From Cafeteria roenbergensis (taxonomy: Eukaryota > Sar > Bigyra > Bicosoecida > Cafeteriaceae), in the NCBI GenBank assembly GCA_008330645.1, contig VLTN01000007.1:496001-560000 (forward strand): a stretch of DNA of 64,000 nt, in the 5' to 3' direction. The first letter of the stretch is position 1. Every line of letters starts with the position of its first letter. Below the pieces are notes generated by a model. It saw only the letters and a program-made list of their open reading frames with translations, did no database searches and was not told the origin of the DNA. Shown here piece after piece: positions 1 through 64,000 of this stretch. Both the position numbers and the translations under genes were made by a program.

Positions 1-2529
1 CCGTACGAGGCGGACGCCCAGCTCGCTTTCTTGTGTGCCAGCGGTATTGCCGACGGCGTCATAACGGAGGACAGCGACACGCTGCCCTACCGGTGCAGCA
101 CAGTGCTCTTCAAAATGGAGCGCGACGGGTCCGCCACAGCCATCGAGCGCACCCCCAGCGCGGCCTTCTTCCGCCGGCACAAGTGCGAAAGCGGCGGCAA
201 AGTTGACACGATCAGCCTGGCAGGCTTCAAGGACGCATCGGTGAGGGACGGCAGTGAGGCCCACTGGCCACGCCGACATGCCTGGTGTGGCCTCCTCCCC
301 CAAGCGCTGGCCCGGCGGGCTACTCTCGCTGGCCCTGCCTCGTGACGCGCCCGCAAAGCCTCGGGCAAGCCCGCCACCCAGCGTCGCCTGCTCGCGAGCC
401 TTGGTCCGCAGTTCTTGGACATGTGCGTGCTCGCCGGCTGTGACTACTGTCCGTCGCTGCCCGGCATCGGCCTGAAGAACGCGTGGCGTCTGGTGCGGGA
501 CCGCGGGGGGCTGCAGGGTGCGATCCGCCAGCTGCGGGCCGACGGCGCGCTCTTCGGGTCGGACTCGTACCCTGCAGACGCGCTGAGAGCCAAGCAGACG
601 TTCGTGTACCAGCGCGTGTGGGACCCGGTCGCTGGTCGCTGCGTCACGCTGAGGCCCCCGGAGGCGGCTGCAGAATGGGGCGTTGAGCCGCCGGATCTGG
701 CCTGCCCCGCGGCCTCTGCGTTCCTCGGGCCCCACCGGGAGCCGGACGTTGCCACGGCCATTGCTCGCGGCATCATCCACCCCGAGACGCTCCGCCCCTA
801 CCCAGGGGAGGACCTGGCCCAGGTGCCCCGGGCGCTCCTCCCCGCCCCGCCCGACACCCGCTGCGGAACGCCAAATGCCGCTCCCACGCCCGGCAGCGGA
901 CCGTTCACGCTGCTGAAGCCGCAGGTTGTTGGCTCTGCTCTGGTCACTTCGCGACCGTCGGGCCTCCAGGCCAAGATCACAGGCGCGTTTCGTCCCAACG
1001 GCCGGCCTGCGGGCGCCCCAGCTGCGCCGTCGCCGGGCGCAGCTGCACAAGCAGCCGCCCCACCAACAGTACGGGCCGCAGCAGCGGCACCAGCATCGTG
1101 CTTGAGCCCGCGTCGCCGCGCGTCGGAGCGTCGCGAGCGACTGCCCCGCCCGGCCGCAGGCCCGGCCTCGACCACCGCCAGCTCCTACTTCGGCTCCGCG
1201 ACGTCCCGCACCCCGGTGCCCAACGCTCCGCCTTCGCTCCCCTCGCCGCTGGGTCGCCGGCGCGCCCAGCGCGCTGCCACCGCGCTTCCTGCGCTGTACG
1301 GCGTCAAGGTCACCGCAGGGGCCGCCCCTGTCGGCCTCTTGGCCCTCTCAGGGTGGGGCGGGGAGCGGGCGGACGAGGCAGGCGAGACCGGCGGACCCAG
1401 CGCTGCTGCGCCGCCCTCGGCCGCTCGTCTTGCTCGCCCGGCACAGGCGCCTGTGTCGGCCGCGTTTGCCGGGGCCTTGCGCGCCTTCGCCTATGGCAGG
1501 CCCGCGCGTTCGTCGGCGGCGGAGCCTGCAGTACGTGCGCCGGGGAGCCCTGAGCGGCGGGCGCCGCCATCCCCTGCGGACGATGCCGCCTCGCCCCCGC
1601 TGCGCGCGTTTGTGTCGCCCGACAAGGCAGGCATTCGCCGCGCGATGGCCCTCTCCGACCCCCCTGGCTCCGGTCGCTCAGTGGTGGGGTTCTCGTACAG
1701 CGACTGCGGCAGCATCACGCCCTCGCGCCGTCGCCTCAGCTTCCAAGGCGCCCTCGGTGTCGCAGCGGAGGGCGACGAGGACCGCCCAGCCGGGGCCGCA
1801 GGCCCAGCCGGAAGCACTCCGGGGGCGAGGCAGGAGAGCCCTTCGAGCGTGGGCTTGTCGACCTACGTGCGGCCACTGAGCCCCTCCCCGGGGCCGACCC
1901 TGGCCCGCCGAGCAGGCGCGCTCGCGACCGTTCGGCGCGCGAGCGGGGCAGCGGCGCTCCAGGCGTCCGGCGGGTCGTCTGCGCGCTCGGGGCTGGACCT
2001 CTCCGCTTTTGAGTATGCCCCGGGCAGCGCCGCAGCTGGTCGCAAGGCCGGCCGCGAGGCTCCGTTGAGCGTCGCTGCCGCAGCGCGGAGCGGAGCATCG
2101 CGGTCCCACGCCGCCACCACGCCAGGCCCGCGTCGCGACCTCATTGGGGACTTTTCCATGGTCGGCTCCGCGCCCCTCGCGAAGTCAGGGGACGCGAGCG
2201 TCCGCTCAAGGCGCGACCGGGCCGATCAAGAGGAAGACGAGCATTCGACTGTGCGCGCGCGGCCTGCGATTCGGGCGTCGCAGCGATCCCTCCGCCCGTT
2301 CTCGGCGCCCCGCCCTGTTCGCACCCTCCCCGACGCGGCGGCTCTCTGCCCAGCCACGTCGTCGGCCGATGTTGCCAAAGCAGCCGCAGTCGGCGCGGCG
2401 CCTGTCCACCTCTCCAGCTTTGCCAAGGGAGCAGGTGGCAAGGCCGCCAAGCGCGCGCGCTCCGGCTCGGTGGAGAGGGGAGCCGGCTCCAAGCGAGGCA
2501 GGCAGGGTGCGCCGCCAGGCATCGCATGA
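1..2529 (+). CDS. EXO1: Exonuclease 1 (XPG/FEN1 family), 5' end outside window
   Basis: 5'-3' exonuclease and flap nuclease of mismatch repair and DNA-end resection, nuclear. Two exons are seen: 1-240 and 412-2529, joined in phase 0 over a 171-bp intron (gtgagg...ccgcag). Residues here count from the first base. The XPG-I block PYEADAQLAFL (1-11) and TEDSD (about 22-26) carry metal-binding acids; after the splice FLDMCVLAGCDY and PGIGLKNA give the last metal Asp and the helix-hairpin-helix, and TFVYQRVWDP matches the EXO1-specific segment that follows. The remaining ~550 residues are Pro/Ala/Ser-rich and probably disordered, as in EXO1 tails, ending in a basic stretch (KAAKRAR, SKRGRQ) that could be a nuclear signal. 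A degenerate PCNA-type motif QAKITGAF lies at 266-273. The N-domain with the first catalytic Asp residues lies before the window, so completeness cannot be judged. Confidence 0.93.
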
Positions 2530-2868
2530 GTGGCGCTGCGACGCGATACAACCCTCCCCCGCGCTTCGGCCTGGCTCGCTTCCGCCTGAACAAAGTGCAG
2601 CGTGCCATGCAAGGGCGCGCCCCTGTCACAGCAGTGCCCAAGTCGCAGCACGGCCCGCGGGCGCGCGGGGGGGCACTCAAGACGCGCAGGCGCGCGCTCT
2701 CAGGCAGGCAGGTGGAGCACCTCCAGGCAGAGCCAGTTCGACGTGCGCGCTCACCTCGCGGGGCTTGAGGCACTCCTAGTGGCTGACTCCGCGGCCGAGT
2801 CCCGCCGATTCGGTCAGCAGCACAGACCGCAGACACGGCGGGGCTGCTTGCAGCGACTCGTTGGCGCC
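2530..2868. other. Intergenic gap between EXO1 and the ABCA gene
   Basis: About 340 bp between two plus-strand genes. It must hold the EXO1 3' end and the transporter promoter. No RNA gene, repeat or convincing additional reading frame was seen. Confidence 0.5.
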
Positions 2869-5800
2869 ATGACAGTGGAATCGAGGCGCTCCAGTGCGCC
2901 CTTCTGCACCCAGGTGAGGATAGGACTTCAACTTCGGCGTGTCCCGGAAATGTCCCCTGACGCGCCTCGGAGCGACCTGCGAGGCCGGGTCGGGCTTCCC
3001 CACGACTGCGCGGGCGCTTGCTTCAACGTGCACCTGCCCCTCGCCGCGCAGCAGCGCTGTGCTGTGCCTGCCTGGCGCCGGCCCTGAACCTGGGCAGTTG
3101 CGGCCAGCGACTGCTTGCGGCTCGCGTGCCTCCGACACCCGAACCGCGCCCCGCAGGTCCATGCCATAGTGCGCAAAAACCTGACAGTGACGATGCGGAA
3201 CAAGCGGGGGCTGGCGCGCGAGGTGCTCACGCCGCTCCTGTTCCTCGGCATCCTCATCGGCATGAAGCAGGCCCTGCCGTCGACCGAGCAGCCGCGCACG
3301 AACGCGAGGACAGGCATCTCCATCAGCGGGCTCGACTTGGCCATTGCTTCGACGAGGAGGAACGAGCTGTTCGTGGCCTCTTCTGCCGAGTGCGGGGCCG
3401 GCTGCGACGCGGCGGCAGTGCGCCTTGCCGATTTGCTGAGCGCCCAGGTCACGGGCTCCCCCTCCAATGTCACGTGGCTGCCGAGCGAGGCAGAAGCCCT
3501 AGACCGAATCAAGGCGGCCCCGTCCAATGCGCTGGGCGCCATCATCCTGGACTCCGCTGGCGGCCACCTGTTCAACCCTGGCGCCCTCAAGTACCGCATT
3601 CGCATGGACGGCGACGCCTTTGCGCCGGGGGCCACTGCCGCCTTCGCCCGCTCCTACGGCACGTTCGACCCCCAATCGACTCAGTCGCTCCTCTTGGTCG
3701 TCTCGGACATGCAGATGGCCGTCGTCAGCGCGTGGCAGCGTGCCGCCAACGTCAGCGGCGTGCTGCCCTCGCACGTTTACGCCTCCCGGCTGCCCAAGGC
3801 CGCCTTCTTCCCCGACAACGCTGCCACCGCGATGTCCTCCGTCATTCCCATCTACATGGTCCTCATTTTCTCCATGCAGCTCCGCGTCATGCTGCAAAAC
3901 GTACTTGAGGAAAAGGAGAAGAAAATTTTGGAAGCGATGCGCATGGCCGGCCTCACCGATGCTGCAAACTGGGTCGGCTGGATCGCAACCTCGGCCATCA
4001 AGAACGTGATTCTCATCGCCATCGTCGTCGCCGCGGCCAAGCTCGGGAGCATCTATCCCCGCTCCGACTGGTCCGTCCTCCTCGTCCTCTTTGGAACCTT
4101 CGCCTGCACCGCGGTGGCCTTTACCGCCGCTCTCTCCACCCTCTTTTCCCAGGCACGCGTTGGTGGCGCCGTTGGCATGCTCGGCTACATCGTGGCCTCC
4201 ACTCCTTCCTACGGGCTCCAGGCCCCCGGCGTCAGCCCCGCGGCCAAGCTCGCCGGCTCGCTGCTTGCCCCCACCGGCTTTTCCATGGCGAACAACATCG
4301 TCACGGTGGCAGAGGGCAGCGGCGAGGGCGTGAACTGGAACAACATCGGCGACCCCAGCCTCTCCCCCGTGGGGGTGTCCGTTGGAAGCCTCATCGGCAT
4401 GCTCGTCCTCGACACGATTCTCTACGTCGCGCTCGCGTGGTATCTCGGAAAGGTGGTTCCCAACGAGTATGGCACCACGCTGCCCCCCCACTTCCTCTGC
4501 ACGGCGCGCTACTGGCGGGGTCCGCCGCCCCCGGACTCGGCAAGCATCTCGGACGGCCCCCGCGCTGGCGGCTCCCCAGCAGCAGCAGCAGCAGCACGGG
4601 AGAGCGCGCCCAAGGCCGGCGACAGCTCCGGCTCGCTGCTCCCTCAGTACGGCGACCCCGAGCTCGGGGGCGCACCCGACGGGCTCGGAACCGCGCGATC
4701 GGCAGGCGGGCCTAAGATGGAGGCCGTTGACGACGAGGTGGCGCGCCGCGACCGCGTTGCGCTTCGCGGCCTCAGCAAGACGTATCCGTCGGGAGGCAAG
4801 GACGGGGGCCCTGTCAAGGCTCTCCAGCGTCTCTCGGTGGACTTTTACGCCGGCCAAGTGACAGCCCTCCTGGGGCCCAACGGCTCAGGCAAGAGCACAA
4901 CGTTCGGCATGCTGACCGGGCTCTTCGGCCCCACGGCCGGGGAGGCGTGGATCGCAGGGCGCTCCATCGTGTGGGACATGGCGGGAGCCCGCGCGCAGCT
5001 GGGCGTGTGTCCCCAGCACGACGTGCTGTTCGACACGCTGACCGTGCGGGAACACCTCGAGCTCTTCGGCGGCATCAGAGGAGTGCCCCCGGCCGACATG
5101 GCGGCCGACACGGACCGGTGCATTCGCGACGTCGGCCTGGAGGAGGCGGCGGACCAGCTGGCGTCCTCGCTCAGCGGCGGGCAGAAGCGCCGGCTGAGCC
5201 TTGCCATCGCGCTGGTGGGCGACCCGCCTGTGCTCCTGCTGGACGAGCCCACCTCCGGCTGCGACGCGGCCGTGCGGCGCAAGATCTGGGACCTGCTCAC
5301 TGCCAAGCGGGCCGCCGGTCGCACGATCGTCCTCTCCTCTCACGACATGGCCGAGTGCGAGGTCCTCGCCGACAGGGTGTGCATCCTGGCCCGCGGGCGC
5401 CTGCGCGTGGCGGGCTCCACCCGCTTCCTCAAGAAGGAGTTCGGCGTCGGGTACCACCTCACTGTCTCTGCCAGCGCAGAAGCCAGCAGCGCCAGGGTGC
5501 TCGACGTGGTCCGCGAGCACGTGCCTCTGGCGACCCTGGAGACGGACAAGCACGACGCCACCACCACCGACGAGCGGCAGGCCGCTGCCGCCGGCGCCGC
5601 GGCCGGCGGCTCCCGGGGCGGCGCCACTGTGCGGAGCGCCACGAAAGAGATCGCCGTGACGCTGCCGCTGTCGGCGGTTTCGCGGTTCCCAGCGCTGTTC
5701 GACGCGATGGACGCCGCCGGGGCAGACATCGGCGTCCTCGGATACGGGCTGGAGACCACGTCCCTCGAGGAGGCGTTCATGCGCCTGGTCAACGCTCTGG

Positions 5801-8688
5801 ACGTGGAGGCGGACGCTGACGAGGCGGCGCGTGCGGAGGCCGCGGGCGCGGGGCTGGCTGGCGAGGGCAGCGGCTCCGCTCGCCCTCGCGCAGCCTCCAC
5901 AACCGAGCTGGCTGCGGTGGGGAGGGCCAGGGCGGGCCTCACTGACGAGGCCGTCGTGTCGGTGGAGGGCACAGGCGTTCGCCTTCCCGCCGAGGCCGCT
6001 GGCGCCGCTGCCGCGCCCGGCGCCGGTGAGAGCGCGGCGCTGCTCAAGGCAGCCAAGCCGACCGGCGCCAAGCTCGGCGACATCTCCATCGCCTCTCGCA
6101 TGGAGCCGGCCACCCTCAGGCAGGTCAAGGCGGTGATGATGCGCCGCTTCCAGCAGGTGCGCCGTGACTACCGCGCCCTCTGGCTCCAGTGCGTCCTCCC
6201 CGTGGCGTTTTGCGCCATCTCAATCGCCTTCTCCTCCCTCTCGGAGCTCAACACCACGGTGGAGCCAAAGGTCGTGCCGTTCAGCACCGCCTCCTGGCAG
6301 GCAGGAATGCCAGAGGGCTCCCCCGTATCTGCGCTCACGGTGCCCTTCTGGGTCGACACGCAGGATGTCGACGCCTATGGCTCGGGCTCGGGCCCCAATA
6401 GCACCCAGCTGGCGGACCTGCTTCGCTCGACGTTCACCGCCACGGGAAGCGACCGCGGCATCGCCGGCCTGTCCGGCGGCAAGGCCAGACCGGTGGACGC
6501 GACGGGCCTGCTCAGCGCCGATCCCACCTCGGACGCCGCAGCTGCGTACCTCATTGGCCCTCCCGGCGAGCCGTCCCTCGGCTTCCAGGCCGCCGCAATC
6601 GTCGGCTCGCCGGCGACCAGCTTCCGCCCCGGCTGGACGATGGACATGCTGTTCAACACCTCCTTCGGCAACGCCCCTTGCGCGGTATTCCAGCTGGCCA
6701 CCAACGCCCTTCTGGCCGCCGAGAGCGGCCCGCTCGACGGCGCGTTCGACCCCCTCCCGCGGTCTGTCACCGGCTTCACGCCCTCGGACAACACCGGCAT
6801 GATCGGGTCCTACCTGTCAGGGACCCTGTCCGCCTTCTACGTGGCCATGGGCTTCGCCGTCCTGCCGGGCATCCAGGCCATCGCAGTGGTCAAGGAGAGG
6901 GAGACCCGCGTGCGCGCCGTGCAGGCGATCATGGGGCTGAGCTCGCAGGCGTACTGGGCAGGAACCTGGCTGTGGGACGGCCTCGGCATGGGGCTGGTCC
7001 CTGGCTTCGCGGCCATCGCAGTGCTCGGCATCGCGGGCCTCGTCCAGGCTGTGAACCTCCCCGCCGTGGCCGTCCTCTTCATCCTATTCTCGCTCAGCAC
7101 GCCGGGCCCGGCGTACGTGCTGTCCTTCGCCTTCGAGTCCGCGGCCTCGGCGCAGACATGGATCGTGATCATCACCACCGTCACCACAGTCGTGTCCTTC
7201 TTCGGCTCCTTCGTCCTGAGCTTCCCCGGCCTTCTCCCGCTCGACAGCCCCGTCCCCAACGCCATCAGCATCGCCTTCCAGGTCTTCCTTCCCCCCTTCT
7301 GCCTCGCCAAGGGCCTGGCAGACGTTGCCACGAGGGCGACGTGCCCGAGCGTGTTCAACCCCGTGCCCCCCGACGGCGGGCCGTGCGTGGTCCCCAATGC
7401 CTTTGACTGGGACATCGCCGGATCGAAGCTGCTCTTCATGGCCGTGTCCATTCCTGGCTGGGCGCTCGTCATCGCCGTCATCGAGTACTTCCAGGACCCC
7501 GCGCGCGGGGAGCCCCCCACCGGCCCGGACGCCTACAAGGACCCCCTCAACGCCGTGGGAGCGCCCCGCGATGCATCCGGCCGCCTGCTTGTGGAGGAGG
7601 ACGACGACGTCGTCGGCGAGCGGGCCCGCGTTGAGTCGCACGGGCTCGGGTCCGCCCCACTCGTCGCCTCGTCGCTGCGCAAGGTGTACTTCGGGCACGC
7701 GCGCCCCCGTGTGGCAGTCAGCCGCGTGGACCTCGCCGTGCCCGACGGCGAGATCTTCGGCCTTCTTGGCCCCAACGGTGCCGGCAAGACCACGCTTCAG
7801 AAGATGCTCGTGGGCGACCTGCGGCCCTCGGCAGGAAAGGCCGCGATCGACGGAAGAGCCGTTGGCGCGGCCCGCGGGACGGGCGGCGGAAAGGGCGGCA
7901 TCGGCTACTGCCCGCAGTTCGACGCCCTGGTGCCCGAACTGACGGGGCGGGAGATGCTCCGGTTCTACGCCAGCGTCGCAGGGCTGCCCGAGTCCGAGGT
8001 GGAGGGCTACATCGCAGACGCGCTCCAGTCCGTAGGGGTTTCCGAGTTCTCCGACCGGCCCTGCAAGAACTACAGCGGCGGGAACAAGCGCAAGCTCTCC
8101 CTCGCCGTGGCGTACCTGGCCGCGCCCCGCATCGTCTTCCTCGACGAGGCCTCTGCGGGCGTGGACCCCGTCGCGCGGCGCAAGCTCTGGGAGGTGATTT
8201 GGCGCTCGCGCGCCGGCCGCTGCTCCGTCGTGACCACGCACGTGCTGGAGGAGGCGGCCACGCTCTGCTCTCGCATCGGCATCGTGGTATCGGGCGTGAT
8301 GGCCTGCCTTGGCTCCCCGCAGCACCTCAAGACGCGCTACGGCGCGGGCCTGCAGCTCGACGTCGAGTGCGACGACGTCAGCTCCCTGGTGACCGAGCTG
8401 GCCGAGGCTGCGAGCGCAGAGGTCAGCATCGTCGAGCAGCACGCCAGGTACGCGCGCATCCAGGTGCAGGTGTCCTCCTCTAAGGCGGCAGGCGGCGCGG
8501 GCCCCGAGCGCCCACCGGTTGCAGCTGTGTTCCGCGCGCTCCTGGGCAGGGAGGACGTGACGGACTTTTCCGTCACCCAGCCGACGCTGGAAGCAATCTT
8601 CCTGAGGTTCGCCAAGGCCCAGGAAGCCGCCGAGGCGGCGGAAACTTCCTTGGCCGCGGTCCCGGTCAGCACGGGCCTCTTCTCGTGA
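2869..8688 (+). CDS. Full-length ABCA-family ABC transporter
   Basis: ABC subfamily A membrane transporter, a family that moves lipids or sterols; 1858 aa. I infer a 15-codon first exon (2869-2913, MTVESRRSSAPFCTQ), a 243-bp intron (2914-3156, gtgagg...ccgcag), and a long exon 3157-8688. The splice gives FCTQVHAIVRKNLTV, the usual ABCA start before TM1 (EVLTPLLFLGILIG); no in-frame ATG lies just before 3157. Order: TM1, large exo-loop, TM2-6, NBD1 with Walker A GPNGSGKST (about 588-596), signature LSGGQKRR and Walker B VLLLDEPTSG; a linker; TM7 near 6180, second exo-loop, TM8-12; NBD2 with GPNGAGKTT (about 1553), signature YSGGNKRK and IVFLDEASAG. Both ATP sites keep the Walker A Lys and Walker B Asp-Glu, so it looks catalytically complete. 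Substrate unknown. The short first exon is the least certain part. Confidence 0.93.
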
Positions 8689-9102
8689 ACTGCGCTGCGG
8701 CCCGCCTTGCTCCCGACATTCTCTGCTGGGATTGCTATCTCGCCCAAAGGCTGCCGATGCGGTCACGCTTTGCAATGGCGACGGGCCAGAAGCGCGAGCC
8801 ACGGGCTTGCTGCATGCTGGCGCCGAGCGCCGATTTGCGTGATCTCGTGCGCCCAGAGTTGGATGGCTCGATTGGGTTCGGCGTCGCCCGAACGAACAGC
8901 ACACGCATTGGCGGCGCCACACCAGAGGCAGCGGCAGCCGCAGCGCACTCCTCTGCGCCACACACGGCAGCTCCAGCCCGGGCGCCGGCGCAGGCGCTGG
9001 GCGCAGCCACAACCGCAAGCGACGACGCCCAAGATACTGCGCCACACTGCCTGGGGTCATGGGTCTCCCACCGGGGGGGGGGGGGCGTCGTCCTCGTCTG
9101 AA
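8689..9102. other. Convergent intergenic region with a G13 run
   Basis: About 410 bp between the ends of the ABCA gene (plus) and the hydrolase (minus). It contains an uninterrupted run of 13 G near 9073-9085. No gene or structured RNA recognised. Confidence 0.5.
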
Positions 9103-10414
9103 TCACAGCCGGGACGTCCTCCCATGCCCAGCAAGGGCAGCGTCAGCGCGCGCGAGGGCCTCTGCCGCAAGGGGCCCCGTCAGCCGCGCCTGGCCGTCGA
9201 CGAGGTGCGCGCTCACTGACGCGGTCTCCTCGACAAACGACGCCACCGCCGCCGCGAGCTCCTCCCCCCGGTCCTCCTGCAGGAAGTGTCCGCCACCGCG
9301 AATGGTGCAGTGGTGCACTCCTGCGGCGCGGCAGCCAGGAACAGCCTCCCGGATCACAAGGTCAGCCCCCGCCGTGATGGGGTCGCCGTCCGAGAAGGCA
9401 CACAGCCACGGGCGTCTGTACGTCGCAAGCACCCGCCAGCAAGCCCGGTTCGTCACAGCGTCCACGCTGTCTGGCTCCGTGGGCACTAGCGCCGGCAGCA
9501 CCCGCACGCCGGCCTTGGCATCGAGGGGAGGCTCTTGCGCGCCCCGCGTGCCAGCTGCTGCCGCTCCCCACGACTCGTCGCAGCCCTCGAACGGCGCGTC
9601 ATACGCAGCAATAGCCTCGTCGCTGAGCGGAGTCTCGCAGCCGCCGGACACGATGCCCCCGACGGGCAAGTCTGGCGCCGTCTGGGAGAACTCCACCCAG
9701 CGGCGGAAGGCCGCAGGCATCTTGGCCGCACCAGTAGGCAGGAAGGTGTTCGCTGTCACCACCCGCGCGAACCTGTGCGGTCTCGCAGCGACCAGACGGA
9801 GCCCGAGCAGCCCCCCCCAGTCTTGGCACACGAGCGTCAGCCGCTGCCCCGCCGCCTTCCGGCCCAGGCCAAGCACGTCGAAGACAAGCTCGGCCAGCCA
9901 CCCGACCATGCTGTGGAGCGAGAAGAAGCAAGCGCGGGGAGCAAACGCAGCGGCTTGGAACTGCAAGTGTTCGCCGGCGCACTGGCACACGCCTCGGGCA
10001 GCCTTGAGCGCACCCAGGGCGCGCTCACCGGTCGTATGTATAGTCTTCCCGGCGTCCAGGCTTGTCCGAGCGGCCAAAGCCGATCAAGTCGGGGGCCACG
10101 ACGCGGAATCCGCGCGCAACGAGCGGCGCAACCATCTTGCGGTACAGGAAACTCCAGCTCGGCTCTCCATGGAGGAGCAGGATGCACTCCCCACTGGACC
10201 GCTTCCCCTCGTCGATGTAGGCCATGCGCACTCTGGGACCGTCCGCCGGGAAGGCGGCCAGCGCCGGGCGGTCACCGGCCGAGAGCCGATCTTGAAACGC
10301 CGCAGTGACTGCTCCCCCCACGTGGGCAAACGACGGATCCCCTGCCCCCGGGACGAGCCCGGCGAACGCCGACTCGGGCGTTCGGAGCACTCCTGGTGCC
10401 GGCTGGGACGCCAT
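9103..10414 (-). CDS. Haloalkane dehalogenase-like alpha/beta hydrolase
   Basis: Alpha/beta hydrolase, 397 aa, closest in motifs to haloalkane dehalogenases (subfamily HLD-I), which cut carbon-halogen bonds hydrolytically. Exon 1 is 10029-10414, intron 9911-10028 (118 bp, gtgagc...ccacag, phase 2), exon 2 9103-9910. Start ATG at 10414 is chosen because GVLRTPESAFAGL follows, as in bacterial homologues. Visible motifs: oxyanion HGEPSWSFLYRKM, DLIGFGRSDKP, EDYTYDRMVGW across the splice, nucleophile elbow CQDWGG (Asp159, halide-binding Trp160), cap-domain RRWVEFSQ and DLPVGGIVSGG with a second Trp, the acid in SDGDPIT (Asp305 by alignment) and base His337 in GGGHFLQED. The triad and halide Trp pair appear intact. 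No targeting peptide is obvious, so probably cytosolic. A bacterial origin by transfer is plausible, but the gene has acquired a host-type intron. Substrate is not predictable; a related ester or epoxide hydrolase is the alternative. Confidence 0.85.
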
Positions 10415-10741
10415 GGTGCCGGGTGTGCTTTTGACTGGATCGAAGCAAATCTCGAGTGTGGAGCGGCAGAGTCGCAACGCAACGTCAAATATGCATTCGG
10501 CGAGTTGCACGCCACGCAGACTGATTGCAGAGGTTCGCAAAACTCCCCATGCGCCGCAGAGCCGCATTTGCCTTCGCTCCGCAGCCCCCAGCCCCCTGCC
10601 GCCCCTCGGCCTGGTGGGGGCTGTCGCCGCTGGCGGGGGCGCTCCAGGCGTCGACGCCGCCGCCGATGCAGCCCTGGGCTTCGAGCCCGATTGCGACACC
10701 CACACGGGGCCGCGCGCGCAGGGGGGGAGGGAAGGGCAACA
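10415..10741. other. Tandem gap between COMMD and hydrolase genes (minus strand)
   Basis: About 330 bp holding the COMMD 3' end and the hydrolase promoter. No other feature seen. Confidence 0.45.
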
Positions 10742-11937
<1,196 letters not shown>

Positions 11938-12131
11938 AGCCGTCCAAGCGGCTCGGGGTCGGTGCTCCCTGCAGCAGGCGTCGATCTGCTGCGCGCTGGC
12001 CAGCGCCTGGCCGGCCCCGCGACGTCACACGCCTCCGCCGAGGCTCTGTCGGGGAATGCGCGTCGCGAGGAGCGCAACTTGCCCGGCCCGACAGCACCTC
12101 TGCAGTCCTCCAGACGCTGCCGTTGCAAGTG
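11938..12131. promoter_or_regulatory. Divergent promoter region, COMMD / IDH
   Basis: 194 bp separates the two inferred start codons, so both promoters and 5' leaders must fit here or overlap. No TATA-like or other motif stands out. The role follows from position only. Confidence 0.45.
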
Positions 12132-14483
12132 ATGCTCGCTCGCTCCCTCTCCATCGCTTCTGCGGCGGCACGCCGCTCGGTTGCGGCTGCGCGCCCCGCG
12201 GTCGCTGCCGCCCGTGCCGCCTCTGCCGCACCCATGGCCGCCTTCTCGTCCACCGGCGCCTCCAGCGAGCCCGTCCGCGTGACCATCGCCCGGTGAGCCT
12301 GTGCTGCGCTGTGGCGGGCTTTCCCGTCGTCGGCTTGGCTGCACGCCGTCCAGGCCGCGCGGCGGTCTTCGGCTTGCCGGAGAACCGGCGCGCGGGCACG
12401 CGCCACCCCGCTTCACTGCGAGCGCGCCCGAGGGCAAAACGCCCGCCGGGGCCCGCGCGGCACCCGCCCTTCTTCCCAGCCCCGTGGCCAGAAGCCTTGC
12501 GGCGGGTGTTGGGTGGCGCCTTCACCCCGCGGGGCGGGATGACTCCGGGGGCGTCTTCGAAGCGCGCAACGAGTCCAGCGCGCGAGGTGGGCTGCACTCG
12601 TGTCAGCAATGGTTGGCCTCCTCGCCCGCGTGTGCCCACCCCCCCTACCGCAGCGGCGATGGCATCGGCCCTGAGATCATGGATGCTACCCTCCGCATCC
12701 TCGAGGCTGCCAAGGTCGACCTTGCGTACGACGAGATTGAAATCGGCGAGAACGTGTACCTTGCCGGCCACTCGTCCGGCATCAAGCCGGCCGATTGGGA
12801 CGTGCTGCGCCGCAACCCGGCCTTCCTCAAGGCTCCCATCACGACCCCTGTTGGCAAGGTGAGGCCCGTGGCGTTGCACCGCGGCCCGCTATCCAGTTTG
12901 CCCGCGACTTCTTCTTTTTTTCCGGCCGCCCGGGAGTCACTGTCGCACACGGGCTGGAGCCATTGCGTCGCGCGCTTTCTCGTCGCCGCGTCGCCCGTTG
13001 GTCCCTTCCCCGGTGGCCCGTCGCCCTGGGCAGTGCGCGCCATTGGCAGACTCTGCTACCGGCGCGGGGAAGGGGTGCCGAGCGCTCTGGCCGGCGGCGA
13101 GCCTGTCCTGCCTTGGCTTGTGCGTCGTGTGTGACCCACCGCGGTCGCGTGGTCGCTCCACTCGCCTCCCCCACCCTTGCCTCCTCCTCTGTTTGGCGCG
13201 TGCTGTGTCTTCCTTCTTCGCAGGGCTACAAGTCCCTCAACGTGTCGATCCGCAAGACCCTCGGCCTCTACGCCAACGTGCGCCCGACCGTCTCCCTGAC
13301 GCCGTTCGTCCAGGGCAAGGCCAACGTGGACCTCATCTGCGTCCGCGAGAACGAGGAGGACACCTACGCAGGCATCGAGCACCAGCAGACCCCCGAGGTG
13401 GTGCAGTGCCTCAAGCTCGTGTCCCGCCCCGGCTGCGAGCGCATCGTGCGCTACGCCTTCGACTACGCCGTCGCGAACAACCGCAAGCGCGTGACGGCCT
13501 TCCACAAGGCCAACATCATGAAGATCACGGACGGCATGTTCCTCGACGTCGCCCGCGAGATCTACGCCGCCGAGTACGACGGCATGTTCAAGTTCGACGA
13601 CATCATCGTCGACATCGGCACGGCCCTCCTGGCCGACACCCCCGAGAAGTTCGACGTGCTGGTCATGCCCAACCTGTACGGCGACATCGCGTCCGACGTC
13701 ATCGCGCAGGTGGTGGGCTCCGTCGGCCTCGGCGGCAGCGCCAACATCGGCGAGACTGTCTCCATGTTCGAGGCCATCCACGGGTCGGCTCCCGACATCG
13801 CCGGCAAGAAGATGGCCAACCCGTCGGGCCTTCTCCTCGGCGCCGTGCAGATGCTCCAGCACGTTGGCCACCCCGCCGAGGCGGCCGCCATCCAGAACGC
13901 CTGGCTCAAGACCATCGAGGATGGCATCCACACCGGCGACATCTACACCGAGGGCACCGGCTACTCCAAGCAGCTGGCCAACACGGACGAGTTCACCGAC
14001 GCCATCATCGAGCGCCTCGGGCAGGTCCCCACCTCCCTCCCCGTCGCCGACTTCTCCTCCAAGGTCGAGACGCCCACCCTCGCAGGCAGCGCGCAGGCCC
14101 AGGCCGAGCGCAAGCGCTACCACGCCCCCCAGGCCGTGCGCGAGCTCCACGGCGTGGACGTGTTCGCCTTCATGGACAAGCGCGACCCGGATGCTCTCGC
14201 CGCCGCCCTCCACGAGGCCACCAAGGACGTCGAGGGCCTCGAGCTCCGCCTCATCACCAACCGTGGCGTCAAGGTCTGGCCCAACGGCCTCCCCGAGACC
14301 TTCATGACGGACCACTGGCGTTGCCGCTTCCGCCCCACCGAGGGCCCGGAGGGCGTCGTCGACGCCAGCGCTGTCCTCGACGTGATCAACAAGGTCTCCC
14401 GCGCTGGCATCGAGGTCATCAAGACGGAGAACCTCTTCCTCTTCGACGGCCAGCCCGGCTTCTCCCTCGGCCAGGGCGAGTGA
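12132..14483 (+). CDS. Isocitrate dehydrogenase, Thermus/alphaproteobacterial type, mitochondrial, NAD-type residues
   Basis: Oxidative decarboxylation of isocitrate to 2-oxoglutarate in the TCA cycle; 541 aa. Exons: 12132-12292, 12654-12858, 13224-14483; introns of 361 and 365 bp start gtgagc and gtgagg. Exon 1 encodes an Arg/Ala/Ser-rich leader without acidic residues (MLARSLSIASAAARR...), a mitochondrial presequence, then EPVRVTIAR|GDGIGPEIMDA across the splice. Core motifs: phosphate/isocitrate-binding Ser in KSLNVSIRKTL, VRENEEDTYAGIEH, TAFHKANIMK, MPNLYGDIASD. At the cofactor site the protein reads HGSAPDIAGKK: Asp313-Ile314 replace the Lys-Tyr of NADP enzymes, the known NAD-type pair. 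An extra C-terminal domain of ~150 residues ending FDGQPGFSLGQGE matches the extension of Thermus IDH. It is unlike the usual eukaryotic NAD-IDH heteromer or NADP-IDH. Bacterial ancestry is likely. Confidence 0.93.
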
Positions 14484-15284
14484 GCGCTGCGCTCCCCACA
14501 CCCCAGGCCTTCCACGGGCCCTCCCGTTCCCGCGCCTTCCTCCAACGTGCCGCCTCCGCTCCCGCCAGAGCCGTCCGCCGTGAAGCAGCGGCCCTCCGCT
14601 CCTCCCGGCGATGGCCTCTCCGTGCGCCTCCGCCATCTCTCGGCTCACCCGCGGAGGCTGCGCCCAGGAAGGGCCAGGGTCTACGCTGGGGGGGACCTGG
14701 GCGCGCCCCTGCGTGCGTGCAGTCCCAACTTCGTTCGGTCCTGTGCGGGCTCGTGGCGGGAGCCCGCGGGTCGCAGGCGGTCGATTGACTTTCGTCTTCC
14801 CCAACGCGCCGGGCACGAGCCCTGGTGTTGCTAGTTGGCCTGATGCAGAAGCGGAAAGCGAGGCTTCTTATCCCCGCTGTGCCATGCTGCCGGCCGAAAA
14901 GCGATGCCCTTTCGTTCGAGGCGTATGAGTGCGTGTTTTGCCCCTCGGTCAAGAACCTTGAAACTATGCGCACTACCTGCCGCCGCTGCCGCCCACCCGC
15001 TCGCCCACGAGGCCAAAACACGCACGCCCGGCCTGGATCCGACCCCCCAACTGCGCGCCATGGCTGTGCCCGCGACCCTTGGCGCCGCACCCGTTGCTTG
15101 CAGCCGCAGCCGCTGGGCAAGGGCTCTGCCGCCGTTGGCCCTGTCGCCTTGCGCCCGAGGCCCGCTCGCTGCTCGGCGCAGCCAGACCCACATCACCGCC
15201 AAGGTTGGCCCCATCCGGCAGCAGGCGCCCGGCCCGCGAGTCGTGACCGCAGCCGCGGAGCCAACCCGCTGATACGCTGGAGGC
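14484..15284. other. 800-bp gap between IDH and LRR genes
   Basis: The largest gap in the window. Only short, compositionally biased frames are present. A GTTCGAGGC string near 14905 resembles an RNA polymerase III B box, but no tRNA cloverleaf can be drawn around it. It presumably holds the IDH 3' UTR and the LRR gene promoter. Confidence 0.45.
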
Positions 15285-18200
15285 ATGCGACCGGGTCGAG
15301 GCGCTGCCGGCCGGCGTGTGGTCGCGCGCATGCAAGTGGAGCTATCAGACGGCCGGGCCTGCATTCTCGAAGCTTGCGCTGGAGACGACCCGTGGAGGCT
15401 GGCCGCCGAGTTCGGCGCCTCGGTGGGGATGGAGCGAGAGGAGGTGGAGGGTTTGTGCCGCGCAATCGCGTCTCAGTTGCGGCTGTCGGAGGCAGCAAGC
15501 CAGCCAGGCGCTGCCCATGCGCAACAGCATCGTGGCGCCGATGGCATTCTCGGACTGGCGAGCTCCCGCGACGGCCTTCGGGCGGAGGAGCCGCGCGGCC
15601 GAGCTCCGGTTTGGCCGGGCACCCCCGACCCGACCGCGGGCACCCCCGCGCCCAGCCACGCGAGCCAGCCACGCCAAGCCATGCCCCCTGGAGGCGGTTT
15701 CCCCGCGGGGTCGCACCCCACGGTCGCCCCCTCCCCAAGGATCGTCCCGGGTTCCCCCGGCTACGCCCGCCTGGGGGGGCCGCCGGGCGCAGGCAAGGAC
15801 GGCTCGGCCGCCGCCGCCTCAGTGGGCCTCCGCGTCGACCTTTCCTCGTGTGGCTGCGACGACTCAGACGTCGCTCCCCGCATCGCCGAGTCCTTCCGGC
15901 TCGCTGCCGGCCCGGGGGCGACGCACTTTGTGGCAGAGCTCGTCTTGGCGGGCAACGCGCTCACGGCCGCGCCGGCACTGCCAGCGTTCGTTCTTGGCCG
16001 CATCGAGACCCTGGTGCTGAGCAGCAACTGTCTCGAGATGGCCCCTGCGCTTGGCGGGTGGTTTCACCGGCTGCGCCGGCTCGACATCAGCAGCAACTCC
16101 ATCGCCAGTCTTGCGCCCCTCACGGCTTCGGGCCCGCTGCCGCTGCTAGAGTCCCTCTCCGTGGTGGACAACGCGCTGGAGGGCCGCGCGTGCCTGCACG
16201 GCCTGGGGCCGGCCCAAACGCCGTCGCTGGGGTCGCTGGATGCGTCCCTCAATCTCATCAGCAGCGCTGAGTCGCTCATTCCGCTGCGCGGCCTGCCGCT
16301 CAGAGCGCTGACCCTGGACCAAAACCCCATCGCAGTCAGGCCAGGGGCCCAGGCCAGCGTGATGGAGGCCATCACCGCCCAGCCGGACAAGGCGGCTTCA
16401 GGTGCGGCGGGGGAGGGGGACTCACCCATCGCCGCTGCTGCCGCTGCTGCAACCGCAGATGCCGACAGTGACGCTTTGAGACCCGATGGCAGAGCAGCCG
16501 AGTCGCCCGCCAACGGCACTGCGCCGTCGCCCGGCCCAGGTGCCGCCGAGCGCGCCGGCGGTCGCTCGGGTCCAGCGGACTCCCGCAACGGGCAGCAGCA
16601 GAGCCGGCAGAGCCGGCCTTCGGCGTGGAGGCAGCCGGAGCGTGACCCTGGCCCGCCGCCGCCGCCTCCACCGCCGCCCGAGCCGCCGCTTATCGCACCC
16701 CACGCAGCCCCTCCGCAGCCCCACCGCGGCAGGCGGCGGTCTCGTGGGGACCCCCACGCCCAGCACTCAGCATCTTCGTCGCCGTCGCCGATGAGCGGGC
16801 GCCGTGATCGAGGCGCTGGCTCTGGCAGGACCCGGAGCAGGAGCAGGAGCAGAGGAGGCGGCGGCGAAGGCCGAGTAGGTGGCGCAGCCGGCTCCCCGGA
16901 AGCCCGCAGTGTGGACGTCGACTCGCCTCTCTTTGCCCCAGGCAGAGGAGGCAGCGCGCGGCCCAGGCGGGGAGACGCCGGCGCGGCCGAGGACGAGAGC
17001 GACACGGCGCTGGGGGCGAGCACAGGCAGCAGGCAGCCCGCCCGAAGCGACGGTGGGCTGCTGCGCGACACCGCGGCCCAGAGAGCGGCAGTGGCCGGCT
17101 CCATCAGCAACGGGGGCGTGGGCCCCTCGCTGGGGGCAGCGGCTGTGGCTGCCGGCCAGCGGGCGGGTCGAGGAACAGCCGGCCCAGGCCAAGGCTCGTA
17201 CGCCCAACAGCTGCGGCGCAGGAGGAGGCAGCAGGGGCTAGGGCGGGCGGGCGGCAGCAGCCTCGGCGAAGCCGGCTCGCTGTCTTCGAGCAAAGGCGGT
17301 GAAGCCGCCGCTGGCGCCGGTGCCGGTTCCGGTGCCGGTTCCGGTGCCGCCGGCGGATATGCAGTCCCCGCTCGCAGCCCGGGCAGCGGCGCCAGCACCA
17401 GTCCTGACGGTGCCGGGTCAGACGGCGAAACTGGAGCCTCAGCCGTGCGCCGGGCGATCGAGCAGCTGCACCCAGCGCTGCGAGGCCGCCGGGACGCCGC
17501 CTCCCCCCGCAGGGGTAAGGCGGGTCGAGGAGCTGCCGCTGCCGCGCGCCGACCGGGCCGCGGTGCCCCCGGGCACCAAGGCGCAGTCGGCGAAACCGCC
17601 GAAGCGGCCGGGCCCCGAAGCGGCTACGAAGGCGGTGTCTCTCGGAGCGCCGCTGCCATCGCCGACTGCTCGCCCGCTGACCGCGCCGGGGCCAGCGGTA
17701 GCTCTGCCGTGCTGGCAATCGAGGATGAGGCTGCCCCGGCTGCTGGGTGGGGGTCGCCGCCTCGCGGATCCGGCCCGGCAGCGGACGCGGCTCGTGTCGC
17801 TGGCATCACCCCTCGGCCTCTGGCTGCACCGCCCCGGCCGCACCCGCGCCCAGTCGCACGCGCCCATCACGCTCCGGCATCGTCCGCATCGGTGGAGCCG
17901 TCGCCCCAAGCTGGAGATGGCGCCGCCGCTGGCTCTCGCTCCGGCGCTGGCTCGGATCCCGCCAGCGCAGGCGACGGTGGTGCCCCTGCCTCAGCCCGGC
18001 GCCGGGGCCTTGCGGCGGCAACGCCGCCGGCGCGTGATGCCGGCGCGCTTGCAGCGGCCTTCTCGGCGGCAGGCGCCACCCAGTCCCTGCTCCGGCGACT
18101 TGCGGCTCCCCGGGCCACGCCAGACGCTCGCACACCGCCCCAGCGCTCGGAGGCGTTGGCGCTGTCCTCAGCGCACGGATCAGCGCCAGCGCCGCCCCGG

Positions 18201-19682
18201 CCGGGCGCGGTCGCTGACCCAACCGCTGCGGCCACGGCCTCAGCATCCCCGGTGGTCTCCGTCGCGCAGCGAAGCCCCCATGCCGACGGGCCGCCCCTGC
18301 CTCCGGGTGGCCCCCACGCTGTGCCCGGCCACAATCGGCCCGCTGCCTCCGCGCGCACCGGAGTTCCCGGACGCCCTGGCGGTGACTACGGGCGCGGAGG
18401 TGCGGCCCAGGCCTCCTCGTGGCCGGCTCCAGACCCGGTAAAGCCGCCTCGGCCTGCGCCCCAGCCCTCACGAGGCGCAGCTCACTCGCGCGCGTGGGCC
18501 GGCCACTCCAAGGCAACCTCCCCACCTGCCAACTTCACGGGGGTGGGGGGAACAGACGCCCGCGCGTCTGCTGGCGGTGGCAGTGGCGGTGGCAGTGGCG
18601 GCGGCGAAGGCGGCGGCGAAGGCGGCGGCGAAGGCGGCGCTCCACAGGGCTCTGCGCGCGACCAGGCCAGCAGCGACGTGCGGTGGGTCGTCAGGGGCAC
18701 CAGCCTGCCGATGGGCACGAACCCGGCGGTTGGCGTGGGGCGATCCTCCCCCCAATCAGAGCGCGCGCCGCAGGATGAGTCTCTGGCCTGGCGAGCCCAG
18801 AGGCGGCCGCCCATCATGTCCCCGGAAGCAAGCTCTGCCAGCCAGAGCGGCAGAGCCCTGGCGCTTCTGGACGCGAGCAGGGCCCAGAGTTCCCGGCGGT
18901 CGGCGCATCAGCCCGCGAAGCGGGTGCTTTCAGCCGCGGACGCGGCGTCCAGAGCGGCCAACGCTGCTGCCAGGTCCCGCCTTCGCGACGGACCCCCGTC
19001 CCGCGACACGAGCGATACGGTGTACGGCGGGAGCGACGCTCTTCACTGGGCGCCCGCTCACTTGCAGAGCGGTGGGTGGGGCGGCAGCGCGAGCCTCGAC
19101 GACTCCCGGCTGTCCGCCGGCCAGCTGCAGCACAGCCTCCACCCCCCTGAACGCCACCAGTACCAGCACCAGCACCAGCACCAGCACCTCGACGATGCAG
19201 CGAGCGGCAGGCAGGCCAGGGGGCCGTCGGCAGCGACCCGCTCGGCCTCTGGGGGCAGGCCGAGCCTGGACGCCGTCGCAGCGCGGGCTCGTCAGCGCGG
19301 CGCGAGCCAGCCGGCGCGTGGGTCGTCGCCCCGGCGGTCGACTGTGGGCTGGACAGATGCCGCGCCACCGCCCGCTGCTTGGGCCGCCCGGGGGCCGGGG
19401 CGGGCCCCTCCCGCTCGAGCCGAGAGCGCCGCTCGGTCAGACTCGCCCGCGTCGCGTCTTGCCGACTCCTTGCTAGCCTCGGTCGAGGAGGCCGCCGCCG
19501 CAGCAGTGCAGGCAGCGGCCCCCCGTCCGGCGCACGCCCGGCGCTCGCCCCCGGCGAAGCACCCTCGGGCCGCGCCGACCGAGCCGGCGGGCCACGAGAC
19601 AGGCGGGATTCTGTCGGGGTTGCAGCGATTGCTGGCCAGCAAGCGCGCCTCACAGGCTCGCCTGAGCGCGTCCATCGCGTAG
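15285..19682 (+). CDS. Leucine-rich-repeat protein with very long disordered tail
   Basis: Single-exon gene of 1465 aa; function unknown. ATG at 15285; a second in-frame ATG at 15330 precedes the first ordered segment (VELSDGRACILEACAGDDPW), a ~50-residue module with the pattern 'DGR...GDDPW.LA..F...' followed by an amphipathic helix, seen at the N terminus of various protist proteins. Residues about 215-345 hold four to five SDS22-like leucine-rich repeats (ETLVLSSNCLEM, LRRLDISSNSI, LGSLDASLNLISS, RALTLDQNPI), ending as in cilium-associated LRR proteins. The remaining ~1100 residues are low-complexity Gly/Ala/Ser/Pro/Arg with short repeats: GAGSGAGSG near 17310-17350, GGGSGGG/EGGG near 18575-18640 and alternating QH near 19157-19190. 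The last 30 residues form a likely amphipathic helix (LSGLQRLLASKRASQ). A scaffold role is inference. Confidence 0.75.
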   Translation: MRPGRGAAGRRVVARMQVELSDGRACILEACAGDDPWRLAAEFGASVGMEREEVEGLCRAIASQLRLSEAASQPGAAHAQQHRGADGILGLASSRDGLRAEEPRGRAPVWPGTPDPTAGTPAPSHASQPRQAMPPGGGFPAGSHPTVAPSPRIVPGSPGYARLGGPPGAGKDGSAAAASVGLRVDLSSCGCDDSDVAPRIAESFRLAAGPGATHFVAELVLAGNALTAAPALPAFVLGRIETLVLSSNCLEMAPALGGWFHRLRRLDISSNSIASLAPLTASGPLPLLESLSVVDNALEGRACLHGLGPAQTPSLGSLDASLNLISSAESLIPLRGLPLRALTLDQNPIAVRPGAQASVMEAITAQPDKAASGAAGEGDSPIAAAAAAATADADSDALRPDGRAAESPANGTAPSPGPGAAERAGGRSGPADSRNGQQQSRQSRPSAWRQPERDPGPPPPPPPPPEPPLIAPHAAPPQPHRGRRRSRGDPHAQHSASSSPSPMSGRRDRGAGSGRTRSRSRSRGGGGEGRVGGAAGSPEARSVDVDSPLFAPGRGGSARPRRGDAGAAEDESDTALGASTGSRQPARSDGGLLRDTAAQRAAVAGSISNGGVGPSLGAAAVAAGQRAGRGTAGPGQGSYAQQLRRRRRQQGLGRAGGSSLGEAGSLSSSKGGEAAAGAGAGSGAGSGAAGGYAVPARSPGSGASTSPDGAGSDGETGASAVRRAIEQLHPALRGRRDAASPRRGKAGRGAAAAARRPGRGAPGHQGAVGETAEAAGPRSGYEGGVSRSAAAIADCSPADRAGASGSSAVLAIEDEAAPAAGWGSPPRGSGPAADAARVAGITPRPLAAPPRPHPRPVARAHHAPASSASVEPSPQAGDGAAAGSRSGAGSDPASAGDGGAPASARRRGLAAATPPARDAGALAAAFSAAGATQSLLRRLAAPRATPDARTPPQRSEALALSSAHGSAPAPPRPGAVADPTAAATASASPVVSVAQRSPHADGPPLPPGGPHAVPGHNRPAASARTGVPGRPGGDYGRGGAAQASSWPAPDPVKPPRPAPQPSRGAAHSRAWAGHSKATSPPANFTGVGGTDARASAGGGSGGGSGGGEGGGEGGGEGGAPQGSARDQASSDVRWVVRGTSLPMGTNPAVGVGRSSPQSERAPQDESLAWRAQRRPPIMSPEASSASQSGRALALLDASRAQSSRRSAHQPAKRVLSAADAASRAANAAARSRLRDGPPSRDTSDTVYGGSDALHWAPAHLQSGGWGGSASLDDSRLSAGQLQHSLHPPERHQYQHQHQHQHLDDAASGRQARGPSAATRSASGGRPSLDAVAARARQRGASQPARGSSPRRSTVGWTDAAPPPAAWAARGPGRAPPARAESAARSDSPASRLADSLLASVEEAAAAAVQAAAPRPAHARRSPPAKHPRAAPTEPAGHETGGILSGLQRLLASKRASQARLSASIA

Positions 19683-19970
19683 CGCGCTCTCCGAACGCGG
19701 GCCCGAGCCAGGTTGAGGCTCGCTGCGCCTGCCGGGGCCACCGCAAGCCCCTGCTGCAAATCTGTTGTGTTTGGCTTGGGTTTCCCGTGCCCCGGGGCAT
19801 GGCTTTGCTGAGGTTCGCCCCGGTGAGTGTGTGCGAGGGATTCTCAACGATGTGTTGTCTGTCACGGCACGCCCGTCTGCAGCGACGCTCGTTTCACGCA
19901 AGCGTGGGGAACGTCGACCGCGGCTCGACCAAAACCGCGCTCAAGCAACGCACGCCCCTCGGCCAGCGCT

Positions 19971-21401
19971 CTAGCCCTGGGGCGAATGGCACCGCCCTTG
20001 CGCGTTGCCAGCCGTCTCGGCCGTACCGGGGGCCTGGAGCAGACCAGCCTCCCTGTCACCCTCCAGCGCCCTGCGCAGGAACAGCGCTGCCTTGAACGCG
20101 GCCCAGGCATTGCCCAGGCCGGCGCCCACCTGCACCTCCGCTGGGGCGCCTGGCCGCCGCTGAAGGCGCACGACCGCACACTGAACGCTCGAGACGGGGC
20201 GGAGGAACATTGCAGCCCTTGCCTTGACGGCTTCGGTGCTGGATGCGTCGCTCCGCCCGGGGGGGAGCTGCCCGCACGCCGCCACGACCACTGCTCGCGC
20301 CACCGGTTCAGGAACAGCCTCGCCTCTCGCAGCGGATGGGGTCGGCACCCAGTCCGGCGACGCGCCCTCCGGCGGCGACAGCCCCCATGCCTGCAAGCTG
20401 GGCCTGAGGGCGCCCCACCGGGCCTCGGAGGCCTTGCTCTCAGGCACGCACACCAGCCCGCTTCCCCAGACCGGGTGCCACATGTAGCGGTGGCGTGCAG
20501 GGCTGACCAGCCCCTCGTCGGCGAAGTTTCCGCCGTCTGCTGCCGACGTGCGGTCCGCGGGTCCGGCGCCGAGCACCTCGCAGGCGGCTGCTGCAGCTGC
20601 CATCTCCCTTGCAGCGGCAAAGGCATGCGTGTAAGCGGAGAGCTGCAGGCCATACGAGCCGTGGATGCGGGATGACGTCTTGATGTCGATCAGCACGGCC
20701 GACCCGTCGTCCGTCCACCCGATGGCATCGAAGGCCCCCCTGAAGCCCAACGCAGGCCAAGTCACAAACGTGTCACCGGCGGCGTCGAGGCCCAGGCCGC
20801 AGTCGCGAGCCCAGGCCACGAAGCTCTCCACGCAGTTGCGCGAGGCCGAATCCGCAGCGGTCCCTAGCGCCGACAAGGCCGTGCTCCGGGCGAGGTCGAA
20901 GCCCTCGCCCCCTCCTGCCAGGTGCCCAGACTGGATGGCCTTGTCCACGGCGTCGTGCACGCGCGTGCCGAAGGCAGCCGCGTTCCGCTTGATGCGGTCG
21001 GGCTCCTGCTTGGCGTGGTTCAGGATGTCGTCCAGGACCGCGGCAGTTATGCTGCCCCGGGTCGTCAGAAGCTCAGACTTGACGTTGTTCAGCGCTGAGT
21101 ACACGGCCCACGGCACCAAGCCAGATTTGTCAAGCACGTTCAGCACGCTCGTCACGCTTGCCAGCCGGGGCTCTAGTGAGGTCACCGCGGCCGAGGCGGA
21201 CCCAGCCTCGTCCACATCGGTGTCAACGGGAATCTCCTCGGCAGGGTCGGCCGCCTCGCTCGCGCCAAGGTCGGCTTCGCTAGCAGTTGCGAGTTCTCGA
21301 GCAAAAGCCTGAGCGCGAACACTCGCCGCCCCTTGCCGCCAGCGCGTGCACACTCTGCCCCTTGCGCTGGCGCAAGAGAGCCTCACCAGCGCAGACCGCA
21401 T
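19971..21401 (-). CDS. PD-(D/E)XK nuclease, phage/RecB-like, probable mitochondrial
   Basis: 476 aa. Member of the PD-(D/E)XK nuclease superfamily in the RecB/Cas4/MGME1-like group. I chose ATG at 21401 because it begins a leader (MRSALVRLSCASARGRVCTRW) rich in Arg/Ser/Ala, typical of mitochondrial import; the open frame runs upstream without another ATG. Conserved positions: LASVTSVLNVLDKSGLVPWA, the fingerprint of phage-type members, then FGTRVHDAVDKAI, motif II Asp225 in FRGAFDAIGW, motif III LIDIKTS (Asp239, Lys241) and the QLSAY motif (Gln253, Tyr257). The active site therefore looks complete. The C-terminal ~200 residues are variable. By analogy with MGME1, a mitochondrial single-strand DNA exonuclease of similar fold, a role in mitochondrial DNA processing is plausible but inferred. 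Confidence 0.8.
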   Translation of the reverse strand: MRSALVRLSCASARGRVCTRWRQGAASVRAQAFARELATASEADLGASEAADPAEEIPVDTDVDEAGSASAAVTSLEPRLASVTSVLNVLDKSGLVPWAVYSALNNVKSELLTTRGSITAAVLDDILNHAKQEPDRIKRNAAAFGTRVHDAVDKAIQSGHLAGGGEGFDLARSTALSALGTAADSASRNCVESFVAWARDCGLGLDAAGDTFVTWPALGFRGAFDAIGWTDDGSAVLIDIKTSSRIHGSYGLQLSAYTHAFAAAREMAAAAAACEVLGAGPADRTSAADGGNFADEGLVSPARHRYMWHPVWGSGLVCVPESKASEARWGALRPSLQAWGLSPPEGASPDWVPTPSAARGEAVPEPVARAVVVAACGQLPPGRSDASSTEAVKARAAMFLRPVSSVQCAVVRLQRRPGAPAEVQVGAGLGNAWAAFKAALFLRRALEGDREAGLLQAPGTAETAGNAQGRCHSPQG

Positions 21402-22131
21402 CAGCCTGCCGCCCGGTGGCAGTGCGGGCTTGCCGCCGCTCGTTGAGCGGAGGCGCGCTCGGGTGTCCGTCCCAATCTTTGTTCGCGACAACAAAGCGAT
21501 CGCCTGCTGTGCGGGAACTCCAGAGAAGGTGCCCCACGAAGACGTGGCGGCACTCTCCACCGCTGCAAGGGATGTTGGTATAAGTGTTGCTGCTGACTGC
21601 GCGGCTATGGGGGAACACGGCCCAGAAAGGGAGGAGTGCCAGCGGCACCGACTTCGAGAGAGCGGACCAACCTCCCAAGACAAACACGGAGCCACGCGGG
21701 AGCCATCGTTCACAGCAGGTGGCCGCTGCCAGTGTGGAGAGGGGGGGCATTACAGGACCACGGGGGGGGGGGTGACTTTCTAGTCGTAAGTTTTCGGCCG
21801 AGCCTTGGCAGCGACAAGAGCTGGCAAGCGAGCAGGATGCCAAGTCTGGTCAGGGTGGATGCAGGCGGCGTGGAACGTCGAGCCACAGTGAGCGACGCCT
21901 TCGCCCCGGCGCCGACACGCAGGAACGGGTCATGTCTGTCGAGTTGGGAATTGGTCCTCTCAGTGTTTGCGAATGCTCGACTTCGTCGCAGCATCGAGCT
22001 TCGCCGGTGCCAAAACGGCGCTCCTGGAGCTGCGTGTAAGGCCCCCATGGCACGACCGCCTCGGTGCAACTGCGCGTTGCTCGCCGCCATGGCCAGGCGA
22101 CAAGTCGAGCGGGCACTTTTGAACACTGGCG
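21402..22131. promoter_or_regulatory. Divergent region, nuclease / ankyrin-like gene
   Basis: 730 bp between divergent starts, with two G-runs near 21740-21770. Frames here are short and shifted; part could be unrecognised 5' exons. No RNA gene seen. Confidence 0.35.
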
Positions 22132-23271
22132 ATGGAGTCTCTGTTCCACCGCGTCCTTCAGGATGCGGGTTTGTTCGCCCACATCTGTTCTTTCATGCCG
22201 GGCACTCGCGGGGCCGAATGGGAGGGCGAGCCCATGGCGCGCAGGGCAGCGAGGGGCGCGCTGGTCGGCGTCTTTTGCCTCTTTGGCGACCGCTTGCCCG
22301 TGACTCCCGAGGTCCTTGCCGAGGCAGCCTCGTCAGGTGCCTGGGAGTTCTTCGAGGGACTCATGGCGGCACATCCGGATGTGGTCTTGCTTCCCCGGAC
22401 TTTGGAAGCGGCTGCAGCTGCTGTGAGTGACCCTTTCGGATCTTGTCGGGTCGCAACCAACTGACTCTCCTCGCGTTGTCGAGTTGCCGTTTGCCAGAAC
22501 CTTTCCTCGTCGCCGCTGGCGCTCTCGCAGGGACACCAACACGTGCTTTGCCGCCTTGAGAGCCTCCGAGAACACAGATGGCTGGCCTGGAAGGCGGAGG
22601 AAGCATCGCCCTTGCCGTTCGCTGATGAAACGTCGCCGCTTGCGGACCCTCCGGGGGGGCATCGCAGCGCTCCTCGGGCTCCAGAGTGCCATGCCGCCAG
22701 CTCGACGCCCGCAGCGCAACGCAGGACATCTCCTGACGCGATCTTGTCTGACCACGTTGATGCTGGTTGGCTGAGCGCCAGCCACGCGGCGCAGCTCCGT
22801 GCCATGCTGAGGTCGCAACACCCCGCCGTCCTCCGCAAGGCAGCATGCCGCAAGCAGTGGCTCCAAGTTTCCCTGCTCGCCTTGGACAGCGGGGTTGCTG
22901 CTGCAGCAGCCGAAGCTGGCTGCTTGGACATCGTGTACTGGGTTGCACGCAAGCTCAAGCACAGGTTCGACCCCTTCCCTGCCCTTTGCGCTGCCATCGC
23001 CGGACGGCACCCTCGGCTCGCCATGTTCGTTGCCCGCAAGTGGCGGACAAGGCTCACGCAGCAGCAGCTGAGCCGCTGCTGGACCATGGCAAGGCGCGCA
23101 GGACAAGGGCAGGTCAGTGACGCAATGTTGTGCCTGCTGCTGTCGTGTCTTGATCGGCCCGCAACGCCACCCTCGCCAACGGCCGGCCCCGGCTCGCCGT
23201 CCTCACCGGACGGCGGTGCACCACTGGCCTGGCCTCGCGCCCCACCACCTTCGCCAGCCCGGCCGTTCTGA
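22132..23271 (+). CDS. Ankyrin-like helical repeat protein, two exons
   Basis: 343 aa, function unknown. Exon 1 22132-22422, intron 22423-22530 (108 bp, gtgagt...tctcgcag, phase 0), exon 2 22531-23271. The product is rich in short helix pairs of the form 'A.AA..G.....W/F': VLAEAASSGAWEFFEGLMAAHPD, AAAAEAGCLDIVYWVARK, and a third copy around PALCAAIAGRHPRLAMFVARKW. This pattern is typical of divergent ankyrin-type repeats found in large families in stramenopiles and other protists. The N-terminal LFAHICSFMPG could be a degenerate F-box-like helix, but that is weak. A GTCAGT at about 23113 is a possible further donor, so the low-complexity C terminus may differ from the open frame. Confidence 0.6.
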
Positions 23272-23342
23272 CATTCGTGGCAAGGGCGGCGCCTCCCGAA
23301 GGTCAGTGGCGGCGCCTGCATCGATCCGCTGCACCGAGTGAA

Positions 23343-23374
23343 CGAGAAAGAGAGAGAGAGCGCGCGCGCGTGCG
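23343..23374. repeat. GA/CG simple repeat between convergent genes
   Basis: A purine run of GA dinucleotides followed by alternating CG/TG, in the ~200-bp gap between the ankyrin-like gene and the NAD kinase 3' end. Confidence 0.75.
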
Positions 23375-23474
23375 CAAGCACTGCGGCATCCACCAGCAAA
23401 CACGAAGCGAATTCGAAAAGCCGCGCAGGCGCTACGGCGCGCGCCGCGCCTTGGCACACTGGGGACTCCGCAAA

Positions 23475-26255
23475 TCACTCCACGTAGCCGTTCGTCGAGT
23501 CGTGCCGCCTCGGTCGGGTCTTATGGTACAGCGTCTCGCCGCTGAGGGCGCGCTCGCCGCGTCCAGGCTTGCCCTCCTTGCCGGGCGGCAGCGGCACAGG
23601 CGATCCGTCAGCGGCAAGATCGCGGCGGAGCTTCGACGCCGTGGGATGGTGATCTGCAGCCGGCGAGTCGGGCCCCCGCCTGCCACGCAGCCGCGGGGGC
23701 CTTGCGTCTGGCTTGTGCGCAGCGGCAGGGCGCGCCGCGCTAGCAGGCGGGGAGCCCGCCATGGCGCCCTCTGCGCCCGGGACTGCCGCGACTGCGTGGT
23801 GCCCGGCCTGCTCCGCGGCAGCTGGGGGGGGTGCGCCGCTCCCGCCAGACGGGAGCCTGCGCGCCCAAGAGTCGTGGCTGGAGTGCGGCATCCCTGCAGC
23901 GAGCGGGCGGCCGACGGTCTGGATCTGGGCGGGCGGCTCCGGCACGGCCGGCACGAACGGGGGCGGCTGGGGACCAGCCGCACCCCCCCTGTCGTCGTCG
24001 TCGCTCTCGTAGCCGCTCGAGGAGTCCTCGGAGGAGTCTGAGGCCCCTGCTGCGCCGTCAGCACCGCTGCCTGGCTCCACCGCGGCCTTCTGGCGCTCAC
24101 GGACGTTCCAGTTGAGCTTCTCCGTGATGGAGCGAACCCAGTCGCCCACCGTGCCCTTGCGGGTGACGAGGGGGAGGGGGAATGCCGACATCCTGATCAC
24201 GACGAAGTCGCCGGCGCGCAGGACACAATCGTCCGGGCTCACGCCGTCGGGGACGCGGCCGTCGAAGGCCAGGCGCACATTGCTGCGGGAGCCCGGGGCA
24301 ACGACGAGCTTGATGGTGGCGCAGTCTGGGAAGAGGACGGGCCTGAAGGAGAGAGTGTGCGGACAGATGGGCGTGAGGAGAATGGCCGGCACAGATGGCA
24401 GGGCCATGGAGCCGCCAGCGGCGAGGCTGTAGGCTGTCGAGCCGGTGGGCGTGCCGATGATGACGCCGTCGGCCTGGATTGTGGTGAGCGGGACCCCGTC
24501 GACGTACGCGTCGATGGCGCTGAGTGCGGCGCAGGAGCCCCTCTCGAGGGCCAGCTCGTTGAGCACGTGGCGGCGGATGGCGGGCGCGCCGCCGCCCCCC
24601 TCCGCGCGGAACACGTCCACTCTGAGGCGCATCCGCATGGTGACCGGGAGGGTGGCGGGCTCCCGCCCTTGGTCAAGGGGCGCGAGCTGGAGCTGGGAGG
24701 CTGTCGGCGACGCCGAGGGGGATACCCTTCCGTCGAAGGGAGCGGCCGCCCCGCTGCGGCCGCCAGTGCTGGTGCCATGCAGGCCCGGGAGGCCCTTTGT
24801 CATCGAGGAGCGACCAGCGACGGGCCCCAGCTGGGGGGTGCGGGAGAGGCCGCCGGCGGACCGGTCAGGCGCGCCTGCCAGAGGCTGCGAAGGCCCGCTG
24901 CCTGCTCCTCTTCCTCCTCCCCCGCTGCCGGGGGCTGCCCCGTCACGGCTGCCGATCGTGCCTGCGTCCGACGGCGGCCCCGTCCGCGACGCCCCTCCAC
25001 CCCCCGCGCCCATTCCTCCCTCGCTTGTGCCCGAGCCGGCATCTGCCTCGCCGTACCCCGGCAGCGCCCCTTGGCTCTGCGCCTCGAGGGCCTGGCCGGG
25101 AAGGGGCAGGCCCACTGCGGGCCCCAGCGTCACGGGCGGCCCTGCCGACGTCGGCATGGCAAGCGGAGGCGGGAGGTGGTCGGCGGACGGGCCCTCGCCG
25201 TCGGCCAGCGCGGCGGACCCGGTGGGCGACGCCGGCGCCGCAGGGTGCCGAGTGACCACGGCGGAGGTGAGAAAGCCGTCGTCGTCCCGCTCCACGCCCT
25301 CGAATATGGCCCTCAGGACGGCCTTGAGCCTGGGCTTGTCGAACACCGTCATGAAGCCGAGGGAGCCAGCGCCCACGGAGATGACGGGCGGAATGGGCCC
25401 CTGAAAGAGGCTGCTGGTGTGGAGCACGGTGCCGTCGCCCCCGATGCACACGATGAGGTCGAGACCAGCGATGGCCTCCGGGGTCATGGGCCGAACGCCA
25501 GCAGCGGCAAGGTGGTCCGCTTGGCCAGCGGCTGCAGGAGGGGAGGACGACGGCCCGGCCGCCCCTGCCACAGCCGCCGGCGCTGCCGCTGGCGCTGCCG
25601 ATTCCCCAGAGCCGCTGTGAGCGTCCGCTGCTGTCGCGCCGGCCCCGGCGGAGGCTGGCGCCTGGCCCGAGGACGACGTCGCGCGCCGGTGGCCGATGGG
25701 ACCCCTCGCTGCTGCGGCCACTGCTGCGGCCACTGACGCAGCCGTGGCGGCAGAGCCGCTGCGTGCCACCCGTGCGCTGATCCGGGCCGCTGCCTTGCGC
25801 ATCGCCGGCCACTCGCTCTGCTCAGCGTCGACGAACACAGCCGCGCCGAAGCGGCGCGCGATCCACAGCGCAAGCTGGACGCTGTGGCGGCGGATGTCCT
25901 TGTCCTTCCACTTCTTGATGATGCCGATCGAGCGCGGCCGGCTGCGCCAGCGAATCAGCGCCTCACGAACGCTCAGCTGCTGCGCGCGAATCACGCCGCT
26001 AGGGACCTCGCGGGGCGGCAAGCAGCCGTCCGAGCTGCACTTGATGATCTGGATCGGGACGCGGCGCGGCTCCTCCTGGTGAAGCATTGCCGCGGGCATG
26101 CGCGCGGCATCCTGAGAGCGAGCTGGCCCTGGCCAGCCTTGGCTCGGGTGCCCAAGGTCGGACATGCCCTCCGAGCTGGCGCCAGTGCTGGCAACGCTCG
26201 CGGGCCGGTTGCGTCGGCTGCCCCCGCCCGGCTGGCCGAGTCGCGCGGCTGCCAT
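23475..26255 (-). CDS. NAD kinase with large disordered insertions
   Basis: Phosphorylates NAD to NADP using ATP. Uninterrupted frame of 926 aa from ATG at 26255, well above the usual ~300-600 residues. Conserved blocks: the N-terminal strand SIGIIKKWKDKD (about 109-120), the catalytic GGDGT (272-276) in LDLIVCIGGDGTVLHTS, GAGSLGFMTVFD, the NE motif in HVLNELALERG, and the NAD-site block DGVIIGTPTGSTAYS. Size is explained by low-complexity inserts: about residues 160-262 before GGDGT, about 340-545 between the two nucleotide-site halves, and a ~170-residue C-terminal tail rich in Ser, Pro and Ala. All three sit where loops or the terminus occur, so the core should fold. No clear targeting peptide. 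Divergent from the TMEM223-like gene by 373 bp. Confidence 0.93.
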   Translation of the reverse strand: MAAARLGQPGGGSRRNRPASVASTGASSEGMSDLGHPSQGWPGPARSQDAARMPAAMLHQEEPRRVPIQIIKCSSDGCLPPREVPSGVIRAQQLSVREALIRWRSRPRSIGIIKKWKDKDIRRHSVQLALWIARRFGAAVFVDAEQSEWPAMRKAAARISARVARSGSAATAASVAAAVAAAARGPIGHRRATSSSGQAPASAGAGATAADAHSGSGESAAPAAAPAAVAGAAGPSSSPPAAAGQADHLAAAGVRPMTPEAIAGLDLIVCIGGDGTVLHTSSLFQGPIPPVISVGAGSLGFMTVFDKPRLKAVLRAIFEGVERDDDGFLTSAVVTRHPAAPASPTGSAALADGEGPSADHLPPPLAMPTSAGPPVTLGPAVGLPLPGQALEAQSQGALPGYGEADAGSGTSEGGMGAGGGGASRTGPPSDAGTIGSRDGAAPGSGGGGRGAGSGPSQPLAGAPDRSAGGLSRTPQLGPVAGRSSMTKGLPGLHGTSTGGRSGAAAPFDGRVSPSASPTASQLQLAPLDQGREPATLPVTMRMRLRVDVFRAEGGGGAPAIRRHVLNELALERGSCAALSAIDAYVDGVPLTTIQADGVIIGTPTGSTAYSLAAGGSMALPSVPAILLTPICPHTLSFRPVLFPDCATIKLVVAPGSRSNVRLAFDGRVPDGVSPDDCVLRAGDFVVIRMSAFPLPLVTRKGTVGDWVRSITEKLNWNVRERQKAAVEPGSGADGAAGASDSSEDSSSGYESDDDDRGGAAGPQPPPFVPAVPEPPAQIQTVGRPLAAGMPHSSHDSWARRLPSGGSGAPPPAAAEQAGHHAVAAVPGAEGAMAGSPPASAARPAAAHKPDARPPRLRGRRGPDSPAADHHPTASKLRRDLAADGSPVPLPPGKEGKPGRGERALSGETLYHKTRPRRHDSTNGYVE

Positions 26256-26628
26256 GGCGTCGGCCGCCGCTCAGGACGGCTGGCGAGCGGAACGAACCGC
26301 CGGCCGAAGCGCGGTGCAGCGGCCCAGCTCCCGCCAGCCTTGTCCCCGGCCCGGAAGCAGGCGCGCGCCTGCTGCCACAGGCGGAAGTGGCCCTCTCGAG
26401 CGCGCGGAGCGGGCCACCACTGCGGCGCAGCCGGAATGCTCCGGGCCTCACTCACGCAGCTCTGCCACCACGGCTGCCGCGCCGGCACTCTGCCCGAGTC
26501 TCGCAGGCGCCCGCGACCTCGCCGGACGCCTCGCCCTTGCCCCCGCCCGGCGCCTCCAGAGCCCCTGCTCAACCCCGCAGGGAGGGACTGCCCCTCTCGC
26601 CCGTCGATCAGCGCTGCACGGCTTCGGC
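26256..26628. promoter_or_regulatory. Divergent region, NAD kinase / TMEM223-like gene
   Basis: 373 bp between start codons. The plus-strand frame stays open through it but lacks protein character, so I treat it as promoter and leader sequence. Confidence 0.4.
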
Positions 26629-27047
26629 ATGGCCGCCGGGCGCGCAGCTGCCCGCGCCCTCGCCCGGAGAGGAGCGCCGGCTGCTCCCCCCGCTCGGCCG
26701 CCAGCCGCGCTGTGCGCGCCGTCTCAGGTCGTGCTGGTCTCCGTGCGGGGCTTTGCGTCCGCGGCAGCCGCCGCGCCTCGCGACGCGCGCTTCTTCGGCA
26801 ACCTGAACGAGCGAGCGAGGCAGTTCGACTCGGTCTTCACCGCGGAGGAGCTGCGCGCTGGCCTGGGCTCCCGATCGGCGGTGCCCGTGTCCCACGCTGA
26901 TTCTGCCGCTGGGCGCAGTGACATGGCGTCGGTTGGCGCGATGCAGTCGCTGAGCTCTAGCGCGGACTCGTTTCGCGAGCGCCTGCGGAAGGCCCGCTCG
27001 TTTTCTCGGTCTACGCTGTCCGCGGCCGCCAACCTCTCTGCCGATGC

Positions 27048-27089
<42 letters not shown>

Positions 27090-27978
27090 CACGGAGAAGA
27101 AGCAAGACACTGGTTCTCACCGCCAGACGCGTGACGGCGCAGAGGCCACGCCGGCTGTGGACTCGACTCCTGCGACAGCCGCTGGGCCCCATAGCGACGC
27201 GACCCCGCCCGCGTCTGCTCCACCCCCTCCCCCAGGCACGCCGCCCCCGCCGCCCAAGTCGTTCCCTGGCGGGCCTGAGGGCATCGGGGGGAAAGGGGTG
27301 CCCTCCCCCGAGCCTGCGACGCCGCCTGGCGTGAAGCTTGGCCCAGGAGAGACCCTTCTCGTGCATTGCCCCCCGACGGTGATGCACACGCTCAGCGCGA
27401 TCGTCGGCCTCGTTCCGGGGGTCTTCAGTGCTGCTTCGTTCGCCCTCAACCAGGCGGAGTTCGGGCCGCCGATGCCGTGGTGGGGCATCGCGCTCGGCGC
27501 GGGCGCTTCAACCGCAGCCATGGGCGTGCTGTGGTTCGTCACAAGCCGCCACCTCAGCTCCGTTGTGCTCTCGCCAGACGGCTGCCACGTCCGCGTGACG
27601 TCGGCCTCCCCGTTTGGGCTGCTTCGCGGCAGCTCGGCCGAGATTCCTGTGGCTTATTTTGCGCACAAGCACCGCGACTCCTCGTCCACCACGTACCTCA
27701 ACATCGCCCCCCCCGGCACGGCGGAGGCCAACATGAGGCCGCTTTTCATGCCAGTGGACTCTCGCACGGAGATCCCGGACGAGGCTGCTTTCAAGCAGCT
27801 TCTCGCAGGGCGGGCGCCCATCAGCACCGCATCGGCACCAGTGGACCCCGCGATTGCCTACTGGAAGGAGGCCAGCGCCGAGGACGGCCGGCCGTACTGG
27901 TTCAACGAGGTGACAAGGCAGCGTCAGTGGGAGGCGCCCGCCCATGTCGCGGCCTGGAACGCGGGCAAACGGCGCTGA
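26629..27978 (+). CDS. TMEM223-like mitochondrial membrane protein with polyQ and C-terminal WW domain
   Basis: 449 aa. Start at 26629 (MAAGRAAARALARRGAP...), which gives an Arg/Ala-rich mitochondrial presequence ending near VRGFASAAAA. Residues ~60-140 are hydrophilic, followed by 13 Gln encoded by a pure CAG run (141-153) and a Pro-rich linker. About 230-370 resemble TMEM223: GETLLVHCPPTVMH, a first membrane segment, PWWGIALGAGASTAAMGV as a second, then LSSVVLSPDGCHVRV, SPFGLL and IPVAYFAHKHRD, in the same order as the animal protein. TMEM223 is an inner-membrane factor for cytochrome c oxidase (COX1) biogenesis. The C terminus adds a WW domain (about 409-440: YWKEASAEDGRPYWFNEVT..QWEAP), which binds Pro-rich ligands. 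I know of no TMEM223 protein with one. The TMEM223 assignment is by pattern and moderate. Confidence 0.65.
27049..27087 (+). repeat. (CAG)13 coding for polyglutamine
   Basis: Thirteen uninterrupted CAG codons inside the TMEM223-like gene. Purity suggests recent slippage rather than selected protein sequence. Confidence 0.95.
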
Positions 27979-28275
27979 ATGTGGCGCCTGTTGCGGATGG
28001 TCGATTGCATGCGTGGGCGTGTTGGAGCCGTGGCACCGGCTGGGCCGATCGAACGCCGCCCCCCCCCCCGACACACACACGCGCGCCAATACCAGCGGCA
28101 GCAAGGTGCAAATCCCGCACCACTGCAGCCCAGCCCAGCACGTGCGCGCGCGGCGGCAAGGCACGACAGCGCAGCTCTGCGCCGAACGCCCTCGCGCGCG
28201 GACCGAAGGTCTGCACCGCACTCCGGCCGCCCCGCTGGGAACTGGCCTGGGAAGCGAGTCGGACAAGCGCTCCCG

Positions 28276-30825
28276 ATGGGAGCATCGGCTTCGACGCCTG
28301 GCGGGCTAGGTGCGCCTCAGGCCGACCTGGACGGTGCGGACGGGCCCTTCCAGCACGTTCCGGGGCTGCGCAATGAAGGAAACACCTGCTTCGCCAACGC
28401 CGTGCTGCAGGCGGTGGCCGCCCTGCCGCAGTTCCACGCGCACTTGGAGCGCATTGTGCGATCCGGGTCCCAGCCGGGGATGGCCAAGGCCATGGACCCG
28501 CTGTGCCAGCTGGTTGCCGGCGCCGGCGCGGGCTCCCTGCAAGACGCGCGCGACGCCATGTTCGAGGCCGGCGGTTCGGCCAGCCAGCAGACCAGGGCGG
28601 AAGCGGATGACGTGGACCAGCGGACGCAGCTGGCTGGCCGCCTGCTGGGGCTGGTGCAGCGTCTGTCGCGCGCCAGCGTGGCGCCGGTTGCTCCTGAGGA
28701 CTCGAGGGTCGTGGTCGGCGACTTCAACGCGATGTTCCGGAGGCATGGCGAGTCAGGCCTGCGCGGGGACCAACAAGACGCGCATGAGATGCTGCTTTTG
28801 CTCGAGTCCGCGCTCGCCCGCGACGCGGATGACGAGGAGGACGAGGACGCTGCCGCGCTGGTGCAACGCGCCCAAGGCGCGCCGGCTGGCGGGCCGCTGC
28901 GGCGTGTGGCCAACCTTGAGAAGCTGCAGTCGACCCCAAGCGGCAGTGTCCTCGTGGCACCGGCGGAGGGTGCCGCAGCGGCCCGGCGCACGGGAGAGCT
29001 GGTTTCGTCGCCACAGGCAACGGCAGCCTCGCCGGGCGAAGCAGCCGGGCCCACTGGGCAGCTGCTCGCCATAGTGCCGCTGCGGACCTCCCCGCTGGTG
29101 AACCGCAAGCGATCGCGTGTGCGCGCCGGCTCGCCTGTGGCCTCCCCTGCGCTGGACGAGGCCGGGCAGGGCGACTCACCGCCGGACGAGAGGGCGCGGG
29201 CAGGGCAGACGGCAAGCGGCGATGAGGAGGGGGACCCCGCCGAGCAGCAGGCCAGCCGCGCGTCGGCGGGCCGGGGAGCGGGAAGCGCGGCAGCGACGCG
29301 CCAGCCGCTGGCGCCGGAGGCCAGGAGTCGCCGCCCCGCCAAGCCGCCATCCGGCAGAGCGCTGCGCGACGGGCCGAACACCGCGCGAGGCGGCATCGAC
29401 GGCAGCCCTGGCGGCGACCTAGGCCCGGCTGGCTCCCCGCTGGGGAGGTCATCGTCGGAAGGGGGGGCTGCTGGCGCCGGCTCAAGCCAGGCGCTGCCCT
29501 GCCGCGCTGCCTCCGTGTCGGGCGGGAGCCGTGCTTCCAGCACCGGGTCGGAGGCGTCCGTCTCGGGCTCCCCTCGCTCCCCCTCCGCGCAGTCGGGCGC
29601 AGGGTCGGTCACAGTGGGCGCCGTCGATGCGCCGCCTGGATCTGTGAGCGCCTGGCCGATGGGCCGTAGCAGCGACTCCGCGCTGGCCATCAAGGCGACA
29701 CCAGCAGCACCTGCACCAGCATCAGCCCTGGCCGCAGAACCGTCGTCATCAGCAGTTGCAACAGCTGCCACCTCGACCATTCGCCGAATCAGCCCCCTCC
29801 GCAGGGCAATGCTCTTCGCAGCTGCGGACGCTGCCTCCATCACCTCCGTGATGCACCATGCCAGGCAGAGCCTCGCCGCAGACCCCTCCGGCCGCGCGCT
29901 CCAGGAGCTTGTTCAGAGCGCTATCCGCACAGCTCGACTCTCTTCCGGCCTGCCCGTCACGCCCCTGCTGGTCTCGCCAGCGCAGCTCGTGTCGCTGGCC
30001 AGGCCGCGCCGAACGAAGCTGCGCTCGCCCTTCCGCGGCGCCACAGCCACCTGCATCAAGTGCCTTGGCTGCAACACCTTTTCAGACTGGTCGTTGCAAC
30101 CCTTCACTTGCCTCTCGCTGCCGATCCACGGCTCAGATGTGCGCACCTGCCTCTCCAGACAGCTCCACGACGAGCGCATATCTGAGGACTACCGTTGCGA
30201 CCGCTGCCACGGCGTGCATCCGGCTGTGAAGCGGTCTCGACTCGTGCGGCTTCCCTCTGTGCTCGTGATCCACCTCCAGCGCCAGACCGTGGGGGCCTAC
30301 GGCCCGGTCAAGATCAGCGCTGCGGTGCGGTTCGGCGTGTCTCTGGATGTGTCGGCGCTGTGCGCCAGAGCGAGGTCGCCCCGGGATGCAGCTGCCGCAG
30401 AAGGAACCTCGGCCGACGAGGCTGCCGCCATCGCCGCCGCTGCTGCTGGTGCTGCAACGAGCAAGCGCCCCAGCGGCAAGGCCGTGTACTCGCTCATGAG
30501 CGTCGTGACGCACCTTGGAGGGCCGTTTGGGGGGCACTACGTGGCCTTCAGGAGAGTGCCGCAGCCGGCATCGACGCGCGCGGGCCCTGAGCCGGAAGCG
30601 GTGCGGAAGCCCGCCAAGGGCTTGTGGGCGTACGTGAGCGACGAAGTCACCAAGTCGGTGCCGCTAGCTGAGGTCAAAAAGGCAGAGGCGTATATGCTCA
30701 TGTACGCAAGGAGCGACCCTGATGCGGACCCGGCGTGCGGCGCCGAAGGCGTTTCGCGGGAGCCGGGTCTGGGTTACTGGGACGTGTCTGGCGGGGGGCA
30801 CCGCCTGGCCTACAGCTATGCGTAG
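28276..30825 (+). CDS. Ubiquitin-specific protease (peptidase C19), N-myristoylation motif
   Basis: Deubiquitinating cysteine protease, 849 aa, no intron. ATG at 28276 gives MGASAST, matching the N-myristoylation pattern (Gly2, Ser6), so membrane anchoring is likely. Cys box GLRNEGNTCFANAVLQ with Cys38; His box HLGGPFGGHYVAF with His754; third residue in WAYVSDEVTKS. A Zn-finger in the fingers region uses CIKC and YRCDRC. The QQDAHEMLLLLES block (QDAxE) is present near 28771. Between about residues 200 and 500 the catalytic domain is interrupted by a long Ser/Ala/Gly/Pro-rich insert with a bipartite basic patch (NRKRSRVR). A second low-complexity stretch lies near 30390-30480. All catalytic residues are present, so it should be active. 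Substrate unknown. Confidence 0.93.
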   Translation: MGASASTPGGLGAPQADLDGADGPFQHVPGLRNEGNTCFANAVLQAVAALPQFHAHLERIVRSGSQPGMAKAMDPLCQLVAGAGAGSLQDARDAMFEAGGSASQQTRAEADDVDQRTQLAGRLLGLVQRLSRASVAPVAPEDSRVVVGDFNAMFRRHGESGLRGDQQDAHEMLLLLESALARDADDEEDEDAAALVQRAQGAPAGGPLRRVANLEKLQSTPSGSVLVAPAEGAAAARRTGELVSSPQATAASPGEAAGPTGQLLAIVPLRTSPLVNRKRSRVRAGSPVASPALDEAGQGDSPPDERARAGQTASGDEEGDPAEQQASRASAGRGAGSAAATRQPLAPEARSRRPAKPPSGRALRDGPNTARGGIDGSPGGDLGPAGSPLGRSSSEGGAAGAGSSQALPCRAASVSGGSRASSTGSEASVSGSPRSPSAQSGAGSVTVGAVDAPPGSVSAWPMGRSSDSALAIKATPAAPAPASALAAEPSSSAVATAATSTIRRISPLRRAMLFAAADAASITSVMHHARQSLAADPSGRALQELVQSAIRTARLSSGLPVTPLLVSPAQLVSLARPRRTKLRSPFRGATATCIKCLGCNTFSDWSLQPFTCLSLPIHGSDVRTCLSRQLHDERISEDYRCDRCHGVHPAVKRSRLVRLPSVLVIHLQRQTVGAYGPVKISAAVRFGVSLDVSALCARARSPRDAAAAEGTSADEAAAIAAAAAGAATSKRPSGKAVYSLMSVVTHLGGPFGGHYVAFRRVPQPASTRAGPEPEAVRKPAKGLWAYVSDEVTKSVPLAEVKKAEAYMLMYARSDPDADPACGAEGVSREPGLGYWDVSGGGHRLAYSYA

Positions 30826-30947
30826 CGTGCGCGTGGCCGACTGCGCGCTTCGGTCTCCAAGTCCCTTGCGAATCGAGCTCAAACTTGCGGACTTGATTGT
30901 GTGCGTGCACATAGACCACACAGGCATCACAAAACCAGCGCACGCCC

Positions 30948-33900
30948 TCATTGGCCTGATGAGACTCTCCATCGGAGCCACACCAGCTGAGGCGGGCCGG
31001 TGCCGCCCTTGCGAACGGACAAGGCCGGGACGTCCACCCAGTCGCCATTGACGGCACAGTCCGCCGCTCGGAGGCGCACCTTGGCCGACCCGATGGGGTC
31101 GTCGCGAGTCACCCTGTCGTGGTCCAGCACAGCGATGCAGAGAGTCGCCTCTGGCAGCCCGGCCAGTGACGAGGCGTCCAGGTTCAGCAGCTGCTCCCAG
31201 ATCGGGTCTGCCTGGTTCTCGGCGACCTTGGACCGAGCCTTGGACGTTCCCAGCTCCAGCACTGCGTAAGGGTCCTTGACGGCGTCCATAAACCCGTCCC
31301 CTCCAGTGAAGCCTCTGCCCTTTTGGAGGTCAACCACGAGCGACAAAGGGACGTCCGCTGGCCACACCGCCACTGGCGAAGCCACGCTTGCAGGGCTTGC
31401 TGCAGCTGCTCCGGCGATGTGACCCGGTGCGTCGTCTGCGTCTTTAGATTCTGCAGCGGGGGAGCTTGGTTCCTCCCCCTTTGCCTTGTCTTGGCCACCC
31501 GCGTGACCGTCGTGGGCTGGCAGTCCTGCTGTATCAGCAGGCTGGCCGGCCGGAGCTGCCAACGCCTCGGCATCTGCAGTCGCACCGACTTGGCCAGGCG
31601 CAGGACGAGATCCATCCTCCAAACCGCCAGCCTTGGCCTCCTCTCTCGGCTTGGCCTCCTGCTCGCCTCCTGCCGTGGCCCCATGCTCGCCTGCCATGGG
31701 CTCCTCGCTCGGCTTGGGCTCCTCGCTCGCCTTGGCCTCCTGCTTGCCTCCTGCCGTGGCCCCATGCTCGCCTCCTGCCGTGGCCCCCTGCTCGCCTGCC
31801 ATGGGCTCCTCGCTCGCCTTGGCCTCCTCGCTCGCCTTGGCCTCCTGCTCGCCTCCTGCCGTGGCCCCCTGCTCGCCTGCCATGGGCTCCTCGCTCGGCT
31901 TGGGCTCCTCGCTCGGCTTGGGCTCCTCGCTTGGCTTGGCCTCCTGCTCGCCTCCTGCCGTGGCCCCCTGCTCGCCTGCCATGGGCTCCTCGCTCGCCTT
32001 GGCCTCCTCGCTCGCCTTGGCCTCCTGCTCGCCTCCTGCCGTGGCCCCCTGCTCGCCTGTCATGGGCTCCTCGCTCGGCTTGGGCTCCTCGCTCGGCTTG
32101 GGCTCCTCGCTTGGCTTGGGCTCCTGCTCGCCTCCTGCCGTGGCCCCCTGCTCGCCTGCCATGGGCTCCTCGCCCGCCCTGGGCTCCTGCTTGCCTGCTG
32201 TGGGCTTCTCGCCGGCATCCCCCCCTGCGGCTGCCGTGGCCTCCCCGCCCGCCCTGGGCTCCTGCTCAGCTTGCTGCTGCGCGGCGTGAGCGCCCGCTTT
32301 CGCCCTGGCAGCAGCTGCTGCCTGTGCACTCTCGGTTGCCTCTTTGGCGATGGCTCCAGCAAGAGCAGCCGTTGCTGCGCGGCTGGCTGCCGCCTCCGTC
32401 GCTGCCTGAGGTTCCAAGTCAGAATCGTCTCCCGTCGTGCTGCCAACTTCAGAGGCCCCTCCTTCGGCTGGCGCGTTCTTGCTGCTGAGAGCGCCGATGG
32501 GAGACAAGCTAGCATCCCGCCCCGATGTGGCAGCAAGGGCTTCGGCGCCAGCCTGTGACGCTGCCCCGCGCCCGCTGGAGGCATTGCAAGCCTCTCCGCC
32601 AAGGCTTGCGGCTTGGGATGCTCGGGGAGAGCTCTCGGTTGCCCCGCCCGACGGCTCCTCTGCATCGGAGATGCGGGGCGTGGAGGGCTCAGTTTGACCC
32701 TCGTCTGCAACTGGGTGGACGGAATGTGCAGAGAGGAGCCCCGAGAGGTGCAGTGCTTTGACGGCTGGAGGAACTGGTGCCACGCCTTGCTCGAGAGCGC
32801 GGAGAGAAACCTGAGGCACCCGTTTCGGCTTCACCGGAACAGCAGTAGCCATCGATGCCTTGAGCGCAGCCGCTTCGGCGTCTTGCTTGGCTGTTTCCGC
32901 TACCTTGGTCAGTTGGGCGATTTTGGCCTCCGCCGATTCCAGGCGCTTGACCAACTCAGCCACCACCGGCTGAGTGGCGCAGTCTGATGCCGCGGTTTGG
33001 GCGTTTGACGCGGGAGCTGCGCTTGAGGGCACACTCGTGTCCTGCGAAGAGCCGCTGAACTGGGTTGCGACCTCCTTGCCTTTCGCCCGGGAGTGGGATG
33101 CCACATCTCCTTGGCTGCCCGAGGCTATCTCCAGACTGCGAGGCGAGACCATGAGGTCCGCAACGGGTGAGCCAGGAGCGGCAAAACTGGCGCGGACTGC
33201 AGCTCGCGTCGACATTGGCATCGACAGATCGATGTCGAAGTCGTCGGGAGACTCCTGCTCGGACGGAGTGTGGGTGCCAGCGTGGTCGGGCTGTGCGAGC
33301 TTGTCCAACGAGTCTCCCCGTTCCTCGTGTCCACCCTGGGGCAGCTGAAGCGCCTGCCCCTCGTGGAACGCCTGGTGGCCGAGCCGCAAATGGCCTGCAG
33401 TAGCTGACATCTGGAGTCTCTCCCGCTCTCCGGGTCGGGCAGGACCCTCAAGCCCCCCTTGCATCTCAGCCGGGTCGGCCGGTGCGGTCGATGGCACGTC
33501 GGCGCGGTCGTCTTCCGGCGGCGGGGCCAAGTCGCGGAGTCCTCGCTCGATGTACACTTTGCCGTCTCCAGACTCGGCTGCAATACGGTTCAGTTGGTTG
33601 ACCAGGCTTGTGAAGTCCCGGGCAGACAGGCACAACCCTGGACGCTGCTGCGCCCACCGAACGCCAGCGTTGCGGATGCCCCGGCTTCGAGAGCGGAGCA
33701 GCGACGACAGCGAGGTTCGGACTGAGGTCACCCGCCGTTCTGCAAGGTCCAGCGTGTCGACGGCAAAGGACGGCCTCCACGGCTCGGAGTCGGCAGTTGA
33801 TAGCATCGTGCCTCTCCAATTTCCTGAGCCACTCGCGCCGGCCCTTTGCGCAGCAGCCCTTTGCGCCGCCGCAGGACTGAGAACCCTGGCCATCGCCAGG

Positions 33901-35552
33901 GCAGTGCCGTCTGAGCGGACAACAGTCCTCGGCTTGCCGCGCAGACGCCGGGACACCAGGTCAAGATCCCCGCGGGGCACGGTGGTGTCCACTGCAATGA
34001 ACAAGCGGGGCGCGCCTGACCGCGCCCACAGGGGCTGGATCACCACGACTTCGGTGCAATGCGGTGGGCACACGCAGCTGAGAACTGGGGCCGTGTCTCC
34101 CTCTTCGCGGTGAACCAAGGTCTGCGGGACCCCGCCTGGTCCAAGAATGACGCTGCCGGTGGCCGAGAACGCTCCTGAGAGCTGCTTGATGCCATGAGCA
34201 GCACGCCGAGCTGCAACTTGGCACACCGGGTGCGGAACCTTGGCCAACAGTGCGGGGGTCAGCATGCGAGAACGCATCTCCTGCGATACCACACCGTATG
34301 TCTCGACCGTCACTGCCGGGGCCCTGCCAGCCATGGACCTCGCAGACACCCACAGCACGTGCGCCTCGTTGTGGATGTCCACCATTGCGGCCGCCAAGAC
34401 GATGCATGCTTCAGGCCGAAGGGGCTGGGAAAAGTGGTTGATGGGCAGGAGAAGTCGCATCAGGCGGCTGAGCGCCATCTGAGCATCCGGCACGGCCGCA
34501 ACCGCCTCCATTTCTCCTGGGGTGATTGGGCCCGGGCTCACGCTCGCCAGCGACCTGACCATAGTGGAGCGTGCCAAGGGGTCTGGGAGCACAGGCATTG
34601 CCCGGCGGCGTGCGCGGCGGTCAGAAAAGCCAATCGGGCGACTCCGCAGCTTGAACGAGTCGAGCAGCCCGGGCATCGGGGCTGCAGGCCGCAGCACTTG
34701 ACTGTCGTCGTGCGCCGCGTCCTCCTGCCAATCGCTGTCCTGAGCGGCACCTTCCTCTTCCTCGAAGCTGCGTGGGCCAGTGCCGGGGACCGGGCTGAGC
34801 TGCTCGGGACCTTCGGGGTTGCTTGTCATGCTGGGGCCGGCGTGGCCAGCTGCCTGGAGCGGCGAGAGCTGCCGGCGGCTAGGCGAGCCCAGGCTGTCGT
34901 TCTTTGGGGACGCAACAGAGAGCGCGGCTTCAGACACCCGCGGGCTTCCAGGCTCCACCTGTGACATTGGTGTGGCGCTGGGCTTTTCGCCTGTGTCGCC
35001 GGCGGCGCCAGCTGCCTTTTGCGGAAGCCGAAGCCGCGGAACGTTGCCGCGGTCCTCCAAGTCTGGCCGGATTCCAACGCCGTTGGGGCCCATCACACTT
35101 TCTGCTGGCACGGTCGGAGGCTCCGGGAGGACCGCATAGTCCGGCATTGGCGGCACCACAACGGGCGCTGCCTTGCGCGTCTCCAGCGCCCGGAGCATGG
35201 CTTGCTTGTCTGCGGCTGTGGGCGCGAACCCCATGCCAGTGTACTCTCGCATCGAATCCGAGCCGTCGGCTGCGCCCCCTGCTTCAGGGTCGTCGGGGGG
35301 CGTGCGTTTCGGCGCGCGCGGGCTCCCAACGGCAGCACCGGGTTGCGTCGCGCTCCCCCCAGCGGCGTCGCTGCCAAGTTTGCCAGACTGGGGCGAAGGC
35401 CCGATTGATCCACCCGCGGCGCCGGAGGCGCCGCCTGGGGGCGAGCCCGTCCGTCCAATCGCGGGGGCAGGTCCAGCGGGTTCACCCGTCTCCTCGCTCG
35501 GCCTCGGAGGGGGCTGCAGCGTCCTCAGGGAGCCCCCGGCACGAGGGATCAT
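30948..35552 (-). CDS. C2-domain protein with coiled coil and tandem-repeat stalk
   Basis: 1534 aa from the ATG at 35552 (the open frame continues upstream without a better start). Segments: disordered N terminus with a short ordered piece (MREYTGMGFAPTAADKQAML); an ordered domain at about 359-545 (MALSRLMRLLLPINHFS..., FSATGSVILGPG, LFIAVDTTVPRGD) that I cannot name and that has a GAF-like strand pattern; a coiled coil at about 860-897; a charged tandem-repeat stalk at about 1092-1305; and a C-terminal C2 domain (1403-1534). The C2 domain keeps Asp residues at the Ca2+ loops (MDAVKDPYAVLEL, VLDHDRVTRDDPIGSA) so Ca2+-dependent membrane binding is likely. Together this suggests a membrane tether or scaffold, which is inference. 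It faces the USP gene tail-to-tail at 122 bp. Confidence 0.8.
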   Translation of the reverse strand: MIPRAGGSLRTLQPPPRPSEETGEPAGPAPAIGRTGSPPGGASGAAGGSIGPSPQSGKLGSDAAGGSATQPGAAVGSPRAPKRTPPDDPEAGGAADGSDSMREYTGMGFAPTAADKQAMLRALETRKAAPVVVPPMPDYAVLPEPPTVPAESVMGPNGVGIRPDLEDRGNVPRLRLPQKAAGAAGDTGEKPSATPMSQVEPGSPRVSEAALSVASPKNDSLGSPSRRQLSPLQAAGHAGPSMTSNPEGPEQLSPVPGTGPRSFEEEEGAAQDSDWQEDAAHDDSQVLRPAAPMPGLLDSFKLRSRPIGFSDRRARRRAMPVLPDPLARSTMVRSLASVSPGPITPGEMEAVAAVPDAQMALSRLMRLLLPINHFSQPLRPEACIVLAAAMVDIHNEAHVLWVSARSMAGRAPAVTVETYGVVSQEMRSRMLTPALLAKVPHPVCQVAARRAAHGIKQLSGAFSATGSVILGPGGVPQTLVHREEGDTAPVLSCVCPPHCTEVVVIQPLWARSGAPRLFIAVDTTVPRGDLDLVSRRLRGKPRTVVRSDGTALAMARVLSPAAAQRAAAQRAGASGSGNWRGTMLSTADSEPWRPSFAVDTLDLAERRVTSVRTSLSSLLRSRSRGIRNAGVRWAQQRPGLCLSARDFTSLVNQLNRIAAESGDGKVYIERGLRDLAPPPEDDRADVPSTAPADPAEMQGGLEGPARPGERERLQMSATAGHLRLGHQAFHEGQALQLPQGGHEERGDSLDKLAQPDHAGTHTPSEQESPDDFDIDLSMPMSTRAAVRASFAAPGSPVADLMVSPRSLEIASGSQGDVASHSRAKGKEVATQFSGSSQDTSVPSSAAPASNAQTAASDCATQPVVAELVKRLESAEAKIAQLTKVAETAKQDAEAAALKASMATAVPVKPKRVPQVSLRALEQGVAPVPPAVKALHLSGLLSAHSVHPVADEGQTEPSTPRISDAEEPSGGATESSPRASQAASLGGEACNASSGRGAASQAGAEALAATSGRDASLSPIGALSSKNAPAEGGASEVGSTTGDDSDLEPQAATEAAASRAATAALAGAIAKEATESAQAAAAARAKAGAHAAQQQAEQEPRAGGEATAAAGGDAGEKPTAGKQEPRAGEEPMAGEQGATAGGEQEPKPSEEPKPSEEPKPSEEPMTGEQGATAGGEQEAKASEEAKASEEPMAGEQGATAGGEQEAKPSEEPKPSEEPKPSEEPMAGEQGATAGGEQEAKASEEAKASEEPMAGEQGATAGGEHGATAGGKQEAKASEEPKPSEEPMAGEHGATAGGEQEAKPREEAKAGGLEDGSRPAPGQVGATADAEALAAPAGQPADTAGLPAHDGHAGGQDKAKGEEPSSPAAESKDADDAPGHIAGAAAASPASVASPVAVWPADVPLSLVVDLQKGRGFTGGDGFMDAVKDPYAVLELGTSKARSKVAENQADPIWEQLLNLDASSLAGLPEATLCIAVLDHDRVTRDDPIGSAKVRLRAADCAVNGDWVDVPALSVRKGGTGPPQLVWLRWRVSSGQ
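31636..32276 (-). repeat. In-frame degenerate tandem repeat in the C2-protein gene
   Basis: Units built from EEPKPSEEP or EEAKASEEP followed by MAGEQGATAGGEQEAK, alternating in higher-order blocks; in the DNA the core is repeated with very few changes on the minus sense. All three plus-strand frames stay open across it, which shows codon-level homogenisation rather than antisense genes. Confidence 0.88.
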
Positions 35553-35863
35553 GGCCCTCTGTCGCCGTGGTCTCGAGCTCCACGGCTCCTCGCCCGCTCC
35601 AGTGCCAGCAGCGGACAAGGCGCCGGCGGCCGCAACGGTCTTGCAGCTCCGGCCGTCGCAACGCCGGAAACCACGGCTCTGGCAAGCCGACGCGCGGCTC
35701 TGCCAGAAGCTCGTCCACCCGCCAGCGCCCTGCCGCCCAGCAGGAAGCTTCCCCGGTCGCCCCGGGGCCACCCGCCTGCTCGGAGCGCACCCCCTCCACC
35801 ATTCGGGGCTCCGGCTTGTGCCGGGGGGCTGCGGCTGCGAGTCTGAAAGGCGCCCCACCGCCG
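35553..35863. promoter_or_regulatory. Divergent region, C2-protein / Gag1-like gene
   Basis: 311 bp between inferred starts; no specific motif seen. If the small plus-strand gene has further 5' coding exons, they would lie here. Confidence 0.35.
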
Positions 35864-36244
35864 ATGCTGGCTGGAGCACGGCGCGTTCCGCTCGCCGCTC
35901 CCGGCGCCGGCCCGTCTGCGGGGTTGGCGCTCGCCGCTCCCGCATGCCGGCTCACATCCACTAGCGCGGGTGCGGGGCGCCGGAAGCCGAAGCGCCGGCC
36001 CTTCGTCAACTACGGGGCGCGATTGTGGGAGCAACAGCGAACCTTGTGGCTCCGGCCCCCGCTCAGCCAGGAGGACGCGCCGGCCAGGCCGAGGCGCGTC
36101 TTGTCCAATGCCCAACTTGAGCGCTTGCAAGCTCTCATTGCGAATCCGACGAGCAAAGGGGCATTGCCTTCGCCGATGCCATTGAGCCAGGCTGTTGAGC
36201 GCATCGTGGACATCTGGGAAGACGGAGGGTCGTTCCGGCGCTGA
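35864..36244 (+). CDS. Small protein with Gag1-like (DUF4050) domain
   Basis: 126 aa from ATG at 35864. The last ~80 residues hold FVNYGARLWEQQRTLWL, a charged spacer, NAQLERLQALIANPT, then PMPLSQAVERIVDIWEDGG. This order (VN.G...W...R..W, short helix, P.PL..+VD.+.DIWE.+G) is that of the Gag1-like clamp / DUF4050 family of fungi and plants, whose yeast member acts on nutrient (TOR) signalling. The N-terminal 45 residues are low complexity and the start is uncertain. The family link is by pattern only. Nothing in the neighbourhood adds to its function. Confidence 0.55.
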   Translation: MLAGARRVPLAAPGAGPSAGLALAAPACRLTSTSAGAGRRKPKRRPFVNYGARLWEQQRTLWLRPPLSQEDAPARPRRVLSNAQLERLQALIANPTSKGALPSPMPLSQAVERIVDIWEDGGSFRR

Positions 36245-36561
36245 GCACGGTCAGGCGATGAATGCGGCGCCCCGTGCTGTGCGCTGGCCGGGGGTTTGGC
36301 TCGCGCAGAGGCGCTGGGCTGCGGGATCTCGCAGCAGCGGCCCTGCGCTTCGATTGCCGGTTGAGTGAACATGGCGTGGCCCGCCGCCCCCCCAGCGCGC
36401 CCACAGCGCTGCGTTCAAATGAGCTACGAGGCGACCCCTGAGGGGTCTGGCCCCTTGCGCACGCCACCGGGCCGTTGGGCCTTGGGCGGCCTCGGCATGC
36501 ATCCACAAGCAAAGCAGCGCTCGCTGCGAACGCGTCTGCCCCGCGACGATCGCCCCTGCAC
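36245..36561. other. Convergent gap
   Basis: About 320 bp between the ends of the Gag1-like gene and the coiled-coil gene. No feature seen. Confidence 0.4.
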
Positions 36562-38439
36562 TCAAGCTGGGCTGCGAGCCTTTCCCACGGGGGGCAAACT
36601 TGTTGTCGCGGTACCAGAGGGCCCTCCCCGCACAGCTGTGGCCTGAGCCAGAGCGGGCTGGAATCCGCCTCGGCGAGACGGAGGGACCGAAGCCAATTGT
36701 TGGCACATTGCCAGCTCCACCTGTCGCCGCAGAACGCTTGCCTCGGCTTCGAGTTCAGCCACTCGCTGTCGAAGCCTCTCGTTCTCCTTTTGCAGCAATG
36801 CAGCCGACGACGCGTGGCTTTCGGTCCCAGGAGGCCTGAGCAACGCCGGGCTACCGCCTCCAGCGCCGGGCAGCGAGCCATGGGGCCCTGTCGCTGGTGC
36901 TGTGCCAGGGCGGCTGCCTGCTGCTGGCGGCGCTGCCGCCTCTGCTTCATGACCGGTGCAAGATCCCGAAGCAGGAGCAATTGCATCCGGTGGGGGCTTG
37001 TCTACAGCGGCGAAGACAGCGCACACGACTCGCAAGTCTGCATCGGAGAGCAGCAGCGCCTCCAGGTTCAAGGCGAGCCACGCAGCCAGCTGCTGAAGCA
37101 CGCCTCCTCCCCTTGCCAGGCTCGCGGCGGCAGCTAAGCTCGCCGAGCTTGTTGCCTCCGTCTTGCTCAACAAGTTTACGGTTCGCAACTCAAAATGAAC
37201 CCTGTGACCCGCCAGGGCAGCTTGCTGTCGAGGGTTTCCGCGGGGGACGACTATGCACGACGCCACGGCGGTCCCCGATGTGCGGCCTTGGGGTCGGGGG
37301 AGGCTGGCCGGCACGGCGACGAGCTTCAGCCTGGTCAGGCGCCGTGCTTCCAAGCTCACGCGATTGCTGGGCGTCAGTGGCGGCGAGGTTGCCTTCAGGA
37401 ACTGGACTCGGGGCTCCCCGGACCGCGACGCCCCAGTCCACCACACCTCCATGCCAGCCAGACTGGGCTCCGAGTGCAGCTGCGCGCGTTGGCGCCACTC
37501 AGTTTGGCTACATCCCCACGAGGAGGCCGCAAGGGGCGCTCCACCGCTCGGGGGACCTGCGCGCGTGGATTCCAGTGCTTTGGCGGGAGGCCGGTCTGGC
37601 GAGGCTGAAGACCTGTGAAGCCGCGACGAGGCGGCTGAGGATGCGAGCGCTGCACTCGGAGCTGAGTCCGCTTCGGCAGCTGAGCACATGGTTTCCAGCG
37701 CCAGAGCGGCGTCGCTGCTAGCTCCATTGCCCAGCGCTCTCAAGGACACGGGTCCCAGCTTGAGGGTTCGAAACCTTCGGCTCTTGACGGAAAACGCATC
37801 CACCTCCACGAGAGGAGGTGCAGCTGCCCGGCAGGCACCCCTGAACCAGGTCAAGACCACGTCCGTGCGACGCCTGTCTGCCCAGAAGCACCCGGACAGC
37901 ACCTTCCAGTCAGGAGACTCCTCCGCCGCCCCTGGCGACTGAAAGTGATGAAACGGCCCCATCCTCTCGTAGAGCAGTGAAACGCAACTAGCCTCGCCTC
38001 CAGCCTCAGCTGCGTGCATGGCCTCGGCCTCAGCGGGCTGCAGGTCTGGCCTTGAACGCAAGTCACTTGATGCCGCTTTCCGAGCTGCACTCCTTGACCG
38101 TGCCTCAGCTCGGTCGCGCCGCCTTCCGGCGCGCCGAGCTGCACTTCGAGTGCCGCTGGCTCCCATCGCTGCCTGGCTGGGCTGGCTTTGAGTCCACCGC
38201 GCAACAGAGTCTGTGCCATGGCCCACCTCGTCAGCCTCCAGCCGAAACGAGTCCCCCTCCCGCGCCTGGCCTCGACCAGGCGATGCATCCGTCAGCGGAC
38301 CACCAACCGGCACTTCCAGCAAGTCGAGTGCCTGCCCCGCTCCAGGGCGAGGTTTCGCAGTGCGCATCGGGCTTGGTGCAGAACCGTGGCCACCGGAAAC
38401 CGAGGCGGAGTCGGCCCTGGAGCCCGTCTTCTCGTCCAT
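36562..38439 (-). CDS. Unrecognised protein with C-terminal coiled coil
   Basis: 625 aa from ATG at 38439 (MDEKTGSRADSAS). I do not recognise it. The first ~130 residues are disordered and Arg/Ser-rich. From about 145 to 450 there is ordered-looking sequence with beta character and aromatic residues (LLYERMGPFHHFQSPG, WKVLSGCFWADRRRTDVVLTWF, LVEVDAFSVKSRRFRTLKLGPVS, RVHFELRTVNLL), followed by a helical piece (LQQLAAWLALNLEALLLSDAD), a Gly/Pro linker and a parallel-type coiled coil (ENERLRQRVAELEAEASVLRR). No catalytic motif or membrane segment is visible. It faces away from the pseudokinase gene across about 170 bp. Confidence 0.6.
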   Translation of the reverse strand: MDEKTGSRADSASVSGGHGSAPSPMRTAKPRPGAGQALDLLEVPVGGPLTDASPGRGQAREGDSFRLEADEVGHGTDSVARWTQSQPSQAAMGASGTRSAARRAGRRRDRAEARSRSAARKAASSDLRSRPDLQPAEAEAMHAAEAGGEASCVSLLYERMGPFHHFQSPGAAEESPDWKVLSGCFWADRRRTDVVLTWFRGACRAAAPPLVEVDAFSVKSRRFRTLKLGPVSLRALGNGASSDAALALETMCSAAEADSAPSAALASSAASSRLHRSSASPDRPPAKALESTRAGPPSGGAPLAASSWGCSQTEWRQRAQLHSEPSLAGMEVWWTGASRSGEPRVQFLKATSPPLTPSNRVSLEARRLTRLKLVAVPASLPRPQGRTSGTAVASCIVVPRGNPRQQAALAGHRVHFELRTVNLLSKTEATSSASLAAAASLARGGGVLQQLAAWLALNLEALLLSDADLRVVCAVFAAVDKPPPDAIAPASGSCTGHEAEAAAPPAAGSRPGTAPATGPHGSLPGAGGGSPALLRPPGTESHASSAALLQKENERLRQRVAELEAEASVLRRQVELAMCQQLASVPPSRRGGFQPALAQATAVRGGPSGTATTSLPPVGKARSPA

Positions 38440-38609
38440 GTCCGGCCTCTCAGGGCGCCGTGCGGGAGCCCAGGACTGAACCGGCCGTCCCACTGCCGGT
38501 GCGCAGGCTTCAAGGCGCCCTGCGCCGCAACTGTGGCGGGCGCTCACGCTCGGCCCCGGCAAGCGGCTCTGCCGGCCTCGGCAAGCGGCTGGGCGGGCTG
38601 CAAGCGCGC

Positions 38610-41600
38610 ATGCGGCGCACCAAGCGGCCCATGGCTGATGCTTCGGCCTCGAGGCCGGAGGCTGCCGCCGCGAGTGATCGCGAGCTTTTCCGCAAGCGGT
38701 TCAAAAAGGTGCGACTGTGCCCTGGGCACTCGGCGGGCGGCTGTGGCGCCTGAACGATGCGGTCGGCCTCTGACAAGAATGCCCAGCTCGGCCCGATGAA
38801 GCTGTGCCGTGCGGCCGGCTGCCAGCGTGGCGTGCCCCTGGAGCGCCATGATTGCTTTCGCGCGTGCGACTGTGCCCTTGGCGCCGTGCCCGAGCTGTCC
38901 CGTGCCGCAGAGCGACAAGCTCGAGGAGCTCGAGGGATCTCGAGATGGAAAGCGCATGTGAGGCAACGAACCCGAGCCTGTGGCGTCCCTGCGGCGTCCA
39001 GGAACGGCAGGTGGCATGCGAACCAACTTTGGAGGAGGGCCACGCCGCCGGGACTCTCTGTATAATGCAGTTGGCTGGGCTTGCCTTGCCGTCTCGGCAA
39101 GCATTCGGCCGCGCCCTGTTTGCACGCTCGGAAGCCCCGGGCGAGCTTCCAACTCTGCGTGCCGCCCCGAAACCTAGCCGTGCTCGTCTCATGCGCAGCT
39201 ACCGAGCGGTGGACAAGGACACCATGTTCGAGGTGGCTTGGCATGAGCTCCCTCTCGGCAAGGCTGAGCAAGTGGACGACCGCGCAGCCGAGGCGCCCGT
39301 CCCCGAGCACGAGAACCTTCTCAAGGTCGTCGCCAAGTGGGAAGAGCCCGGCCCGCCCAAGAAACTGGTCGTTATCACCGAAATGGTGGACGCCGGCACG
39401 TTGCAGCTTCACATCGAGCGCATCAAGGACGACGTCCGCGTCAACGTCGTCAAGAAGTGGTGCAGGCAGATCCTCTCGGGCCTCCAGCACCTGCATGTCA
39501 CAACTGGCCGGGTGAGCAGAGGCGAACCCCCCGATCGGGGCTCGTTCACTCGTGCCCAGCGCCGCGCCCGCTACGCAGCGGCCACCTTCGGCTCTAAGCC
39601 TCGCTGCTGCCCAAACAAACACTGCTGCCCTGCCGCTGCCTTTGCCTCCCCTTTTGCGGCCATGCTCCCCTGCCCCCCGACACCCGCCAGCTCCTCGCCC
39701 TCCTCCCGCTCGCCTGCCTAGTCGCTGCGCGCAGCTTCACGGCGACGTGCGCTTGAACAACATCTTCATGAACAGCGTCACCGGCGACGTCCGCCTTGGC
39801 TATCTCGACGTTGAGCACACGCTTGGGAGTGCGTCCGGAGGCGGCACCAGCTCCGCAACTGCTGCCTACGCTGCCCCAGAGGGCGTCCACGGACCGCCCG
39901 CAGATATTTACAGCTTTGGCATCTGCCTCCTCCACATGGTCACAGGGGAGCGCCCCTACTGGGTTGAGCCCAGCGAGCTGGCCACGCAGACGCAGCAGGC
40001 CAAGCAGAGCGGCCAGGACCCCATCACGCTCACGAAGTACCGCTTCGATGCGTCGGCAGAGCGGATCATCAGAGCGTGCGTCAGCTTCAACCCCGCGGAC
40101 CGACCCACGGCGGCGGAGCTGCTGGCCGACGAGTGGCTGGCCAGGAGAGCGCCAGGCGGAGGCGCCCCAGCGACAAGCACTGCTGGGCAAGCGCCCGCGC
40201 CTGCGCCTGGCACCGCACCCGCCCCGGCACCGGCCCCTGCGCCTGCAGCAGCAGCGGCACCTGCGCCTGCGCCTGCGCCTGCGCCTGCGCCTGCGCCTAC
40301 AGCAGCGGCGCCTGCGCCTGCAGCAGCGGCAGCGGCAGTGGCAGTGGCACCATCGCCCGCCCCTCACCCAGCTGCCGCTGGCGCGGGCGCAGATGCCGGC
40401 ATCGGAGCACAGCCCAGGCCCCACTCTGCGCACGGTGGCTCCCACCAGCCAGGCCACGGAGGCGCCGCCTCCGTCGGCGAGGCGCGCACCCCTCACGACG
40501 CCACGACAGCAACGGACCCAGGACGGCCCGACGCCGGCGGTGCGGCGTCTCTTGACGGCACAGGCCAGGGCCAGGCGCCCCACCTCGCACCGAGCGGAGC
40601 GGGCCACGACGCGCCCATCGGGCAGCGAGTCCTGGGCCCGGGATCCGCTGCGGCCGCGGCGGCAAGCGGGGGCGGCACTGGGGAGGCGGGCGACCAGCTC
40701 AGCACCGCCCCGCCACCCATCCGCCAGGTGGGCCCGCCCCTTCCCTCGGTCACTGCCGACATGGCTGACCCCGCCAAGCCCAGGCAGGCCAACCCCCAAC
40801 TCCGGGTCGGGCAGCCGGGAACTCCGTCGGCGTCGCCAGCCGAGGCCGGCAGCACCGCCGCAGTTGCTGGCTCAGTGGTGGGCCACACCCCTCGTCCACC
40901 AGCCAACGAGCGGATTGGCCCCGCGGCGCCCGGCGCCACCTCGGACCCGACCGCGCTGGCTGCGGCTGTGGCCACGTCTGGCAGCGCTGCTGCCGCCGGG
41001 GCGGCGCCTCAGCCCGCCGCCCGCCCCGCAGACGTGCTTGCTGACCCCTCACCGCCCGGCCCCGATCCGTCCCTGCGACGCCTCAAGGGGATCACGTTCG
41101 AGGAGTTCAAGCTGAAGCGGGTGTCTGTCAGCGCTCACATGACGCTCTTCTTCAAGCCACCCCCCGGCGCTCGAGGAGCAGACGACGTCATCAGGTATCG
41201 CACCGTGGCCTTCACCTTCAACCGCGACGAGCGCAACCGCATCGCCAGCCTGGCGCGCGAGCTGGTGGACTGGAGGCTGATCCACCCCGAGGACGAGGCG
41301 GTGGCCACGGCTTGGCTCGATGCCTCCCTCGGCCGGCTTGCCGCCGCCCCCTACGCATACTGCAGGCCCCTCCGCGCATCGGCGCAGGGCACCGACCCGA
41401 GCGGCTCCATGCGCAGGCGGCGGGACGCTCGGCCTCGCCAGGACCTCGGCTTCGATCCCTCGGGCGCCGCCCAGCGGACCCCTGCAGAGCAGGACCAGCC
41501 CGCTCTGCCGCCGCCCGCGAGAGACACTGGCGCGCAGCAGGGCACGGCACCGCCAGCAGTGCCTCCAGCGCACGCGCCGGCCGGCGACCCCATGCAGCCC

Positions 41601-41813
41601 GCGTCAGCGCCCCGAGACCGGGCTGGCTCCATCGCATCCACGGCTACGGGCGCCCCAGCGGCCAACGTGTTGCTGCAGAGGCAGCACTCGCCCGATGGCG
41701 CGCCCGCGCATGCCAGCTCTGCCCACGGCGACGCGAGCTCGGCCGCCGAGCGGCACCTTCCGGGCAGCGCCCAGGACGCGGGACAGGCGGACTCCGACCG
41801 TCGGACTGCGTAG
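38610..41813 (+). CDS. WNK/NRBP-family pseudokinase with OSR1-type (CCT) C-terminal domain
   Basis: Four exons: 38610-38708, 38911-38957, 39199-39511, 39735-41813; 845 aa (or start at 38631, MADASAS). The 47-nt second exon restores the kinase N-lobe: ELEGSRDGKR|IYRAVDKDTMFEVAWHEL, with the EVAW motif lacking the beta-3 Lys as in WNK and NRBP kinases. Then EHENLLKVVAKW, VVITEMVDAGTL and KKWCRQILSGLQHLH. The catalytic loop reads LHGDVRLNNIF (Asp157, Arg159 in place of Lys, Asn162), and the DFG/DLG position is Y176-L-D, so the metal-binding Asp is gone. The Gly loop is also degenerate. DIYSFGICLLHMVTGE and NPADRPTAAELLADEWL are normal. A (PA)n linker leads to residues ~600-690 (FEEFKLKRVSVSAHM, YRTVAFTFNRDERNRIASLARELV), resembling the OSR1_C domain that binds RFxV/I motifs. 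Probably a signalling scaffold, not an active kinase. Confidence 0.87.
40263..40310 (+). repeat. GCGCCT hexamer repeat coding (Pro-Ala)n
   Basis: About eight near-perfect GCGCCT units within the pseudokinase linker; flanking (GCA)n and (GCC)n runs extend the Ala/Pro tract from about 40190 to 40360. Confidence 0.8.
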
Positions 41814-42589
41814 TGGCCTGTCGCCGCGCGCCTTGGGCAACATGTGTGCTGAGGAGTGGTGTGGTGTTGCGTCGTGCGGCCCGTCGCTGGTGCTGGCTTG
41901 GGCGTGGGCCGCTGGCCCGCCGGCTTTGCCTGTCAATGCACAGCTTTCGCAGGCGCCGTGGCCTGCCGCCAGGCTCGGGGCCTTTGCACCAGTCAAGTTT
42001 GCGGGGGTGTTGCGCCTCACACACAAGCTGCAGGGAGGACAGAGGTGGCCAGCCATGGACGCGCAGGAGCGCGGTCACTGGCGCGCAGGCTCCAGGGGTG
42101 CCGGGTGAGGGAATGCGATGCGCGATTGGGCCGAGCGGCTGCCAACGAGGGCGAGCTGGCGGCTGGTGCGCCAATTGCAACCGCAGCAGGCTGCTGCACG
42201 GTTGCGAGGGCGCGCAAGCGCGGGAACTGCGGCAAGCCGCCGGGCATGCCCAGCGGCCATAAGGCAGGCAAGCCGTGCCAGCGGCTTGGCCGCGGGGCAA
42301 TGTCATCGCCGGCGTGGCACGAGGAGCTGGGGCGTTTTCCGCGCCATGAGGGCGTGCCCAGCGGACCACTGGGGGAACTGCAGCATTGGTGGCATGCACG
42401 GTGCGTGCGGCGGCACACTGGCCCGCGTGCAGCAGGCAAGTGGGCGGAGGAGAACTGGACAGGAACCATGAGGAAGTCGTCGGGCGCAAGAGCCGCATGG
42501 CTCGCCCTGGCGCCCGCATGTTGAGGCGGGGAGGGGACGGGAGGGGACGGGAGTGGAGGAGAGGAGAGGGGAAGGGAGGGGGGAGCCGC
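41814..42589. other. Convergent gap with a polypurine tract
   Basis: 776 bp between the ends of the pseudokinase gene and the aminomutase gene. It contains a nearly pure G/A tract at about 42522-42588 (GGGGA/GGAGA units) just beyond the aminomutase stop codon. Open frames here are compositional and lack protein features. Confidence 0.5.
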
Positions 42590-43975
42590 TCAACCTTCGT
42601 CGGCGGGGGACTGGTAGAGCTGTCCGCTGGAGGCACCTTTCCGGACAATTTCAGCAAACTCGTCCTCGAAGAAGAACTTTTCAGCCCCGAAGGCTGGCTT
42701 GAGGTCGTCGAGCCAGACCGCCTTGTCGTCGTACGCAGCGAAGAAGGGCTTCTCGGCCCAGGCAGGGTTGCGGGCCTGAAGGAACTTGAACACCATGACC
42801 TTCTCGCCGTTGACGTCAGCAGGGCCGATGTAGTGCACCTTCCCGGGGTCGCAGCTCATGGAGGGCCCGCGCACGGTCCTTGCCAGGCCGGACTGCTGCG
42901 TGAAGGCCTCGGTGAAAATGTCGTAGGCCTTGACGAGCGGCACGTTGAAGTACTCCCTGGGACCAGTGTCCCTGCTGACGAAGAAGTAGTAGGGCACGCA
43001 GCCGAGGCGAACCTGCTCCTTCCACATGCGGGCCCAGGCGGCGGCGTCGTCGTTCACGTGGCCCACGAGGGGGGCCTGGGTGCGAATCTGGGCGCCGGTG
43101 TTGCGGATGCGACGGATGGCCTCGCGCACGACGGGGGTCCCGAGCTCGGCTGGGTGGGTGAAGTGTGCCATGATCGACACGTGCTTGCCGGCCTTGACAG
43201 CGTCCTCAAGCAGACGGAGCATAGGATCAGCGTCGGCATCCGTGACGAAGCGGTACGGCCAGTACGCGAGAGACTTGGTGCCGATGCGGATGGTCTGAAC
43301 GTGGTCGTGCTCGGCCGAGTTGAGAATGGGGCGGATGTACCTTCCCATCTGCTCGGCGGTCATCACCATGGGATCGCCGCCGGTGAGCAGCAGGTCTGAG
43401 ATGACCTTGTTCTTTGCGAGGTACTGGGCGAGGAGCTCGGCGTCCTTGTTCGCGAACTGCAGCGGGCTGCCCACCGAAACGAATTGCGCCCATCGGAAGC
43501 AGTACGTGCAGTATGCGTGGCAGTACTGCGCCTCGGTGGCAAAATGCAGGGCCGTCTCCGGGTACTTGTGCTGCAGTCCCGGCAGCGCCTCGCCTGACAC
43601 CTTCGGTACGTTGAGCGTCTTTTGCCCCGCGGGGTGCGGGTTGAGCTTGGCGCGGATGCTGTTCGCCTCGTCCTGCAAGCGAACACCCTTGCCCTCGCCG
43701 CTCTCGATGAGCGCGCGCATGTGCGCGGTGGACTCCTCGTCAAGCATCTCGGGCTGAGGTACCACAAGCTGGAAGATAGGGTCCGTAGGGGCGTCCTCCC
43801 AGCGGATCAGCTCCTCGACGACGTAGTTGTTGGTTCGCATCGGGAGCACCGTCGCTGGCGTGTAAAAGTCCAGCCACCTGGCCGCGACATCGGGGGGCGC
43901 ATGTGCTTCGAGAAGCCCCTTGATGCTGCGCTTGGTCAGGACTTGGTACTCTTTTGCCGCGACCTGCTCCGCCAT
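42590..43975 (-). CDS. Lysine 2,3-aminomutase-family radical SAM enzyme
   Basis: KamA-family enzyme, 461 aa. The best-known members convert L-lysine to beta-lysine by a radical mechanism using a [4Fe-4S] cluster, S-adenosylmethionine and pyridoxal phosphate. Cluster motif CHAYCTYCFRW: Cys152, Cys156, Cys159, with the following Arg conserved. LLTGGDPMVM is the SAM-contact motif, AHFTHPAEL matches THFNHPxE, and Lys379 in SCDPGKVHYIG is the PLP Schiff-base lysine. The C-terminal ~60 residues (FFAAYDDKAVWLDDL...) replace the usual tetramerisation tail. No mitochondrial leader follows ATG 43975; the frame stays open further upstream, so an alternative start exists. The family also contains glutamate 2,3-aminomutase and the EF-P-modifying EpmB, so the substrate is open. 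The family is mainly bacterial and archaeal and rare in eukaryotes, so transfer is likely. Confidence 0.9.
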   Translation of the reverse strand: MAEQVAAKEYQVLTKRSIKGLLEAHAPPDVAARWLDFYTPATVLPMRTNNYVVEELIRWEDAPTDPIFQLVVPQPEMLDEESTAHMRALIESGEGKGVRLQDEANSIRAKLNPHPAGQKTLNVPKVSGEALPGLQHKYPETALHFATEAQYCHAYCTYCFRWAQFVSVGSPLQFANKDAELLAQYLAKNKVISDLLLTGGDPMVMTAEQMGRYIRPILNSAEHDHVQTIRIGTKSLAYWPYRFVTDADADPMLRLLEDAVKAGKHVSIMAHFTHPAELGTPVVREAIRRIRNTGAQIRTQAPLVGHVNDDAAAWARMWKEQVRLGCVPYYFFVSRDTGPREYFNVPLVKAYDIFTEAFTQQSGLARTVRGPSMSCDPGKVHYIGPADVNGEKVMVFKFLQARNPAWAEKPFFAAYDDKAVWLDDLKPAFGAEKFFFEDEFAEIVRKGASSGQLYQSPADEG

Positions 43976-44384
43976 GTTATGCAGCGGCGAAGCGTTTGTG
44001 CGAACTTGCTGCGACCCAGCAACGCACGGACCAAGCACGAGCAAGGACAGTTTGCGCCGCGCAGACAGCCCTTCCCACTCCCAAGCACGGACAAGCTCCC
44101 TGCCCCCAGTCAAACCCAAGGAAGGGGCGTGCTTTGCGGCCGTGTCTGGGCTCGGAGCTACGTGCGAAGCGCCCGGAGCAGCATGCGCCATCACGAGGCG
44201 CGAAGAATTCCCGCCTACCCGCTTGCCCCGCCCCGCTTGCCCACGGGTCATTGGCGGCACCATCGTTGCTGCGTTTCATGCTGGGGGTGTGCCGCAAGTG
44301 GCAACACGGGAGGCGCTGCACGCCGTTGCGTCGCTGCCTTGTCCTCGCAAGCCAGAGGACTTGAGCGAAGTCAGGCGATGCGAG
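43976..44384. other. Gap between the aminomutase and the small spliced gene
   Basis: About 410 bp on the minus side, containing the aminomutase promoter. A frame reading MKRSNDGAANDPWASG on the minus strand (about 44230-44277) has some protein character and could be a further exon of the small upstream gene, but I cannot join it convincingly. Confidence 0.3.
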
Positions 44385-44680
44385 TCAGCTCACGGGCTCC
44401 GTCCCCGCAGCTGCTGCGGCGGCACCCATCACGAACGATGCCAGGTCCGGAGCTTCGGGGGCAGTGGCAGACTGCGGCATCGGGGATCTCAGTCGAGAGC
44501 AAAGCGGCTGGTTGCATTGGTGGCAGAAAGGAGCTCGGCCGCAGCCTCGGCGCTGCAAGGCCAGGAGCGGCTCACAACGAGGTCTGGCGCTGCGCTGGAG
44601 AGTGCTCGGCGCGCGGTGGCGAAGGCGGCCGCCGCGGCCGATGCGGCCAGGCGAGCTGGTCCATGGGCGCGGGCTAGCAT
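44385..44680 (-). CDS. Small spliced gene, putative mitochondrial leader
   Basis: Tentative. Exon 1 44576-44680 (MLARAHGPARLAASAAAAAF..., 35 codons), intron 44472-44575 (104 bp, gtgagc...gccgcag, phase 0), exon 2 44385-44471, giving 63 aa that end APDLASFVMGAAAAAAGTEPVS. Exon 1 has the Arg/Ala/Ser make-up and absence of acids of a mitochondrial presequence, with a possible cleavage site near RRALSSAAP. A further GTGAGC just before the stop could be another donor, in which case the protein continues into an exon I could not place. No family recognised. Confidence 0.35.
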
Positions 44681-45039
44681 TGTCCAAGCGAGTGCCGAGC
44701 TGTGCGTCGTCGATCGATGATCGGTGTGTGGCTCCACCGCATCCGGCTGCCATCGACTGCGGCACGCCTGCGGCTGCTCTGCACTGGCTCTGCGGTGGCT
44801 TTCCCGCGAGGGCGGCGTGGTGGCAGCCCACCCGCCAGCGGCGCCACGGGGGAGAGCCGAAGCCAGGCAGCGCGCCGGCGGAACCGTCTGCGTGCGTGCC
44901 CGAATGGCCGCAGCGTGCCAGCTGGCTGGGACGGCACTGCGAGCCCACAACAAAATTCGAGTGCAGCGATTCCCAGCCACTCAACAACACTGGCGCGCGC
45001 AGCAAAGAGCGCTGGGCTGCACGCCCGCGCGGCGGGAGG
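44681..45039. other. Gap upstream of small gene, downstream of the 2221-residue gene
   Basis: About 360 bp. Open frames only reflect base composition. It should contain the small gene's promoter and the large gene's 3' UTR. Confidence 0.35.
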
Positions 45040-48000
45040 TCATGCCTGAGCCACGGGGCGGGTCGCGGCTGGCGCGCTAGAGCCGCCACCGCAGCACGCG
45101 CATCCAAGACGCGCCCAGAAGCCTTTGGCGACAACCGGCGGAGGGGGCGCGGTGGCACCCGCCTCGGCGCCATCGCCAACGCCTTGCGCGCTCGCGGTGC
45201 GGCTGCCAGGCTGGGCATTCAAGTCTGGGCCCGCTGCAGGAGCGCCAGCTTCGCCGCCGGCCGGAGCAACCGAGGGCTCCGCACTCCCAGCCCCGGCCCC
45301 ACCCGCACTCCCAGCGTCCACGCGTGCGCGCACTGCCGCCCCCCCCTGCCGCTCCGGCTCTGCCTCGCGCCACTCCCCCGGCCGCTGTGCGTCCGTGGAC
45401 TGGCCGCCGTGGCCGGCAGCTGGCTGCGCGCCCGCGCCAGCCCCGCGCCCGCCTGCTTCCAGGTTGTCCCCGTCCTCATCCGTGCTGCGCGTGATGCCGA
45501 GGTCGGACCCCAGCTGGCTCGCGTCTTCCGCGCTGGATCCGATCCCGCCCGCTGCGGTGGCTGCCCCGTCGTCATCAAAGTCTCTGCCGAACTCAGCCGT
45601 GCCGCCAAAGCTGCTCAAGTTGCGCCGTCTGCCGCCCAGCGGAGTGGGCACGCCCATTGGCGTATCCAACCCGTCAATGTGAAGGCCAGGGGTGTCGGCA
45701 TCTCCCGGCGCGCAGCTCTCCGGGCGAATCCGCGTCAGCCGCCGCCGGCCGTCGGGCGAGTGCACGGGCGACCGAATAACCACCTGGGGCCGACCGTCGG
45801 CCCCGCTGGCCCTGTCAACCCCGTCAGCTCCAGAGCCGCTGCCAGCGCGGCCCCTGGCGCCGGCTGCCGGGGCAGAGGGTCCCCCGGTCCCTGCCACGGC
45901 CCCGGCCGAGTCCACCCGGCCGCTTCGAAGCGAGGGTTCCGGCACAGACCCGACCCCGCCTCGCGCGGCGCCTGGCGGAGACGCGGGAGAGTGACCAGCC
46001 ACTCCTCCCGCCGTGCCTGGCCCTGCTCCGCTGCTGCTCGTGGGTGCGGCAGACCGCCCCGCCGGCGACGAAACCGCTCCAGGCGAGGCGCCAGAAGCCG
46101 GGCTGCTCGTGCCTGGAGGCGAGTCAGCGTCGCTTCCCCGGCGCATGACGTCATCGAGTGCTCGCGGCGCGCCAGAGGCCCGCCCCCGCTGCCCGATGCC
46201 ATGGCCTGCGTCGGCACTTGGGTGGCCTGCAGCCAGCTCCCAGCGCGCCGCCCCAGCACCTGCTGCTCCAGCTCCAGCGCCAGCGCCAGCGCCAGCGCCA
46301 GCTCCCGTTCCCGCAGCAGCTGACGCCGCTGGCGCTGCCACGGACTCAGCTGCGCTGCGGCCTGCGGCCGAGGCAGAGCCACTTCGCTCGCCAGCACCGG
46401 GCGCGGCGCCCTTGCCTGCGAGGCGCGTCCCTGGCCTGATAGCCACGCCCCCGCCCATGGCACCTGCCGCGTGACCCGGTGCCGCCGCAGGGGCAGCGAT
46501 CTCCACCTCCCCGGGATGCGCGTCGTGCTCGCCGCGCACCGTGGGAGGGGCCGCTGCAGGGGCAGCGGAGGCTGACTGCGCCGCGATGGACGCGGCAGAG
46601 CCGCTTCGTCCCAGGTGGGGGGTCTTGCCACGGACCCGGCGACGGGCATGCTTGGCCGCGTATCCAACACCGCCGCCGCCCCCGCCTCCGGCCCCGGCTC
46701 CACTGACTACAGCCCCAGTCGGGCCGGCAGAGCCTGCCGTGCTCGCAGCGTGCGAGGAAGCTGGCCCAGACCCTCCGGCGGCGCCGCCGCCGGCGGCGGC
46801 GGCTGTGGCGGCGGCCCCTGAGGGCGCGGCTGGCCCAAGCGTGCCGCGGGGCGTGTGGGAAGCGCCCCCCCACATGCTCTCCCGCGACTGCGGCACCGAG
46901 AGGGTGCGGCGGGGGGAGGAGCGGTTGGGGCTGACGGGTGGGGACTGCGGCCCGCGCCGGGGAGAGGTGTCCTTGCTTGCGCTCGCCTGGCGGGAGGGCG
47001 ACGGCGGCTGGGCAAGGCGTGGCGGTGCTCCTCGCGATCGGCTGGCCGCCCGGGCATGAAGGCCCGTCTGAGGTTGCAGCACCCCGTCGTGCGGCTGCCC
47101 CGTCCCTGCCCCCGCGGAGGGCCCAGCCGCGGCGCGAGCCGCGGACGCGTACGTTCCACCAGACGCTACAGCCGGAACGGGCATTGACGACAGCCTTCCG
47201 GCCGCCTCGAGGGAGCGGTGCGGCGGCCGAGGCGGCTCCACCGAGCCAGACGTCTGGCGGTACCTGCCGCTGTGAGAGGGGCCAACGCAGGCGGGCAGCT
47301 CCCAGCCGTCAGCAGGCGGCGCGTTGGGGGCTGGCGGCTGCTGCGAGTCTGCGGGGGGCGCGCCCGCGGTGGCCGCTGCCACTGCGCCGCCGGCTGGACC
47401 CGCCAGCGCTTGCGCTGCCGCCGTTGCCCCTCCTCCCGCGTCCGCTGCTGCGGCGGGCGACTCGCCCCGTTGCGCCCTGGATGCGGCGGTGCTGTCAACG
47501 GTGGGCCCTCCTCCAGCCGGAGCAGCGGCACGCCAGTCCCCGCCCCGGCGGGAGGGCGAGCGCGAGGGCGACACGCCACGCGGCGCTGCGTACCTCCCAC
47601 CGCCGGCTGCGCCGGTGCCAGACGACGCCGCGGACGCGCGGTGCTGCCGCGCGTAGCCACCCGTGCCCTGCCCGGCTGGCCTCGACCCGACTCGCGACAC
47701 CGCCCTGGATCCCACGCGAGAGCCAGCGCGGCTCGGACGGCCGGAGGAAAGGGCTGCCGTCCTGGACGCGTAGCCAGAGCCCGCCCCTGCTCCAGCTGCG
47801 GCGTGGGCCGGCGTGGCGTGGCGCAACCCAAACTCGCCCCTGCTTCCCCCGGCCTCTGGACCCAGGCTGCGACCGCGCGAGGCGCCAGCGCCGCCGCCTT
47901 CGAGGCGAGACGCCCTCCACCCTCCTCGGGGGGACCCGCCGTCGGCCGGCGAAGCGGCCCCGAGCGCCACTGGCGGCATGTCAGCGCCGCCCGAAAAGAC

Positions 48001-51000
48001 CGATGACGCGGCTCTGCCGGCCCGCCGCGCGCCTGCCACGCTGCTGGCCGCGGAGCTGCGCGGCCCGTGCGCCCTTCCGCTCTTGGAGGCGCCGGGCTTG
48101 GGCCCCGGCCCTGGCCCCTGCGCTGGTGCCGGCGCCGCGGATCGTCGGCCGGAGTTCCCCGCCCTGGATCCGACGTTGCTCGGCCTTGCCATGGCCGCTG
48201 AGCGACGCGCCGCAGCTCTTGCAACGGCAGTGGGGCGGGGCTGCGGCGAGGCCGGCGCGCTCGACCCTGCAGGCTTGACGGCCCGCGATGCAACGGACCT
48301 CGGAGCGACACCCCTCCCCCGGCCTGCCCGCGCGCGGGGGGGTGACACCGGTGCGCCGGGCCTCCCAGGGGCGCCCGTGCGCCTGCCCGCGGCGGAGCCA
48401 TGCCTGTCCCCCGGGGCGGCTGGGGCGTTCGGCCTGGCCCTCCTGCTGGCCACGGCTGCCGGGGGGGGCGGCGGCTGCCTGCGCCCGCTGCCGCGAGAGC
48501 CCGCCTGGCTGGAGCGCCCGCCCTCTGACCGGCTCGAGGGCCAGCCGCCGTAGCCGAGTCTGGCGGCGGGCCGGGGAGCGGCGTCCGGCGCATAGCCGCC
48601 AGCCTGCTGGTCGAGGTGGCGTGCAGAGCCTGGGCCGGGCGCGAACCCCTCGGGGCGGTCCGGGCGCCCCAGGCGCGAGCCGCGGCCTTCGCTGCCGGAC
48701 CCAGCGGTGCTTCGCGAGCGCAGGCGCATGGCACCCTGCCCGCGCGGTCCGCCGCTGCGACGCCTGGCCAGCCCGTTGGACAGCGTTCCCTCACGCGCGC
48801 CGCTGCGGTCGAAGCCCGTCGAGTACCCGTCCCGGGCGCCGATGATGCCGTGAACGGGCGGCGGCGAGGTCGGCATGATCCTGGGACCGATGTCGGCTCC
48901 ACCGTCCAGCCAGGACTCGTTCGAGCCGTCAGACCCCTCGGACGCTTGGCCGTGATCAACGCCGTCGTTGCTTGTCCCGGCGGGGCCAGCAGCGGCGCCG
49001 CCTGCAGCGCCACCGCGAGCAGCGCGGAACCCTGCGGCTCTGCCGGACCCTCCCCCGGACTTGCTCGCGCTGGGGCCTCTGCTCGCGCCGCTTGCCCCGC
49101 TGATGGACGTCGGCTGGGGGGGTCCGGCAGGCGCCTGGGGCGGCCACCTGGCCGCCGCTGCGCCTGCGTCGCCGCCTGCGCCGGGGCGTGACCGTGACTT
49201 CGCCCCCGACCCCCTCCCCTTGCTAGCAGAGCTGCCTGCGCCGCTGGTGCTGCGGAGGTGTCTGTGGCGGCCAGTCCTCGAGCCCCTGCCGCGTGACGCG
49301 GCCTGGCCGGAGGAAGCGGCCCGGCCCGTGGAGCGCGTCGGCCCGCTCCAGCCCCCCTCGCTGAGGGCTCTTCCGGTGCCTCTGGCCTGTGAAGAGGACG
49401 CCGCCGAGCCGGACTTGTGCCTCCGGTGGCCGTACGCGCCTGCCTGGCCGGCGAGCGGCGGGGCGCCGTTGGGCTTGGCGCCGACGGTGGCGGACAGACT
49501 GGCAGCACCGCCTGCCAGGGCCGCGACAGCGCTGACGGCAGAGTCGGCAGCCGGGCGAGGGGAGGCCTGCAGATGGGCGCCGGGGGAGTCAGACTCGCCG
49601 CTGCCTCCCACGTGCAGCAGGGGCGGCGACGCCGGTTCCAGGTCCGGCGCAACCGCAGCACGGGGTGCAGAGCCATGGCGCTGCCCGCGGCTCTGCCCAT
49701 GGCGCGGCGGGGAGTCCGGGGATGAGACGGCAGCTGCAGCCGGCTGCCCCGAGGTGCTCAGTGGGCCTGCCGTTCCGGTCGCCTGCCTGGACGCCGCCGC
49801 TGCCAGCGCCACCAAATCATCGCTGTGCTCCCCTGCCGCGGGCACTCCTGTAGCTGCAGTCGCTGAGTCTGCCGCTGCTCTGTGTCGCGCCAGCTCGCGC
49901 AGAGCAGCGGCGACGGCCGCGGGGTCAACTCCTCCCACGGGTGCGTCCTCCTCCTCCTCCTCCTCCTCCTCCTCCTCCTCCGCCATCGCCCCCCCGTCGC
50001 CAGATCGATGGCTATGGGCTTCATGCTCTCCCCCACGAGCAGTGACGTCGGCACCGTCATCGTGGCCATCGAGTCCTCCTGACACGATGTGCTCTGCCGA
50101 CTCCGCCTCCGCCCCGGCCGGCTCCACTTCAGCAACCAGCTCGCCGCCCCAGTCCCGCGAGGCAGCAGCGCTGCGCTCTGCGCGGTTTCGCCCCCTCTGC
50201 TCAGCGCCAGCGTGGCCCGCACGGGCCCCGTCCGAGCCGCCAACGCGCCCGCCGCTGTCGCCGCCGCCGCGCAGCGACGGCCTCGCGCTTGCGTTTGCGC
50301 GAGCGAGGGCGAGGGCCGCGTCCGCGGCGGACGGGATTCCCCAGCTGCGGCCGGGGGAGCTGCCTGCCTCGCTGGCGCTCGTCGTCGCGCTGCTCATGAC
50401 GCCATCGCCTGCCCTGCCGTGAGCTGCAGGCGCGGCCTGCCGGGCGGGGCTTCTATCCCGCGGGGAGCCACCGAGTGGAGACGGAGGCGGCAGCGCAGCC
50501 GGGGCACCTAGCCGCCAGGGCTGGCCATGGCCGCCGCCGCCGCCGCCGCCTGTGACGCCGCCAGCAGCCGGGCTGGGCGGAAGCACCCCCGCCGCCTCCC
50601 GCAGCGCAGCCTCTGCCGCCTCCGCCGCACTCCGCAGTCCTCCTCCTCCTCCACCTCCACTGGCCTCGCCGCCACCACCCCCGCCGTGGCCATACCGGCC
50701 GCCGCCGCTAGGAGCTGATGCCGCCGTTGGCGCCAGTCCGAGGCTGTGCGCGACTGACTGGGCCGACCAGTCGGCTCTGCCGCTGGAGGCATCGGCAGGG
50801 CCGTAGCCAGCTCGCGCTACGCCGCTGGCGGGAGCAGCGCCGGAGTTCGCCGGCGTGCGGAGGCTGTCCGAGCCAGCCGCGCCACTGCTGCTCGGCCGGC
50901 CGCTACTGGGGCGGCTTCGGCTCTGCCGGCCGGGAGAGACAGCAGCAGCAGCAGCAGCAGTGGCAGAGCCTGCCGCACCGGCGGCGTCAGCGTGCTGCTG

Positions 51001-51705
51001 CTGCGTGTTGCGCGCCCTCCTTCGCTTGCGCTGCGGGGCCGGCCGCTGCTTCTTGGAGCCTGCCGGGCCCGCCGCAGGAGAGTGGGACGGGGCTCGGGAT
51101 GCAGAAGAGGAGGCGGATGTCCGCGCAGCGGAGGGGGCGCTGCTTGCCGGCGGGCGCTGCCGAGCCCGAGCCGCAGTGGGTGCGGCTGTCGCAGGAATCG
51201 CGGCGCCGGAACGTCCGGCTGCTGTTCGCCGCGGGGCCCTGGTCTCGTCTCGCAGGCGGAGGGAGAGGCCCTGTGCCGCCTCGGGCGAGCAAGGAACGGC
51301 CGTTGGCGAGAGAGCGGTCGAATTCCGGCCGGATGCCGGCGCGCTGGAGCGGCCTGCGGCCGCGCCAGAATTGCCGCGCGTTGGCTTCCTGCGAGACGAC
51401 TTGCCAGCGCCGCGAGGTGCGGCATCCTTGGCAGCCTCGCTCCCGGCAGGAGGGCCAATGCGCACGTGGACTTTGGCAATGGAAGGCGGGGCGCGGGGGG
51501 CGCTGCGCCCCAAGGACGCCGGGGGCGACGCCGCCTTGGTGTCTTGGTCGTGCGACGGGCGGGTCGCTTGCAGTGGCGCGAAGCCCGGCAGGCGGATGGA
51601 CACGCGGGCGGGCGACACGAACGGAAGGTCCGGCTCCGTGGGGGGAATGCCCCCTCGGGACGGCGGCGGGCTGCCAGTGCTTGGCTGGCGAGACGCTCGC
51701 GCCAT
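45040..51705 (-). CDS. Giant low-complexity protein, function unknown
   Basis: A 2221-residue single-exon frame from ATG at 51705 (MARASRQPSTGS). Almost the whole protein is Ala/Gly/Ser/Pro/Arg and predicted disordered by composition. Landmarks: an N-terminal piece PDLPFVSPARVSIRLPGFAPL and KVHVRIGPP; a run of 11 Glu near residue 575 coded by GAG repeats; GAGAGA repeats around 46260-46310; a semi-ordered acidic stretch near the end (HIDGLDTPMGVPTPLGG, FGGTAEFGRDFDDD); and a final FWARLGCACCGGGSS, whose clustered cysteines after an aromatic-basic pair could be palmitoylated. No enzymatic domain is visible. That this frame is the coding one is supported by its length and in-frame ATG, but a second same-strand frame of 844 codons overlaps it at 47166-49700. 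Introns cannot be excluded. Confidence 0.6.
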   Translation of the reverse strand: MARASRQPSTGSPPPSRGGIPPTEPDLPFVSPARVSIRLPGFAPLQATRPSHDQDTKAASPPASLGRSAPRAPPSIAKVHVRIGPPAGSEAAKDAAPRGAGKSSRRKPTRGNSGAAAGRSSAPASGRNSTALSPTAVPCSPEAAQGLSLRLRDETRAPRRTAAGRSGAAIPATAAPTAARARQRPPASSAPSAARTSASSSASRAPSHSPAAGPAGSKKQRPAPQRKRRRARNTQQQHADAAGAAGSATAAAAAAVSPGRQSRSRPSSGRPSSSGAAGSDSLRTPANSGAAPASGVARAGYGPADASSGRADWSAQSVAHSLGLAPTAASAPSGGGRYGHGGGGGGEASGGGGGGGLRSAAEAAEAALREAAGVLPPSPAAGGVTGGGGGGGHGQPWRLGAPAALPPPSPLGGSPRDRSPARQAAPAAHGRAGDGVMSSATTSASEAGSSPGRSWGIPSAADAALALARANASARPSLRGGGDSGGRVGGSDGARAGHAGAEQRGRNRAERSAAASRDWGGELVAEVEPAGAEAESAEHIVSGGLDGHDDGADVTARGGEHEAHSHRSGDGGAMAEEEEEEEEEEEDAPVGGVDPAAVAAALRELARHRAAADSATAATGVPAAGEHSDDLVALAAAASRQATGTAGPLSTSGQPAAAAVSSPDSPPRHGQSRGQRHGSAPRAAVAPDLEPASPPLLHVGGSGESDSPGAHLQASPRPAADSAVSAVAALAGGAASLSATVGAKPNGAPPLAGQAGAYGHRRHKSGSAASSSQARGTGRALSEGGWSGPTRSTGRAASSGQAASRGRGSRTGRHRHLRSTSGAGSSASKGRGSGAKSRSRPGAGGDAGAAAARWPPQAPAGPPQPTSISGASGASRGPSASKSGGGSGRAAGFRAARGGAAGGAAAGPAGTSNDGVDHGQASEGSDGSNESWLDGGADIGPRIMPTSPPPVHGIIGARDGYSTGFDRSGAREGTLSNGLARRRSGGPRGQGAMRLRSRSTAGSGSEGRGSRLGRPDRPEGFAPGPGSARHLDQQAGGYAPDAAPRPAARLGYGGWPSSRSEGGRSSQAGSRGSGRRQPPPPPAAVASRRARPNAPAAPGDRHGSAAGRRTGAPGRPGAPVSPPRARAGRGRGVAPRSVASRAVKPAGSSAPASPQPRPTAVARAAARRSAAMARPSNVGSRAGNSGRRSAAPAPAQGPGPGPKPGASKSGRAHGPRSSAASSVAGARRAGRAASSVFSGGADMPPVALGAASPADGGSPRGGWRASRLEGGGAGASRGRSLGPEAGGSRGEFGLRHATPAHAAAGAGAGSGYASRTAALSSGRPSRAGSRVGSRAVSRVGSRPAGQGTGGYARQHRASAASSGTGAAGGGRYAAPRGVSPSRSPSRRGGDWRAAAPAGGGPTVDSTAASRAQRGESPAAAADAGGGATAAAQALAGPAGGAVAAATAGAPPADSQQPPAPNAPPADGWELPACVGPSHSGRYRQTSGSVEPPRPPHRSLEAAGRLSSMPVPAVASGGTYASAARAAAGPSAGAGTGQPHDGVLQPQTGLHARAASRSRGAPPRLAQPPSPSRQASASKDTSPRRGPQSPPVSPNRSSPRRTLSVPQSRESMWGGASHTPRGTLGPAAPSGAAATAAAAGGGAAGGSGPASSHAASTAGSAGPTGAVVSGAGAGGGGGGGVGYAAKHARRRVRGKTPHLGRSGSAASIAAQSASAAPAAAPPTVRGEHDAHPGEVEIAAPAAAPGHAAGAMGGGVAIRPGTRLAGKGAAPGAGERSGSASAAGRSAAESVAAPAASAAAGTGAGAGAGAGAGAGAAGAGAARWELAAGHPSADAGHGIGQRGRASGAPRALDDVMRRGSDADSPPGTSSPASGASPGAVSSPAGRSAAPTSSSGAGPGTAGGVAGHSPASPPGAARGGVGSVPEPSLRSGRVDSAGAVAGTGGPSAPAAGARGRAGSGSGADGVDRASGADGRPQVVIRSPVHSPDGRRRLTRIRPESCAPGDADTPGLHIDGLDTPMGVPTPLGGRRRNLSSFGGTAEFGRDFDDDGAATAAGGIGSSAEDASQLGSDLGITRSTDEDGDNLEAGGRGAGAGAQPAAGHGGQSTDAQRPGEWREAEPERQGGAAVRARVDAGSAGGAGAGSAEPSVAPAGGEAGAPAAGPDLNAQPGSRTASAQGVGDGAEAGATAPPPPVVAKGFWARLGCACCGGGSSAPAATRPVAQA
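49946..49981. repeat. (CTC)n/(GAG)n trinucleotide run
   Basis: Eleven to twelve CTC units on the plus strand, coding polyglutamate on the minus strand within the giant gene. Confidence 0.9.
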
Positions 51706-52160
51706 CTGCAAACGGGGCAAGACACGAGAACGCGAGGCCGGCGGCAGGTGGCTGTGGTGAGCGGCACCGGCGGTGCTGAGCGGGACACGCGGCACCGTGA
51801 GAGTCGCCGGCGATAACGAGTCGGAAGCCGCAAGGGTCAGAAACGGCGACGGCGGCCGCAGCGCGCGGAAAACGGCGGTGGCGCGCAACCCGGAGGGCGT
51901 GCAATCGCTGGGAGAGAGTCGCGAGGCCTGCTCGGCCCGGGATTGGGCCCGCGGGGCGCGGCGCCGGCGCCCAGCTTGCAGCTGCTCACCGCGGCTTCAG
52001 TGACTTGGGCCGTCGTCCCGGTGTCACTCGCACGCTGGGCCGTCCTGCCCGGCGGCGCTGCTGTGTCCGGGCCGACGGCCGCAATGGCCAGCGGGCGGCC
52101 AGCAGCGCCGGCTCTGCCGCCGCGCCTCGCTGCTCGAGGAGGGCCACCCGCCCTGCAGCC
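51706..52160. promoter_or_regulatory. Divergent region, giant gene / RRP4
   Basis: 455 bp between start codons. No recognisable promoter element; no other feature. Confidence 0.4.
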
Positions 52161-53382
52161 ATGGACGGTCCGGGGATGGAGACCGATGCGGGGCTCGCCG
52201 AGGCGCTCACGGACAATGTGATTGTGACCCCTGGCGACGTGATTTGTCGGTCGGCCGGATTCGTGCGGTGAGCCCGGCCAGAAGGCGGCCTTTGCGCGAT
52301 TGCAAGCGCCGCCGCGAGGGCGGCCAGCCACAGCGCGCGCGAGGCCCTTCGCCTGGTGTGCCCCGAGCTTGCGTGGCGCTCACTCCCGTCCCCCCGTGCG
52401 CTGCCGCAGGGGCCACGGAACGTTCGTGCGGGAAGCCATGCTTGTCGCGAGCGTCGCCGGCGTTGTGCACCGCGTAAACCGCGTGGTGTCCGTTCGCCCC
52501 GTCGGCTCACGGTACGTGGGCGAAGTCGGTGATGTTGTTGTCGGGCGCGTCACAGAGGTCGCGGCGAAGCGCTGGCGCGTGGACGTGCGCGGTCGCCAGG
52601 ACGCGGTGCTGCTGCTGTCAGGGCTGCACATGGGGGAGGGCACGCAGCGGCGCATGACGGCCGAGGACCAGCTGGGCATGCGCAAGCACCTCCAGGAGGG
52701 CGACCTCGTGTGCGCGGACGTGCACACGTTTTTCAGCGACGGCGGGATGTCGCTTCACGCCCGCTCTGCACAGTACGGCAAGCTGCAGAATGGCTGCGCG
52801 GTGTCCGTGCCGCCCTTCCTCATCCAGCGGCTCGCAGCGCACTTTGTTACTCTGCCGTGCGGCGTGGACATCGTGGTGGGCATGAACGGCGTGATCTGGG
52901 TGGCAGAGAGCGTCTCTGACGAGGAACTGGAGGCGGCAGCGGCGGCGGAGGAGGCCGCCGCTCGGGCAGGATCCTCCTCCTCCTCCTCCTCGTTTGCGGC
53001 CACCCACCGCTCCAGGGGTCTCAGCTCTGCGGCAAAGGCCTCGCTTCGCCGCCGAGTCGCGGCTGAGCGCGAAGTCACAGCGGAAGCGAGGCGCCGCGTC
53101 GCCCGCGTGCGGGCTTGCATCGCAGCTCTGGGCTGGGCGCTGCTGGCAGTCACGCCCGCCCACATCATGGCTCTGTACTCCAGCGCTGAGGCTGCGGGCA
53201 CGCCGCTCGTCTCGCTCTCCGACCCGGCGGTGATGGCTGAGCTGGTGCGCGGCCTGGGCGAGGAGGAAGAGGAGGACGAAGACGAGGACGAGAGCGGGGC
53301 AGCGGCTGCTGCAGGTGCGGATGCGGAGTTCGACAGCGCAAGCGTGCCTGCGCCCGTTGTCAAGGTGGCGGCCGCGCTCTGA
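52161..53382 (+). CDS. RRP4: Exosome complex RNA-binding subunit RRP4
   Basis: Cap subunit of the RNA exosome (EXOSC2/Rrp4), which feeds RNA to the 3'-5' nuclease in nucleus and cytoplasm. Exon 1 52161-52267 (MDGPGMETDAG...), intron 52268-52409 (142 bp, gtgagc...gccgcag, phase 2), exon 2 52410-53382; 359 aa. The splice rebuilds the hallmark VTPGDVICRSAGFVRGHGT. The S1 domain follows (YVGEVGDVVVGRVTEV, WRVDVRGRQDAVL), then the KH-type region (CAVSVPPFLIQRLAAHF, GVDIVVGMNGVIWV). The C terminus is extended by an Ala/Ser/Glu-rich stretch, a helix and an acidic tail (EEEEEDEDEDES) not typical of the family. A Ser run near 52974-52991 is coded by TCC repeats. Confidence 0.94.
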
Positions 53383-53726
53383 CCTGGCCTGCAGAGCCGA
53401 ATGACTGTGCGCACGCGGCTGGCTCCGGGCCCGGGCGCGTCCCTGAGGTCATTCCGACGTGTGGGCATGGGCATGCGCGTGTGCATGTGCGTGTGCATGT
53501 ATGTGGGGGGGGGGGGGGAGGGGGGTCTGCCTTTTTGCGTGAGCCGCGCCTCTCGCAAGGTGGAAACTGGGTGCGTATAGCTTGGGCCGGAGATCGAGAC
53601 CCGCCGTTCCGGATGGCCACTCAGCGCAATCCACATGCCCAGCCATGCCAAGCGGCTGGCCGCGGGCAGGCAGATGCAGAGCCGTGCGCGAGGGGCGCGC
53701 CTCCGTCAACCGCCGCGCGTCGCCGC
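53383..53726. other. Convergent gap with TG-rich stretch and G14 run
   Basis: About 340 bp containing a TG/CATG-rich stretch (about 53458-53504) that ends in a run of 14 G (about 53505-53518). No gene seen. Confidence 0.55.
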
Positions 53727-55169
53727 TCACGTGCCTGGCACGCCATCGAAGGGCCCCACAGCGCTGCCTAGGGCCACCCGAGTTCGCACCACCCCGCTCC
53801 TGCCGCTGGCCGCCCCGCGCGCCACAGCGCCGCCGTCCGCCTTCGACTCGGCCCGGCTGCCCGCCCGTGCCGCGCCGCGCCCCCCTGGCGAGCGCAGCGG
53901 GCCGTCGCGGTGGCCACCTCCGTCCCCTCCGTCGCCAGCGTCGCCCACCTCCTCCGCCTCGCGCGGGGAGCCGAAGATTGTCCGGTGAAGCGCCTCCAGC
54001 ACGAGGTCGTCCGACAGCAGGCGCTGCACGACAAGCCGCTTATCAGAGCCGTCCAGGTCGCTGGCAGCTGCACCGCGGGCGGCGCCAGCACGCCGCGAGG
54101 CAGCGGCGCCCGCGCCGCCGGCGCCGCTGCCCCCGGCCGCACGCCGCTTGCGTTCCTGCCTCCGCACCTCGCTGACGCACTCCGCCAGCACGGCCTGGAG
54201 GGCGCGACGCTCGCTGGACTCCGCCTCCGCTGCCACGCGCTGCCGCCTCGTCTTCGTCCGCTCGGCACTGAGTTGCGCCGTCAGCCGGGCCACCTGGGCC
54301 TCCAGCCTCGCGACCGTGCCCGCGGACGGCGCGCCCGCCTGCCCGCCCCTCGCGCTGCCACCCGCTGCCACCCCTTCACCTGGGCCGCCCGGCCGGCGCG
54401 CGTGCCCCAGCGGGGACGCGAAGTCGCCCGCTTGCTCGAGCATGCCCGAAGACCCGGCCATCCCGCCGTCGACGTCCTCCCCAAGGGTGATGAAGGGGCC
54501 CCTGCTGGCGGGCCCCTGGTCTGCCCGCTCCCTCGCCCCGAGCGGCGGCAGCGTCGCAGCGCCCCCTCCCCCGAAGAAGCCTCTGTGGTCGCCGCCTCCG
54601 CCTCTGCCGGACTCGTCGGCCCCGTCAAGCGGCGCCGGCAGGGACGCCGCTGAGGGCTCGGTCATCCGCAGCTCCAGCTCTGCCCGCAGCAGCTTGTTGT
54701 CCTTCTTGGCTGCCTTGAGCTGCCGGCTGAGCCACTGCCGGTCCTCCTCCACTGCGCCCAGGCGCTCCCGCAAGGCTGTCACGTCGCGCTTTAGGGCAGT
54801 TGTGAACTTGTTCAGGCGCAGGGCCTCCTTGCGGAACCAGGCGCACTCCTCGGTCAGTCGCTGCATCCGCTGGTCTCGCTCCTGGCGCAAGCGCGCCGCG
54901 TCGGCCTTGTCCTTCCAGGTTTGCAGCTCCCGCTGCACGCTGTACATGTGCCCTCGATACGCTGACAGGAACTCTTGCTCTTGCTTGTGCAGGACGCGGC
55001 TCACTTTGGAGTTGAGGGTGACCACAACATCAGAGAGCTGCTCGTGGAGCTCGCGAACCCGCCCCATGGACTCGGGCTCCGCCACCACACGGTCGCCCTC
55101 ATCGTTGATCGCTGTCAGACGAAAGGCCCCCGCGCCGTCGGCTTTGCCTGCAGCCGCTCCGTCGGCCAT
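53727..55169 (-). CDS. Conserved-looking coiled-coil protein
   Basis: 480 aa, single exon, ATG at 55169 (MADGAAAGKADGAG). Residues ~40-170 form a continuous coiled coil with an unusual fixed pattern (ECAWFRKEALRLNKF, RERLGAVEEDRQWLSRQLK, KKDNKLLRAELEL). After a Gly/Pro linker a second helix runs from about 285 to 345 (VARLEAQVARLTAQLSAER), and a short helical block near 385-405 (DKRLVVQRLLSDDLVLEALHRTIFG) precedes a disordered tail. The WFR.EAL.L and DRQWLSRQLK patterns remind me of conserved ciliary/basal-body coiled-coil proteins, but I cannot name the family, so a flagellar role is only a suggestion. It is convergent with RRP4 and divergent from the Cds1 gene. Confidence 0.7.
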   Translation of the reverse strand: MADGAAAGKADGAGAFRLTAINDEGDRVVAEPESMGRVRELHEQLSDVVVTLNSKVSRVLHKQEQEFLSAYRGHMYSVQRELQTWKDKADAARLRQERDQRMQRLTEECAWFRKEALRLNKFTTALKRDVTALRERLGAVEEDRQWLSRQLKAAKKDNKLLRAELELRMTEPSAASLPAPLDGADESGRGGGGDHRGFFGGGGAATLPPLGARERADQGPASRGPFITLGEDVDGGMAGSSGMLEQAGDFASPLGHARRPGGPGEGVAAGGSARGGQAGAPSAGTVARLEAQVARLTAQLSAERTKTRRQRVAAEAESSERRALQAVLAECVSEVRRQERKRRAAGGSGAGGAGAAASRRAGAARGAAASDLDGSDKRLVVQRLLSDDLVLEALHRTIFGSPREAEEVGDAGDGGDGGGHRDGPLRSPGGRGAARAGSRAESKADGGAVARGAASGRSGVVRTRVALGSAVGPFDGVPGT

Positions 55170-55509
55170 GGTTGCGGCCTGCGGAACTCAGTCGCGACCG
55201 CGCGAAAACGCGCCGGCGCCTCAACGCCAAGCTGGCAAGGGGCTGGCGCGCACGGCTCCTCTCGGGACGAAAGCACGCGGCCTGCGGTGACCTTCTGCCG
55301 CCAGTCTGGCGGCTGGAGCCCGGCCCGCCCGCGCAGCGAGTGGCGCCGTCTCCGGCAGGGCAACCAAACGCCTCTCTCGACGGCCCCCTGCGCAGGGCTC
55401 TGCCGGCCTTGCCTGCCGCGGACAGACTTGTCGCGCTGGGACCCCACAAGGCGGAGAAGTGCCGGCGGCAACCGCGCTCGCAGGCAAGCAACTCTCGTGC
55501 GATCCACCC
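55170..55509. promoter_or_regulatory. Divergent region, coiled-coil gene / Cds1
   Basis: 340 bp between start codons. No motif stands out. Confidence 0.4.
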
Positions 55510-57409
55510 ATGGTCGGCCCGGGCGGCAAGGCCGCGGCAAAGGGCGATCCGAGGCGCGGCCCCGGCGCAGACGACGCCCCTCCGGGGCTTCGGAGGCGAC
55601 ACAACGCCGCCGAGGCCGAAGACTCGGACACATCCGATGTGAGGGGCACAGCTGCGATGCGGCGCAAGTTTTTGCGGCGCCCCGAGAATCCCGAGTCCTC
55701 GGCGGGCCGCAAGGAGCAAAGCGGGGCAGCTGCTCCAGAACTTGCTCCGGAGAAATTCGCTTGCAACGCGTCCCCCGCGCCCCAGCCTCTTCGGCCGACC
55801 AGGCCGCCATGGTTGTGGGCAATGGTGTGCTCTCTTTTGGACCATTGCGTGTTGCCCCCACTCGCTTCTGTCCGAGAATCGCAGGTGAGCACCGACTCAG
55901 CTCCGACCCCGAAGCCCCAGGTTCTCGTCGCCGCCCAGGTGAGAGCCTGCTTGAGCCGCTTGCTCGGCGTTGCCGCGAGCGACGCGCCTCGTCCGGGGTG
56001 TATGTGTGTGTGTGTGTGTTTGCTCGCAAATGCGGCCTCGTTTGCCCCGACTGCTGGAGCAACACAACCCGATCTCGCCGCAGCATTGCGGGCGGATCGA
56101 CACTCTCGGCGCTGGTTCCGCAGCCGGCCCGTCGCCCCTTTGCTTCCACCCCGCTGCCCCCTTCCCCCTTCCCTCCGGCCACCACTCCTTCGCGCCCGCC
56201 CGCCTGACCGCTGGCCCGCAGCCCCGCGATGAGGACTTCTGGCGCAAGTGGAATGTCCGGGCGTCAGTGGCGCTCATCCTGGTCATCGCCGCGCTCGCGC
56301 TGGCCTACTGGGGTCGGCACACGGGGGTCAGCATCCTCATTCTCTTCGTGCAAGGCAACGTGTACCGCGAGCTCGTGCTGATCAACATCAGGCGGCACGA
56401 GGAGAAGCGCCTCCCAACGTTCAAGCTCTTCTACTACTACTGGTTCATCGTCGTGGCTTTCTTCGCGTACGGGCAGCTGTTCCGCGAGCACCTGCAGCCC
56501 ATGTCCCAGTGGCCCGTGGCCGTGCGGTACCTGATGGCGAACCACGTGTTCGTCTCCTTCTGGCTCTACGTCGCGGGCTTCGTCGCCTTCGTGCTGTCTC
56601 TGGTGCGGCGCAAGTACTACGCGTACCAGTTCTCCCAGTTCGCGTACTGCCACATGGCGCTGCTTGTGGTTGTGGTGCAGTCCACGCTGCTGGCGTCCAA
56701 CGTGTACCACGGCCTCATTTGGTTCGTCATGCCCTGCGGGATGGTGGCCTGCAACGACTGCTTCGCCTACATCTGCGGCGTGTGGTGCGGCCGCACGCCG
56801 CTCATCAAGCTCTCCCCAAAGAAGACGGTGGAAGGGTTCGTGGGCGCCTTCGTGGCCACCCTGGTCTGGGCCTTTTGGTTCTGCAAGCTCCTCGAGTCCA
56901 CTACGGCGTGGGACGTCGACCGCCTCATGGTCTGCCCGCAGTCCGGGTTCCGCTGGGCAGTCCCGGAGTGCGACGTGTCCAAGGTGCGGGGCGGGGTCCA
57001 CGTCGGCGTGCCCGTGACAGCTTGGTTTGAGTACGCCGGGGTCGCCGTGGGCGACTCCCTTCCCCCCTGGCTCGCGGAGCACACTGTGTCGCCGTTCCAG
57101 CTGCACTGCATTGTGATGGCAATCTTTGCCTCGTCGGTCGCGCCCTTTGGCGGGTTCTTCGCCTCGGGCTTTAAGCGCGCGATTGGCGAAAAGGACTTTG
57201 GCTCCGCCATCCCTGGTCACGGCGGCTGGACCGATCGCATGGACTGTCAGATCGTCATGGGGACGTTCGCGTATATGTACCTTCACTACGTCATCCTGGA
57301 CCCAAGGCTGTCCCCTGCGGACATTACCGCTCACGCACTCGCAATGGACCCAGGGCACCGGCGAACTCTCATGGAGGCGCTGTCAGCTAGCTTGTCCGGC
57401 ACTGCCTAG
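55510..57409 (+). CDS. Phosphatidate cytidylyltransferase (CDP-diacylglycerol synthase)
   Basis: Makes CDP-diacylglycerol from phosphatidate and CTP in the ER membrane, the precursor of phosphatidylinositol and related lipids. Preferred model: exon 1 55510-55638 (acidic, ending EAEDSDTSD), intron 55639-56221 (583 bp), exon 2 56222-57409; 438 aa, the usual eukaryotic Cds1 size. Exon 2 begins PRDEDFWRKWNVRAS, then at least seven membrane segments (ASVALILVIAALALAYWG and onward), the metal-site region CNDCFAYICG and SPKKTVEGFVGA, and the full family signature in two parts, SGFKRAIGEKDFGSAIPG and HGGWTDRMD. The catalytic domain is complete. Two further donors (GTGAGC after 55884, GTGAGA after 55938) are in the same phase, so longer N-terminal variants are possible. 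A TG microsatellite lies inside the intron. Confidence 0.92.
55998..56020. repeat. TG microsatellite in Cds1 intron
   Basis: About ten TG units following GTATG, within the inferred 583-bp intron. Confidence 0.85.
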
Positions 57410-57692
57410 GCCCGGCGCTGCCCCGTGCCGCTCCGGTCCGCCGCGAGATGCCCGCTGCTTGGGCAAGCGGCTGTGAGGAACAGAGTGCCGTGGTTCGATT
57501 GGTTTTGCTTTGTGTGGCCCAACTCGGGGGGGCACGGTCGAGGCCGAGAGAGCATGATTGTTCGCGCACGATCAACGATGGCTGTCGCCCCGTTCATTGG
57601 CGACCCCTCGAGTCGAAACGCACCCCGCAGAAGAGGAAGCGACGAAGCGACGCGAGTTGCGAAAACCAAGCAGCGGCGAAAACCGAAAGCCG

Positions 57693-57974
57693 TCAGCCGA
57701 AATTCGAGATGCTCTCGACCAAGCCCTCAGCGCTGACGATAACGTTGGCCCGGAGCGGCCTCAAGTCGCGGGTCACCGGGAACCGCTCCAGCTCCTCGGA
57801 ACCAGCCACGCGGCGGCCGACCATGCGCACCTCGGCGCGCTGCGAGATGGCCTGCTTGATGGCCACGTTCGCCTCCTCAAGCGTCTTTCCCGCGATGGCA
57901 GCGAGAACCGTCGCCACCTGCTCCGGCGTGGGACCCATGGGAAGCCTGCGCCTCGGCGCTTCAGCGTGGGCCAT
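57693..57974 (-). CDS. Potato-inhibitor-I/eglin-like serine protease inhibitor
   Basis: 93 aa, single exon, ATG at 57974. The order matches the small I13 family: a helix after AGKTLEEANVAIKQAI (compare GKT.EEA...I), strand EVRMVGRRVAG, the reactive-site loop FPVTRDLRPLRANVIV (compare PVT-x-D-x-R-x-x-R-V-R-V), then SAEGLVESISNFG with the near-terminal Gly. In eglin c the residue before Asp in this motif is P1; here it is Arg, which predicts inhibition of trypsin-like proteases. The two loop-supporting arginines are present. There is no signal peptide, no cysteine, and an N-terminal extension of ~20 residues, so the target would be intracellular. The first Trp of the family (W..LVG) is missing. 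The similarity is by pattern and the function is inferred. Confidence 0.58.
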   Translation of the reverse strand: MAHAEAPRRRLPMGPTPEQVATVLAAIAGKTLEEANVAIKQAISQRAEVRMVGRRVAGSEELERFPVTRDLRPLRANVIVSAEGLVESISNFG

Positions 57975-58207
57975 GGCTTGCAGCTCGCACCGGAGGCGCG
58001 GAGTGCGGGGGCGGCACGCTCGGCTGCACTTGCTGTTGTTGAAGCCGCGAGCTGCTCTGCAGGGCGCTGGTGTGTGTCGTCTCTGCTGGGTGTGCTGGTA
58101 GGCGGCGCGCGGGCCGGGGGGGGGGTGGAAACGCCCTGCGGCTTGTCAGCCGCCGCCCTTGACATGGAGTTGCAAAACGAATGACGTCCATCACACACCC
58201 TGGCAGA

Positions 58208-61200
58208 TCACGCACGTTGGGGCCCAGCCGGCGGCGCGGCGGCCTGAGGCGGAGGCGCCGCTGCTCGGCGCCTAGCCGCCTCTCTGCTGGTGGCCTTCGC
58301 CAGCGCAGCGGCCGTCTCCTGCAGCAGGCTTCCCGGAGTGGGCCGCGCGCCCTCGCGCTGGCGCCGCAGCTCCTGCCAGCCGCTGGCCACGCTCTGACGG
58401 GGTCCCTCGCCCGCCTTGGCCGCGCATCGCTGGCTTGCTCCGACGAGCTTGTCCACATGAAACAGGCTCGCAACGTCGACCCTGCTCGGCCCTTCCTTTG
58501 CGCGTCGCCACTGGGCCAGCTTCTTCGCCGCGTCCGCAACGCGCTGCTGCTTCAGAGCCTGGGAATCCCGCAGCCTCTGCGCCAGAATGCGCTCTTCCGC
58601 CTGGGCCAAGGCGACGTCGTACCGACCTCCTGGCAGGAGGACCCCGGCGTGGACACCGGGGTCGGTGCCTGTCGCTGGCGCAACGCGAGAAAAGCCGAAG
58701 CGATGCCTGGTCCCGCGAGAGGCGATGGGAGAGGCGAACGGAGGCGCCTGGGAGCCAGCTGAAGCTGCACCCTTGGCCGTGCACGCTGCCAGGTCCTCGC
58801 GCTGGAGCATCAGCTCCCTGGTCGACTTGCGGACGGCGGCGGCTCGGGCCGCCTCGGGGCTCTCGACGTCAATCGTGAAGCTGTTGAACCCCAGCAGCTC
58901 GGACCGGGCGCGCAGCGCCAACTCCGTTGCCTTGGACGTCCTCACAGGGCTGCTCCGAACGTGCGCCAGAGGGGCGCCACCTCGGCTGGCCGGAGAAGGC
59001 ATCACTGCCTCCAACACTCCGGGCGCCGCAGCGCGTCGCGAGGCCACAGCTGCGCGCTTGGAGCCGCCTCCCGCTGGCCGTTGCCCCACCGGAGAACCGG
59101 CTGCGCTGGCTCCGTCGGCGAGTGCCTCGCGAGCTGGCTTCCGCTCCACGAACACGCCCGCCAGGAAGGGCTTGGCCCCCGCGTGGGACTCCTGCCGCAG
59201 GGCATACGCCAGGCGCGCCCGCTGCTCGTGCGACAACAGCGCGAGGTGCCGTGCTGTGAGCCCAAGGCCTGCGAACCTCTCAGCAATGCTCATAGCCATC
59301 CACTTCCTCGCGAGCTCCTTCTCCTGCTTGCTGTCCCTGGTGCCTGCGCCCCTCTCGCTCATGAGCAGGAGCTTTCGCCGGTGCAGCAGCTCGTGCAGGT
59401 GCTGCGCCTTGGCCAGTTCGATGACCTCCTCGTCGTTTGTGAGCGGGTCCTTGGCCTGGTGAACCAGGCGCTCCGTCTCCTCCTGCCCCAGTCCTGCCGC
59501 TTTGGCAGCTTGGCGAGTGCGTGCCTCCCGCTCTGCCCTTGCCCGCTGCGCGACCAATGCGCGCCCGTAGCGAGCGCGGAGGTCGGGATGGGCTCTCAGC
59601 ATTTGCGTCAGGGCCTCCGCTTCATCGGCATCCGATGCAACTGGGTCGGCCGGCCGAAGGGCCTCCTCGTCCCTTGCATCGGAGGGGCCCACCGGGGCCG
59701 GGCTCGAGGGTGGACGGCACAGCTCCGCTGCCTGGGCAGCTACTCGCGCGAGTGCGGCCTCCACCATTCGCTCGGTGGTTCTGAGGGCGCCGAACATGGC
59801 CAGGCTGACGGACAGCGTTGGCGAGCCGCTGGCCATGAGACGCGCCACGCGGTATCCCTCGGCGTGTGTCAGCGGCACACGAGCTGGCGCTGTGCGGATG
59901 ATGGGACGCAGGAAAGTGTCGGGATTGGAGCCGTCCAGCTCGGGGCCGGTGCTGGAACGGACCGCATCCTCAGCGCAAGCGCCGCAGTGGCCCCACTCCA
60001 TTACCGAGCGACAGACGAGGAGCACGTGGCTGCTCTTCCAGCCTGCCTCGATTGAAACCACGCGGTCGTTGTCGTCGTTTCTCGAAAGCCAAGGGCCGGG
60101 CACCAGGCAAGGCCAAGAGCGATCATCCGTGTCGCCCACTCCGAGCTGCCCCGCGTCGTTTGCCCCGAACGCAAGCACTGCACCGTCGTCCGTGAGCAGC
60201 AGAGTGTGGTGGCCCCCGCACGCGACGGCAACGCAACGAAGAGACGCTGGAACGGCTTCGTGCGCGTCGATGGCTGCCGAGACGTCGGTGGAAGAGCCGG
60301 TGCGGAACGCCTTTGCAACGCGTTGCTCGCTCAGGAGGCGACGACGCTCCGCTCGAGCCTCCCTGCGAGCGGCAAGCGCAGACCGGAGCTCGACCTCGAA
60401 CTGGGCCTCCTCTTGCTCTGCGACCAGGTCCTCCAGCGGCGCGTCGGCGGTGAAGCGAGACGCGCTCATGCCTGACATCGCGACTGACCTGGACGGGACG
60501 GACGCAAGCTTCCCGTGGCCGTGCTTGAACGCTTCCACCACAGGAACGAGGCAGGGCGCCAACCGCACGTCCTTGGTTGCCCACCCCAGCTGCCCGCGCG
60601 ACCCCTCACCCCAGGCAAACACATCGCCAGTAGCAGCAAGAGCGACGGAATGGCCCCATCCGGCTGCCACCTGCGTGATTTTGTGCGCCGCAAGGGCGGC
60701 GACGCCAGTCGGAGTCGGGATGTTGCTCTTCAAGGTAGTCTCGCCCGCGTCTGCCGAGTCAGAAAAGGCCCCAGCACCCAGAGCCCGGCCGGCTCCGCAG
60801 GTGTAGACACTGCCCGCAGAGGTCAAGAACACAGTGTGGTGCGCGCCACATGCGGCCGACGAGATGCGGCGGCGCAGTCCCTTGACTGCCGTGGGCGCCC
60901 AAACCGTGTCGAAGTGCCCCTGGCCGCACTGGCCCCTGGAGTTGGCCCCCCAAGTGTACGCCACCCCAGTTGAGGCCAGAGCTACGGTGTGGTCAGCGCC
61001 TGCGGCGATGCACACAATGCGCGCGCGCGGAGACCAGACTGGGTTCTGCCTGGGAGTTGAAGCCGAGAGGGTTGCTCCAGGCGAGAGGGCCGCAACCTTT
61101 GCCGCGATGATGCGCCCCCCTTGTCCCCTGCCAGCCCCGAGCTGGCCGCAGTCATTCCAGCCCCAGGTGTGCACCCTTCCGGCTGAATCCAGGACGACCG

Positions 61201-64000
61201 AGTGTGTGCTCCCAACTGCTACTGACACGGTGTGGTCGCCCCGTGTCGCGAGCGCAGCCTCCAGGGACTCGTGGGTCGCAGCCCAGCTCGCGGACCCGTT
61301 GTTTGTCGTCAGCTGTCCCACGAGCTCGCTTGCGGAGCCCAGCCCGCTGGCAAGGGCCTCCTCCTCATCAAGCAGCTCGCCGTCTTCAAGATTCTCGGCG
61401 GCGTTGAGGCTGGCCACTCCATGCGGACCGCTATCGGCGGTGACGTCCACATCCAGGGCCCGCGATACGAACGTTGGAAGCTTTGTCGCAGTCGGCAAGC
61501 CAACCAGGCCCGGGTCGGACGAGCCGATGTGCTGCCAGAAGCCGAGGGAGTGGAGGTTTTCGGCCACAGCCTCCACGACGGCACGCTCTGCGGCACGCAG
61601 CCGCTGCACTCCCCACGCCTGCTCGGCAGCCAGGTTGAGTGCCTCGGCGTTGGCCAACGCTGTTCGCGTCTGGGACCCTCGCACAATTGCCTGGATCTTC
61701 GTGGCCGCAAGCCACGCCTTCCTGAATGCCAGCCGACCCAGCCGAGGGAGGATCCACCGCTGGAGTCTGACTGCAGCTTGCGAAATCTCCAACAACCGGC
61801 GCCGGACCATGATCCCCCGCCACGTGGCCACAACGCGACGGAAGAAGCGCAGCTTGGCAAGCTTGACCCGGAACACTCGAATCCTGCCAACCACGTCGGG
61901 CATGCGCTTGCGCGCGATGTACCCCCGAAACGCGGCCTGAAGCAGCAGCGCCCCACGGACCTGAGCCCACTTGATCCGGTTTCGGGCGATGCTTGCTCGC
62001 GCCGCTCGCTGGATGCGCAGCAGGGCCGCATGACGCGCCAGGATTGACCGCCTGACCAGGAAGCCCCGGGCCAGAAGCTGCACCTGGACGGCCGTGGCCT
62101 GCAGCCGGGCATATCGGCACACCTGCCGGAAGCGCCGCCATTCGGACTGGATGGTGATTGCTGACTGCCGCATCTTCAAGAACCGCCAGCGCAGCATGAC
62201 GCTGCGCACGAACAAGGCAATGACCGTCCCGTGGTGGCGAAAGTACAAGAATGCCTCCCGCTCCCTCCACATGCGGTATGCGGCCTGGAGCGCCACGGCT
62301 GCCTCCCATCGCTCGCGAACCCTGCCTCTCACCAGGTACCCCCTGGCAACCTTCTGGATTCGTGTGGCAGCCGCGTCCATTCCAGACACGACGGCATACC
62401 GCGCCTCCTCCAGCAGTGCCAGCGCGCGACCAGTCAGGAACACGCGCGTCTTGCCGACCTGCACGCAGTCCCCCACCTCGGGCAAGTGCTTGGCAAGACT
62501 CGGGAGCGACTTCCAGAGCGTGGTGGCGAGCATCTCGCACATGGCTCGCTGCACCAGACGGGCCCGCTTCGCCGCGTCGGACGATGCTCCTGGGTCGATG
62601 GGCTGGAGCGTCGGCCCAAACCTGGCCAGCATCTTCGCATCCGCGACGACGTATCGCTCGTAGAACGCAGAACAGGGGGAGCGAAAGGGGAATCCATGCG
62701 CGCGCATGGCAACTGCAGGCGCGATGGCTGTCCACTCGAGGTCGGCGAGCATTGCTGTGGGCTGGACAAGTGGGGCGGAGCGGCGAGCGAACGGGTCCCC
62801 CGCGCTGGCAGCCTCGCTGCCTGGCCTCGCTTCTGCCTTGCTTGCAAGCTCGCCGGAGCCTGTGCCTAGGCAGCGGATGATGTGGGGCTCGGAAGCATGA
62901 AGGATTGCCTCGTCAGCAGCCAACCAGTCCAGCTCGGCAGCAATGACGGGGGACGCGTCGTCGCCGGAACGCGAGACCTTGTCGTCCCGGATGCTCATGG
63001 ACTTGGCAAGCTGTGCAATGAACGGATCCGCTGACTCCGCAAGCATCGTCGCGACTCCTGTCCCGGCCATAGTGCGAGCCCCGCGGAGCCAGTCTTGCAC
63101 GGAGTACGCCACGTCTGCGTGCGAGTGGCGCACACCGAAGAGCGGCTCGGAATCGCCCATCGTGCCCGCTTGCCCGAGCGTATCGCCGACCGCGCTTCCA
63201 CGACGCGATGGGCCCGCGATGCGGAGGACCTTTTCGCTCCTGTGAAGCATTGCGAGGCGGGCCTCAATGCCGGGCGATTTCGAACCAGAACGGACGGCGG
63301 GACCTGGCGCGAGGGGTGCTGGGGGCGCCTTGGGCCAAACTTGGCCTCTCTGGCTCGCTGCAGTCGGCGTCAAGCTGCTGCGAGCAGCGCTCGAGGTCGA
63401 GTACTTGGCCTCTTCCTCAATCACGTGAAAGACGCCAGACGGGGCGGCCCGGTCTTCGAACAGGCGCAGCACCGCCTCGTTGCTCTCAGGAATCGCGTCG
63501 CGGGGAATGCCCACGTCAACTCCCTCCGCGTCGTAGACCCCCATGTCGAGCTCCAAGGTCATGTCGCGAACTTTGGCTTCCACTCGTTCCGCTGCGTAGT
63601 TTGACAGCAGTGTGCCGAACGTGGCGACGCCGTCTGTGCCTTCAGCAGACGCCCCGGGCGGTCGCGGAGCGAACCAGGGCGGGTTCTGAACGAGTCCTGC
63701 AAGCGACAGCCCTGGGCTGTCAAAGAACACCACGGCTGGCCCTTCCGGCGCTGGTGGCCCCGAGTCTTGGGCTGGCGCGATTGCTGCCCCCCGAAGGTCC
63801 GCAGCCGATGAGTCGCTTCCGTCACTGCTGACGTCGTCGGCATCCAGCGGGGTGCTGGCTCTCTCGGGGTGTGCCCCGCATCCAAGCTCATCCAAGAAGC
63901 CGTTGATGTGATCAACCACACTCTGAACAGCCTCCTTGAACAGCTCGCGCGCCAGAATGACCGCCTCGTCCTGGAGGTCCGCGGGCAGTGCCTGAGCCGA
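58208..64000 (-). CDS. Unconventional myosin with IQ motifs and RCC1-like repeats, N terminus outside window
   Basis: At least 1930 residues; the frame is open to the window edge, so the ATP-binding P-loop part is missing here. The distal motor domain is seen: EAVILARELFKEAVQSVVDHIN (conserved helix before switch II), then VVFFDSPGLSLAG where DIxGFE is expected, a relay-like segment (ESNEAVLRLFEDR), FYERYVVADAKML, and the converter entry VGDCVQVGKTRVFLTG with LALLEEARY. Nine or more IQ-like helices follow (AATRIQKVARGYLVRGR, AVQVQLLARGFLVRR, ALLLQAAFRGYIARK), binding calmodulin-type light chains. About residues 910-1310 hold RCC1-type blades (VHTWGWNDCGQLGAG, AYTWGANSRGQCGQG, VFAWGEGSRGQLGW, VLAFGANDAGQLGVG), split by a charged helical insert. 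The C-terminal ~600 residues are helical and basic with coiled-coil segments. Myosins with RCC1/ATS1 repeats are known in protists. Cargo unknown. Confidence 0.9.
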   Translation of the reverse strand, partial: SAQALPADLQDEAVILARELFKEAVQSVVDHINGFLDELGCGAHPERASTPLDADDVSSDGSDSSAADLRGAAIAPAQDSGPPAPEGPAVVFFDSPGLSLAGLVQNPPWFAPRPPGASAEGTDGVATFGTLLSNYAAERVEAKVRDMTLELDMGVYDAEGVDVGIPRDAIPESNEAVLRLFEDRAAPSGVFHVIEEEAKYSTSSAARSSLTPTAASQRGQVWPKAPPAPLAPGPAVRSGSKSPGIEARLAMLHRSEKVLRIAGPSRRGSAVGDTLGQAGTMGDSEPLFGVRHSHADVAYSVQDWLRGARTMAGTGVATMLAESADPFIAQLAKSMSIRDDKVSRSGDDASPVIAAELDWLAADEAILHASEPHIIRCLGTGSGELASKAEARPGSEAASAGDPFARRSAPLVQPTAMLADLEWTAIAPAVAMRAHGFPFRSPCSAFYERYVVADAKMLARFGPTLQPIDPGASSDAAKRARLVQRAMCEMLATTLWKSLPSLAKHLPEVGDCVQVGKTRVFLTGRALALLEEARYAVVSGMDAAATRIQKVARGYLVRGRVRERWEAAVALQAAYRMWREREAFLYFRHHGTVIALFVRSVMLRWRFLKMRQSAITIQSEWRRFRQVCRYARLQATAVQVQLLARGFLVRRSILARHAALLRIQRAARASIARNRIKWAQVRGALLLQAAFRGYIARKRMPDVVGRIRVFRVKLAKLRFFRRVVATWRGIMVRRRLLEISQAAVRLQRWILPRLGRLAFRKAWLAATKIQAIVRGSQTRTALANAEALNLAAEQAWGVQRLRAAERAVVEAVAENLHSLGFWQHIGSSDPGLVGLPTATKLPTFVSRALDVDVTADSGPHGVASLNAAENLEDGELLDEEEALASGLGSASELVGQLTTNNGSASWAATHESLEAALATRGDHTVSVAVGSTHSVVLDSAGRVHTWGWNDCGQLGAGRGQGGRIIAAKVAALSPGATLSASTPRQNPVWSPRARIVCIAAGADHTVALASTGVAYTWGANSRGQCGQGHFDTVWAPTAVKGLRRRISSAACGAHHTVFLTSAGSVYTCGAGRALGAGAFSDSADAGETTLKSNIPTPTGVAALAAHKITQVAAGWGHSVALAATGDVFAWGEGSRGQLGWATKDVRLAPCLVPVVEAFKHGHGKLASVPSRSVAMSGMSASRFTADAPLEDLVAEQEEAQFEVELRSALAARREARAERRRLLSEQRVAKAFRTGSSTDVSAAIDAHEAVPASLRCVAVACGGHHTLLLTDDGAVLAFGANDAGQLGVGDTDDRSWPCLVPGPWLSRNDDNDRVVSIEAGWKSSHVLLVCRSVMEWGHCGACAEDAVRSSTGPELDGSNPDTFLRPIIRTAPARVPLTHAEGYRVARLMASGSPTLSVSLAMFGALRTTERMVEAALARVAAQAAELCRPPSSPAPVGPSDARDEEALRPADPVASDADEAEALTQMLRAHPDLRARYGRALVAQRARAEREARTRQAAKAAGLGQEETERLVHQAKDPLTNDEEVIELAKAQHLHELLHRRKLLLMSERGAGTRDSKQEKELARKWMAMSIAERFAGLGLTARHLALLSHEQRARLAYALRQESHAGAKPFLAGVFVERKPAREALADGASAAGSPVGQRPAGGGSKRAAVASRRAAAPGVLEAVMPSPASRGGAPLAHVRSSPVRTSKATELALRARSELLGFNSFTIDVESPEAARAAAVRKSTRELMLQREDLAACTAKGAASAGSQAPPFASPIASRGTRHRFGFSRVAPATGTDPGVHAGVLLPGGRYDVALAQAEERILAQRLRDSQALKQQRVADAAKKLAQWRRAKEGPSRVDVASLFHVDKLVGASQRCAAKAGEGPRQSVASGWQELRRQREGARPTPGSLLQETAAALAKATSREAARRRAAAPPPQAAAPPAGPQRA

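Follow-up and report, generated by a model that had tools for sequence, protein, structure and literature searches.

A WNK-clade pseudokinase with a probable C-terminal CCT-type domain in the bicosoecid Cafeteria roenbergensis, a candidate non-catalytic partner of WNK kinases

The closest described systems are the animal pseudokinases NRBP1 and NRBP2, in which, by definition, the VAIK, HRD and DFG motifs are all altered (PMC12266122). In the same paper, NRBP1 is reported not to bind ATP and is modelled to pair with WNK1 via its kinase fold; it binds and activates WNKs, and activates WNK4 in vitro (PMC12266122). Eight hydrophobic pocket residues are also named there for the NRBP1 CCT domain (PMC12266122). 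According to a 2025 survey with a BLAST cut-off of 1e-28, NRBPs occur from sponges and placozoans onward and are called animal-only; its passage on distribution reports none in choanoflagellates, fungi, amoebozoans, and plants, and does not name stramenopiles (PMC12254500). A review extends the conservation of the WNK domains that sense crowding as far as protists (PMC11472293), and the published kinome of the oomycete Phytophthora infestans is given as containing one WNK (PMC3019232). Among the titles and abstract openings of open-licence papers, there was no report of a CCT-bearing WNK-clade pseudokinase outside animals.

The locus described here lies in a stretch of 64,000 nucleotides of the C. 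roenbergensis genome, hereafter the window (C7:496001-560000), with a GC content of 66-76% in 4-kb steps; the genome searched comprises 36,303,456 bases in 167 contigs. The features of the gene are as follows.

39011..39059, + strand: candidate upstream exon end, in which FGGGPRRRDSL joins YRAV and may be read as a Gly-rich loop; it lacks codon bias, and its start and reality are uncertain
39199..39511, + strand: exon 3, from N-lobe beta-2 (YRAVDKD) to alpha-E (HLHVTTGR), matched by phmmer to WNK chains once joined to exon 4, with AG before and GT after
39230..39250, + strand: beta-3 strand EVAWHEL, with His aligned at the usual position of the VAIK Lys
39512..39734, + strand: intron GTGAGC...CGCAG, read from the sequence, with continuous WNK similarity once it is removed
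39735..41813, + strand: exon 4, with C-lobe, Ala/Pro-rich linker, CCT-like domain, tail, and stop (open frame of 692 codons; Pfam Pkinase 53.3 bits)
39738..39761, + strand: catalytic loop HGDVRLNN, aligned with HRDLKCDN of WNK3
39801..39809, + strand: Tyr-Leu-Asp at the DFG/DLG position, from the sequence and alignment
40152..41069, + strand: low-complexity Ala/Pro-rich linker, open and without codon bias
41133..41342, + strand: CCT-like domain (AHMTLFFK ... DASLGRLA), from profile and pairwise scores, codon bias, and low-confidence models

The main part of the gene is, as judged from its sequence, real. Segments 39199-39511 and 39735-41813 are exons of one gene, whose joint product is matched by phmmer as a WNK-clade kinase domain against PDB sequences; exon 39199-39511 searched alone against Pfam gave no match. 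Among 2000 runs of a first-order Markov model built on this DNA, 7 reached an open frame as long as the 692 codons of exon 4. When codon scores were trained on 24 kinase regions of 5059 codons (training mean 0.265; random 70%-GC DNA -0.375), exon 3 scored 0.077 in frame and -0.593 and -1.06 in its other sense frames, and the kinase part of exon 4 (0.059) and the CCT segment (0.198) likewise outscored their other sense frames by a clear margin. No such lead is seen for the linker (-0.123) or the exon 4 tail (-0.103), and intron 39512-39734 reaches 0.029 and 0.044 in two of its frames; therefore, the codon test supports the reading frames, but alone it cannot mark the exon boundaries. From its acceptor, the intron upstream of exon 3 is taken to be of phase 2 and to lie immediately ahead of the Tyr of the VY motif. 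As read by eye, a catalytic-looking WNK-like gene of the same genome, C45, also has a phase-2 intron at this place, next to the Tyr/Phe of KxV[YF] on its upstream side.

The 5' end is less clear. A 47-nt exon had been proposed in the initial annotation; the frame-keeping stretch of that length is 39013-39059, which is preceded by GT rather than AG and thus is not spliceable by the GT-AG rule in that form. With the AG nearby (39009-39010), the exon would be 49 nt long and would have to be entered in phase 1, out of register with the phase-0 end of the proposed exon 38610-38708. The codon bias that marks exon 3 and the kinase and CCT parts of exon 4 is absent from both upstream pieces (38610-38708 and that ending at 39059). 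From 34000 to 39190, a Gly-loop pattern was fitted by five exon ends of phase 2, of which the one at 39059 (FGGGPRRRDSL) alone looks like the Gly loop of a WNK on visual inspection; this sole candidate, on an exon that is itself a candidate, is without the WNK Gly-loop Lys. Translation may also start at the ATG at 39016.

Other open frames of the window may be mentioned briefly. A minus-strand frame at 36565-38700 overlaps the proposed first exon, and its 36565-38445 part has no Pfam match. A 561-codon frame just downstream on the opposite strand (42593-44275) looks like a conserved protein. A large frame at 3088-8685 on the plus strand is that of an ABC transporter, with two matched ABC_tran stretches and ABC2_membrane_3 in Pfam. 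Pfam searches of four other window frames returned this transporter and sub-threshold LRRs, and nothing further. Light-harvesting proteins, which were sought in the genome, gave no match.

With respect to family, the best phmmer matches in the PDB are WNK3 and WNK1 chains (114-120 bits), followed by Nek7 (53 bits) and OSR1 (48 bits). An OSR1/SPAK-type kinase identity is rejected on the difference between 120 bits for WNK and 48 bits for OSR1. In a tree of 19 rows, which sampled 13 other kinases out of the 151 kinase matches in the genome and left out row L040, six WNK/NRBP rows split from the 13 others at 98/98; the rows of NRBP1 and Arabidopsis WNK1, in the tree as in the alignment, are presumed sequences. 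The reading of the protein as a WNK/NRBP-clade pseudokinase in the initial annotation holds, given the best PDB matches, this grouping, and the losses of motifs described below.

The strand EVAWHELPL bears out the expected lack of the beta-3 Lys. In the catalytic loop (LHGDVRLNNIF), Arg replaces the catalytic Lys, the Asp and Asn are retained, and the Arg of HRD is also lost (HGD). Tyr-Leu-Asp occupies the DFG position, in mid-exon and with WNK similarity on either side; an alternative exon supplying DLG, for which there is thus no need, is rejected. Thus, in place of the intact HRDLKxxN and DLG of a catalytic WNK, the protein has HGDVRLNN and YLD, and all three of VAIK, HRD, and DFG are altered in the alignment. 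In addition, Arg stands at the alignment column of the residue taken to be the alpha-C Glu, and ATAAY replaces GTPEF of the P+1 loop, with APE retained. Since the losses are spread across the active site, a single sequencing error is argued against, and the kinase domain should be catalytically dead.

The segment 41133-41342 is a probable CCT domain on sequence statistics. Its global alignment to the CCT of NRBP1 scores 43.0 (z 6.55), which was reached in 0 of 2000 shuffles and, in a second run, in 3 of 20000, and which exceeds all 1878 other tiles; the NRBP1 sequence used in the CCT comparison is a presumed one. The z values against the other CCTs are -0.47 for WNK1, 1.59 for SPAK, 1.76 for WNK3, 1.98 for WNK2, and 2.51 for OSR1, and as a yardstick, known pairs gave 3.7 (OSR1-NRBP1), 1.3 (SPAK-NRBP1), and 7.1 (WNK1-NRBP1). 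A profile of five PDB CCTs was matched as well by 3 of 10000 shuffles, a WNK-only profile by 12 of 10000, and an NRBP1-only profile by 9 of 10000, each with none of the 1878 tiles; a first three-sequence WNK profile was matched as well by 10 of 5000 shuffles. With a six-sequence profile no shuffle among 10000 did so, and the three tiles of 1878 that scored at least as well all belong to one unrelated coiled-coil-like ORF. When 730 whole open frames were scored, the frame of the gene came second with the six- and five-sequence profiles and was not among the first four by the OSR1, WNK or NRBP1 profile. A CCT-profile match on the minus strand (53730-55187) was discarded as noise, its alignment covering about 20 residues of an apparent coiled coil.

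The C-terminal CCT-type domain of the initial annotation is therefore upheld by sequence statistics, best of all against NRBP1, and is not recovered by the OSR1/SPAK-only profile, by Pfam OSR1_C, or by fold searches. The OSR1/SPAK-only profile does not beat chance: 635 of 10000 shuffles equal or exceed the segment, as do 58 of 1878 tiles. Pfam at an E-value of 10 found no family in 41070-41400, nor any OSR1_C (PF12202) match across the genome, and a sequence search of the region against the PDB gave no CCT match; hhalign of the region gave a probability of 17.8% (P 0.0014) over 38 columns. Two single-sequence models have a beta-beta-alpha-alpha core in the aligned region, the first with one extra strand at each end. 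No CCT was among the matches listed in Foldseek and VIA searches of these models, which are weak tests at mean pLDDT of 60 and 53. By hand alignment, the eight hydrophobic pocket positions of NRBP1 correspond to Met, Leu, Val, Phe, Leu, Leu, Trp, and Leu, two of which are set elsewhere by the program alignment. Among the acidic peptide-binding residues, Glu492 of NRBP1 corresponds to Glu in the hand alignment, and Glu484 lies in a loop with two additional residues, where nothing clearly matches it.

In its overall layout, the protein resembles NRBP1 and NRBP2 in being a WNK-clade pseudokinase with a C-terminal (here probable) CCT and with VAIK, HRD, and DFG all altered, including Gly for the Arg of HRD (presumed NRBP1 sequence). 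It differs from them in its catalytic Asp, which is kept, its long Ala/Pro linker, its stramenopile host, a kinase identity of 27%, and the lack of any TSC22 match over the cut-off in the genome, where a TSC22 search gave five matches, all below it. With WNKs (human WNK1-4, plant WNKs, and the genes C45 and C43) it has kinase similarity and the missing beta-3 Lys in common, and with human WNK1-3 the CCT-like domain after the kinase, as well as the intron position with C45; unlike WNKs, it lacks the active-site motifs, and its candidate Gly loop lacks the WNK Lys. OSR1 and SPAK are alike in having a C-terminal CCT-type domain (probable in this protein); however, its kinase is far closer to WNK, and the OSR1/SPAK-only CCT profile does not match it.

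Candidate partners are present elsewhere in the genome. A WNK3 query gave 147.6 bits for C43 and 124.3 bits for C45, at most 88.5 bits for other kinases, and 56.6 and 47.9 bits for the two window exons taken singly. C43 carries GASK, HRDIKPEN, and DFG, and C45 carries GSFKK, HRDIKCDN, and DLG; with these motifs intact, both look catalytic. Both also have very long low-complexity C-termini, with a poly-Gln run in C43. No CCT was found in 9 kb of the C45 locus and 16.5 kb of the C43 locus (two overlapping pieces), both unannotated and scanned with weak profiles, and the best of 1527 tiles on the gene strand of these loci scored 26.5 against the NRBP1 CCT, versus 43.0 for the window protein. A query with a presumed human OSR1 kinase sequence found a 55%-identical stretch over part of the domain at C1:477265-477693 (locus C1:475000-483000), with one TGA inside; across frames, the locus is that of an OSR1/SPAK-like kinase (VAVK, HRDIKAGN, and DFG). 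The plus-strand open segments of at least 25 amino acids at this unannotated locus yielded no CCT with the same kind of weak profiles. Eight SLC12 matches lie on four contigs.

That the domain reads RFxV/I peptides finds no support here, the strict motif being absent from the scanned WNK-like and OSR1-like pieces and one of two acidic residues not being clearly kept. No strict R[FW]x[VI] occurs in the C45 main frame, the C43 frame (two pieces) or two OSR1-like frames; since less than one is expected by chance in each, this is only mild evidence against an RFxV ligand in these partners. Looser RFxV-type matches in the same pieces are RYPI, RHRL, RHGM, and RHTL. The search for such motifs in the main SLC12 open frames was unproductive; the SLC12 N-termini, where docking motifs would be expected, lie outside the resolved frames.

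Our best guess, by analogy with NRBP1, is that the window protein scaffolds and allosterically regulates the C45 or C43 WNK without catalysis of its own. The protein would transfer no phosphate; its pseudokinase fold would pair with the kinase domain of C45 or C43, and its CCT would bind a third protein by a short linear motif. In this way, the pseudokinase may assemble or allosterically switch a route from WNK through the OSR1-like kinase to SLC12 in ion and volume control. We put the probability of this whole reading, in which a pseudokinase of the WNK clade that docks through a CCT-type domain at its C-terminus serves a bicosoecid as a non-catalytic WNK partner, at about one half. A bolder version, in which the only CCT of the WNK pathway sits on a dead kinase as the sole docking hub, and in which NRBP-type regulation predates animals or has arisen twice, is doubtful.

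With respect to origin, the protein had been called intermediate between WNK and NRBP. Its place in a clade with both stands, and its position within that clade may be read either way: in the AU test, a sister position is compatible with NRBP1 (p 0.369), C45 (p 0.435), and C43 (p 0.195), as are groupings with C43 plus C45 (p 0.203) and with WNK3 plus Arabidopsis WNK1 (p 0.301). The somewhat favoured origin is a WNK duplicate peculiar to this lineage, in which catalysis was lost within the stramenopiles in convergence on NRBP, its CCT being kept from an ancestral WNK CCT-like domain, with no special link to NRBP. The compatible positions beside C45 or C43, the intron common to C45 and the window gene, the beta-3 His common to C43 and the window protein, and the reported absence of NRBP outside animals in the survey passage (PMC12254500) are all consistent with such an origin; however, the CCT is closer to that of NRBP1 than to any WNK CCT tried, and the catalytic paralogs yielded none in the stretches scanned.

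It is unlikely that the gene is a true member of the NRBP lineage, which would place the WNK/NRBP split before animals and have NRBP lost or overlooked elsewhere. The NRBP1 sister position in the AU test, the resemblance of the CCT to that of NRBP1, and the Gly for the HRD Arg in both proteins (presumed NRBP1 sequence) would agree with this origin, but the kinase domain is only 27% identical to NRBP1 versus 33% to WNK3, and both the window protein and NRBP1 form long branches that may attract each other. With its BLAST cut-off of 1e-28 (PMC12254500), the survey might have missed a relative with 27% identity.

It is improbable that the gene is a pseudogene in decay or a WNK gene damaged in assembly. 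Such a gene would account for the missing codon-biased first exon, the lack of in-frame codon bias in the exon 4 linker and tail, and the single copy found in the genome, but in-frame codon bias persists in exon 3 and in both the kinase and CCT parts of exon 4, the reading frame of exon 4 is uninterrupted along its whole length, and the changes consist of scattered substitutions, not frameshifts. More improbable still is that the protein, lacking the DLG Asp, binds nucleotide or transfers phosphate in some unorthodox way with the remaining HGD Asp and NN Asn, since the DLG Asp, the HRD Arg, the catalytic-loop Lys, and the residue aligned with the alpha-C Glu are lost and the candidate exon lacks the WNK Gly-loop Lys.

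Overall, this marine single-celled predator probably combines a dead WNK-clade kinase with a probable CCT, a layout otherwise described from animals, where the switching on of WNKs by NRBP1 under osmotic stress was shown only recently. If the preferred reading as a non-catalytic WNK partner is true, the pairing of an active with a dead WNK would be older, or easier to evolve, than thought, because one protist would then bring together cotransporters, an OSR1-like kinase, WNKs whose motifs are intact, and a pseudokinase of the WNK clade that bears a CCT-like domain. Cafeteria would then offer a small, cultured marine cell in which the pairing of active and dead WNKs may be tested.
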